This document shows, one piece after another, positions 1-40,310 of a stretch of DNA of 40,310 nt. The position numbers were made by a program, and so were the translations under genes. The stretch is taken from positions 1 through 40,310 of the forward strand of contig JAFXJR010000064.1 of assembly GCA_017532145.1 (NCBI GenBank), given 5' to 3'. Each line of letters begins with the position of its first letter. Positions within the stretch are counted from its first letter, which is position 1. The notes below the pieces were generated by a model, which was given only the letters and a program-made list of their open reading frames with translations, had not been told where the DNA came from and ran no database searches. The stretch comes from Lachnospiraceae bacterium. GTDB lineage: Bacteria; Bacillota; Clostridia; Lachnospirales; Lachnospiraceae.

Positions 1-262
1 TCCCCTGCTGTTCCAACAGACGTTGTACCTGACTCTCTGTTAAAAATCCCATTTCCACTGCCAGTTCACCAAAGCGCTTATCCTCCAGTGCCTGTTTTCT
101 GTTAATCTTCTCTGCCTGCTCCCGGCTTAACAGCCTCTCACTTACCGCAATCAGTCCAAGCTTGACCCGAACTCTTTTTTGCTCCTCCAGAAGTCCTTCC
201 AGTTCTTCGGAAGAAATCAATTTCTGTGCTACTAGAAATCTACCAAAAATTTGACTAAACAT
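1..262 (-). CDS. Partial CDS, N-terminus of a helical protein of unknown function
   Basis: The reading frame runs off the window edge, so only about 87 N-terminal codons are visible. The start is the ATG at 260-262, with a GGAGGG ribosome binding site 5 nt upstream. An ATG 4 nt earlier is out of frame and stops at once, so it is not the start. The product is charged and helical. It has two similar stretches of the type 'FGRFLVAQKLISSEELEGLL' and 'FGELAVEMGFLTESQVQRLL'. This layout recalls the helical N-terminal domains of GspE/MshE-type proteins and of some clostridial proteins annotated as CheX-like. I do not recognise the gene with certainty. It lies downstream of polC on the same strand, about 70 bp away, and may be cotranscribed. 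Confidence 0.75.
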   Translation of the reverse strand, partial: MFSQIFGRFLVAQKLISSEELEGLLEEQKRVRVKLGLIAVSERLLSREQAEKINRKQALEDKRFGELAVEMGFLTESQVQRLLEQQG

Positions 263-334
263 ACATACCCTCCACCCATTCATTCTCATTTACAGTAACT
301 GTTCAGTATGATAACTAATCCTATTATATTATAT

Positions 335-3300
335 TTACGACACAAAATCAAATAAACTTATCTGATTCGATTCAGGAAGATTTCCCAACAGGTTCAAACT
401 GGCCATCAAATCCACAATCGTCTTGGAAACCTTTGCCCTTTGCCGGAAGTCATCCTTGGATAAAAAAGCTCCCTCTTTAGCGGCTTCCACTATGGCATCT
501 GCCGCCTTTTCTCCCAATCCATCGATACTGTTCAGAGAGGGCATCAGCTTATTGCCCACAATCTGAAAGGCTCTGGCCTGAGCCGAAAAAATATCAATAG
601 GCACAAAATCGTAGCCTCTGGCATACATCTCCTGTACCAGCTTCATATCCCGATAGGCATCCTGTTCTTTTTTGGAAAGGGTATCACTTCGCTGTCTGTA
701 CTCTGCCATTACCCTTTCTAAATGCTCCCTCCCCTGGCACATCAGTTCATAAGAAAAGGCAGAGGCTCTGATACTGAAAAAAGAGGCATAAAAAGCCAGA
801 GGATAGTTAATCTTGCAGTAGGCAATACGCCAGGCCATCATGACATAGGCAGCAGCATGTGCCTTGGGAAACATATACTTAATCTTTTTACAGGACCAGA
901 TATACCAGTCCGGCACCTTTGCCTCCCTCATCGCCTTTTCCCAGTCCTCCTTCAGTCCCTTCCCCTTACGGACACTTTCCATAATGGTAAAGGCAAGTGA
1001 ACTTTCTACTCCCATTCCAATCAAATAGACCATAATATCATCTCTGGTACAAATTGCAGTAGAAATAGTAGCCTTTCCTTCTTGAATCAACGTTTGGGCA
1101 TTGCCCAGCCATACGTCTGTACCATGAGCCAATCCGGCAATCCGTACTAAATCAGAAAATGCTTGGGGCTGGGTATCCATTAACATCTGCATAGCAAATT
1201 CCGTACCAAACTCAGGGATACCCAAAGCTCCTAGCTTACAGCCTCCAATCTGTTCCGGTGTAATTCCCAATGCCTCTGTATTTTTAAACAGACTCATTAC
1301 CTGAGGGTCATCTAAAGGAATCTTTACCGGGTCAATTCCCGTCAAATCCTGCAGCATACGAATCATAGTTGGATCATCATGGCCTAAAATATCCAGCTTA
1401 AGCAGGTTATGGTCAATGGAATGGTAGTCAAAATGAGTCGTAATCGTATCGGTGGTCATATCGTTAGCCGGATGCTGAACCGGAGTAAAATAATTAATAT
1501 CCTCTCCCAGAGGAAGGACGATAATCCCTCCCGGATGCTGTCCTGTACTTCTGCGGATTCCGGTACATCCTCTCACCACCCGATTAATCTCACAGGCTCT
1601 CTTTTGCCGTCCTCTTTCTTCAAAATAATTCTTGACATAGCCAAAGGCTGTCTTTTCTGCCAGAGTACCTATCGTTCCTGCCCGGTAGGTCTGTCCGGCA
1701 CCAAAGATTACCTCTGTATATTTATGAGCTTTACTTTGATATTCTCCTGAAAAATTCAAATCAATATCCGGCTCCTTATCTCCCTTAAATCCTAAAAAGG
1801 TTTCAAAGGGAATGTCAAATCCATCCTTTTTTAAGATTGCACCACAAACAGGACAGGCCTTATCCGGCATATCGCAACCTGCTCTTCCTGCATAGGCTCT
1901 TACCTCTTCTGAATCAAAATCACTGTAATGGCACTCTCCGCAGTAGTAGTGCGGACTGAGCGGATTTACCTCTGTAATGCCAGCCATAGTAGCAACAAAG
2001 GAAGAACCTACTGACCCTCGGGAGCCTACCAGATAACCATCCTCCACCGATTTCCATACCAGCTTCTGGGCAATAATATACATCACCGCAAAGCCGTTGG
2101 AAATAATGGAATTCAGCTCTCTTTTCAGCCTGGCCTCCACAATCTCCGGTAGCGGATTTCCATAAATCTCATATGCTTTATGATAGCAGATATCCGTCAG
2201 GGTTTTATCACTGTCCGGGATAACCGGTGCACACTTGTCTGGTCGAACTGGTGATATGGTTTCCACCATATCTGCAATCAGATTGGTATTGGTTATCACT
2301 ACCTCTTCTGCCTTGTCACTGCCCAGATAGGCAAATTCCTCCAACATTTCCTCTGTCGTTCTTAGATATAAAGGGGCCTGGTTATCTGCATCTCCAAAGC
2401 CCTTTCCTGCCATAATAATCCGACGGTATACCTCCCCCTCCGGATCCAGAAAATGCACATCACAGGTAGCTACTACCGGCTTGTTAAACTGTTCTCCCAG
2501 CTTGACAATCCGACGATTCATCTCCAGAATATCCTCCACAGACTGAATATTCTTTACCTTTTCTGAAGCAATCATAAACTGGTTATTGCCTGCCGGCTGA
2601 ATCTCTAAATAATCATAAAAATTGACGATTCTTGCAATATCCTCCTCCGACTTTCCATCCAATAAAGCCCGATACAACTCTCCTGCCTCACAGGCTGTCC
2701 CCAGAATCAATCCCTCTCTGCATTCCTTTAACAGACTTTTGGGTACCCTTGGTATACGACTGAAATACGTTAAATGAGACTCGGAAACCAATCGGTACAA
2801 ATTGACTCGTCCCACATCATTTTTTGCCAGAATAATGGCATGATAAGCTGGCAGCCGCTTTACAATATCCGGACTGGAAGCCCCTCTCTGATTGATTGCC
2901 TTTAAGGTGGTAACTCCTTCTTTTTCCAACAGAGGAATAAACCGGACGAAAATCTCAGCCGTGGCCTCCGCATCGTCTACTGCTCGATGATGATTTTCCA
3001 GAGAAATTCCCAAAGTCTTTGCCACAGCATCCAAAGTATGCTTAGCCTGATGAGGCAGCAGCAGTCTGGCAATCCCTACGGTATCCACATAGGTAAACTC
3101 CTGACGAATGCCCAATCGCTGGGCATTTTCCAGAATAAAGCTCATATCAAAGTTGGCATTGTGGGCAACCAGCACAGCATCAGCACAAAATGTGAGAAAC
3201 TCAGGCAGTACCTGCTCAATCATCGGAGCATCTACCACCATTCCGTCATGAATCCCTGTCAGCTTTTCAATTTCATAGGGAATAGGTACATCAGGATTGA

Positions 3301-4885
3301 CAAAGGAGGAATACCGTCCGGTAATTTTTCCCTGCTCCACCTTTACAGCACCAATCTCAATAATTCGATTCTGTACAGGTGAAAATCCGGTGGTTTCTAT
3401 ATCAAAGACGACAAAGGTATCCTGAAAATCCTGCCCTTTTTCTCCTGTGACGATTTCCTTTAAATCGTCTACCACATAGGCTTCTACACCATAGATAACC
3501 TTAAAGAAGTCCTGTTTATCCGGATTTTCTTCCCCCACCTCCTTCCGTCTGGCTTTTTCTGCCTTCCATAAATCCTCCCAAACATGGTTGGCATCGGGAA
3601 ACGATTGAACCACTCCATGATCCGTAATCGCAATAGCAGGGTGTCCCCACTGATACGCTCTTTTCACAATATCCTTTGCCTCTGAAACTCCATCCATATC
3701 ACTCATCTTCGTATGGCAGTGCAGCTCCACTCTTTTTTTCACACTATGATCCATCCTGCTGGTAGTAAAGTCAGGAATCTTCTTTACTCCACTGATAGAA
3801 CCAATGGTCAGCTCATGGTCAAATTTATCCAGAACAGCCATCCCCTTTACCTTGACGAAAGCACCTACAAAAATTCCTCTGGTAATTTCCTCCACCTGAT
3901 CGTTGCCCACAAAAATTTTAAACGTTAAGGTATCCGTAAAATCAGTAATATCATAAAAAAGAATGGTTTTTTCGTTCCGGATTTCCCGCTTATCCATATG
4001 GATAATCTTTCCCCGAATCACCACTTCTCCCATTTCTCCGATAATCTCCTCAATATGTATGGCACTTTCATCAAAATCCCTGCCATATATTACGTCAGGG
4101 TTATCGGATTTTTTCACCCCGCGTCTGGATTCTGACCGGTTGGATTCCTTATTGTGATAAAAACCTTTATCTTCCCTCTGTCCTTTATCTGCTGAAGGTG
4201 GCAGACCTGCTCCTTTGGGTGATTTTCCCTCTCCCTTTTTAGGAGAAGCAGAAGCAGTTTCCTGCCAGACTGATGGCTGAGACTGATTGTCTCCTGCCTT
4301 AGTTTCCCAGACTCTGGCACTGATTTCTTCTACCTGTCTTGCAATTCGCTGCTCTTCCTCCGCTTTGTGGGTTTTTATCCTTCCTTCTTTGTAGGCAATA
4401 CCTACCTCTGCCTGAAGTCCAAATCTTTCATTTAAAATCTTATCCAAAATTTCTTTTAAATCCTCTGCTTTACTTCGGGCTGGTACGGAATCGTCTATGG
4501 TCAATAAAACCTGATCCTCTGCAGGATAGGATATATCTGCCCTTTTAAAAATATGGTATTCCACCGGACTGTAATCTTTCAACTCCAAAAGGATGCTATC
4601 TCTGTATTGCTCCATAAACTTACAGAGATTATACTGGGCAGAAAGCCTGTATTTTTCATAAAGCTTCACTTGCATCGTCATCCCCGGAAACAACTGCTTT
4701 TTCATATCCTCCTCCACACGGAAGATATACTGTTTTTCAATCAGTCTGTTGCTGCTGATATAAATACGCAAAAAATCCCTACGTTTGGTAGAAGAAACTC
4801 TTTCTACCTGTACTGGTTCCATCAGACTTCTGATAGAATCCTCCAATCGAAGGGAAGGAAATACATCACAAAATTTCTTCATCAT
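335..4885 (-). CDS. polC: DNA polymerase III alpha subunit, gram-positive PolC type
   Basis: This is the replicative DNA polymerase of low-GC gram-positives, carrying polymerase and 3'-5' proofreading activities in one chain. At 1516 aa it is slightly longer than usual. In order: an N-terminal domain (1-190); a Ser/Lys/Gly-rich low-complexity linker (about 195-265); an OB-fold segment (about 275-370); a PHP domain starting at VELHCHTKMSDMDG (about 386), interrupted by a DnaQ-type exonuclease with DIETTGF (about 495), VAHNANFD and HHRAVDDAEAT; and the polymerase core with GSRGSVGSS, a Cys cluster (CGEC...CPVCG) and the catalytic PDIDLNFSGEYQ. The linker makes the protein a little longer but removes no key residue. 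The start is one of two adjacent ATGs, and the ribosome binding site is weak. It follows ispG on the same strand, a common clostridial order, but a palindromic element lies between them. Confidence 0.98.
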   Translation of the reverse strand: MMKKFCDVFPSLRLEDSIRSLMEPVQVERVSSTKRRDFLRIYISSNRLIEKQYIFRVEEDMKKQLFPGMTMQVKLYEKYRLSAQYNLCKFMEQYRDSILLELKDYSPVEYHIFKRADISYPAEDQVLLTIDDSVPARSKAEDLKEILDKILNERFGLQAEVGIAYKEGRIKTHKAEEEQRIARQVEEISARVWETKAGDNQSQPSVWQETASASPKKGEGKSPKGAGLPPSADKGQREDKGFYHNKESNRSESRRGVKKSDNPDVIYGRDFDESAIHIEEIIGEMGEVVIRGKIIHMDKREIRNEKTILFYDITDFTDTLTFKIFVGNDQVEEITRGIFVGAFVKVKGMAVLDKFDHELTIGSISGVKKIPDFTTSRMDHSVKKRVELHCHTKMSDMDGVSEAKDIVKRAYQWGHPAIAITDHGVVQSFPDANHVWEDLWKAEKARRKEVGEENPDKQDFFKVIYGVEAYVVDDLKEIVTGEKGQDFQDTFVVFDIETTGFSPVQNRIIEIGAVKVEQGKITGRYSSFVNPDVPIPYEIEKLTGIHDGMVVDAPMIEQVLPEFLTFCADAVLVAHNANFDMSFILENAQRLGIRQEFTYVDTVGIARLLLPHQAKHTLDAVAKTLGISLENHHRAVDDAEATAEIFVRFIPLLEKEGVTTLKAINQRGASSPDIVKRLPAYHAIILAKNDVGRVNLYRLVSESHLTYFSRIPRVPKSLLKECREGLILGTACEAGELYRALLDGKSEEDIARIVNFYDYLEIQPAGNNQFMIASEKVKNIQSVEDILEMNRRIVKLGEQFNKPVVATCDVHFLDPEGEVYRRIIMAGKGFGDADNQAPLYLRTTEEMLEEFAYLGSDKAEEVVITNTNLIADMVETISPVRPDKCAPVIPDSDKTLTDICYHKAYEIYGNPLPEIVEARLKRELNSIISNGFAVMYIIAQKLVWKSVEDGYLVGSRGSVGSSFVATMAGITEVNPLSPHYYCGECHYSDFDSEEVRAYAGRAGCDMPDKACPVCGAILKKDGFDIPFETFLGFKGDKEPDIDLNFSGEYQSKAHKYTEVIFGAGQTYRAGTIGTLAEKTAFGYVKNYFEERGRQKRACEINRVVRGCTGIRRSTGQHPGGIIVLPLGEDINYFTPVQHPANDMTTDTITTHFDYHSIDHNLLKLDILGHDDPTMIRMLQDLTGIDPVKIPLDDPQVMSLFKNTEALGITPEQIGGCKLGALGIPEFGTEFAMQMLMDTQPQAFSDLVRIAGLAHGTDVWLGNAQTLIQEGKATISTAICTRDDIMVYLIGMGVESSLAFTIMESVRKGKGLKEDWEKAMREAKVPDWYIWSCKKIKYMFPKAHAAAYVMMAWRIAYCKINYPLAFYASFFSIRASAFSYELMCQGREHLERVMAEYRQRSDTLSKKEQDAYRDMKLVQEMYARGYDFVPIDIFSAQARAFQIVGNKLMPSLNSIDGLGEKAADAIVEAAKEGAFLSKDDFRQRAKVSKTIVDLMASLNLLGNLPESNQISLFDFVS

Positions 4886-4972
4886 TCTTTTATTCCCATC
4901 TTATTCTGTTTAAGTCTTCAGGGTATATCTATATCTAAACCTATACTTATCTTATCTGCATACCCTACATAC

Positions 4973-5196
4973 ATCGAATAATTAATATGATGCTAGGGTC
5001 AAAAGGTCATCTATTTTCTTGCTTGCATGAAAATAGATGACTTTAGGACCCACAAAACATGCGAAAGTAGCTATTTTTTGCAGAAAAATGTACGGATTTC
5101 AAATGTTTTTAGGATTTCGTGAGCGTGAAACGCGAAGAAATTCGTAAGCATCAAGGGGTCAAATGCTTTTGACCCCAACATCATTAATATTCGATA
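4973..5196. repeat. MITE-like palindromic element between ispG and polC
   Basis: The first about 36 bp (from ATCGAATAATTAATATGATG) and the last about 36 bp are inverted copies with small differences; both inner arms carry GGGTCAAAAG. Inside are further dyads, including a perfect 12-bp stem (TCATCTATTTTC with GAAAATAGATGA, 5009-5042) and a CGTGAGCG/CGCG-rich dyad. No ORF of note is present. The terminal inverted repeats plus internal hairpins fit a non-autonomous transposable element or a large transcribed hairpin. No clear target duplication can be defined. It would be transcribed if ispG and polC share an mRNA. Confidence 0.7.
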
Positions 5197-5198
5197 TA

Positions 5199-6254
5199 CT
5201 AAGTATTCCAATGCAGTAATTCTTCCCTCAATACAGAAAGCAGCTGTTCTTCCGGTACCTTTCTGATAATTTCTCCTTTTTTAATCAATAATCCCTCTCC
5301 CTGACCACCGGCAATACCAATATCTGCCTCCTTCGCCTCACCAGGACCATTCACTGCACACCCCATAACTGCCACCTTAATATCCAGAGGGATGTCTTCC
5401 ACCAGCTGTTCCACTTGATTGGCTAGACCAATTAAATCGATTTTTGTTCTCCCACAGGTTGGACAGGATACTACCTCTACCCCTCCCTTTCTCAAGCCCA
5501 GAGAACGGAGTATCAGTCTGGCAGAACGAATCTCCTCCACCGGATCTCCCGTTAAAGACACTCGAATGGTATCTCCAATTCCCTGATAGAGAATTACACC
5601 CAGACCTACCCCTGACTTAATATTTCCGCTTACCAGAGTACCAGATTCCGTAATCCCCACATGAAGGGGATAATCCGTTTGTCTTGCCAGCAGTTCATGA
5701 GCCTGAATACACATCATTACATCGGAAGACTTAATACTGATGACCAGATTGTGATAGTCCAAATCCTCTATCATTTTAACCTTATCCAAAGCACTTTCTA
5801 CAATTCCTTCTGCTGTCACTCCTGTATATTTTTGAATCAGTTCTCTTTCCAGAGAACCACTGTTTACCCCTACACGAATAGGAATTTGCCTTTCCTTTGC
5901 TGCCTGCACCACAGCAGCCACCTTTTCTCTACCTCCTATATTCCCCGGATTAATCCGTATCTTGTCTGCCCCATACTCTATGGCTGCTATAGCCATTCGA
6001 TAATCAAAATGAATATCCGCTACTAATGGAATAGAAATCTGACGCTTAATCTCACCAATGGCCTCCGCTGCCTCCATCGTAGGCACTGTACAACGTACAA
6101 TCTCACAGCCTGCCTTCTCCAGCCTGTGAATCTGGGCTACTGTAGCTTCTACATTCTCCGTTCTAGTATTGGTCATGGACTGTATGGCAATAGGATTGCC
6201 GCCCCCAATCCATCTATCTCCTATCTGTATCTTTCTGGTCTGTTCCCTATGCAT
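5199..6254 (-). CDS. ispG: 4-hydroxy-3-methylbut-2-enyl diphosphate synthase (flavodoxin/ferredoxin)
   Basis: IspG (GcpE) converts MEcPP to HMBPP with a [4Fe-4S] cluster in the cytosolic MEP isoprenoid pathway. The 351-aa length is that of the short bacterial type. The N-terminal TIM barrel shows [21 protein letters not shown] and RINPGNIG. The C-terminal half has the cluster ligands in SCPTCGR and [21 protein letters not shown]. The start ATG has an AGGAGG 6-7 nt upstream. In related genomes it normally follows rseP directly. Here about 3.7 kb with a phosphatase/kinase pair and transposon debris lies between, so ispG probably needs its own promoter or long read-through. Confidence 0.98.
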
Positions 6255-6483
6255 ATTTTTCCTCCTGCCTCAGAGCCGTAAAAGACCCCATATCCTATCC
6301 ATATCATACTCCTCCCCCTATTGGGGTTCAAGACCTTTCAAATAGAAAATTCTGTTTTTTATCCCAGCTTTGTTCTTCTCCCATTCAAATCTCAGTTTCT
6401 CTATCTAAGCTTTATGATTCTTAACCTCAACCTTCGGTTTCTTCACCAGAACTTTGCCCTGCATCAAAGGAGCTGCTTCTTTA

Positions 6484-7899
6484 TCAAGGGGCTGTCCTTT
6501 TCAGGTAAAACGTTCTATTTCGCCTCTCTCCCGTATCCAACTCCACACATTCCAGCTCCAGCTCGTAGCTTTCACCTGGTTCAAAATTTTCAATGGGTAG
6601 CTCCAACTTTAAGCTTCCATCCAAAGAATATTCTACCCCATAGCGTATTAAAATCTTCTGTCCCTGTCTATTTTTTACATGAACCGTCAGTTCCTCTTCC
6701 CTGGCCCAGGCACTGGTATCCAAGGCTGCCAGGGTAAGCATTCCTGCCAAAGTTGACAGCAACAGTCCCTTTCCCTGCTTGGCAGTCAGCAACAGGCTTC
6801 TTCCCTGCTTAACCTCCCTTCTGTCCTTATCCTGCCATCCCCGTACTGCCTCTCTGGCTGTACAGGCAGCAAAAATAAATAGGGCTGCCCGCAGTACCTT
6901 CCTTACCGCCTGGGAATCCGGCTCTATTTCCAACAGCCTGAGTCGGCTGTTTAAAAGCTTTCCTGGCAGCCATTCTATAGCAAAGATTCCTGTTTCCATA
7001 CAGCTATTGATAAAAAAAATCGTTAAAAGGAATAGGCAGATTCCATAAGCAAACTGAACTAATCTCTTGATTCCCTTCCTTCTTCTATCTGCTCTTCTAT
7101 AGCTCTCCAGCTCCTCCTTCATCTGGCGTACCGTCTGATATCGCTTCTCCTTTTCTTCCTCAGTAGCTTTTTTAACAATCCTTTCCAACCTCGGAGACAG
7201 ACAGCGGTCATAGGTTCGTAAAGGCTGAATCAAATAGGGAGGCAATGCCGGATTGCATCCTGTCAGCAGATGAAACAGAGTGGCTCCCAGTCCATAAATA
7301 TCACTTCTTTCATCCACCTCTCCCCTTCCCTTTCCCTGAAACAGCTCAGGTGCTGCATAACCATGAGTTCCTGCCTGTACAAAGGCTTCTCTGCCTTCAT
7401 GATACTGCAGATAGGCTGTCCCAAAATCCACCAGCCATAGTTCTCCTTTTCTGTCAATCATAATATTAGAGGGCTTCATATCCCGGTATACCACCGGTCT
7501 TTCTCTTTCATGAAGATAGATTAATACCTCTGCCAGTTTTTTAGCCCAATCCACTGCCTTTTGTTCAGGAATCCGCTGTTGTCTGCGAATATATTCCTCC
7601 AGATTGATTCCCTCTATATATTCCATGATTAAATAGCTGCTCTCTCCTTCTTCCAGATAGTCTCGAATCAATGGCAGAGCAGGATGACGCAGCTCCTTTA
7701 AAATGGTTAGCTCCTTAGAAGAAATTCCATTTTCCCTCTCAAACTCCTTTACTGCCACATCACATTGCAGATGGCTGTCATATGCCCGATATACCCTGCC
7801 GCTTCCTCCCTGCCCCAGCTGTTCACGGATAATGTATTTGCCTCCTATGACTTTTCCATTGAATGTTTCTTTTTTTTGTTTTTTTCCCTGTTCTTCTAT
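6484..7899 (-). CDS. Hanks-type Ser/Thr protein kinase, membrane-anchored, without PASTA domains
   Basis: A cytoplasmic kinase domain has GQGGSGRVY (P-loop), VAVKEF (Lys), VVYRDMKPSNIM (catalytic loop with YRD for HRD), VDFGTAY and APELF. After it come a hydrophobic segment (GICLFLLTIFFINS), one or two weaker ones, and a charged beta-rich C-terminal tail of about 90 aa that may lie outside the cell. PASTA repeats, usual in PrkC/StkP, are absent. The start is unclear. The frame is open up to a TTG at 7977 that lies in a hairpin repeat, but the only good ribosome binding site (AAGGAGGAG) is 8 nt before ATA at 7897-7899, which I chose. No ATG, GTG or plausible TTG occurs between this point and the kinase domain. 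The TTGs at 7977 and 7959 are alternatives. It pairs with the PP2C gene just upstream. Confidence 0.9.
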   Translation of the reverse strand: MEEQGKKQKKETFNGKVIGGKYIIREQLGQGGSGRVYRAYDSHLQCDVAVKEFERENGISSKELTILKELRHPALPLIRDYLEEGESSYLIMEYIEGINLEEYIRRQQRIPEQKAVDWAKKLAEVLIYLHERERPVVYRDMKPSNIMIDRKGELWLVDFGTAYLQYHEGREAFVQAGTHGYAAPELFQGKGRGEVDERSDIYGLGATLFHLLTGCNPALPPYLIQPLRTYDRCLSPRLERIVKKATEEEKEKRYQTVRQMKEELESYRRADRRRKGIKRLVQFAYGICLFLLTIFFINSCMETGIFAIEWLPGKLLNSRLRLLEIEPDSQAVRKVLRAALFIFAACTAREAVRGWQDKDRREVKQGRSLLLTAKQGKGLLLSTLAGMLTLAALDTSAWAREEELTVHVKNRQGQKILIRYGVEYSLDGSLKLELPIENFEPGESYELELECVELDTGERRNRTFYLKRTAP

Positions 7900-7956
7900 A
7901 GCGGTCTCCTCCTTATCTATTAAATTGTATCGAAAAAATGATTGATTTAACCGAAT

Positions 7957-8032
7957 CAAGGAAGTTCCCCCCTTCAAGTACGCTAAGTACTAAGTGGTGA
8001 ACACTACTTCGTCGTGAAAGGGGGCTTCCTTG
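7957..8032. repeat. Long perfect-armed hairpin between the phosphatase and kinase genes
   Basis: The arms CAAGGAAGTTCCCCCC and GGGGGCTTCCTTG (left from 7957, right to 8032) form a stem of about 18 bp with one small mismatch region. Inside are two more dyads (AGTACGCTAAGTACT and AGTGGTGAACACT). There is no T-tract after it on the minus strand, so it is not a classic terminator. It lies in the phosphatase-kinase mRNA just before the kinase ribosome binding site. It could be a small mobile repeat or an mRNA element that sets the ratio of the two products. Confidence 0.75.
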
Positions 8033-8042
8033 TATGGATAAT

Positions 8043-8765
8043 CTACAATAACCGGATGAACACTGCCGAAATATTGTCCTTTTCTCCCTGTCTTTTCACC
8101 CAATCTGCAATTTCCTTTAGTCTTAAAAAAATCTGCTCCCTGGTTCTAATTTCTCTTCCCTGCAAGGTCTCACCCAGTCGTTCCTCTGCAATTCTATTCC
8201 TGAATCCATCGGAACACATGAACAACGACTCGCCCTTCCTTAAATGACCTGTGAATGTATCCGGTTTCTTCCAGCTAAAGCTTCCCACACAGCGGTTGAG
8301 TGCCTGTCCCTCCTCTAGATGATCCTTCGTCAGTTGTTTGATTTTTCCAGCTCTCTTTCCAATTCTATATGCTCTGGTATCTCCACTATGCCATAGGAAA
8401 TATTTTCTTCCATCCAATAGCAGAACGGTGACAGCTGTTCCCAGCTTCTTCTGCCTATGTCTCCCAAAGTCTGACAGTTCCTCGTTACAGGCATATAAGC
8501 TTCGGATACCTGATTGTAAAATCCGCCTTCCTCCTTTTTTCTTTTTCAATAATCCGATTGCCTCTTGATAAAACCATTCTGTCATTCTCTCTGCCACAAA
8601 TCCACTGGCCTTTTCTCCACCCCAAAGTCCTCCAATTCCATCACAGACTACTGCAAATAGGAGCTTTTTTCTTTTTAGAGTTACTTCTTGCAAGGACAGA
8701 GAATCTTCATTCACCGCACGCTTACCTCTGTCCCAGTAAACCTCTGAAACAAAATTTTCCTTAAT
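8043..8765 (-). CDS. PP2C-family protein phosphatase, partner of the adjacent kinase
   Basis: This is a metal-dependent Ser/Thr phosphatase. Motifs: RGKRAVNEDS (first strand and metal Asp), VVCDGIGGLWGGEKAS, FLWHSGDTRAYR, LTKDH, FMCSDGF and KDNISAVFIRL. Length is about 240 aa, the normal single-domain size. The first canonical start (GTG at 8714) would remove the first beta strand and begin right at the NEDS motif. The frame stays open upstream to a TGA and contains no ATG, GTG or TTG. It does contain ATT at 8763-8765 exactly 7 nt after a GGAGG. I therefore place the start at this ATT, giving KENFVSEVYWDRGKR before the motif, as in homologues. It should oppose the kinase encoded 144 nt downstream. 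Confidence 0.9.
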   Translation of the reverse strand: MKENFVSEVYWDRGKRAVNEDSLSLQEVTLKRKKLLFAVVCDGIGGLWGGEKASGFVAERMTEWFYQEAIGLLKKKKGGRRILQSGIRSLYACNEELSDFGRHRQKKLGTAVTVLLLDGRKYFLWHSGDTRAYRIGKRAGKIKQLTKDHLEEGQALNRCVGSFSWKKPDTFTGHLRKGESLFMCSDGFRNRIAEERLGETLQGREIRTREQIFLRLKEIADWVKRQGEKDNISAVFIRLL

Positions 8766-8803
8766 AGTTACACCTCCATTAAAATATGCTTTTCTCTTCT
8801 TTC

Positions 8804-8830
8804 ATAACTGCTCTGTACCCTCACAGTTAC
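8804..8830. repeat. Dispersed palindromic repeat, copy 1
   Basis: The 27-bp sequence begins ATAACTGCTCTGTACCC and ends CACAGTTAC. It matches the copy at 33854-33880 at about 21 of 27 positions, and the arms AACTG/CAGTT pair. A related shorter form lies at 295-308 and a diverged one at 18421-18443. All are intergenic. Confidence 0.55.
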
Positions 8831-8871
8831 CCTACAAAATTCTTCTTTTCTCTGTTGAAAAGATTTTTTGA

Positions 8872-9050
8872 AAGAATGTGATCACTATCCGAAAACCAAG
8901 CGTTCCTTCAGCACATAAAATATACAAGGTACAAATGTATAGTATTCTCATTATAGGGCAGGGACTGCCCGAATTAACACCTGTGGAGATAGTAGGTTAC
9001 GAGGTCTGCGAAGCAGGAAGCCCATTGGCTTTAGACAATGGGTAGTTCAC
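8872..9050 (+). mobile_element. Decayed IS200/IS605-type element: tnpB 3' end plus right-end hairpin
   Basis: An open frame from 8872 to TAG at 9043-9045 ends with a typical TnpB tail: GQGLPELTPVEIVG followed by EVCEAGSPLALDNG. The stop is embedded in the element's terminal hairpin (CCCATTG 9021-9027 with CAATGGG 9036-9042), followed by TAGTTCAC. In intact TnpB elements this part is also the 3' end of the guide (omega) RNA scaffold. Everything upstream of the last about 57 codons is gone: no nuclease core and no tnpA. It is on the opposite strand to the phosphatase gene and ends about 105 bp from its start. Confidence 0.8.
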
Positions 9051-9996
9051 AGGATTTTTCCCAGAAAATAAAAGAATCGCTTAAACATTCTGGATTATCC
9101 TTATAAAAATGTAAAATCATCTGAAAACCTGCTGCCGACCGACAGCTAAAGAATTTTTTATCGTAAAATATGATATGTAATATAGATTATACGATAAACA
9201 GGACAAAGTTGCAACTAGACAAACTGCACAAATTTGTCCTAATTGTATCTTTGTCCTGCTTTCTGCAAAAAACTTCTTTTCTCTATGATTTACTGCTTAT
9301 CTTCTTTCTTTTTTCCAGAAAATATTTCTAAAGCTCAGATATATCTCTTGCATACCAATTTTTTCTACTTTCGTTACTTTCACGCTTATATCTATACAAT
9401 ATTACGTTGTAGTTTGAATAGCTTTAGGGTTTTCCAGCAATTCAAGTAGTATTGGGCGTTGTAGATTACGCCGCTACATACACATTTCCGTATATGCTGA
9501 CTATATTCGACCACTAACTCATGACTAAAGTCACAAGTGTGCGTGGTCGTTTCTAATCAAATCTTCTCTCTGGGAAATCCAGTTAAAATTAGGAGTACAC
9601 TCAAGTAATTGGATATCATATACTTGATAATCTGATGGATATTCGTCAGCAAATTTTTTTAACGTATATCGCATTGCTGGAAATTCATCCTTTTGACAAC
9701 ATGCTAAACAGTATATAAAGAATCAGGCGTATAATTTACCTCTCCCTAATTTACGATATGAACAATATCTGCTGTAATCCGATTCGTCACACTATAATGA
9801 TTAATTGCCTTTTCCACTACAAATTCCCCCTTATCATAAAATGTATAATTCATTACCTAAAACGTTTTCACTACTCATAGCTATTCCTACTAAGCACAGG
9901 CTGTGCTGACATCATCTATGTCTACACAACCTGTATTTACACTCAGCCTACCGGAATGTGTACTTCCTTCATTAGATTAAGTCTTTCACCATCCTC
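9049..9996. other. Gene-free stretch of transposon and gene remnants
   Basis: About 950 bp without an intact gene. It holds a promoter with two inverted repeats (9158-9258). It also has a hairpin at 9508-9547 reading on the minus strand with GACTTTAGTC at its tip, like IS605 right ends. A minus-strand open fragment of about 60 codons includes CCQKDEFPAMRYTLKKFADE and ends near 9538. A second minus-strand fragment of 35 codons starts MNYTFYDKGEFVVEKAINHY (near 9853) and includes NRITADIVHIV. A dyad AGCACAGGCTGTGCT lies near 9895-9909. I do not recognise the fragments. The impression is of repeated insertion and deletion. Confidence 0.6.
9158..9258 (-). promoter_or_regulatory. SigmaA-type promoter embedded in two inverted repeats
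   Basis: Read on the minus strand: -35 TTGCAA (9209-9214), 17-nt spacer, -10 TATAAT (9186-9191). An inverted repeat with arms TTATCGTA/TACGATAA (9158-9165 and 9190-9197) covers the -10 and start region. A second with perfect 10-bp arms CAGGACAAAG/CTTTGTCCTG (9199-9208 and 9249-9258) lies next to the -35 and has an extra GGACAAA-like motif inside. This is the architecture of a repressor- or activator-controlled promoter. It points toward the phosphatase/kinase genes about 400 bp away, antisense to the tnpB remnant. No regulator gene is nearby. Confidence 0.6.
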
Positions 9997-11055
9997 TTAA
10001 CCAGTAAAGATTCTGGAAATATCATTAAACAGCACCACTACCATCAACAGCATCAGTACCACCATACCTGCCAGATGTACCATTCCCTCTTTTTCCGGTG
10101 GAATCGGCTTCCCTCTAATAGCTTCCACTACTAAAAATACCAGCCGTCCTCCATCTAAAGCAGGAAAGGGCAGAAGGTTGATAATTCCCAAATTGACAGA
10201 CAATAGAATCGCAATATTCATCATAGAGAAAATAATGGAGCTGATTCCATAGGGCTTTGCATCCTCATAGGTATCCCCTACCAGCTGGGCAATACCTACA
10301 GGACCTGCTACATCATCCTTGCTCACCTGACCAGTGACCAGCATTCCTAAGCTTTTAAAGGTAGCCTCCACCAGATACTCCAATTCATAGAAGCTGTATT
10401 GAAACACCTCCAGAGGATTGCACCGAAAATACTCCATAACCCCCATAAACCCAATATAATAGCGTCCGGCTTGACTGTCATAAATGGGGGTAAGCAGGGC
10501 TGTGCCTTTTTCTTCTCCCCGGATATACTCAATCTCCAGCAGTTCTCCCTTACTTAGAGAAGAAAGCAACAGTACCTCTTTTCCCAGATGGATACTGTCT
10601 CCATTAATTCTGGTAATTCTGTCTCCACTTTGTAATCCTGCTGCTTCAGCAGCACTTCCTTCTACTACCTGCTGCACAATAGGACGTTCTGAGCCAGTAA
10701 AAGCCACCACAATCAAGGACAGGACATAAGCCAGCAAAAAGTTAAAGAGAGGACCTGCTACTACAGCCGATATTCTGGCTCCTACACTGGCATCAGTAAA
10801 AGAACCCTCTCCTGCTCTTCCCTCCTCAGAGGATACTCCATCCTCGCCTTCAAACATACAAGCTCCTCCCAGAGGAAGGGCTTTTAGACTATATTTTGTT
10901 TCTCCCTTCTGAAAAGAAAAAAGTGTGGGTCCCATCCCTACAGCAAACTCCAACACACGGATACCATTCTTTTTCGCCAATAAAAAGTGGCCAAACTCAT
11001 GAGATATAACGATTAATCCAAAAATTAATACAAATAAAATAATTGAAACTATCAA
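9997..11055 (-). CDS. rseP: Site-2 protease RseP-like zinc metalloprotease (M50) with PDZ domain
   Basis: An intramembrane protease that cuts anti-sigma factors or signal-peptide remnants in the cell membrane. The 352 aa show HEFGHF in the first membrane helix (about residue 19), a GVGP-like loop, one PDZ domain (about 125-200), and the second metal-site segment NLLPFPALDGGRL (about 295) between C-terminal helices. The start is TTG at 11053-11055; it overlaps the dxr stop as TTGA, so translation is probably coupled. This dxr-rseP pairing is standard in Clostridia. Downstream the usual ispG neighbour is displaced by the remnant region and the phosphatase/kinase genes. Confidence 0.96.
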   Translation of the reverse strand: MIVSIILFVLIFGLIVISHEFGHFLLAKKNGIRVLEFAVGMGPTLFSFQKGETKYSLKALPLGGACMFEGEDGVSSEEGRAGEGSFTDASVGARISAVVAGPLFNFLLAYVLSLIVVAFTGSERPIVQQVVEGSAAEAAGLQSGDRITRINGDSIHLGKEVLLLSSLSKGELLEIEYIRGEEKGTALLTPIYDSQAGRYYIGFMGVMEYFRCNPLEVFQYSFYELEYLVEATFKSLGMLVTGQVSKDDVAGPVGIAQLVGDTYEDAKPYGISSIIFSMMNIAILLSVNLGIINLLPFPALDGGRLVFLVVEAIRGKPIPPEKEGMVHLAGMVVLMLLMVVVLFNDISRIFTG

Positions 11056-12197
11056 CTTACCACCCGTCTGATAAACTCATAGGCTTCCTGCTCCGTTTGA
11101 AGAATCTCCTCCACGCTGGGCTTCTCCACCCTTTTGTGGTTATTCATGGATGCTTCAATTAGCTCAGGAATCTGTATGAAGCCTATCTTCCTTTCTAAAA
11201 ACAGACTTACAGCTCTTTCATTGGCTGCATTATAAACTGTAGGCATGCTTCCGCCCTGCCTGGCTGCCGCAAAAGCCAGCTCCAATCCCTGAAAAACCTT
11301 TCTGTCCGGCTTTTCAAAGGTGAGACTGCCCAGCTTGAAAAAATCCAGCCGCTCCCCTTCCAGAGGTCTTCTGTCAGGATAAAATAAGGCATAAGCAATG
11401 GGAAGCTTCATATCTGGTGTTCCCATCTGTGCCATAACTGCCCCATCTGCATATTCCACCATGGAATGAATAATACTCTGAGGATGTACCACCACCTCAA
11501 TACTGTCCAGATCCATATCAAAAAGCCAGGCTGCTTCCATTACCTCTAATCCCTTGTTGACCATAGTTGCTGAGTCGATGGTAATCTTTTTACCCATGGC
11601 CCAATTGGGATGCTTTAAGGCATCCTCCACCTGTACTGCTACCAATTCTTCCCTGGTTTTCCCCCGGAAGGGACCTCCTGAGGCAGTAAGGAAAAGCTTT
11701 TGAATCCTCTTTTTATTTTCTCCATTTATCGACTGAAAAATAGCACTATGCTCACTGTCTACGGGCAAAATGGAAACCCCATGCTTTCTGGCCAAAGGCA
11801 TAATAAGATGGCCTGCCGTCACTAAAGTCTCTTTATTAGCCAACGCTATATTTTTACCGCTTTCAATAGCTGCAATCGTAGGTCTTATTCCAATCATACC
11901 CACAAGGGCTGTGACCAATACCTCTGCTTCTTCCATTATGGCAATCTCTAACAGTCCTTCCATTCCACAGCCTATCTTTATCTCAGTGTCTGCCATCCTT
12001 ACCTTCAGTTCTCTGGCCGCTTCCTCACTCCACATTACAGCAATCATCGGCTGAAATTCCCGAATCTGCTGCTCCATCAAAGCAACATTACTGCCTGCTG
12101 CCAGAGCCACTACCTGCAAATCCTTCTGCTTCCTGACAATCTCCAACGTCTGAGTTCCAATGGAACCTGTAGAACCCAAAACTGCGATTTTTTTCAT
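11052..12197 (-). CDS. dxr: 1-deoxy-D-xylulose 5-phosphate reductoisomerase
   Basis: NADPH-dependent conversion of DXP to MEP, the first committed step of the MEP isoprenoid pathway. The chain starts MKKIAVLGSTGSIGTQTLEI (Rossmann fold). Further motifs are ALANKETLVTAG, PVDSEHSAIFQ (metal ligands), TASGGPFRG, HPNWAMGKKITIDSATMVNKGLE and VHPQSIIHSMV. I chose the ATG at 12195-12197 because an AGGA lies 8 nt upstream and the product then begins at the conserved MKKIAVLGS, giving 381 aa. The frame is open 21 codons further upstream, to 12260. Its stop overlaps the rseP start. It supplies the same pathway as ispG and, through UppS, the cell-wall lipid carrier. Confidence 0.97.
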   Translation of the reverse strand: MKKIAVLGSTGSIGTQTLEIVRKQKDLQVVALAAGSNVALMEQQIREFQPMIAVMWSEEAARELKVRMADTEIKIGCGMEGLLEIAIMEEAEVLVTALVGMIGIRPTIAAIESGKNIALANKETLVTAGHLIMPLARKHGVSILPVDSEHSAIFQSINGENKKRIQKLFLTASGGPFRGKTREELVAVQVEDALKHPNWAMGKKITIDSATMVNKGLEVMEAAWLFDMDLDSIEVVVHPQSIIHSMVEYADGAVMAQMGTPDMKLPIAYALFYPDRRPLEGERLDFFKLGSLTFEKPDRKVFQGLELAFAAARQGGSMPTVYNAANERAVSLFLERKIGFIQIPELIEASMNNHKRVEKPSVEEILQTEQEAYEFIRRVVS

Positions 12198-12265
12198 CGT
12201 TACAATCCTGCTCCCTTCTCCATTTCCCATAGAAACACTTTTTCCTCTTATCTCCAACACTTTTC

Positions 12266-13087
12266 CTATTCAATCAGCAGAACTGCCAACGCATAAATCA
12301 TAGGAGCCGTAAAAATTACACTATCAAATCGATCCATAATTCCTCCATGTCCCGGAATCAGATTTCCATAGTCCTTGATTCCATGATTTCTCTTAATTGC
12401 TGAGGCTGCCAAATCTCCAATCTGAGAAACGATTGCCCCCACACTGCTGATGAGTACAAATATCCATATCATATCTTGCTCTGATGACATCTTTTCTGTA
12501 ATAAAATATCCATACAGACCACCTACCACTGCAGAACCTACGATACCACCTATAGCACCCTCTATGGACTTTTTCGGACTGAGATTGGGTGTCAGTTTAT
12601 GCTTTCCTATCTTAATTCCTGTCAGATAGGCACAGCTGTCACAGATCCAGGAGCTAATAAAAATCATCCATACAATGTAGATTCCACGCTCCATCTGTCG
12701 GGTCTGCAAGATAAAAGAAATCATAACCGGTGCATAGACAAAGCTGAAAAATGCAGCCATTACTTGCTCTGCCCGAAAACGTGGAAAAGTAAAAACGTAG
12801 ACAAACATAGAAGCAATCAATACAAAAAGAACACAAAGGAAGGATAAAACTGCCTCCTCGGCAAAGACTACTGCTCCATAATAGCAGAGGATTCCCAGAT
12901 ATCCAGTTCCTTCTAATGCATTGATATACTTCCCTTCCGTATGGATCCCACAAGCCTTGCTTAATTCTTTGTAAGCTACCATGGAAATAAACAGGAGAAT
13001 GGCAGTCAGCAGATAACCACCGCAAAAAATGGTCACGAGTGCCATGATCACCAAAAAAATGCTGCTTAGCACACGGGTTTTGAACAT
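12266..13087 (-). CDS. cdsA: Phosphatidate cytidylyltransferase (CDP-diglyceride synthase)
   Basis: Makes CDP-diacylglycerol from phosphatidate and CTP in the membrane, the entry to phospholipid synthesis. The 273 aa are highly hydrophobic with about seven or eight membrane segments. The C-terminal family signature runs from SPKKSIEGAIGG through GDLAASAIKRNHGIKDYGN to PGHGGIMDRFDSVIF, which contains the metal- and CTP-binding acidic residues. The start has an AGGAGG-type site in the 12-nt gap after uppS. It lies in the conserved uppS-cdsA-dxr order and ends just before the dxr leader. Confidence 0.97.
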   Translation of the reverse strand: MFKTRVLSSIFLVIMALVTIFCGGYLLTAILLFISMVAYKELSKACGIHTEGKYINALEGTGYLGILCYYGAVVFAEEAVLSFLCVLFVLIASMFVYVFTFPRFRAEQVMAAFFSFVYAPVMISFILQTRQMERGIYIVWMIFISSWICDSCAYLTGIKIGKHKLTPNLSPKKSIEGAIGGIVGSAVVGGLYGYFITEKMSSEQDMIWIFVLISSVGAIVSQIGDLAASAIKRNHGIKDYGNLIPGHGGIMDRFDSVIFTAPMIYALAVLLIE

Positions 13088-13099
13088 AGCTGTCTCCTC

Positions 13100-13819
13100 C
13101 TAATCATTTTTTACCAAACCATATCTTCTATCCCTTTGATTATATGCCTCTATAGCTTTTACCAATTCTTCTTTTGTAAAATCAGGCCAGGGAACCGGCG
13201 TAAAATAAAACTCTGTATAGGCCAGCTGCCAAAGTAAAAAGTTAGATATTCTCTGTTCATTACAGGTTCTAATCAGTAAATCCGGCTCAGGCAATCCATA
13301 AGTATCCAAGCCATTGCTAATTGTTTCCTCTGTAATACTCTCTACCGATCGTTTTCCTTCCTGTACCTCTAAAGCCAGCTGACGACATGCTCTGACCAGT
13401 TCATCCCTGCCACCATAATTCAGTGCAATCTGAAAATGCAGACCATCATTCTCCTTTGTGGCTTCCTCCAGCTCCTGAATCCGGCTTCTAATATCCTCAG
13501 CCAACCCGGATTTATCTCCCAGAATCCTGACGCACATCCGGTTTTTAGACGCTGTCTTTAAACAGGTCTTCAGATAATTACGCAGCAGCTTCATCAATGC
13601 CTCCACTTCATCTTTAGGGCGATTCCAGTTTTCCGTAGAAAAGGCATAAACTGTCAGATATTGTATTCCCAGCTTATAGGCCTCTTCACAGATAACCTCC
13701 ACTGCCTTAGCCCCCTGTACATGCCCATAGTTTCTGGGTAATCCCCGGCTCTTTGCCCATCTTCCATTACCATCCAGAATAATTGCTACATGCTGGGGAA
13801 TCATTCTATTTTCTAGCAT
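13100..13819 (-). CDS. uppS: Undecaprenyl diphosphate synthase (cis-prenyltransferase)
   Basis: Adds isoprenyl units to FPP to make the C55 carrier used for peptidoglycan. The 239 aa show the family motifs HVAIILDGNGRWAKSRG (catalytic Asp16), GHVQGAKAVE, LTVYAFSTENWNRP, ALNYGGRDELV and LPEPDLLIRTCNEQRISNFL followed by YTEFYF. The start ATG at 13817-13819 has GGGAGGA about 8-9 nt upstream. A possible 31-codon ORF overlaps this start. The enzyme links the MEP pathway genes here with cell-wall synthesis. Confidence 0.97.
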   Translation of the reverse strand: MLENRMIPQHVAIILDGNGRWAKSRGLPRNYGHVQGAKAVEVICEEAYKLGIQYLTVYAFSTENWNRPKDEVEALMKLLRNYLKTCLKTASKNRMCVRILGDKSGLAEDIRSRIQELEEATKENDGLHFQIALNYGGRDELVRACRQLALEVQEGKRSVESITEETISNGLDTYGLPEPDLLIRTCNEQRISNFLLWQLAYTEFYFTPVPWPDFTKEELVKAIEAYNQRDRRYGLVKND

Positions 13820-13908
13820 TTTGATGTTCCTCCCGCCACTCCTTCAATACTCACATCATCAAAAGGGACAAAACGACCTGCATCGAATGTCCCTCCTTTT
13901 ATCGCCAC
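13813..13908 (-). CDS. Possible 31-aa small ORF overlapping the uppS start
   Basis: GTG at 13906-13908 has AGGA 7 nt upstream in the frr-uppS gap. The frame (MAIKGGTFDAGRFVPFDDVS and so on) ends in TAG inside the uppS start (ATGCTAG), an arrangement typical of translational coupling. It is short and I recognise no family, so it may be chance. The uppS ribosome binding site lies inside its 3' end. Confidence 0.3.
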   Translation of the reverse strand: MAIKGGTFDAGRFVPFDDVSIEGVAGGTSKC

Positions 13909-13945
13909 AACACAATCCTGTATTATGACTACCCTATTCTCATTC

Positions 13946-14497
13946 CTACACCGTAAGAATTTCCTTGGACTTTTCTTCTACTATCTTATCAATATCCTTG
14001 ATAAACCTATCGGTAATCTTCTGAAGCTTTTCTTCCAGCTGTTTAATCTGATCCTCAGAAACGTCTTCCTTTGCCAGCTTTTTAAAGGCATCATTTCCAT
14101 CCCTTCTGATATTGCGGACAGCGACCTTGCCTTCTTCTCCCTTTTTCTTTACCTCTTTTACCAAATCCTTTCTTCTTTCCTCGGTCAGCTCCGGAAATAC
14201 CAGGCGGATAACTGCACCATCATTGGAGGGAGTAATTCCTAAATCAGAAGCCATAATTGCTTTTTCAATTTCCTTAATCAGCGTCTTCTCCCAGGGTGCA
14301 ATCTGAATCATCCGAGGCTCTGGTACCGTAATATTTCCTACCTGCTGGATAGGAGTGGGAGTTCCATAATAATCCACTCTAATCTTATCCAATACATGGG
14401 GATTGGCTCTCCCTGCTCTGATTGTTGCAAAATCCGATGTCAGAAAATCGAATGCCTTTGTCATCTTCTCCTCATAAACCTTTAATTTTTCATCCAT
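13946..14497 (-). CDS. frr: Ribosome recycling factor
   Basis: Splits post-termination ribosomes together with EF-G in the cytoplasm. The 183 aa have the normal size and the tRNA-like two-domain layout. Domain I begins with the helix MDEKLKVYEEKMTKAFDFL and carries IRAGRANP. The middle domain carries VDYYGTPTPIQQVGNI, PWEKTLIKEIEKAI and LGITPSNDGAVIRLVFPELTEERRK. The C-terminal helix carries RNIRRDGND. It sits 50 bp after pyrH and before uppS, the near-universal order. Confidence 0.98.
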   Translation of the reverse strand: MDEKLKVYEEKMTKAFDFLTSDFATIRAGRANPHVLDKIRVDYYGTPTPIQQVGNITVPEPRMIQIAPWEKTLIKEIEKAIMASDLGITPSNDGAVIRLVFPELTEERRKDLVKEVKKKGEEGKVAVRNIRRDGNDAFKKLAKEDVSEDQIKQLEEKLQKITDRFIKDIDKIVEEKSKEILTV

Positions 14498-14547
14498 TTT
14501 ATCCTTTACTCCTTTCAGATTTTTCCTGAATCTGCCAATATGCTATT

Positions 14548-15240
14548 CTACACGGTTACCTTTGTACCGGTAAATCTGCCATTAACGGTATTTATAATAC
14601 TGTCTTTTTCATCCAAACCAAAGACCCACATAGGCATTCGATTGTCTCTTGCCAGAATGGAGGCTGTCATATCCATTACCTGAAGATTTTTTGCAATTAC
14701 CTCATCAAGGGAAATCTCTGTATATTTCTGTGCCTGTGGATTAGTAGCCGGGTCGGCATCATATACACCATCCACCGCCTTAGCCAAAAGAATCACATCT
14801 GCCTCTACCTCCACAGCTCTCAATACCACACCTGTATCGGTAGAAAAATAAGGATGTCCTGTGCCACCTGCAAAAAATACGATTTTCCCCTGACGGAGAT
14901 ACTGGTCTGCTCTGTCTCTGGAAAAAAGCTCCGTAAAGGAACCGCAGACAAAGGGCGTTAAAATTTCTGTTTCCATCCCCTCCGACCGGAAAATCTCCGA
15001 TACATAAATACAATTCATCACTGTAGCCAGCATACCAATCTGGTCTGCCTTACTTCTGTTGATATGCTCACTGGAACGTCCCCGCCAGAAATTGCCTCCA
15101 CCGATTACGATTCCTACCTGGGTATTTTCAGCCACCTGCTTTACCTGCAGTGCTACCCTTCTCACCGTTTCTTCATCGAAACCGGTCTTCTTATCTCCTG
15201 CCAGGGCCTCGCCACTGAGCTTTAATAATATCCTTTTCAT
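14548..15240 (-). CDS. pyrH: UMP kinase
   Basis: Phosphorylates UMP to UDP with ATP; cytosolic hexamer of the amino acid kinase fold. Motifs: ILLKLSGEAL, VIGGGNFWRGR, ADQIGMLATVMN, FFAGGTGHPYFSTDT, ADVILLAKAVDGVYDADP and MDMTASILARDN. I chose the ATG at 15238-15240 because AAGGTGG lies 5 nt upstream. The frame is open five codons further, to a GTG at 15255, which would place the ribosome binding site inside the coding region. It heads the pyrH-frr-uppS-cdsA-dxr-rseP block. A TACAAT -10-like hexamer lies in the upstream gap. Confidence 0.97.
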   Translation of the reverse strand: MKRILLKLSGEALAGDKKTGFDEETVRRVALQVKQVAENTQVGIVIGGGNFWRGRSSEHINRSKADQIGMLATVMNCIYVSEIFRSEGMETEILTPFVCGSFTELFSRDRADQYLRQGKIVFFAGGTGHPYFSTDTGVVLRAVEVEADVILLAKAVDGVYDADPATNPQAQKYTEISLDEVIAKNLQVMDMTASILARDNRMPMWVFGLDEKDSIINTVNGRFTGTKVTV

Positions 15241-15373
15241 CTTGCCCACCTTCACTATTTGACTGTTTTACAGCCACTCGCTCTGTCCATTGTAACACAT
15301 CTGCTCCTTCCAGAAAAGACAAATTTTATCCAAAGAACCATTACTATATAACCGTTCGTTACTTTTCACACCC

Positions 15374-15412
15374 ACGCCAATCACTACACTGATTGGCATG
15401 GGGTTAATGATA
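15374..15412. repeat. Intergenic hairpin upstream of pyrH
   Basis: Arms ACGCCAATCA and TGATTGGCAT with flanking CCC/GGG give a stem of about 14 bp with G-T pairs around a short loop. It is preceded on the plus strand by GTTACTTTTCACACC, a motif that also opens the repeat at 39728-39822. No T-tract follows, so it is not an obvious terminator. Confidence 0.5.
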
Positions 15413-15449
15413 AAATAAAGTGATAGAACCTGGCTGAGCTGTTCCCTTA

Positions 15450-15806
15450 CTATTCCAGACTCTCAATAGCCTGCCATGCCCTTTGAAAGCGCCGAACAAA
15501 TTCTTCCATCATCTCCTCCAGCCCTTCCTTTTCTTCATACCGAAGCTTTTCTGTCAAAGGCTGTAAAGCCTCCATAGGGCCAGTAATCGCCAGATTAGCC
15601 AGCAGCCCCTTTAACGTATGTGCATGTCCAAAGGCTTTCTGGTAATCCTTACTTTTCATGGCTGCCTCCAGTTCTTCATAGCTTTTATCCTCCAGAAACC
15701 TTTTCAGGAACCGAAAATACATTTCATCTTTCTGTAAAAAACGCTCCATACCGCGACTGACATCCAGTCCGCCTTCTGTCAACCTCTCCCTTTGTTCTTC
15801 TGTCAT
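15450..15806 (-). CDS. Histidine phosphotransfer (HPt) domain protein
   Basis: A stand-alone 118-aa HPt four-helix bundle that would relay phosphate between a hybrid sensor kinase and a response regulator. The phospho-accepting site is clear: AFGHAHTLKGLLANL, with His63 in the canonical H-T-L-K-G. No kinase or regulator is adjacent. PhoR/PhoB of this window form a simple two-component pair and do not need it. Partners must lie elsewhere. It is flanked by the pyrH hairpin on one side and the ATPase terminator on the other, so it is probably a single-gene unit. Confidence 0.9.
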   Translation of the reverse strand: MTEEQRERLTEGGLDVSRGMERFLQKDEMYFRFLKRFLEDKSYEELEAAMKSKDYQKAFGHAHTLKGLLANLAITGPMEALQPLTEKLRYEEKEGLEEMMEEFVRRFQRAWQAIESLE

Positions 15807-15882
15807 CCACTTTCACCCCTTCTTTCTTTTCCTATTGTAACAGAGATAGAAAGAAAATGACAGTCTTCCTGCTAAAGATATA

Positions 15883-15922
15883 AAAAAAGATCATCTCTGT
15901 TTTTTCAGAAATGATCTTTCTG
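15883..15922 (-). terminator. Rho-independent terminator of the metal ATPase operon
   Basis: Read on the minus strand just after the ATPase stop: AAAGATCATTTCTG, a loop of about six A, then CAGAGATGATCTTT followed by a T-tract. Confidence 0.8.
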
Positions 15923-15925
15923 TTT

Positions 15926-18016
15926 TTATGGGGATGGAAGTAAATTTTCCATACTCTTTAATCCAATCACCAAGGTAGAGGTATTATGAAGCAAGGCAGA
16001 AGCCGCAGGCTGAATCAATCCGGTTACTCCTAACAGAATCAGCATAGCATTAAACCCTACAATTGTACGATAATTTCTACCAATTCGTGCCATTAATGCC
16101 TTGCTCAACCGCCTCAAGGTCAGAATTTCTGCCAGATTTTCTGCACCAATAGTAATATCTGCCACCTCTCTGGCGATTTCTGCACCGTCATTGATAGCGA
16201 TTCCCACATCCGCAGCAGAAAGAGCCGGAGAATCATTGATACCGTCTCCAATCATAATCACCTTTCTGCCGGCAGCCTTTTCCTTGGCCACAAAAGCTGC
16301 CTTATCCTCAGGAAGTACCTCTGAGTAATACTCGTCAATACCGGTTTTTTCAGCAATGGCGGCAGCAGTATGCTCATTGTCCCCCGTCATCATCACTACC
16401 TTATTGAGTCCCAGCTCCTTCAAAGCAGTAATGACCTCTCCCACTTCTTCTCTTAATGGATCCTCAATACAGATAACAGCAGCCAGCTGGTTTTCTATCG
16501 CCAGATACAGATGGGAATACTCCACAGGCAGGTTATCAAACTGCTCCTCCATTCCTTCCGGAATACTGCATCCCTCATCCTCAAAAACGAAATGGCGACT
16601 GCCAATTATTGCCTTCTTTCCCTCTATGGTAGTAGAAATACCATGTGCTACGATATATTCCACCTTGGAGTGCATCTCCTCATGATCCAGCTGTTTTTCT
16701 TTGGCGGCCTGCACTACAGCCTTGGCCATAGAATGAGGAAAATGTTCTTCCATACAGGCTGCTATCCTCAACATCTCATCGGTATTGTCTCCCTGGAAGG
16801 GAATCACTCTGGCAACCGTGGGTCTGGCCTTTGTCAGTGTTCCTGTCTTATCAAAGATAATGGTATCTGCTTCGGCCACTGCCTCCAAATATTTTCCACC
16901 CTTTACCGTCATCCGATAAGTTCCGGCTTCCCGGATTGCAGATAGTACAGATATAGGCATAGCCAGCTTTAACGCACAGGAAAAATCTACCATCAGTACG
17001 GCCAAAGCTTTTTCCACATTTCTGGTAAGCAACCAGGTTAACAGAGTACCTGCCAACGTATAAGGTACCAGTTTATCTGCCAGATGCTCTGCCCTGCTCT
17101 CCATAGCAGATTTTAGCTTCTCTGATTCTTCAATCATGGTAACAATCTTTTCATACCGACTGAATCCGCCTACGGTCTGAACAACCAGTGTGATTTCGCC
17201 TTCTTCTACCACGGTACCTGCGTAAACGGTGCTGTTTTCTATTTTCCTTACCGGAAGAGACTCACCAGTGAGAGAGGCCTGATTTACCATAGCTTCTCCT
17301 TCCTGTACAGTGCCATCAAACGGAATTACATTACCCATACGCACAACCACCTGGTCTCCTGCCTGAATCTCGGAAACGGATACCAGTAGTTCCTGTCCTT
17401 CCCTTTTTGTCCATACCCGACCGGTATTCAATGCCATCGTTCTGGCCAGGTTGTCCACCGACTTTTTATGAGTCCACTCCTCCAAAATTTCGCCTACACC
17501 CAACAAAAACATGATGGAGCCTGCTGTCTGAATATCTCCCCTGAGCATGGAAACGGCTATAGCCGTACCATCCAGTACCGGAACCTCAATCTTTCCCTTA
17601 GCCAGTGTCTTTAGTCCCTGCCAAATATATTTTGCGGAACAAAAGCCTGTATAGCAGGCACATAACGGCCAGGGCAGAAACAGCTTTCTGGCATAATGGA
17701 AAAGAATCTTATTTACCAGCTTTTCCTGATATTTGGCATTAAGCTCCCGACCAGTATTACTTAGTGCTTCTTCAGGAACCTCTACCTCATCAAAACAAAA
17801 TCTTTTAAGTATCGCTAAGGCCTCTGCTCTGTCTCCCTGATAGCAAATGACTGCATCTGCAGTTTTCTCATAAACCTTGGCAGAAGTAATGTTTTCCTGA
17901 CTGGTCAGATAATAACACAGGATATCTGCCTCTCTGAAGGTCATTCGGGACATAGACAGATGTACTCTGATACGCCCCTTCATCTCATGCTTTATGATAA
18001 ACTTCAATTCTATCAC
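15926..18016 (-). CDS. Heavy-metal (P1B-like) P-type ATPase with atypical FSCALK motif
   Basis: A membrane cation pump of 696 aa. An N-terminal HMA-like domain (about 1-80) lacks the metal-binding CxxC. Then come membrane helices, the actuator loop (LTGESLPV, 249), FSCALKLAMP in the metal helix (345-354), the phosphorylation site DKTGTLTKARP (Asp389), an HP motif (EHFPHSMAKA) and GDGINDSPALSAADVGIAI. The usual CPC/CPx in the metal helix is FSC here, so the transported ion is not predictable from Cu/Zn pumps; Mn or Fe export is possible. It overlaps the DUF6110 gene by 4 bp and is the last gene of an operon whose promoter region carries a DtxR-like dyad. Confidence 0.93.
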   Translation of the reverse strand: MIELKFIIKHEMKGRIRVHLSMSRMTFREADILCYYLTSQENITSAKVYEKTADAVICYQGDRAEALAILKRFCFDEVEVPEEALSNTGRELNAKYQEKLVNKILFHYARKLFLPWPLCACYTGFCSAKYIWQGLKTLAKGKIEVPVLDGTAIAVSMLRGDIQTAGSIMFLLGVGEILEEWTHKKSVDNLARTMALNTGRVWTKREGQELLVSVSEIQAGDQVVVRMGNVIPFDGTVQEGEAMVNQASLTGESLPVRKIENSTVYAGTVVEEGEITLVVQTVGGFSRYEKIVTMIEESEKLKSAMESRAEHLADKLVPYTLAGTLLTWLLTRNVEKALAVLMVDFSCALKLAMPISVLSAIREAGTYRMTVKGGKYLEAVAEADTIIFDKTGTLTKARPTVARVIPFQGDNTDEMLRIAACMEEHFPHSMAKAVVQAAKEKQLDHEEMHSKVEYIVAHGISTTIEGKKAIIGSRHFVFEDEGCSIPEGMEEQFDNLPVEYSHLYLAIENQLAAVICIEDPLREEVGEVITALKELGLNKVVMMTGDNEHTAAAIAEKTGIDEYYSEVLPEDKAAFVAKEKAAGRKVIMIGDGINDSPALSAADVGIAINDGAEIAREVADITIGAENLAEILTLRRLSKALMARIGRNYRTIVGFNAMLILLGVTGLIQPAASALLHNTSTLVIGLKSMENLLPSP

Positions 18017-18273
18017 TCCTCCTCGGAGACTGCCGCAGCTCGTTCTTCGTTGATTACCTTTGCCTCTTCATAGATATCCTCTGCATTCTCCTGAATCGTA
18101 ACCGCCGTCTTCATCACGCACTCTTTTGCTCTAAGTGCTGCTGCTACCCAGTTTGTATACAGCTTTTTAGCATCCTTACTGCCCAATACCTTTACACCTG
18201 CTGTTCCAAACAAGACACCTGCTGCAAAAATACCTGTCTTCTTCCAATTAATTTTTTCAATCAAATCCCACAT
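18013..18273 (-). CDS. DUF6110 family protein, partner of the metal ATPase
   Basis: An 86-aa protein with one N-terminal membrane segment (KKTGIFAAGVLFGTAGVKVLG) followed by a conserved helix (WVAAALRAKECVMKTAV) and an acidic tail. I recognise the pattern as DUF6110, which in Lachnospiraceae usually sits immediately upstream of this type of ATPase. The start has AAGGAGG at good spacing, and its stop overlaps the ATPase start. Function is unknown. An accessory or regulatory subunit of the pump is a reasonable inference. Confidence 0.85.
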   Translation of the reverse strand: MWDLIEKINWKKTGIFAAGVLFGTAGVKVLGSKDAKKLYTNWVAAALRAKECVMKTAVTIQENAEDIYEEAKVINEERAAAVSEEE

Positions 18274-18288
18274 ATTCTATATCCTCCT

Positions 18289-18369
18289 TTACTTATGTTT
18301 ATAACCTGTATAAAATGCCATAAAAAGGCAGACGAGCATTGCCCATGCCCAAAATTTATGATTCTTCAT
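18289..18369 (-). CDS. 26-aa membrane peptide, first gene of the metal ATPase operon
   Basis: ATG at 18367-18369 has a perfect AAGGAGG site 7 nt upstream. The product begins MKNHKFWAWAMLVCLFMAFY and ends with TGYKHK: one membrane helix flanked by basic residues. It ends 15 nt before the DUF6110 start, whose ribosome binding site immediately follows the stop. It resembles small Lachnospiraceae proteins of the DUF6219 type, but I hold that name loosely. It may be a small subunit of the pump. Confidence 0.7.
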   Translation of the reverse strand: MKNHKFWAWAMLVCLFMAFYTGYKHK

Positions 18370-18480
18370 TCTACGCCTCCTTTATTCTGGTCTGTAAAGC
18401 TTGTAAGGTATCTGTTTTGCGATACCCTCAGCCGAATAGTTACCTTTAAATTTTATTATAACACTTCGTCTGCAAATTTG

Positions 18481-18552
18481 TTGAGAATTTTTATCAATAA
18501 CCAAAAAAGAGCATTTCATCGGCCCGCAATACCGTTGAAATTCTCTTTTTGG
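18481..18552 (-). promoter_or_regulatory. Long leader hairpin of the metal ATPase operon
   Basis: In the 5' UTR, arms CCAAAAAGAG-AATTTCA and TGAAAT-GCTCTTTTTTGG (minus strand) can pair around a GC-rich loop, and the 3' arm is T-rich. It could be an attenuator between the promoter at 18604-18632 and the first gene. A second small hairpin (GGTATC/GATACC) lies at 18406-18426. No known riboswitch class was recognised. Confidence 0.45.
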
Positions 18553-18578
18553 ATTGTATGCTTTGTATGTCATATGTG

Positions 18579-18632
18579 GTTAGCTTTATCTAACTCAAGT
18601 TATACTATAACTGACAATAGTTCTTTTGTCAA
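18579..18632 (-). promoter_or_regulatory. Promoter and DtxR/MntR-like operator of the metal ATPase operon
   Basis: Minus strand: -35 TTGACA (18627-18632), 17-nt spacer, -10 TATAGT (18604-18609), near consensus. Just downstream lies the dyad GTTAGATAAAGCTAAC (18579-18594), with 5-bp arms and shaped like DtxR-family metalloregulator sites. Its place over the start region fits repression that is relieved or imposed by metal. Confidence 0.6.
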
Positions 18633-18660
18633 CTGTTTTATTGATTTATTTTTTCATTTA

Positions 18661-20307
18661 TTATGGCTTTGTCTGTTCAAGTAAATCTGTAATTTCCTGG
18701 ATGTTTTTCTTCCCAAATACTACTTTTTCATCATTGAGAATCAAACAGGGAACACTCATCACCTTATACTGCTCTTTTAGCTTGGGGAAATGAGCCAAAT
18801 CAAACATCTCTGCCTCAATATAGTCTGACAGAGCAGCTGCCTTTTGAGCAGACATTACCGTTTCCGGACACATGGTACAGGACAGGGAAACCAATATCTT
18901 CATATTCTGCTTTTGGCGCATATCAGTCAGCTTCTTTTTGGTCTCCTCATCCAAAGGCTGACCGGGACCTGCCACATTATAGAGGGCTATAACAAAGGAG
19001 TTGATTTCATGTCCTCCCGGCACTCCATGAAAATGGATGCCACTACTGCTTCCATCTGCCCGACATACCTCAATGGAGGGCAGGTGGAGCGGCTGCTGAC
19101 CTTCCTTTTCTGTTTTTATCCATCTAATCTTATCACTCAATCCTTCCAGCTCGCGAACAAAGCCCATTACCTCCCCGGACAGAGGCTGTTCATCCAGCCA
19201 TACCTTCAGCAGAACAGGTTGTTCAAATTTGGCAAATACTCCCTCTAACTGGGTACGAATTTCTGCACTGAGGAAGTCTCCACTATCTGCTGCCTTCGAT
19301 GATAACTCCGGCTTTCTTCTTTCTTCCGACTTTTTTGTGGTTTGTACCAAAGGAGGAATAGCCAGCTTCTCATGCAGTCTGGATACCACTCTTTCCAGAG
19401 AAGTAGCTGCCACTGCACCATCAGATACTGCCGTTACTACCTGACGAAGATTTTTTACGCAGATATCCCCAGCCCCATAGACTCCTTCCAGATTCGTCTT
19501 CTTATCCTGGTCAGTAAGCAGATAACCCTGAGAATCTTTGTCTACACTATCGCCAATCCATTCTGAATTGGGTACATAGCCTGCAAATACGAAGATACCA
19601 AAGCCCTCCTCTGCTTGATGACTCCATTCTTCTCCTGTTTCATTGTTCCGAAACCGGGCATAGGTGACCATATCTTCTCCCCCTACCTCAATTAACTCGG
19701 TTTGAAAAATGGAGGTAATATTCTCTCTTCCCTCCAACTGCTCCCAGACGGTCTGCGCACAGGTAAAATTTTCCTCCCTCACAATCAGCGTGACCTTTGT
19801 AGCATATTTTGTCAGGAAAATTCCTTCCTCTACCGCAGCAAATCCACCTCCAATGACAAAGACCTCTCTTCCGGTAAAAAACTCCCCGTCACAGGTAGCA
19901 CAATATGCCACCCCACGTCCCTGAAAAGCTTTTTCTCCCTTAAATCCCAGTTTCCTGGGATTTGCTCCTGTAGCTAAAACTACTCCCAGTGCCTGATAGG
20001 TTCCTCTAGTAGTATGAAGGGTCTTTATTTCCTCCTCCAACTCCATATCCATCACTTCTGCTGCCAGAAATTCGGCTCCAAAGTTGTCTGCCTGCTGCCT
20101 CATCTTTTCTGTCAATTCTTTTCCACTGCTTAAAGCCACACCAGGATAGTTTACAATCTCAGAGGTAATGGTAATCTGTCCTCCAATTCCCTTCTTTTCC
20201 ACTACCAGCACCCGATACTTTGCTCTGGCAGCATAAATGGCAGCAGACAGCCCTGCAGGACCTGCTCCTACCACAACTACATCATATAGATTCTTATATT
20301 TCTCCAA
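18661..20307 (-). CDS. Thioredoxin reductase-like flavoprotein with C-terminal AhpF-type thioredoxin folds
   Basis: A 548-aa domain-swapped AhpF. The N-terminal part is a complete TrxB module: FAD site VVGAGPAGLSAA, redox pair CATC (Cys136/139), NAD(P) site VIGGGFAAVE and YGAGDIC (about 277). A linker at 320-345 leads to two thioredoxin-fold modules resembling the N-terminal domain of AhpF; the second carries SLSCTMCPE (Cys477/480). Classical AhpF has these parts in the opposite order. The next gene upstream is ahpC, so it most likely reduces AhpC with NAD(P)H. The start is TTG (20305-20307) with AAAGGAG upstream. Confidence 0.93.
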   Translation of the reverse strand: MEKYKNLYDVVVVGAGPAGLSAAIYAARAKYRVLVVEKKGIGGQITITSEIVNYPGVALSSGKELTEKMRQQADNFGAEFLAAEVMDMELEEEIKTLHTTRGTYQALGVVLATGANPRKLGFKGEKAFQGRGVAYCATCDGEFFTGREVFVIGGGFAAVEEGIFLTKYATKVTLIVREENFTCAQTVWEQLEGRENITSIFQTELIEVGGEDMVTYARFRNNETGEEWSHQAEEGFGIFVFAGYVPNSEWIGDSVDKDSQGYLLTDQDKKTNLEGVYGAGDICVKNLRQVVTAVSDGAVAATSLERVVSRLHEKLAIPPLVQTTKKSEERRKPELSSKAADSGDFLSAEIRTQLEGVFAKFEQPVLLKVWLDEQPLSGEVMGFVRELEGLSDKIRWIKTEKEGQQPLHLPSIEVCRADGSSSGIHFHGVPGGHEINSFVIALYNVAGPGQPLDEETKKKLTDMRQKQNMKILVSLSCTMCPETVMSAQKAAALSDYIEAEMFDLAHFPKLKEQYKVMSVPCLILNDEKVVFGKKNIQEITDLLEQTKP

Positions 20308-20394
20308 CTTTCTACTCCTTTCCTGTTGACAAAACAGAGATTTCTTATCTACTCCATTACTTTATTTCCCACCATTTAACCAAATCAGAACCTA

Positions 20395-20470
20395 CACTTC
20401 AAGCACACCGTGTGCAGCTTCCACCTGTGCTAAGCGGTAAACCCGGCTGAAGCCAAAGGCTTTACAGTAT
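20395..20470. repeat. Hairpin-rich intergenic repeat between ahpC and its reductase
   Basis: Contains GCACACCGTGTGC (13-bp dyad) and GTAAACCCGGCTGAAGCC pairing with GGCTTTAC. The AGCACA...TGTGCT core resembles dyads near 9895-9909 and 33953-33968. It may be a dispersed repeat or the end of an old insertion element. Confidence 0.4.
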
Positions 20471-20477
20471 ATCAGAT

Positions 20478-20512
20478 AAAAATGTCCCCGCCTCAATATT
20501 GAGACGGGGATT
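20478..20512 (-). terminator. Terminator of ahpC
   Basis: Minus strand: CCCCGTCTCAATATTGAGGCGGGG, a 24-nt near-perfect palindrome, followed by ACATTTTTATC. It separates ahpC from the reductase gene, so the two are probably transcribed separately or joined by partial read-through. Confidence 0.8.
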
Positions 20513-20542
20513 AAGTGGTTTAACTGCTTTGGCAAGCTGCTT

Positions 20543-21106
20543 TTAGAGAAGACCTACTAAATCCAGACTGGGTTTCAGGGTCTCTGCTCCCGGCTGCCAT
20601 TTTGCAGGGCATACCTCATCACCATGCTCTGCCACAAACTGGGAGGCTTGTACACGACGGAACAGCTCATCAGCATTCCTTCCTACATTGCCTGCAATTA
20701 CCTCATAGGCTACAATTTTTCCTTCCGGATTGACAATAAAGCTACCTCTCTCTGCCAGACCACTTTCCTCAATCATCACATCAAATCCTCTTGCCAGTAC
20801 ACCTGTAGGGTCTGCCAGCATAGGATACTGAATTTTTTTGATTGTCTTAGACACATCATGCCATGCCTTGTGAACAAAATGAGTATCACAGGATACACTA
20901 TAAATCTCACAGCCTACCTTCTTAAACTCCTCATATTTATTTGCCAGGTCTTCCAGCTCTGTAGGGCAGACAAAGGTAAAATCTGCGGGATAAAAGAAGA
21001 ATACACTCCACTTTCCTAATACATCCTGCTTTGATACTGTTTTAAACTCACCGTCTACATAAGCCTGAACAGTGAAGTCAACAATTTCTTTATTAATATA
21101 TGACAT
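20543..21106 (-). CDS. ahpC: Alkyl hydroperoxide reductase subunit C (2-Cys peroxiredoxin)
   Basis: Reduces H2O2, organic peroxides and peroxynitrite in the cytosol. The 187 aa have typical length. The peroxidatic site is ADFTFVCPTELED (Cys47) and the resolving Cys166 is in DEVCPAKW. Other family marks are FFYPADF, SVSCDTHFVHKAWH and the C-terminal helix. The start ATG has a GGAGGT site. The promoter just upstream has a palindrome over the start region, and the partner reductase lies downstream beyond a terminator. Confidence 0.98.
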   Translation of the reverse strand: MSYINKEIVDFTVQAYVDGEFKTVSKQDVLGKWSVFFFYPADFTFVCPTELEDLANKYEEFKKVGCEIYSVSCDTHFVHKAWHDVSKTIKKIQYPMLADPTGVLARGFDVMIEESGLAERGSFIVNPEGKIVAYEVIAGNVGRNADELFRRVQASQFVAEHGDEVCPAKWQPGAETLKPSLDLVGLL

Positions 21107-21147
21107 CCTTCTACCTCCTATTCGTTTTTAGATAAATTATCATCTAT

Positions 21148-21197
21148 TAGTTATTTCTAACTATTATTAGATTATCATAACTTTTTGAAAAAATCAA
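21148..21197 (-). promoter_or_regulatory. ahpC promoter with operator-like palindrome
   Basis: Minus strand: -35 TTGATT (21192-21197), 17-nt spacer, -10 TAATCT (21169-21174). A perfect dyad TAGTTATTTCTAACTA (21148-21163) follows the -10. A second AT-rich dyad AAATGA...TCATTT lies upstream near 21206-21227. PerR and other Fur-family repressors bind such AT-rich sites before ahpC genes. That PerR acts here is inference. Confidence 0.55.
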
Positions 21198-21246
21198 TAC
21201 TAACTAAATGAGAATTTTTTTCATTTATTGACATTATTTTATTGAA

Positions 21247-21299
21247 TGCAAAAAAGAGTGTCGAAAATACTTTCTTTTGTATCTTCAACACTCTTTTTC
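21247..21299 (-). terminator. Terminator of tRNA-Trp
   Basis: Minus strand: GAGTGTTGAAGATAC and GTATTTTCGACACTC form a 15-bp stem with few mismatches, followed by six T. Confidence 0.85.
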
Positions 21300-21301
21300 A
21301 G

Positions 21302-21372
21302 CAGGGGCAGTAGGAATCGAACCCACATCGATGGTTTTGGAGACCACTGTTCTACCTTTGAACTATGCCCCT
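21302..21372 (-). tRNA. tRNA-Trp (CCA anticodon)
   Basis: The cloverleaf is visible on the minus strand: acceptor AGGGGCA/TGCCCCT, D arm GTTC...GAAC, anticodon stem TGGT/ACCA with loop CTCCAAA (anticodon CCA), T arm GTGGG-TTCGATT-CCTAC, discriminator G. The 3' CCA is not encoded. A strong terminator follows 3 nt later. Confidence 0.95.
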
Positions 21373-21462
21373 ATGTATTTATAACTTTTCAATCAACAAG
21401 ACAAATTATAACACAACCTATGGTCTATGGCAAGTAAAAATTTAAATTTTTCTGTAATTAAT

Positions 21463-21552
21463 TGATATGCAGGTAATACATCGGCTGAATTTACGCATTC
21501 TCTCCACATGCCACAGTAGAGGTGTGTGGTGTGAGGGTGAAAATTCCCTTTA
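21463..21552. repeat. Dispersed about 85-bp repeat, copy A
   Basis: The minus strand reads TTTTCACCCTCACACCACA, then an ACTGTGG...GTGGAGAGAA arm, then TAAATTCAGCCGATG. It matches, at roughly three quarters of positions, the plus-strand copy at 39728-39822. Both are intergenic and contain a central hairpin. Confidence 0.55.
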
Positions 21553-21600
21553 TTCTGTACATGAACACCATCTTCTCTCCTGCATAAGCTAAAATAAACT

Positions 21601-21752
21601 TATTTTAGGATGTGTCTTATCTCCCTATAGCTAAAGTACACCGAATATTCATTCACTGACCCTTTGATTGGTCTGTGCTTTCCCTATTACAGAATAAAAA
21701 GCAAGGGGTTATGACATATTGGATAAAGCTTTTTTCAGACACATCCTAAATA
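21601..21752. repeat. About 150-bp MITE-like element before the peptidase C26 gene
   Basis: Terminal inverted repeats: TATTTTAGGATGTGTCT (21601-21617) and AGACACATCCTAAATA (21737-21752). The AGGATGTGTCTGAAAAA end resembles ends of IS1182-like elements. No transposase is present. The downstream gene starts 14 bp after the element, so its promoter probably lies inside it. Confidence 0.65.
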
Positions 21753-21765
21753 GAAGGAATTACCG

Positions 21766-22509
21766 ATGAAACAATCAAACATCCTAATCGTAGGAAGAAG
21801 CCCGGATACTATCAACTATGAATCTGCCCTTCATCAAATGGGAGCTTCCTTTTTGACTACTTTGGATTCTGCCTGTTTCCCTTACTTTGACGGACTGCTC
21901 CTGCCTGGTGGTGGAGACATTGACCCCTCCCTTTTTGGCGAGCAAAACAGAGGATCCAAAAACATTGACAAAGAACTGGATACCATTCAATTACAGGCAT
22001 TGGATTTTTTTATTCAAACCAAAAAACCGGTGCTGGGCATCTGTAAGGGCATGCAAATTATCAATGTAGGATTAGGAGGTACAATTATTCAAGATATGGG
22101 AGACATCAAAAATAGGCAAGATGGATCAAGTATACAAAAGATAAATGACCTTTCTAATATCGAAGCTGTTTTTAATCCTCAAGATATTTTGGAACGCCAT
22201 GCCTGGAATCAGGAGGATCGGGTTCATCCTACCCATCTGATTACTGACAGCTTTCTGTCATGCCTGTATCAGACGGATTCTCTTATCACAAACAGTGCCC
22301 ATCATCAAAGTATTGGTAAATTAGGCAGAGGGCTACAGATTATTCAATGGGCTGACGACGGTATCCCGGAAGGAATTGTTCATTCCTCCCTTCCGCTTTT
22401 TGGTGTCCAATGGCATCCTGAACGCCAATTCCCAAAATATCGGAAAAAAGATAAGGATTTGGCTGATGGTCGTCTGGTCTTTTCTTATTTCGTGAACTTG
22501 TGTTGTTAG
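21766..22509 (+). CDS. Class I glutamine amidotransferase-like hydrolase (peptidase C26, PuuD-like)
   Basis: A 247-aa gamma-glutamyl hydrolase fold. Motifs: LLLPGGGDIDPSLFGE, VLGICKGMQIINVGLGG (nucleophile Cys93), NSAHHQSIGKLG and FGVQWHPERQF (catalytic His/Glu about 217-219). Family members hydrolyse gamma-glutamyl amides such as gamma-glutamyl-GABA; the substrate here is unknown. It is one of only two plus-strand genes, preceded by AGAAGGAA and directly by an inverted-repeat element that may supply its promoter. It ends convergently with the DUF2974 gene, with an IS605-like hairpin between them. Confidence 0.93.
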   Translation: MKQSNILIVGRSPDTINYESALHQMGASFLTTLDSACFPYFDGLLLPGGGDIDPSLFGEQNRGSKNIDKELDTIQLQALDFFIQTKKPVLGICKGMQIINVGLGGTIIQDMGDIKNRQDGSSIQKINDLSNIEAVFNPQDILERHAWNQEDRVHPTHLITDSFLSCLYQTDSLITNSAHHQSIGKLGRGLQIIQWADDGIPEGIVHSSLPLFGVQWHPERQFPKYRKKDKDLADGRLVFSYFVNLCC

Positions 22510-22549
22510 AAGCCTCTCGTTCCTACACTCCTTACTCTTATGATTTTTA

Positions 22550-22605
22550 TTGACACTCCCCACAGCTAAAGCAGGAGGATTCTTCAATTACTTGCGTAAA
22601 TTCAA
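22550..22605 (-). mobile_element. Solo IS200/IS605-like right-end hairpin
   Basis: The minus strand reads GAATCCTCCTGCTTTAGC then TGTGGGGAGTGTCAA. The pattern GAATCC...GCTTTAGC...GTGGGGAGTGTCAA is typical of clostridial IS605/TnpB ends, here with stem mismatches. No tnpB or tnpA sequence remains. It may now serve as a weak terminator between convergent genes. Confidence 0.55.
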
Positions 22606-22609
22606 TGGA

Positions 22610-23734
22610 CTAAGGTACTAATCCTATCTTCTTCTGCAGCTGCTCCTTTACCCTTTCTGCCATTAGCTCAAATAAGGATAAGACAATCTTTTTTAACATG
22701 GAGGCTGTCTCCTCCTCCAAATCCTTTATCGCAGCCACCACTGCGGTCACACTCGTTTTCCAGTCCGCAGTAAATTCCAACAATGTGGCTGCCTCTGAAG
22801 CAGAAACTACTTCATAAAGGGTCTCCACAAAGGTATGAAGCTCACCTTCATCTAAGGAAAGAATCCACTGATTTAGCGTCTCATCCAAAAATTTCCTGCC
22901 CTTATAGACCTCCTTTACTTCAGCAAAGCCATCTTCCTGCACCAGCCAGGTAAAAGGATTATGCTGCAATACACCCATGGTCTTACTTTCTACTACTTTA
23001 TAGTTTACTGCATGGAATTCCAGAAGCAGCCCTACCAGGGAGGAGTGGGGGATAATCTTCACTACTCTGTCTTTCATCCATTCATCGTTCCACTCCTTCC
23101 TGATCTCTGGACGAAAGCCGGGACCATCATTACTAAATACCCCCAGGATTCTGTCCTGGATATCTCTCCTGCAGTTTACTGCCCCATAGACCGCAAAATT
23201 TCCTCCCTTGGAATGGCCTCCCACATAAAATCTGCCTGACAATTTTTCTCCCACCTGATTTAAGTATTCCACACTTCGCAGCTGTCCTCTGACCGGCTGT
23301 GAAAAGGCCAGATTCAAATCCTCCTTCCAGCCTACCAAGGTTTCATCCGTTCCACGATAGGACACATAGACCGTCCCATCCTCTAAAAATAAGGTCACTG
23401 CGGAAAACTGGGTTTCTGTTTCTGTATTTATGATATTCTCATAATAGTTAAGCTTCAAACCAGAAAAACGGATGCTTTCCCGCATTCCCTGATACAATGC
23501 CTGATTTTCTTCCAAAAATCTTTCGTCAGCAAATAGCTTCCTTTTCTCTTTGTGCAAATCTAAAGACCTCAGACTAACCGCCTTTTTCCCCTCCTTCGTC
23601 CCTGGTACCATTCCATCAAACTTTAAATAAGAAAACTGACTTAAGACCAGATTATCTACCTCATTAAAAGGCTTCTCTCTTAGGCTATATCCTCCATATT
23701 CCTTTAGATAGTCTATGATTGTTCCCATTCCCAC
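22610..23734 (-). CDS. DUF2974 (Mbeg1-like) alpha/beta-hydrolase family protein
   Basis: A 374-aa cytosolic protein. The core has VYVSYRGTDETLVGWKEDLN, then GGHSKGGNFAVYGA, a lipase-like G-x-S-x-G elbow with Ser as putative nucleophile, and FSNDGPGFRPEI, all typical of DUF2974. The N-terminus (GTIIDYLKEYGGYSLREKPF) is the usual lead of the family. The C-terminal 100 residues are helical. The true substrate is unknown; many Firmicutes carry one such gene. It is a single minus-strand gene between two short inverted-repeat remnants. Confidence 0.9.
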   Translation of the reverse strand: MGMGTIIDYLKEYGGYSLREKPFNEVDNLVLSQFSYLKFDGMVPGTKEGKKAVSLRSLDLHKEKRKLFADERFLEENQALYQGMRESIRFSGLKLNYYENIINTETETQFSAVTLFLEDGTVYVSYRGTDETLVGWKEDLNLAFSQPVRGQLRSVEYLNQVGEKLSGRFYVGGHSKGGNFAVYGAVNCRRDIQDRILGVFSNDGPGFRPEIRKEWNDEWMKDRVVKIIPHSSLVGLLLEFHAVNYKVVESKTMGVLQHNPFTWLVQEDGFAEVKEVYKGRKFLDETLNQWILSLDEGELHTFVETLYEVVSASEAATLLEFTADWKTSVTAVVAAIKDLEEETASMLKKIVLSLFELMAERVKEQLQKKIGLVP

Positions 23735-23759
23735 TTTCTTCCCCAGAAAGTCCCATTCT

Positions 23760-23861
23760 AAGAGGCTGTCGCAAAATAAAAATTTTCTACAATATACAGC
23801 ATTAATTCAAAAAAATCCTACTATAATTGTGATAAAACTTCATTTGGCAACCTCCCCCTAC
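23760..23861. repeat. About 100-bp inverted-repeat remnant between two genes
   Basis: The left end AAGAGGCTGTCGCAAAATAA resembles insertion-sequence ends of the type TTTTGCGACAGCCTC. The right end TTTGGCAACCTCCCCC is an imperfect inverted match. It abuts the stop codon of the nucleoid-associated protein gene. Confidence 0.45.
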
Positions 23862-24880
23862 AGTCTGACCTCCAGACGTCCAATATTTTTAATCAGTACA
23901 GATACTGTACCATCAGCATTGGTAATAAACTCTACACTTCCCGGATTCTTGTACTGTTCCATAGGAATCTTGATTTCAATACCTGTATCAGTATATAGAT
24001 GCTGCTTTTGATATTTTCGGGTGGTAGCCTCACTCTGAGGAAGGATTTCCTCCTTTACCATATCATACTTTTCCATTTTATCCTGAAAAGCAATCTTTAA
24101 TTCAGGCTTTTCCTCAAAAATTCTCTGGGAAATCTCCTCTACCATAAATCCTCCCTTTTCTTCCAATTCCTCCTGAATAATACTCTTGGCTCTCATTTGG
24201 GCTTCATATAGTTCCCTCTCAGCATAACTATCCTTCTGCACTGCATCCACTGCCTTTGTTACAAGAGAAAGCTTGGTTTTATGGGATAGATGACTGCTGC
24301 ACTTTAAAAACAGATAGGAAAAATAATCTACCTTTTCCCCATTCACTTCATATTTTTTCTCTACCACCTGTACCGACAAATCCTCCAGCCGGATTATCGC
24401 CGCCTCACTTAATCGTTGACTCTCAGAAGGAAGAATCGACTTATGCCGGATGACCTCATTTCGATTGCTGCCCTCTGCACTGTTCAAGGTTCGATGGGTA
24501 TAATACTGCTTATAATTCATCTTCAGTAAAGCCAAATACTCCTCCTCTCCATACCAGAAACGAACCACTATTAAATCTGCCGAAGGAATATCTACATTGC
24601 TATTCATAATACTATAGAGGAAATCTGCCATATCCTTGCTGATGTCTATAAAAAAATCATCTGAATACTGTACCAGCATACGGTAAACCTCTGACTCCTT
24701 TTCATAAAATCTACAGCTCTTTTTCTCGTCTCCTGATGTAAGCTTTGCAATATGCTCCTTTAAAAAATCTGCAAATTCTGAACCATACTCCAACTCCTGA
24801 TCAGATAATACCGGCATTCCCACCGTAGAATCCAGAATATGTACAATCACTTTTTTTATCCTGATATCTTCTTTTACCAT
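23858..24880 (-). CDS. Nucleoid-associated protein, NA37/YejK family
   Basis: 340 aa. The N-terminus (IRIKKVIVHILDSTVGMPVLSD), the middle segment ADLIVVRFWYGEEEYLALLKMNYKQYYTH and the YFSYLFLKCSSHLSHKTK stretch fit PF04245 (NdpA/YejK). The protein would bind the nucleoid; its precise role in Firmicutes is unknown. It starts 8 nt after the trkH stop, so it is probably translated from the trkA-trkH mRNA. The gene ends exactly where an inverted-repeat remnant begins, so the final few residues could have been altered by the insertion. Confidence 0.85.
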   Translation of the reverse strand: MVKEDIRIKKVIVHILDSTVGMPVLSDQELEYGSEFADFLKEHIAKLTSGDEKKSCRFYEKESEVYRMLVQYSDDFFIDISKDMADFLYSIMNSNVDIPSADLIVVRFWYGEEEYLALLKMNYKQYYTHRTLNSAEGSNRNEVIRHKSILPSESQRLSEAAIIRLEDLSVQVVEKKYEVNGEKVDYFSYLFLKCSSHLSHKTKLSLVTKAVDAVQKDSYAERELYEAQMRAKSIIQEELEEKGGFMVEEISQRIFEEKPELKIAFQDKMEKYDMVKEEILPQSEATTRKYQKQHLYTDTGIEIKIPMEQYKNPGSVEFITNADGTVSVLIKNIGRLEVRL

Positions 24881-24888
24881 TTTTAATC

Positions 24889-26325
24889 TTATCCCTTCCA
24901 GGTACGAGGTGAAAACAGTACCAGAACCGGCAACAGCTCCAAACGTCCTGCCAGCATATTAAACATAAGAACTAATTTGGAAAATACAGAAAATTCTGCA
25001 TAATTTCCTGCCGGTCCTACCATTCCAAAGCCCGGACCTACATTATTAATGGTAGTTGCTACCGCTGTAATATTGGTTACAAAGTCAAATCCATTCAGTG
25101 ATAATAAAACAAAAGATCCCAAAAACAAAAGGACATAAATCATGACATAGACCCAAATGGATTTGATTATGGATTCGCTCACCACCTGTCCATTCATATG
25201 AATTCTTCTCACGCTTCTGGGATGAATGGCTGCTGAAATCTCATTTTTTGCTGAACGAACCATAACAATAAGGCGGGATACCTTAAAGCCTCCTCCCGTA
25301 CCGCCAGCACAGGCTCCCAACAGGGTAAGCAAAAACAGAATGGATTTGGAAAACTCAGGCCAGTTGCTATAGTCCAGCGTGGAATATCCTGTAGTCGTAA
25401 TAATAGAAATCACCTGAAACATAGCATGATGGATACTCTCCCCTCCATTTCCAAATAAATCCTTTATATTCCAAGCAATGAGTAAAGAAGCTACCAGAAT
25501 AATCCCAAGATAAACCCTTAACTCTTCATTATGAAATACATCTTTTGCCCGACGAATTAATAACAGATAATATAACTGAAAATTAACGCCCCCCAGAAGC
25601 ATAAATACCATAAGGATACGTTGTATAGGAACAGAATAACTGCCTACACTGGAATTGAGCAGCCCAAACCCTCCCGTTCCCATTGTAGAAAATGACAAAG
25701 TTACTGCATCGTAGGGAGCCATTCCTGCAATCATCAAAATAATCATATTGATCATTGTCAAAGCAATATAAATCCCATAGAGAATCTTAGCTGTGTTCCT
25801 TACCTTAGGTACCAGCTTAGTTACACTGGGACCTGAACTTTCTGCCCGCATCAGATGCATATTATGGCTGCCGGATAAAGGCAAAATAGCCAGAATCAGT
25901 ACCAGCACTCCCATACCACCAATCCAATGAGTAAAGCATCTCCACAGTTGGATACAACGGGATAGTCCTTCCACATCCGTAAGAATAGTACCTCCTGTAG
26001 TAGTAAAACCGGATACTGTTTCAAAAAGAGCATCCATATAGCTTGGAAATTCTCCACTGAAATAGAATGGACAAGCCCCCACCAAACTTAGGATAATCCA
26101 GCTTAACGATACTGTTACAAATCCTTCTTTCGCATAAAATACCCTGCTTTTGGGCTTATATCTCTTGCCTATCAATCCTACCAGCAGGCAGCCTGCGATT
26201 ACACCCATAAAGGAAAAAGCACTCTTTTCTTTATAGATAAGCCCTACTACACAAGGTAATGCCATAAACAGTGCTGCAAATTCCAGCACTCTACATAAAA
26301 TATATCTGATGATAGAAAAATTCAT
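24889..26325 (-). CDS. trkH: Trk/Ktr potassium uptake system, membrane subunit
   Basis: The pore-forming K+ channel-like subunit (478 aa) with four M1-P-M2 repeats. The four selectivity-filter loops are visible: SGFTTTGGTILTD, LSFSTMGTGGFG, ITTTGYSTLDY and TINNVGPGFGMVG. It works with the cytosolic NAD/ATP-binding TrkA subunit encoded directly upstream; the gap is 23 nt. The C-terminus (ARLELLPVLVLFSPRTWKG) matches family members. The start ATG lies after an AAGG-type site. Confidence 0.96.
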   Translation of the reverse strand: MNFSIIRYILCRVLEFAALFMALPCVVGLIYKEKSAFSFMGVIAGCLLVGLIGKRYKPKSRVFYAKEGFVTVSLSWIILSLVGACPFYFSGEFPSYMDALFETVSGFTTTGGTILTDVEGLSRCIQLWRCFTHWIGGMGVLVLILAILPLSGSHNMHLMRAESSGPSVTKLVPKVRNTAKILYGIYIALTMINMIILMIAGMAPYDAVTLSFSTMGTGGFGLLNSSVGSYSVPIQRILMVFMLLGGVNFQLYYLLLIRRAKDVFHNEELRVYLGIILVASLLIAWNIKDLFGNGGESIHHAMFQVISIITTTGYSTLDYSNWPEFSKSILFLLTLLGACAGGTGGGFKVSRLIVMVRSAKNEISAAIHPRSVRRIHMNGQVVSESIIKSIWVYVMIYVLLFLGSFVLLSLNGFDFVTNITAVATTINNVGPGFGMVGPAGNYAEFSVFSKLVLMFNMLAGRLELLPVLVLFSPRTWKG

Positions 26326-26348
26326 TTTCTTTCAGTATCCTTTCACTC

Positions 26349-27707
26349 CTAATCCTTGAGTATATCACTAATATCGTCCAACCCTTTTACTGTAGTAACG
26401 ATGACTACCGTATCTCCCACTTTCAATCTGCTCTGCCCTCCAGGTGTAATAATTTGACCTCTATGGTTAATACAACAAAGCAGCAGATTTGGCTTTAAAT
26501 GTAACTCCTGAAGAGGTATATCTACTACCGGAGACTTCTGCCTGACGATAAACTCCAAAGCCTCCACTCTGTCATTATGCAGCTGATATAGTGTCTCAAT
26601 ATTGCTTCCAATAGAATTTTGCATTCCTCTCACATATTTGATAATCGATTCTGCTGTAATATACTTGGGATAAACCACACTACCCAGATTCAGTTCTTCA
26701 ATAATTTCATCAAAGGCAATCCTATGTATCCTCGTAATCAGCTTGGCTTTGGAAATACTTCTGGCAAAGAGGGAAAGCAGAATGTTCTCCTCATCAAAAT
26801 TGGTGAGAGCGACAAAGGACTCTGCCTGAGGCAGTCCCTCTTCCAGTAACAAATCTCTGTCTGTCCCATCTCCACAGATAATCATAGCCTCTGGTAAAAG
26901 CTCACATAATTCATTACATCGCTGCTTGTTTTTCTCCACAATTTTTACATCTACTCCAATAGATAACAGATGCTTGCTCAGATAATAAGCAGTTTCTCCC
27001 CCTCCCACAATAAACACATTGTTGGCTCTGGTTGTAGGTACCTCCAGCTTCTTAAAAAATAATACAATATTTTTTGTAGATCCCATAATAGAAATTTCAT
27101 CCTTTTCCCTTAGTACAAAATTACCGTCTGGGATAAATACTTCTTCGCCTCTTTCTACTGTACTCACCAGTACATCACACTTCATCTTTGCTGAAATAGC
27201 CTTTAGCGACTGTCCACACAATGCAGAAGCACCTTCAATCTGATATTTGACTAATTCCACTCTTCCCTTGGCAAAGGTGTCAATCTCCAAAGCAGAGGGA
27301 AACTTTAATACTCTGGCAATTTCCATAGCTGCCTCATCCTCTGGATTAATCACCATGGACAGTCCCAATTCCTCCTTAATAAAGCTGATTTCTCTGCTAT
27401 ATACAGGATTTCTTACCCGGGCAATCGTCTGACATCCTCCCGCCTTTCTGGCAATCAGACAGCACAACATATTCAATTCATCCGAATTGGTCACTGCAAT
27501 CAGCAAATCCGCCTCCTCAATACCTGCTTCCTTTTGCACGGCATAGCTGGCCCCGTTTCCTACAATTCCCATGACATCCACATTGTCACAGATTCTTGAT
27601 AATACCTCATTTCGTGTATCAATCACGGATATATTATGCTTCTCCTGACTGAGACGCTCAGCCAGAGTGGCTCCTACATTTCCTCCTCCTACAATAATAA
27701 TCTGCAT
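26349..27707 (-). CDS. trkA: Trk potassium uptake regulatory subunit
   Basis: 452 aa with two tandem RCK units. The first Rossmann fold starts MQIIIVGGGNVGATLAERL and is followed by a TrkA-C domain. The second starts VFIVGGGETAYYLSKHL (about 230), again followed by TrkA-C, ending GDTVVIVTTVKGLDDI. It binds NAD(H)/ATP and gates TrkH, which follows 23 nt downstream. AGGAGG is placed before the ATG. A promoter with TTGTAA, 17-nt spacer and TAGAAT lies 100 bp upstream. Confidence 0.97.
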   Translation of the reverse strand: MQIIIVGGGNVGATLAERLSQEKHNISVIDTRNEVLSRICDNVDVMGIVGNGASYAVQKEAGIEEADLLIAVTNSDELNMLCCLIARKAGGCQTIARVRNPVYSREISFIKEELGLSMVINPEDEAAMEIARVLKFPSALEIDTFAKGRVELVKYQIEGASALCGQSLKAISAKMKCDVLVSTVERGEEVFIPDGNFVLREKDEISIMGSTKNIVLFFKKLEVPTTRANNVFIVGGGETAYYLSKHLLSIGVDVKIVEKNKQRCNELCELLPEAMIICGDGTDRDLLLEEGLPQAESFVALTNFDEENILLSLFARSISKAKLITRIHRIAFDEIIEELNLGSVVYPKYITAESIIKYVRGMQNSIGSNIETLYQLHNDRVEALEFIVRQKSPVVDIPLQELHLKPNLLLCCINHRGQIITPGGQSRLKVGDTVVIVTTVKGLDDISDILKD

Positions 27708-27803
27708 AGCTGCCTCCTATTTTTCCTATGTTTTAATAGATTATTTTCTAAAGAATTACACTTAACAATCTTATCTTATGAAGTCTTTCTACCATGTCTT
27801 ATT

Positions 27804-27832
27804 ATTCTAACAAAGCTACGCATATATTACAA
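27804..27832 (-). promoter_or_regulatory. Promoter of trkA-trkH-nucleoid protein operon
   Basis: Minus strand: -35 TTGTAA (27827-27832), 17-nt spacer, -10 TAGAAT (27804-27809). It lies in the 173-bp divergent region shared with the symporter gene. Confidence 0.6.
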
Positions 27833-27880
27833 GCGACTCTTATATATTAGACATATAGTAATATAACGCAGGTAGCTCCT

Positions 27881-29185
27881 TTGAAAACCATATCTTTTAT
27901 TAATAACTTTTTATGGGGCTTTCCGCTCCTGTTTCTTCTTATGGGTACCCATCTATACTTTACCTTCAGACTGGGCTTTCCCCAACGCCATATTGGCAAG
28001 GCTCTCCGTTTCTCCCTCACTGCTGAGAAGGGGGAGGCTTCTCAACATCTTTCTGCCTTTGGTATTCTGGCCACTACACTGGCAGCTACTCTGGGAACGG
28101 GCAATATTATTGGTGTATCCACAGCAGTAGCACTGGGCGGTCCTGGTGCCGTCTTCTGGTGTTGGATTACGGGAATTTTAGGAATGGCTACTTCTTATGC
28201 TGAATGCTACTTAAGTGTAATCTTTCGGGAAAAGGATTCCCATGGGCTTTATGTAGGGGGACCTATGTATGTGATGAAAAATGGTATGCACAGCAAAAAA
28301 TTAGCTGGATTCTATGCCTTCTGTACTCTCTGTGCTGCCTTTGGTGTGGGCTGTACCACACAGGCCAATTCCCTCACCCAAACCACTACATCTACCTGGG
28401 GACTCTCCCCCCATCTGGTTGGTATGGCAGCTGCCTTTTTGGTAGGACTGATTATTCTGGGGGGTGTTCGTTCGATTGGACAGATTTGTACCCGATTGGT
28501 TCCTTTTTTGGGATTTCTCTATATTAGTGGCTGTCTTCTTCTGCTGTTTATTCATCGGGAAGTCCTGCCAGATACCATCTGCCTTATCCTGAAGCATGCA
28601 CTGATGCCTCAGGCTCTAGCAGGCGGTGTGGCTGGTCAGACACTGGGGCAGGCAGCCCGATATGGTATTTCCCGTGGACTTTTTACCAACGAAGCCGGGA
28701 TTGGTACTACTGCCATTGCTGCTGCCTCCTCATCCAGTCAGAATCCTTCCCGACAGGCATACGTCTCCATGACTGCCGTTTTCTGGGATACCGTAGTAAT
28801 GTGTCTGCTCTCCGGTCTGGTCATTGTAGCCAACAGTATCCGCCATCCGGAATCCCTGCTGCATATTAACGAAGCCGGGTTAGCTAATGCGGCTTTTTCC
28901 TTCCTTCCCATTGGAGGCCAACTGTTTCTTCCTTTAGCCCTGACAGCCTTCGCCCTGACTACCCTTATTGGCTGGTCCTACTTTGGAGAAAAAGCCTTTG
29001 GATTTCTATGGGGAGAAGAAAATATTGGTATCTATAAGCTGATTTATATCGTTATGATTTATATAGGAGCCGTCATTCCTCTGGATGTGGTCTGGGAATG
29101 TACCGACCTTATCAATGCCCTGATGGTAGTCCCCAATGTGGTCTCTCTATTTTGGCTAAGGAAGTGGATTCAAAAATCTCCTTAG
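27881..29185 (+). CDS. Sodium:alanine/glycine symporter (AGCS family)
   Basis: 434 aa, about ten to eleven membrane segments. Family signatures: TTLAATLGTGNIIGVSTAV, GGPGAVFWCWITGILGMA, YVGGPMYVM and FTNEAGIGTTAIAAASS. It would import small neutral amino acids with Na+; exact substrate unknown. The start is TTG at 27881, giving MKTISFINNFLWGFPLL; the ribosome binding site (AGG) is weak. The gene is divergent from trkA and overlaps the phoR 3' end by 4 bp (TTAG), so the two are convergent. It is slightly shorter at the C-terminus than many relatives. Confidence 0.92.
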   Translation: MKTISFINNFLWGFPLLFLLMGTHLYFTFRLGFPQRHIGKALRFSLTAEKGEASQHLSAFGILATTLAATLGTGNIIGVSTAVALGGPGAVFWCWITGILGMATSYAECYLSVIFREKDSHGLYVGGPMYVMKNGMHSKKLAGFYAFCTLCAAFGVGCTTQANSLTQTTTSTWGLSPHLVGMAAAFLVGLIILGGVRSIGQICTRLVPFLGFLYISGCLLLLFIHREVLPDTICLILKHALMPQALAGGVAGQTLGQAARYGISRGLFTNEAGIGTTAIAAASSSSQNPSRQAYVSMTAVFWDTVVMCLLSGLVIVANSIRHPESLLHINEAGLANAAFSFLPIGGQLFLPLALTAFALTTLIGWSYFGEKAFGFLWGEENIGIYKLIYIVMIYIGAVIPLDVVWECTDLINALMVVPNVVSLFWLRKWIQKSP

Positions 29186-30507
29186 CCTTCCCCCTCAAAC
29201 ACCACCATAATCCTTGTTCCCTCTCCTACTCGGCTCTCCAGGCTGATTCGGGCATGATTTCTTGCTACGATATGCTTCACAATAGCCAGCCCCAGTCCCG
29301 TACCGCCGGTAGATTTGGAACGACTCTTATCCACCCGATAAAAACGTTCAAATATTCTCTCCTGATGCTCTTTGGGAATACCGATTCCTGTATCCTCCAC
29401 GATAAGAACGGTTTTCCCTCCCTGTATTTGTACTGTTACCACCACTCTGCCATCCTTATTATTATAACGAATGGCATTGTCACAGAGGTTATAGACCAGC
29501 TCCTCCAGCATCTGCTTTTCTGAACGAACCAGACAGGAGCTTCCTCTTAGCTCTAAAGTCACTTGATTCTTTTCTGCATTAATCTGGAGCATATCCACAC
29601 AGGTGGCAGCAATCTCGTACAAATCGATGGTTTCAAAGGTTTCCTCCCTTTCTGCCGTATCCAGCTCAGACAGACGGATAACATCGTTAATTAGCGTCAG
29701 CAGCCGATTAGAATTGCGGTGAATCTCCCTGGCAAAACGTACCACATCTTCACTGGTGGCCATCCCGTTTTCAATCAACTCTGAATAGCCGGAAATAGAG
29801 GTTAAAGGAGTCTTTAACTCATGAGAAACGTTAGCAGTAAACTCCTGTCTCATCCCTGCATTTTTTAAGATATCCTCATGCTGCTTCTGGATAGTGGCAA
29901 TAAAGGGAGTCAACTCCTCATACGTATTTGGCTCTCCCAGCTTATCCATATTTTCAGCAATCTGTTTAATTGGTTTCAATAGGCTGGCGGTAAGAAAACG
30001 GGAAACCAACAGACATAGGAAAATCAAGATGGCCAGTGTAATCCCCATTACAGGCAGGGCATCCGAAAAAATCTTCCACATACTGTCAGCCTCCTGAGAA
30101 ACTCTGATTACCTTTCCATCCTCCATCCTTAGTGCATAATAAAAGGAGCTTTTCCTAATCGTGGAAGACTTTCTAACTGCCATTCCCTCTCCCATGGAAA
30201 AAGCTTCCTGTACCTCCGGACGGTCTTTATGGTTTTCCATCCTGCTTGCATCTGTATAGCTTTCAAATACTACCTTTCCCTCTCTGTCTATCAGGGTAAT
30301 CCTGAGATCCTCCTGAAAAAATTTTTCCTTCAACCTGGGGGTATCCTCCAATATCCCTGTATAACAGATAAGTCGGGTATAGGTTTTCAAATCCTCAAAA
30401 ATCTGATTCCAAAATAAATCCCTGCTGATGCCTACTGCCATCAACAGGGTGGTAACGATGGATATGACTGCAATCGTCATCAGCTGTATGTTAATCTTCT
30501 TTTTCAT
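29182..30507 (-). CDS. phoR: PhoR-type sensor histidine kinase
   Basis: 441 aa, membrane kinase. TM1 about 8-28, extracytoplasmic domain about 30-150, TM2 about 152-172, HAMP-like linker, dimerisation helix with phospho-acceptor His229 in NVSHELKTPLTSISGYSEL, then N box NLCDNAIRYNNKDG, G1 VEDTGIGIPKEHQERIFERFYRVD (D-x-G-x-G) and G2 GGTGLGLAIVKH. It is 25 nt downstream of phoB. Together with the pst genes and PhoU in the same run, this makes a phosphate-responsive role very likely. The stop overlaps the convergent symporter stop. Confidence 0.93.
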   Translation of the reverse strand: MKKKINIQLMTIAVISIVTTLLMAVGISRDLFWNQIFEDLKTYTRLICYTGILEDTPRLKEKFFQEDLRITLIDREGKVVFESYTDASRMENHKDRPEVQEAFSMGEGMAVRKSSTIRKSSFYYALRMEDGKVIRVSQEADSMWKIFSDALPVMGITLAILIFLCLLVSRFLTASLLKPIKQIAENMDKLGEPNTYEELTPFIATIQKQHEDILKNAGMRQEFTANVSHELKTPLTSISGYSELIENGMATSEDVVRFAREIHRNSNRLLTLINDVIRLSELDTAEREETFETIDLYEIAATCVDMLQINAEKNQVTLELRGSSCLVRSEKQMLEELVYNLCDNAIRYNNKDGRVVVTVQIQGGKTVLIVEDTGIGIPKEHQERIFERFYRVDKSRSKSTGGTGLGLAIVKHIVARNHARISLESRVGEGTRIMVVFEGEG

Positions 30508-30532
30508 TAAATCTTCCCTTTACCTTCCATGC

Positions 30533-31204
30533 TTATGTGGTAAACATATATCCCACATTCCTTACCGTTTTAATCATCCTTCCGGCTTCCTTCAGCTTTT
30601 GCCGGAGAGTCTTAATGTGCATATCCAGAGTTCGGGACTCCCCCTCAAAATTCGTTCCCCAGATTTTTTCCAGAATGGCATCTCTGGGGGTTACAATTCC
30701 TGCATTGTTCATCAACAGCTTCAGCAGTTCATATTCCTTATAGGTTAGCTCACAAAGTATACCATCTACCGTCACCTGATGCTTTTCTTTATCCAGGCAG
30801 ACACTGCCGATATGAAGTACCTTCTCTTCACTCTTATGGCTTCTTCTCAGTAATGCCTTTACACGGGAAATCAGCTCCATAACCCCAAAGGGCTTGGTCA
30901 TATAGTCGTCTGCTCCTATATCCAATCCCTTTACTTTATCAATCTCAGAGGTCTTGGCTGTCACCAGAATGATGGGGATGGTCTGCGTCTCCCCATCTGC
31001 CCGGAGACACCTTACAATTTCCAGACCATCTTCATCAGGAAGCATAATATCCAATAGAATAATATCCGGCTTCTTTATCGCCATTTCCTTATAAAAATCT
31101 CTGGCACACTCAAAATCTCTAATGTCATACCCAGTATTTTTTAAGGCAAAGGTCTCTATCTCCCTAATATTTTTATCATCCTCCACCACATATATGAGTG
31201 CCAT
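30533..31204 (-). CDS. phoB: PhoB/PhoP-type response regulator (OmpR family)
   Basis: 223 aa. The receiver domain has the acidic pocket EDD (9-10), the phospho-acceptor Asp52 in IILLDIMLPDEDG, VTAKTS and KPFG. The C-terminal winged helix carries LTYKEYELLKLLMNNAG and SRTLDMHIKTLRQKLKEAG. It would bind Pho boxes such as those at 37728-37755 and 33081-33119. The gene follows the Na/Pi cotransporter by about 41 nt and is followed by phoR. Confidence 0.93.
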   Translation of the reverse strand: MALIYVVEDDKNIREIETFALKNTGYDIRDFECARDFYKEMAIKKPDIILLDIMLPDEDGLEIVRCLRADGETQTIPIILVTAKTSEIDKVKGLDIGADDYMTKPFGVMELISRVKALLRRSHKSEEKVLHIGSVCLDKEKHQVTVDGILCELTYKEYELLKLLMNNAGIVTPRDAILEKIWGTNFEGESRTLDMHIKTLRQKLKEAGRMIKTVRNVGYMFTT

Positions 31205-31245
31205 TGGTTCCTCCTGCTCCTATCGCCTTTTATTATAAATATAGA

Positions 31246-33015
31246 TTATGGCAACAGATACCTTTGCTGGAAACGTTTTACATTTTCAGTAAATTCTCGA
31301 TTATCCTCTGCCTTTAGTGTATTCATATACTGATGTGTTTCAAAGCCGTCCTCATGAATTTCCAACAGGCTGACTGCAATATTAGAGCAGTGATCTGCCA
31401 CTCTTTCGTAACTGGTAGTAACATCTGACAGGACAAAGCCCATCTCAATGGTACATTTTCCCTTTCTTAACCGCTTAATATGTCTCTTCTTTACCTCTAC
31501 ATTCAAAGCATCAATTACTTCCTCTAAAGGCTCAATCTTCTTTGCCAGCTGCTCATCCTCCTCCTGGAATACCAAAAAAGAGGTATTGACGATATCCTTC
31601 ACTGCCTCAGTAAACACAGCCAGCTCTCCCGTAGCCTTACTGGAAAAGCTTAATCCCTTTTCTGCCATTTCCTCAGCTGCCTTCATAATATTAATCGCAT
31701 GGTCGGAAATCCTCTCAAAATCACCAATATTATGCAGAAGGAAGGAAAGCGTATGGCTATCTTTTTCTGACAGAGTCTTTCCACTTAACTTCACCAGATA
31801 GGTTCCCAGCTCATCCTCATACTTGTCCACTCTATCCTCCAGCTGGGACACTCGGATTGCCTGATCCTGATTATACTTCACCAACAGCTCCATTGCGGTA
31901 AACAGTGCTTCTCTGGCATAGCCTGCCATCTCAATGGATGCCGTTCTACACTGCTCCAAAGCAAAGCCCGGTGTAGAAAGGAAACGAGGATCCAAAATCT
32001 GGATGCCATCCCTCTTAATTGCCTCGGTCAGTTCTCCTTCCTTATCTCTAATAGTCAGACAAGCTAACTTCTCCAATATCATAGCAAATGGTAACAGCAC
32101 AGAAGTGGCGAATATATTAAAGGCAGTATGCATTACAGCGATTCCTGCTGCATTTGCCGCTTCCTCCATAAAGGTAAAGGAAACAACTGCATGAATAGCA
32201 TAAAAGAATACCATAAATAAAGCAGTACCCATTACATTAAAATACAGATGTATCAAAGCAGCCCTTTTTGCATTTCGACTGGCACCTATAGAAGAAAGCA
32301 TAGCCGTAATACAGGTTCCAATATTCTGCCCCATAATAATAGGAATAGCTGTTGCATAGCTTACGGTTCCCGTAATACAGAGTGCCTGCAAAATACCCAC
32401 CGATGCAGAGGAAGACTGGATAATTGCCGTTAGAATAGCTCCTGCCAGCAGTCCCAGAATAGGATTGGAAAATGCAGTTAGTATACTGGTAAACTCAGGC
32501 ACCTCTGCCAACGGCTTTACTGCTCCTGACATGGTTTCCATACCAAACATCAATACAGCAAATCCCACCAGAATATTTCCTATATTTTTTAACTGCTCCT
32601 TTTTGGAAAACATCACAAAAGCTATACCAACAATAGCAAAAAGAGGAGAAAAGGAAGTCGGCTTTAACAAACGTACAAAAAAACTGTCTCCCTCTATTCC
32701 TGATAAACTTAAAATCCATGAGGTAGCTGTGGTACCAATATTGGCACCCATAATAATCCCTACTGCCTGAGACAGCTTCATAATCCCTGAGTTTACGAAG
32801 CCAACCACCATAACCGTAGTGGCTGAGGAGGACTGTATAACCGCTGTCACCCCGGCTCCAAGCAAAACTGCTTTCATCTTGTTAGACGTCAGTTTCTCCA
32901 GTATCTGTTCCAGACGTCCACCTGATGCTTTAGACAGTCCGCTTCCCATGACCTCCATTCCATAAAGAAATAGAGCCAGACCGCCTATCATTTCCAGTAA
33001 TCCAAAAAAATCCAT
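31246..33015 (-). CDS. Na+/phosphate cotransporter with C-terminal PhoU-like domain
   Basis: About 589 aa. The membrane half (1-320) has the duplicated NaPi-II signature: VTAVIQSSSATTVMVVGFVNSG and LTAIIQSSSASVGILQAL, each followed by MGANIGTT / MGQNIGTC. The cytosolic half (about 350-575) is a PhoU-like helical bundle. I chose the ATG at 33013-33015 (MDFFGLLEMIGG) because GGAGGAG lies 6-8 nt upstream; the frame is open six codons more, to 33033. It sits inside the pho gene run and has its own four-fold phased Pho boxes, so it should be induced by phosphate starvation. Confidence 0.94.
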   Translation of the reverse strand: MDFFGLLEMIGGLALFLYGMEVMGSGLSKASGGRLEQILEKLTSNKMKAVLLGAGVTAVIQSSSATTVMVVGFVNSGIMKLSQAVGIIMGANIGTTATSWILSLSGIEGDSFFVRLLKPTSFSPLFAIVGIAFVMFSKKEQLKNIGNILVGFAVLMFGMETMSGAVKPLAEVPEFTSILTAFSNPILGLLAGAILTAIIQSSSASVGILQALCITGTVSYATAIPIIMGQNIGTCITAMLSSIGASRNAKRAALIHLYFNVMGTALFMVFFYAIHAVVSFTFMEEAANAAGIAVMHTAFNIFATSVLLPFAMILEKLACLTIRDKEGELTEAIKRDGIQILDPRFLSTPGFALEQCRTASIEMAGYAREALFTAMELLVKYNQDQAIRVSQLEDRVDKYEDELGTYLVKLSGKTLSEKDSHTLSFLLHNIGDFERISDHAINIMKAAEEMAEKGLSFSSKATGELAVFTEAVKDIVNTSFLVFQEEDEQLAKKIEPLEEVIDALNVEVKKRHIKRLRKGKCTIEMGFVLSDVTTSYERVADHCSNIAVSLLEIHEDGFETHQYMNTLKAEDNREFTENVKRFQQRYLLP

Positions 33016-33065
33016 AATCCGCTCCTCCAGCATAAGAAAATTTTAATACAAATTTCACTTCCTCT

Positions 33066-33119
33066 ATTCTACAACACTATTGTAAAAAGAAAAATATATT
33101 AATGTAAAATTTATGTAAA
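33066..33119 (-). promoter_or_regulatory. Pho boxes and promoter of the Na/Pi cotransporter
   Basis: Minus strand: TTTACA at 33114-33119 and 33103-33108, a degenerate ATATTT at 33092-33097, and TTTACA at 33081-33086, all 11 bp apart. The -10 TAGAAT is at 33066-33071. This matches the gram-positive PhoP/PhoB box of TT(A/T/C)ACA repeats with 5-bp gaps. Confidence 0.75.
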
Positions 33120-33156
33120 ATTTTGACTTTTTTCTAAAGGAAAAGACTAAAATCTT

Positions 33157-33819
33157 TTACAGCAGTCTGGATTTCCCTATATCCCCTGTCTCCTGAAACA
33201 GCTCCCACTCTCCGATATTTACTGCATGATCTGCAATTTTTTCCAAATATTTGGCAATCATCAGTACATCAATACATTCATCTGCATTTTTCGTCTCTTT
33301 TTTCAGATACTCAATTAAGTCCTCTTTTACACTGCTAAACAGATTGTCCACCACATCATCCCGGTCTATTACCTCTGCTGCCGACGCCCTATCCCTGTTG
33401 ATAAAAGCCTTTACTGCATCCCGGAACATTTCCAAAGTTTCCTCTATCATAGGATTCACATGTGCTGAATAGGTTGTCAAATCATTCATGTTCAGCCTTA
33501 ACATAAGCTCTGCCATGTCTGCTACATGGTCACCGGCACGCTCAATGTCTGTCACTACCTTAAGTACAGCAGTTACGATTCGCAAATCTCTGGCTACCGG
33601 CTGCTGTCTGGTCAGGATAGAGAGACAACGGGATTCAATATTTCTTTCCACATCCGAAATCGCCCGATCCATCTCCATAATTTTTCTTATCCTGTCTGCG
33701 TCTTTCTCTTCCAGTGCCCGAAACAGCCCTTTATAGGTTTTTTCTACCTGAAGGCTCATCTCTGCCACATTCTCTTTTAACTCTTCCAGCTCATGTTCAA
33801 AGGTTATCCTGGGTGACAT
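33157..33819 (-). CDS. phoU: Phosphate transport system regulatory protein PhoU
   Basis: 220 aa with two three-helix PhoU repeats. The family's metal-cluster motifs appear as DIERAGDHVADMAE and LEKIADHAVNIGEW. PhoU links the Pst transporter to PhoR and represses the regulon when phosphate is high. It follows pstB, separated by a 190-bp gap that contains a palindromic repeat. The start is the ATG at 33817-33819. Confidence 0.96.
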   Translation of the reverse strand: MSPRITFEHELEELKENVAEMSLQVEKTYKGLFRALEEKDADRIRKIMEMDRAISDVERNIESRCLSILTRQQPVARDLRIVTAVLKVVTDIERAGDHVADMAELMLRLNMNDLTTYSAHVNPMIEETLEMFRDAVKAFINRDRASAAEVIDRDDVVDNLFSSVKEDLIEYLKKETKNADECIDVLMIAKYLEKIADHAVNIGEWELFQETGDIGKSRLL

Positions 33820-33853
33820 GATTATCTTCCTTTCTTGTAATTATTCTTCCATC

Positions 33854-33990
33854 GTAACTGTTCAGTACCCTTACCGTTACGAGGCAAAAATCCATGAAAA
33901 TTACCTACAGCGATGGGATGTTTGCTCGTTACCACTACGTTTTCCTATGGTCAGCACAGTCAGTGTGCAGACCTACTGAATAGTTATCTT
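33854..33990. repeat. Palindromic element between pstB and phoU
   Basis: The ends AACTGTTCAGTA (33857-33868) and TACTGAATAGTT are inverted copies. Inside, GTTACGAGGCAAA and TTTGCTCGTTAC pair, and a GCACAGTCAGTGTGC dyad lies near the right end. The left 27 bp match the repeat at 8804-8830. It splits pstB from phoU and could stabilise or process the mRNA. Confidence 0.65.
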
Positions 33991-34011
33991 CCATCCTGAT
34001 TATTCCGTACC

Positions 34012-34782
34012 TTATCCAAATCTTCCTGTAATATAATCCTCTGTTCGCTTGTCCTTTGGCCGGGAAAAAATATTTTCTGTGGCATCAAACTCTACTACCT
34101 GCCCCATTAAAAAGAAGGCAGTATCATCAGAAACTCTGGCGGCCTGCTGCATATTGTGCGTCACGACTACCACCGTATATTTTTTCTTTAATTCTTCCAT
34201 CAGTTCTTCAATCTTCAGTGTAGAAATGGGATCCAATGCCGAAGTAGGCTCATCCATCAGCAATACCTCCGGCTCTACTGCCAAGGCTCTGGCAATACAC
34301 AGCCTCTGCTGCTGCCCTCCGGACAGTCCCAAAGCTGATTTTTTTAACCTATCCTTTACCTCATCAAAAATAGCAGCTCCTCTTAGGCTGGTTTCTACGA
34401 TTTCGTCCAGCTTTGCCTTATTTTTCATGCCATGAATCCGAGGTCCATAGGCAATATTATCATAAATACTCATAGGAAAGGGATTGGGCTGCTGAAAAAC
34501 CATACCAACTTTTTTCCGAAGCAGCGTAGTATCTACCTTTGAATCGTAAATATTCTCTCCATCCAGCATCACACTTCCCTCTATACGAACGCAGTCCACC
34601 AAATCATTCATTCGGTTCAGACTTTTTAAAAAGGTAGACTTACCGCAGCCTGAAGGTCCAATTAAGGCAGTAACTGCGTTAGACCTAATATCCATATTTA
34701 TCTCTTTTAAGGCATGATTATCCCCATAATATAGATTCAGCTGCCTTGCACTAATCTTACTTTTCTCCCTATCTGTTTCCAT
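34012..34782 (-). CDS. pstB: Phosphate ABC transporter ATP-binding protein
   Basis: 256 aa, cytosolic ATPase of the Pst importer. Walker [11 protein letters not shown]-loop [21 protein letters not shown], signature [16 protein letters not shown], Walker [14 protein letters not shown] and the H-loop [10 protein letters not shown]. The [10 protein letters not shown] and [10 protein letters not shown] stretches are typical of PstB. It follows pstA by 105 bp and precedes phoU. Confidence 0.98.
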
Positions 34783-34887
34783 AGTCTTCCCTGTTTCCTT
34801 CCCAAATCTATTTTATCCATTTCCTACTTCCCATCCTTAAGCGGATTCTGTTAAAACGGTTCTTCGCAGGATATTTTCCTGCTGTCC

Positions 34888-35805
34888 TTACTTATTTCTG
34901 CTCACATCCAGTCTTTTGGTCAGATATTTCGTCAGAAAATTAATGCCCAGAACAATCAGCAGCAATACTGCAGCAATTCCAAAGGCTACCTCATATTCTG
35001 CTTTTGCCATACTAAGATATAGCTGAATAGTCAGCGTTCCCCCTGATTCCATAATTTTATTCAGTAGCCCTATTCCCGCCTGAGGAAGCAGATAGCCGCT
35101 TCCAGCAGTAAAAAGCAGAGCTGCTGATTCTCCTACAATCCTTCCAATTGCCAGAATAATCCCGGTAATAATTCCCGGCATAGCTGAAGGCAGAAGAATA
35201 GTCCGAATCATATACCATTTGGTAGCTCCTATTCCCAAAGCACCGAAACGATAGCTGTTAGGTACCGTTTTCAACGCTTCCTGGGTGTTTCTTGTAATCA
35301 AAGGCAATATCATCAGTGTCAACGTCAGAGTTCCTGTCAGAATAGAATAACCCAAGCCTAAGGTATTTCCAAAAAATACCATACCAAACAATCCAAAAAT
35401 AATCGAAGGAATACCCGACAGAGTCTCTGTCGTAAACTCTATCAGTCTTACCAATCTGCCCGGTTTTGCATACTCATTTAGATAGATGGCAGAACAGACA
35501 CCGATAGGAGTCGCAATCAGCAAAGTCAGTACAATAATATACAGCGTATTTACTATATTTCCAGCAATTCCTACCGTTCCTTCCAAGGCACTGGTGACGG
35601 TAGTTAAAAACTTCCAGTTGACAGAAGAAATTCCCTTTACAAACACATAGCCTATAATTCCTGCTACCAGTAAAAGGGAACAGGCTACCGACAGGTAAAT
35701 CAATCCCTTCAGCAACTCATCTGATATTCTCTTTTTTCCCATAGTAAGGCTGTTTTTCTTTGTTTCTGCTGCCATAACAGCATCTGCTGCAAATGCATTA
35801 GTCAT
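34888..35805 (-). CDS. pstA: Phosphate ABC transporter permease PstA
   Basis: 305 aa, six membrane segments; the N-terminal about 35 residues are cytosolic. The EAA-type loop is seen in EALKTVPNSYRFGALGIGATKWYMIRTILLPSAMPGI; GVCSAIYLNEYAKPG and SGIPSIIFGLFGM are PstA family marks. Forms the channel with PstC. It overlaps the pstC 3' end by 8 bp, so translation is coupled. Confidence 0.97.
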   Translation of the reverse strand: MTNAFAADAVMAAETKKNSLTMGKKRISDELLKGLIYLSVACSLLLVAGIIGYVFVKGISSVNWKFLTTVTSALEGTVGIAGNIVNTLYIIVLTLLIATPIGVCSAIYLNEYAKPGRLVRLIEFTTETLSGIPSIIFGLFGMVFFGNTLGLGYSILTGTLTLTLMILPLITRNTQEALKTVPNSYRFGALGIGATKWYMIRTILLPSAMPGIITGIILAIGRIVGESAALLFTAGSGYLLPQAGIGLLNKIMESGGTLTIQLYLSMAKAEYEVAFGIAAVLLLIVLGINFLTKYLTKRLDVSRNK

Positions 35806-36736
35806 GATTGTGTTCTCCCTTCTTCAGGATTCTGGTCAGACTGATATTAATAAACATAATAAAAGCAAAGAGTACTAAACCAATAGTAAAAAGTACCTGT
35901 CTGTGGGTATCCGCTGCATATCCCATCTCACTTACAATGGCAGTAGTCAAAAAACGTACCGAATTAAAAGGAAGGGGAAGATTGACTGCACTTCCCGAAA
36001 CCAAACTGATTGCCATAGCCTCTCCAATCGCTCTGCCTACCCCTAATACCACTGCGGTAATAATTCCCGACTTTGCTGCCGGTAATACTACCTTAAAAAT
36101 AGTCTGGATTTTGGAGGCTCCCAATGCCTCTGAGGCTGCCCGCATATGTATCGGAACTGCCTGAATAGCCGACTGACTAATATTAATTACGGTAGGCAGA
36201 ATCATAATCGCCAAAACGATAACTGCTGAAATCAGATTGGCTCCTCCGGTAAACCGGTGAGTTTCCGACCCCATAAAAAGCTTCATTTCTAATTTATACA
36301 TCAGAGGATTCAATATCATCAATCCCAACAAACCGTAAATTACTGAAGGAATCCCTGCCAGCAGCTCCACAGCCGGCTTTACGATAGCTGCTACCCGCTT
36401 AGAAGCCATTTCCGATAAAAAAACTGCAGTCAGTACTCCCATCGGCACCCCCAGTAATACAGCCAATGTGGTACCAATCAGTGAAGTAAGGATGATATAA
36501 AGGATACCATAGGAAGGCTCTAACGCTCCGGGTGCCCATTTTGTTCCAAACAAAAGTTTGTCTGCCCCTACCTGAAATAAGGCCGGTGTACCATTTATTA
36601 TCATATATATGGTAATTGATGCCACTGCCATGACTGCAATCAAAGCAGAAACGGTAAAAACAGACTGGGCAGTCTTTTCTGCGGCAGATTTATTTTTGTT
36701 GCTTCCCATAATCGTAAGATCTTTTTGGATTTCCAT
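35798..36736 (-). CDS. pstC: Phosphate ABC transporter permease PstC
   Basis: 312 aa, six membrane segments. GVLTAVFLSEMA, ELLAGIPSVIYGLLGL, the coupling loop AVPIHMRAASEALGASKIQTIFKVVLPAAKSGI and VGRAIGEAMAISLVSG are characteristic. It starts 28 nt after pstS; an AAAGGAG lies upstream. A second in-frame ATG ten codons in (MGSNKNKSA) is possible but has a poorer site. Confidence 0.97.
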   Translation of the reverse strand: MEIQKDLTIMGSNKNKSAAEKTAQSVFTVSALIAVMAVASITIYMIINGTPALFQVGADKLLFGTKWAPGALEPSYGILYIILTSLIGTTLAVLLGVPMGVLTAVFLSEMASKRVAAIVKPAVELLAGIPSVIYGLLGLMILNPLMYKLEMKLFMGSETHRFTGGANLISAVIVLAIMILPTVINISQSAIQAVPIHMRAASEALGASKIQTIFKVVLPAAKSGIITAVVLGVGRAIGEAMAISLVSGSAVNLPLPFNSVRFLTTAIVSEMGYAADTHRQVLFTIGLVLFAFIMFINISLTRILKKGEHNHD

Positions 36737-36764
36737 AACCTGATTTTACTCCTTTTTCTTTCTC

Positions 36765-37640
36765 TTAATCGGGAATGATAAGTCCCACTCCTGAGATAAT
36801 TGCTTTTCCTTCCTCTGTACCCAGGTAGTTGAAAAATTCCTGAATCAGCTTATTCTGTTCACCAATCTCACCTTTTGTCGCCATAACAAAGGGGCGGCTT
36901 AAAAGATAACTGCCTGCCTTAATATTTTCTGCTGTGGGTTCCACTCCATCCAAAGCCACAGTAGATACGGTATTATTGATTACATCCAGAGATACATAGC
37001 CGATTGCTCCCGGTACAGAAGCAACCTTAGCCATTACGGTACCTGTACTGTCCAGCTCACTGGCATAGAAGCAGGAATCTCTGATTCCTAAAATCTCCTC
37101 AAAGGCATTCCTTGTACCAGAACCAGCCTCCCTGCCAATAACAACCACCGGGAAATTACTTCCCCCTATCTCATGCCAGTATCTGATTTTTCCCTGATAG
37201 ATATCAATTAACTGTTGTTTAGTTAAAGTCTTCACCGTATTCGTTGGATCTACTACTACTGCTATTCCGTCAATGGCCACAATATTCTCTACAGCTCCGG
37301 TCTCCTTCTCGCTCTCCTTTAAAGCTCTGGAAGAATTTCCAATATCTACATTGCCTGCCATTACTGCCTCTACTCCTGCCGAGGAACCGGTAAATTCTGC
37401 TGTTACTGTCACACCTGGGTGGGCTGCCATAAAGCTTTCAGCCAAAGCATTTGCCAGCTTTTCCATAGAGGTACTGCCTGACATGGAAATATTTCCTTTT
37501 CCCTCACCCTGTATAGCATCTGTTGATTGGCTTTCTTCCCCGGCTGCTGTCACTTTCTGCTTCCCGCAACCGATAAAAGAACCCATAATAAACATTATTG
37601 CTCCCATCCATGCTATCATCTTCCATATACTTTTTTTCAT
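36765..37640 (-). CDS. pstS: Phosphate-binding lipoprotein
   Basis: 291 aa. A lipoprotein signal (MKKSIWKMIAWMGAIMFIMG) ends with the lipobox FIGC, Cys25 being lipidated. The mature domain shows the phosphate-binding motifs ISMSGSTSMEKL, FTGSSAGVEAVMAGNVDIGNSSRAL and VIGREAGSGTRNAFEE. It delivers phosphate to PstCA. The first gene of the pst run, with Pho boxes about 90 bp upstream of its start and a GAGGTG ribosome binding site. Confidence 0.97.
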   Translation of the reverse strand: MKKSIWKMIAWMGAIMFIMGSFIGCGKQKVTAAGEESQSTDAIQGEGKGNISMSGSTSMEKLANALAESFMAAHPGVTVTAEFTGSSAGVEAVMAGNVDIGNSSRALKESEKETGAVENIVAIDGIAVVVDPTNTVKTLTKQQLIDIYQGKIRYWHEIGGSNFPVVVIGREAGSGTRNAFEEILGIRDSCFYASELDSTGTVMAKVASVPGAIGYVSLDVINNTVSTVALDGVEPTAENIKAGSYLLSRPFVMATKGEIGEQNKLIQEFFNYLGTEEGKAIISGVGLIIPD

Positions 37641-37727
37641 AAATTTTCACCTCATTAACCATCGTTGCAAACCGATGTTTCATACTTGAAGTTTAGCATA
37701 GAATTTTTTCTCTAAATATCACATCCG

Positions 37728-37755
37728 AGTAATTTATATGTAAGATATTTGTAAA
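37728..37755 (-). promoter_or_regulatory. Pho boxes upstream of pstS
   Basis: Minus strand: TTTACA (37750-37755), CTTACA (37739-37744), ATTACT (37728-37733), separated by exactly 5 bp each. A GATATT -10-like hexamer follows about 10 bp downstream. Three phased half-sites agree with the gram-positive Pho consensus. Confidence 0.75.
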
Positions 37756-37776
37756 ATGTTATTCTTTGTAGCATAC

Positions 37777-37824
37777 AAAAAAGAGACAGTCGACACCCTT
37801 ATGGATATCCTCTGTCTCTTTTTT
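37777..37824 (-). terminator. Terminator after rplT
   Basis: AAAAAAGAGACAG and CTGTCTCTTTTTT form a 13-bp perfect stem. The A/T tails on both sides allow it to work in either direction, but it ends the infC-rpmI-rplT unit on the minus strand. Confidence 0.85.
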
Positions 37825-37849
37825 CTTTTTCTTCTGTCTTAAGATTACC

Positions 37850-38206
37850 TTATGCAATCTTTCCCTTTGCTATCTCAGCCAGCGCAGTGAAACCTTCTGC
37901 ATCATTAACTGCCATTTCAGCCAGCATCTTTCTGTTAATTTCAACGCCTGCCAGCTTCAGTCCATACATAAACTTACTGTAGGACAGACCATTCATTCTC
38001 GCTGCAGCTTTGATACGTGCAATCCACAGCTGTCTGAACTGACGCTTTCTCTCTTTTCTTCCTGCTTAGGCGGTTGCCAATGCTCTCATCACGGACTGCT
38101 TTGCTACTCTATACTGCTTCGATCTTGCTCCTCTGTAGCCCTTTGCAAGCTTTAATACCCTGTTATGTTTCTTTCTGGCGTTCATTCCACCCTTAATTCT
38201 TGCCAT
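37850..38206 (-). pseudogene. rplT: Ribosomal protein L20 with an in-frame TAA at codon 47
   Basis: Translation from ATG at 38204-38206 gives [20 protein letters not shown]..., full length 118 codons to TAA at 37850-37852. The frame never shifts. Conserved parts are intact: [21 protein letters not shown], then after the stop [20 protein letters not shown] and [20 protein letters not shown]. Codon 47 (38066-38068) is TAA where the family has Tyr or Phe (TAT/TAC differ by one base). L20 is needed early in 50S assembly and also represses its own operon. The 46-residue product would lack the globular C-terminal domain, and the next in-frame ATG is codon 71. Either an error in the sequence, a functional copy elsewhere, read-through, or true loss. 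A 456-bp abnormal spacer lies upstream. Confidence 0.9.
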
Positions 38207-38662
38207 CTCTTATATCCTGCTACTAAAAACATATACAAAAATGTATATGCCAGATGATTTGCTACAATCTCACGATTTGTAGTTACTGCTTCAATGTGTA
38301 TGCTTTGGTAGTTACGGATAACACACTACTCACAAGTTCTTGTACACTCCACAGTCGTCAATTCCCGACTAAGCCATCGGTACATTCCTATAAATTCCTT
38401 TCCACGATTAGATATAGGACTTCATCTAAATAGCTTTTCCTTTCTTCATATTTTATTTGCCCTTGGTTTTAGGACTTGACCATTGGCCAACTACTACCAT
38501 CAAGGTTCTACCCTATCGTTAGCAAGGCTGTTTCAACTTGCACTGGTTTTTCTTCCTGTAGTTTTGCCTGCTATTAAGTCAGCACAAACTATGCTCTAAT
38601 TTTGAGTATATTTACTCAATTTTAATGATATTTATCACTACTTAATCATTCTTCCTTATGAC
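38207..38662. other. Abnormal 456-bp spacer between rpmI and rplT, probably a decayed insertion
   Basis: rpmI and rplT are normally a few tens of bp apart. Here the minus strand first shows two short AT hairpins, then a 20-codon open end AKLQEEKPVQVETALLTIG before TAG at 38508-38510. This resembles the PVE-containing tails of TnpB proteins. Next come dyads (CTTGA...TCAAG around TTGGCCAA), a hairpin CTACAA...TTGTAG near 38261-38281, and finally a terminator-like hairpin. No complete ORF is present. I read it as a decayed IS605/TnpB-like element with its RNA region, but this is an inference. Confidence 0.5.
38225..38249 (-). terminator. Terminator-like AT hairpin just upstream of rplT
   Basis: Minus strand: CATATACA, a 4-nt loop, TGTATATG, then TTTTT. 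It ends about 20 bp before the rplT start. The stem is AT-only and may be weak, but it could lower rplT transcription. Confidence 0.45.
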
Positions 38663-38860
38663 TTATAAATACGGTAATATCTTCTTTATATTCTTAACAT
38701 TCGTAGCATCTGTAATTGCCGGCTGTCTGAGATTCCTCTTTCTCTTTGCGGATTTTTTTGTCAAGATATGGCGCTTGTAAGCCTTATTTCTTTTTAATTT
38801 ACCTGTTCCTGTTACTTTAAAACGTTTTGCAGCAGATTTGCTTGTCTTCATTTTCGGCAT
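38663..38860 (-). CDS. rpmI: 50S ribosomal protein L35
   Basis: 65 aa, highly basic: [40 protein letters not shown] and a C-terminal [11 protein letters not shown], all family-typical, normal length. It binds 23S rRNA. It follows infC by 49 bp in the standard infC-rpmI-rplT order. The start has an AGGAGG site. Confidence 0.97.
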
Positions 38861-38909
38861 ATCTAATTCCTCCTATACTTAGTGATTTTCTCTATTTTAA
38901 CTGTACGGT

Positions 38910-39416
38910 CTAACGCTTTTCAGTTAAAAACATCGTCATGCTCCTGCCCTCTACCTTGGGTGCCTTTTCAATAACTGCTATATCTGAAAGAGCTTCGGCA
39001 AAATCATCCAGAATATGTTTGCTGTTTGCCATATGGGCCATCTCACGCCCTCTAAACCGAAGGGTAATCTTTACTTTGTCGCCTTTGGAAATAAATTTTC
39101 TGGCTGCATTCATCTTTGTATTTAAATCATTGGTATCAATATTGGGAGAAAGACGAATTTCCTTAATTTCAATCGTTTTCTGCTTCTTTCTGGCTTCCTT
39201 TTCCTTCCTCGCCTGCTCATATCTGTACTTTCCATAATCTACAATCTTACATACAGGCGGCTTTGCTGTAGGAGCAATCTTTACCAAATCCAGTCCTGCT
39301 TCCTCCGCCAGACGAAAAGCTTCCTTAGAAGACATCACACCAAGCTGCTCCCCACCTTCACCAATAACACGTACCTCTTTGTCTCTAATCTGCTCGTTAA
39401 TAAATAATTCGCTAAT
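38910..39416 (-). CDS. infC: Translation initiation factor IF-3, starting at AUU
   Basis: IF-3 binds the 30S subunit, checks start-codon pairing and prevents subunit joining. I place the start at ATT (39414-39416), with AGGAGGG 7 nt upstream. This gives ISELFINEQIRDKEVRVIGE, the full N-terminal domain, and 168 aa in total, matching the family. The first canonical codon (GTG at 39338) would remove half of that domain. The lysine-rich linker (RKEKEARKKQKTIE) and C-terminal domain (GDKVKITLRFRGREMAH) are intact. An AUU start is known for infC in other bacteria, where IF-3 discriminates against it and so represses itself. The mRNA has a 5' leader with a terminator. Confidence 0.96.
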   Translation of the reverse strand: MSELFINEQIRDKEVRVIGEGGEQLGVMSSKEAFRLAEEAGLDLVKIAPTAKPPVCKIVDYGKYRYEQARKEKEARKKQKTIEIKEIRLSPNIDTNDLNTKMNAARKFISKGDKVKITLRFRGREMAHMANSKHILDDFAEALSDIAVIEKAPKVEGRSMTMFLTEKR

Positions 39417-39445
39417 GGCCTTGCCCTCCTCATAAATACAAACAT

Positions 39446-39685
39446 AAAAAAATGGATAGCATAACTATCCACTAAACTCCATATCCTCATTTTTCCCTTT
39501 ATGATAGGCTCAACCATAATATTATAAGCTGCTTTCAGAGGAAAAACGGAACGATGAACGCCTGACAGCCCAATTGCCCCAGGGTGAGAGTGGATACTCT
39601 GCTTGATTGTAGTCTGTAATGAACTATCTTCTCTGCTATCTGTTACAGACTTTGATAGTATATCATAGCATTCTGCAACCGTCAA
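39446..39685 (-). promoter_or_regulatory. infC operon promoter and attenuated leader (L20-leader type)
   Basis: Minus strand: -35 TTGACG (39680-39685), 17-nt spacer, -10 TATACT (39657-39662). A leader of about 200 nt ends in a hairpin TGGATAG/CTATCCA (39453-39471) followed by seven T, a Rho-independent terminator 30 bp before infC. In Bacillus the same operon is controlled by L20 binding to such a leader and promoting termination. The exact class here is inferred from position and layout. Confidence 0.7.
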
Positions 39686-39727
39686 GAATTTTTTCTGATT
39701 TCTGTATTATCCATGTAACAGTAGAAA

Positions 39728-39822
39728 AAGGGTACTTTTCACACGACACCACGCACTCTGCTGTGGGGTGTGGAAAGAACATATAAATTCAGCCAATGCC
39801 CGTTACCCTTTACAGGTAGCTG
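39728..39822. repeat. Dispersed hairpin repeat, copy B
   Basis: The outer arms AAAGGGTAC and GTTACCCTTT pair. An inner stem is CTTTTCACAC...GGTGTGGAAAG. The sequence TTTTCACACGACACCACG through TAAATTCAGCCAATG matches the minus strand of 21463-21552. Confidence 0.6.
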
Positions 39823-39847
39823 GCTGATGTGTGAATGGTAACAGAAA

Positions 39848-39882
39848 AAGCACAGCCTTGTCGGCCATGCCTTCTGATACAG
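39848..39882 (-). terminator. Probable terminator of the DUF1540 gene
   Basis: Minus strand: GCATGGCC, 5-nt loop, GGCTGTGC, then TTTTTC, located about 25 bp after the stop codon. Confidence 0.65.
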
Positions 39883-39905
39883 GATGTCTGTCTATCCTTC
39901 TGTTT

Positions 39906-40220
39906 CTATCTTTCCTTAAATGTAGCACAGGCTGTTTCCCGGCAGTCGTCTGCACCACTGCCTGTAATATCCACATGCTCCGCATAGCATTTATAATTAC
40001 TGTTATACATACATTTTGTTGCCTCGCAATCGATGCTAATCGTCTTGCCGGGATGCTCCAATGCACTGGTATAAGAGTCGCCTCTCCTCTCACTAAAGCT
40101 CTCACAACAGGTTTCTCCACTGCTGTTTGCCTGGCTGCCCCCTACCATAATATCTCCTTTGCAGCAACATAAATTCTTATTATAGACACAACTGTCTACG
40201 GTACAATCTAACTGAGCCAT
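39906..40220 (-). CDS. Protein with two DUF1540 domains
   Basis: 104 aa, cysteine-rich. Two copies of the DUF1540 pattern: LDCTVDSCVYNKNLCCCKGDI with GETCCESF, and IDCEATKCMYNSNYKCYAEHV with CRETACATF. The spacing of the four Cys per unit suggests metal binding or disulfides. Function is unknown; members are common in Clostridia. The start ATG has AGGAGG upstream. It is a single-gene unit ending at a terminator. Confidence 0.9.
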   Translation of the reverse strand: MAQLDCTVDSCVYNKNLCCCKGDIMVGGSQANSSGETCCESFSERRGDSYTSALEHPGKTISIDCEATKCMYNSNYKCYAEHVDITGSGADDCRETACATFKER

Positions 40221-40310
40221 CTTCTAACCTCCTGTTTACCTCTTATGACATTAATCGCTACATACATGGTACCAAAGCTTAGTATGGCTCATTTTAAAAA
40301 AATCATTCAA

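Follow-up and report, generated by a model that had tools for sequence, protein, structure and literature searches.

An in-frame TAA in rplT of a Lachnospiraceae draft genome and a probable separate IS607-type insertion in the Shine-Dalgarno region of the gene

The gene rplT, which encodes ribosomal protein L20, is essential in laboratory species, and isolated nonsense codons occur in draft assemblies. According to the excerpted text of PMC10931766, bL20 is required for the first step of 50S assembly. Regarding mobile elements, the excerpted text of PMC11061315 describes RAGATH-18 as the scaffold of the guide RNAs of IS607 TnpB nucleases, in which the variable sequence past the 3' flank of RAGATH-18 acts as the guide, and reports a target-adjacent motif AGGAG in 18 of 22 strains and an adjoining IS607 tnpB for 64% of RAGATH-18 RNAs. 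IStrons, which combine a group I intron with an IS607-type element, are treated in PMC4227781.

Here we analysed a window that corresponds to the whole of contig C29 (40310 bases) of the draft genome G000 (2,595,317 bases in 134 contigs, 87.41% complete, 0.28% contamination), an assembly that is probably metagenome-derived, where rplT lies about 2 kb from the contig end (Table 1). On the plus strand, positions 38066-38068 read TTA, which gives TAA in the frame of rplT on the minus strand (its ATG ends at 38206); apart from this codon, the gene stays open until the regular TAA that follows codon 118. It matches the Pfam L20 model end to end (149.1 bits, positions 1-107 of 107) with one TAA within the match, in agreement with the initial annotation, which had described an otherwise intact gene with a stop at codon 47, conserved on both sides. 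The locus resembles the isolated nonsense codons of draft assemblies in having a single in-frame stop in an otherwise conserved gene.

Table 1. Coordinates of the features of the rplT locus within the window
Feature	Position	Strand	Remarks
rplT (ribosomal protein L20)	37850..38206	-	118 codons, interrupted at codon 47
rplT codon 66, AAA (Lys)	38009..38011	-	Asn in 93/94 rplT genes
In-frame ochre codon TAA, rplT codon 47	38066..38068	-	Tyr/Phe codon in the other 93 rplT genes
Putative guide, 20 nt: remaining SD region + rplT start	38198..38217	-	guide use proposed after the excerpted text of PMC11061315
ORF-less IS607-type element in rplT Shine-Dalgarno	38218..38652	-	ends from comparison with the G010 spacer, left end +/- ~2 bases
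Predicted closed RNA domain	38219..38434	-	GCTATT (38434-38429) pairs with AGTAGC (38224-38219)
Terminal hairpin CATATACAT...GTATATG near right end of element	38230..38249	-	–
RAGATH-18 (RF03064), guide-RNA scaffold of IS607 TnpB	38283..38355	-	68.8 bits, gathering score 44.9
AAAGGAAAA, SD-like purine run directly 5' of closed RNA domain	38435..38443	-	putative SD use
rpmI (L35)	38663..38860	-	intact
infC (IF3), open frame from GTG	38910..39338	-	true start probably upstream, non-ATG codon
L20-leader-like RNA upstream of infC	39438..39610	-	31.2 bits, under Rfam gathering score 58.7

The spacer between rpmI and rplT had also been flagged as abnormal, and rightly so: it spans 456 bp, whereas 62 of the 65 measurable spacers of a set that includes the best 80 of 583 confirmed family loci are 20-64 bp long (29 were unmeasurable). 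The other two outliers are L083 (137 bp) and L005 from G014 (309 bp); the latter shows a large inverted repeat by eye and no RAGATH-18 match at the gathering score. In the nearest relative, G010, the spacer has 21 bp and contains AAGGAGG, and the element of the window sits inside that motif. The empty site of G010 reads TAAGGAGGATATAAGAG, GGATATAAGAG stands directly to the right of the window element, and the 26 bases that follow the element on its right agree with the empty site at every position (26/26); the left flank now reads AAGGAAG, so that the motif is no longer perfect. The insertion is thus found at a GG-containing site beside an AGGAG target-adjacent motif. The RAGATH-18 match within the element covers model positions 1-71 of 71, above Rfam's gathering score, and neither tnpA nor tnpB was found in 38207-38662 (no ORF of 60 aa there), which makes the element an IS607 derivative and not an autonomous member. 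Judging from these sequence comparisons, the spacer is a real insertion event of an ORF-less IS607-type element carrying RAGATH-18, separate from the TAA.

The element shares with IS607 TnpB/RAGATH-18 transposons, as represented by the excerpted text of PMC11061315, by an Agathobacter plasmid copy located between pflB and pflA (L028) and by a copy in the same genome (L019), the RAGATH-18 scaffold and an AGGAGG-like site beside a start codon. Its left end is 80% alike to that of L028 over 40 nt, and its right end resembles theirs in having a hairpin and a GAGTAGCAGG-like terminus. Unlike these transposons, it has no tnpA/tnpB; their place is taken by an additional 5' module, which is conserved, and by a closing stem that bears an SD-like run of purines. 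As far as the excerpted text of PMC4227781 describes IStrons, insertion at GG, ORF-less copies and harmlessness to the host gene are common to both, the difference being that the window spacer, L178 and L022 have no group I intron match in Rfam. An intron or IStron reading of the spacer was accordingly rejected: at E up to 1, Rfam matched nothing in 38180-38700 except RAGATH-18, and L178 and L022 gave no intron match at E up to 10. Titles and abstract beginnings of the literature searched on IStrons, on IS607, TnpB and MITEs, on RAGATH with Shine-Dalgarno and on hairpin bridging gave no description of such elements.

RAGATH-18 is present in 2 of the 16 genomes of the genus. In G000 itself, contig C24 holds full-length-looking IS607 tnpA and tnpB genes plus a RAGATH-18, and the TnpB, which carries Pfam domains PF12323, PF01385 and PF07282, is a candidate partner of the window's guide RNA. 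This copy (L019, G000:C24:3550-5488; tnpA of 224 aa, tnpB of 395 aa) adjoins the start of the following gene. Given the guide scaffold and the right flank identical to G010, the putative guide would be directed at the beginning of rplT in an unoccupied allele.

Related elements are dispersed in the family. Sequences like the middle of the spacer occur in 7 of 150 family genomes, a count that includes the genome of the window, and an element-typical 16-mer was found 21 times, in 11 of 397 genomes, compared with 3 matches of the reversed pattern. By inspection 18 of the 21 are elements (L181, L182 and L188 are not), and together with the window, L033, L178 (from IMG/VR) and two short G000 copies (C55, C15) they form the set of 23 used below; the weak matches L037 and L038 were rejected by inspection and stand outside it. 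The distance from AAAGG to TAGC ranges from 22 to 226 nt among the 23, with or without RAGATH-18. The short forms, one before a trpB-like gene (L026, G000:C55:6236-6369) and one in the pgk-tpiA spacer (L027, G000:C15:9846-9881), look like deletions keeping only the stem and the purine run. On C15, gapA, pgk and tpiA are all full length. Where the other genus genomes are invariant, the gapA of G000 (L027 406-1407) carries 10 residues of its own, pgk 2 and tpiA 0; for gapA, each of the other genomes has 0-2.

In 20 of the 23 elements, TAGCAG is followed at a distance of 6-11 nt by the start of a frame with 65 codons or more, compared with 326 of 4600 random positions from the same sources, the exceptions being the window (its TAA), L178 (53 codons) and L189 (frame cut by the locus end). 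Judged by eye from the translations, the genes behind the elements include rpmI, rplM, rpsD, rpsR, rpmA, pgk, tpiA, guaA, proS, argH and thiI, and copies at such unrelated sites suggest that the element is mobile. Since 22 other such elements directly precede start codons, those of rpmI, rplM, rpsD, pgk and tpiA included, the presence of the element need not mean a dying gene. The initial annotation had taken the spacer to point to a disturbed locus; its abnormality stands, and that inference is weakened, the spacer being a mobile element of a recurrent type.

The predicted minimum-energy fold closes GCTA...TAGC in 21 of the 23 elements (L184 and L197 do not close), compared with 0-2 of 23 for whole shuffles, 0-3 of 23 when the right end was moved and 3 of 17 for other TAGC within 300 nt. 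The elements were chosen by their ends, which fixes the first four closing pairs (GCTA/TAGC) by selection, so that independent support is limited to the inner stem, the terminal hairpin and pair five of the closing stem. The fifth pair is T-G in 11 elements, T-A in 4, A-T in 3, C-G in 2 and not standard in 3. For the inner stem, 13 of 13 elements pair better with their own partner than with the average other partner, with the caveat that 10 of the 13 pair equally well or better with at least one foreign partner. This signal comes mostly from L193 and L190; in L193 a different yet complementary sequence gives -8.6 kcal/mol with its own partner and -2.6 on average with the others. Terminal hairpins that differ in sequence yet pair are found in L187, L191, L193, L196 and L198, and that of L192 has one mismatch. 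The fold of the window element itself is modestly better than that of shuffles (z -1.86, with 8 of 200 shuffles as good).

The elements have in common a predicted closing stem whose 5' side carries an SD-like AAAGGA, which suggests an element with its own ribosome-binding site. Pairing was predicted with an anti-SD sequence from outside this genome, which we presume to apply, and amounts to -12.1 kcal/mol for the native site of G010, -4.1 for the AGCAGGA that adjoins the start codon of the window's rplT and -5.6 for the AAAGGA beyond the closed domain. The insertion would remove the native SD of rplT, folding into the closed domain would place the 5'-side AAAGGA near the start codon and so replace the lost site, and the embedded guide RNA would target the unoccupied start region of the gene. 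This account of how rplT may be translated behind the element extends to a proposal that we regard as possible and hold tentatively: dispersed ORF-less elements of Lachnospiraceae, some with a TnpB guide RNA, would enter the SDs of genes, those for ribosomal proteins and glycolysis included, and restore the site by folding AAAGGA to the start codon, the guide making the insertion self-protecting where the gene is essential. The weaker local SD alone could also explain translation behind the element.

Regarding the stop, 95 rplT loci were compared, 15 from the genus and 80 from named Lachnospiraceae (the best 80 of 583 confirmed), one of them a duplicate, leaving 94 distinct genes. Codon 47 is TAT in 56, TAC in 25, TTT in 8, TTC in 4 and TAA in one, that of the window, so the residue is indeed normally Tyr or Phe, as had been proposed, and an internal stop occurs in 1 of the 94. 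Within the genus, 15 of 16 genomes have one rplT match each and the stop is found in the window's genome only. L20 was found in 384 of 397 sampled family genomes, with no stop among the matches listed, which do not include the window's own. Three genomes rated 98-100% complete, G280 (one contig), G139 and G158, gave no L20 match at E 0.001, and their rplT may be unusual or broken.

The same 94 genes, with the best 80 of 583 among them, reveal a second oddity that the initial annotation had not mentioned, Lys66, where all others have Asn. One private change at an otherwise invariant column is found in 8 of the 94 sequences, so Lys66 is no more than suggestive; residues G87, I112 and G115 are private within the genus and found elsewhere among the 94. 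Relative to G010 (L004), 10 codons ahead of the stop are changed, 8 of them synonymously; in codons 48-118 synonymous changes number 26 and others 9, which indicates that selection acted until recently on the part of the frame that follows the stop. Private changes occupy 59 of 2399 invariant columns in ten other genes of the window (polC, ispG, rseP, dxr, cdsA, uppS, frr, pyrH, rpmI and infC; pstB and phoU, with one orthologue each, were excluded), compared with 51 of 2391 in G010. These genes were picked as open frames, and their lack of stops is a result of that choice. The similar frequency argues against general decay, and the lack of a general excess of errors likewise gives no positive sign of a poor consensus.

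Elsewhere in the window, a Clostridiales-1 RNA (RF01699, 110.4 bits) lies at 4988-5153 on the plus strand between polC and ispG, and about 1.2 kb at 8780-9990, between rseP and a PP2C gene, has no minus-strand frame of 60 aa and looks decayed. At 8714-8764 the PP2C gene has an apparent non-ATG start after a good SD; G010 is also without ATG and other relatives have it. A start-codon loss near 8750 as a second error was rejected, the ATG there being also missing in G010. The L20 leader was rejected as a guide to function, since all four matches, the window's included, are below the gathering score.

We consider it somewhat probable that the TAA is a private base change and not recoding, likeliest a consensus error or a base from a mixture of strains and next a very recent nonsense mutation, with the spacer as a separate, real IS607-type insertion. 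With a selected frame, no general decay and no UUA tRNA among those read, we rank an error or a mixture of strains first, a real mutation second, and a second copy or read-through below these two; no sign of a recoding system was seen. Nothing found ties the TAA to the element, whose relatives precede open genes and whose candidate guide points at the rplT start and not at codon 47. A pyrimidine-to-A error pattern (TAA; AAA at codon 66) was not shown by the private changes in the ten other genes, as judged by eye. That the dominant strain truly carries a nonsense mutation of very recent origin, in a slow-growing or transient lineage and perhaps eased by an already weakened ribosome-binding site, appears unlikely, although the change is a clean single base in an otherwise conserved frame, Lys66 behind the stop is a second oddity that also counts against an error, and the local SD is predicted to be weaker than the native one. 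The product would then comprise 46 residues and lack both the globular domain and the region of E. coli R50 and R51. Against such a mutation stand the role of bL20 in the first step of 50S assembly (excerpted text of PMC10931766), the absence of a second assembled copy and the little sign of decay in rplT. In the available excerpts of the literature searched on L20, no report of an rplT deletion was found.

That rplT is a redundant, decaying copy, with a working one in the unassembled part of the genome, seems improbable. The Pfam L20 model found a single match among the contigs, rplT itself, so the search for another gene that had been suggested yielded none in an assembly of this completeness. 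The S8 gene, present in 14 of 16 genus genomes, is missing, and the genome is thus truly incomplete; two L20 matches occur in 2 of 397 family genomes, which would allow a second copy within the missing 13%, and insertion, TAA and Lys66 make three oddities in one gene. On the other hand, none of the 15 genus genomes in which L20 was matched has more than one match, the rplT frame is still conserved, and a viral copy was rejected, as IMG/VR gave 59 pattern-matching stretches and none encoding an L20 relative. Read-through by a suppressor tRNA or a changed code is very improbable. The conserved frame behind the stop would fit it, and a suppressor could hide among the tRNAs missing from the assembly, tRNA-Tyr among them; against it, none of the 23 tRNA genes read by ARAGORN (24 Rfam matches) in this incomplete assembly has the anticodon UUA, and TAA ends 16 of the 32 window genes, so that reassignment was rejected. 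Among the explanations originally listed, error, second copy and real loss remain, and a suppressor is without support. A split L20, in which a 46-residue N-terminal peptide and a re-initiated C-terminal part cooperate, can hardly be expected: the two E. coli domains have separable activities in the excerpted text of PMC6962249, but the first in-frame ATG, GTG or TTG past the TAA is, as read from the sequence, Met71, within the globular domain, and re-initiation before it was rejected.

A real TAA would mean a cell that lives on truncated L20 and would challenge the minimal set assumed for 50S assembly, a possibility that the evidence does not favour. Of the two findings, the spacer carries more weight. 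It illustrates how a guide RNA derived from a transposon can occupy the ribosome-binding site of core genes and leave them working, and it suggests, as the newer of the two leads, a putative mobile element equipped with a translation start of its own.
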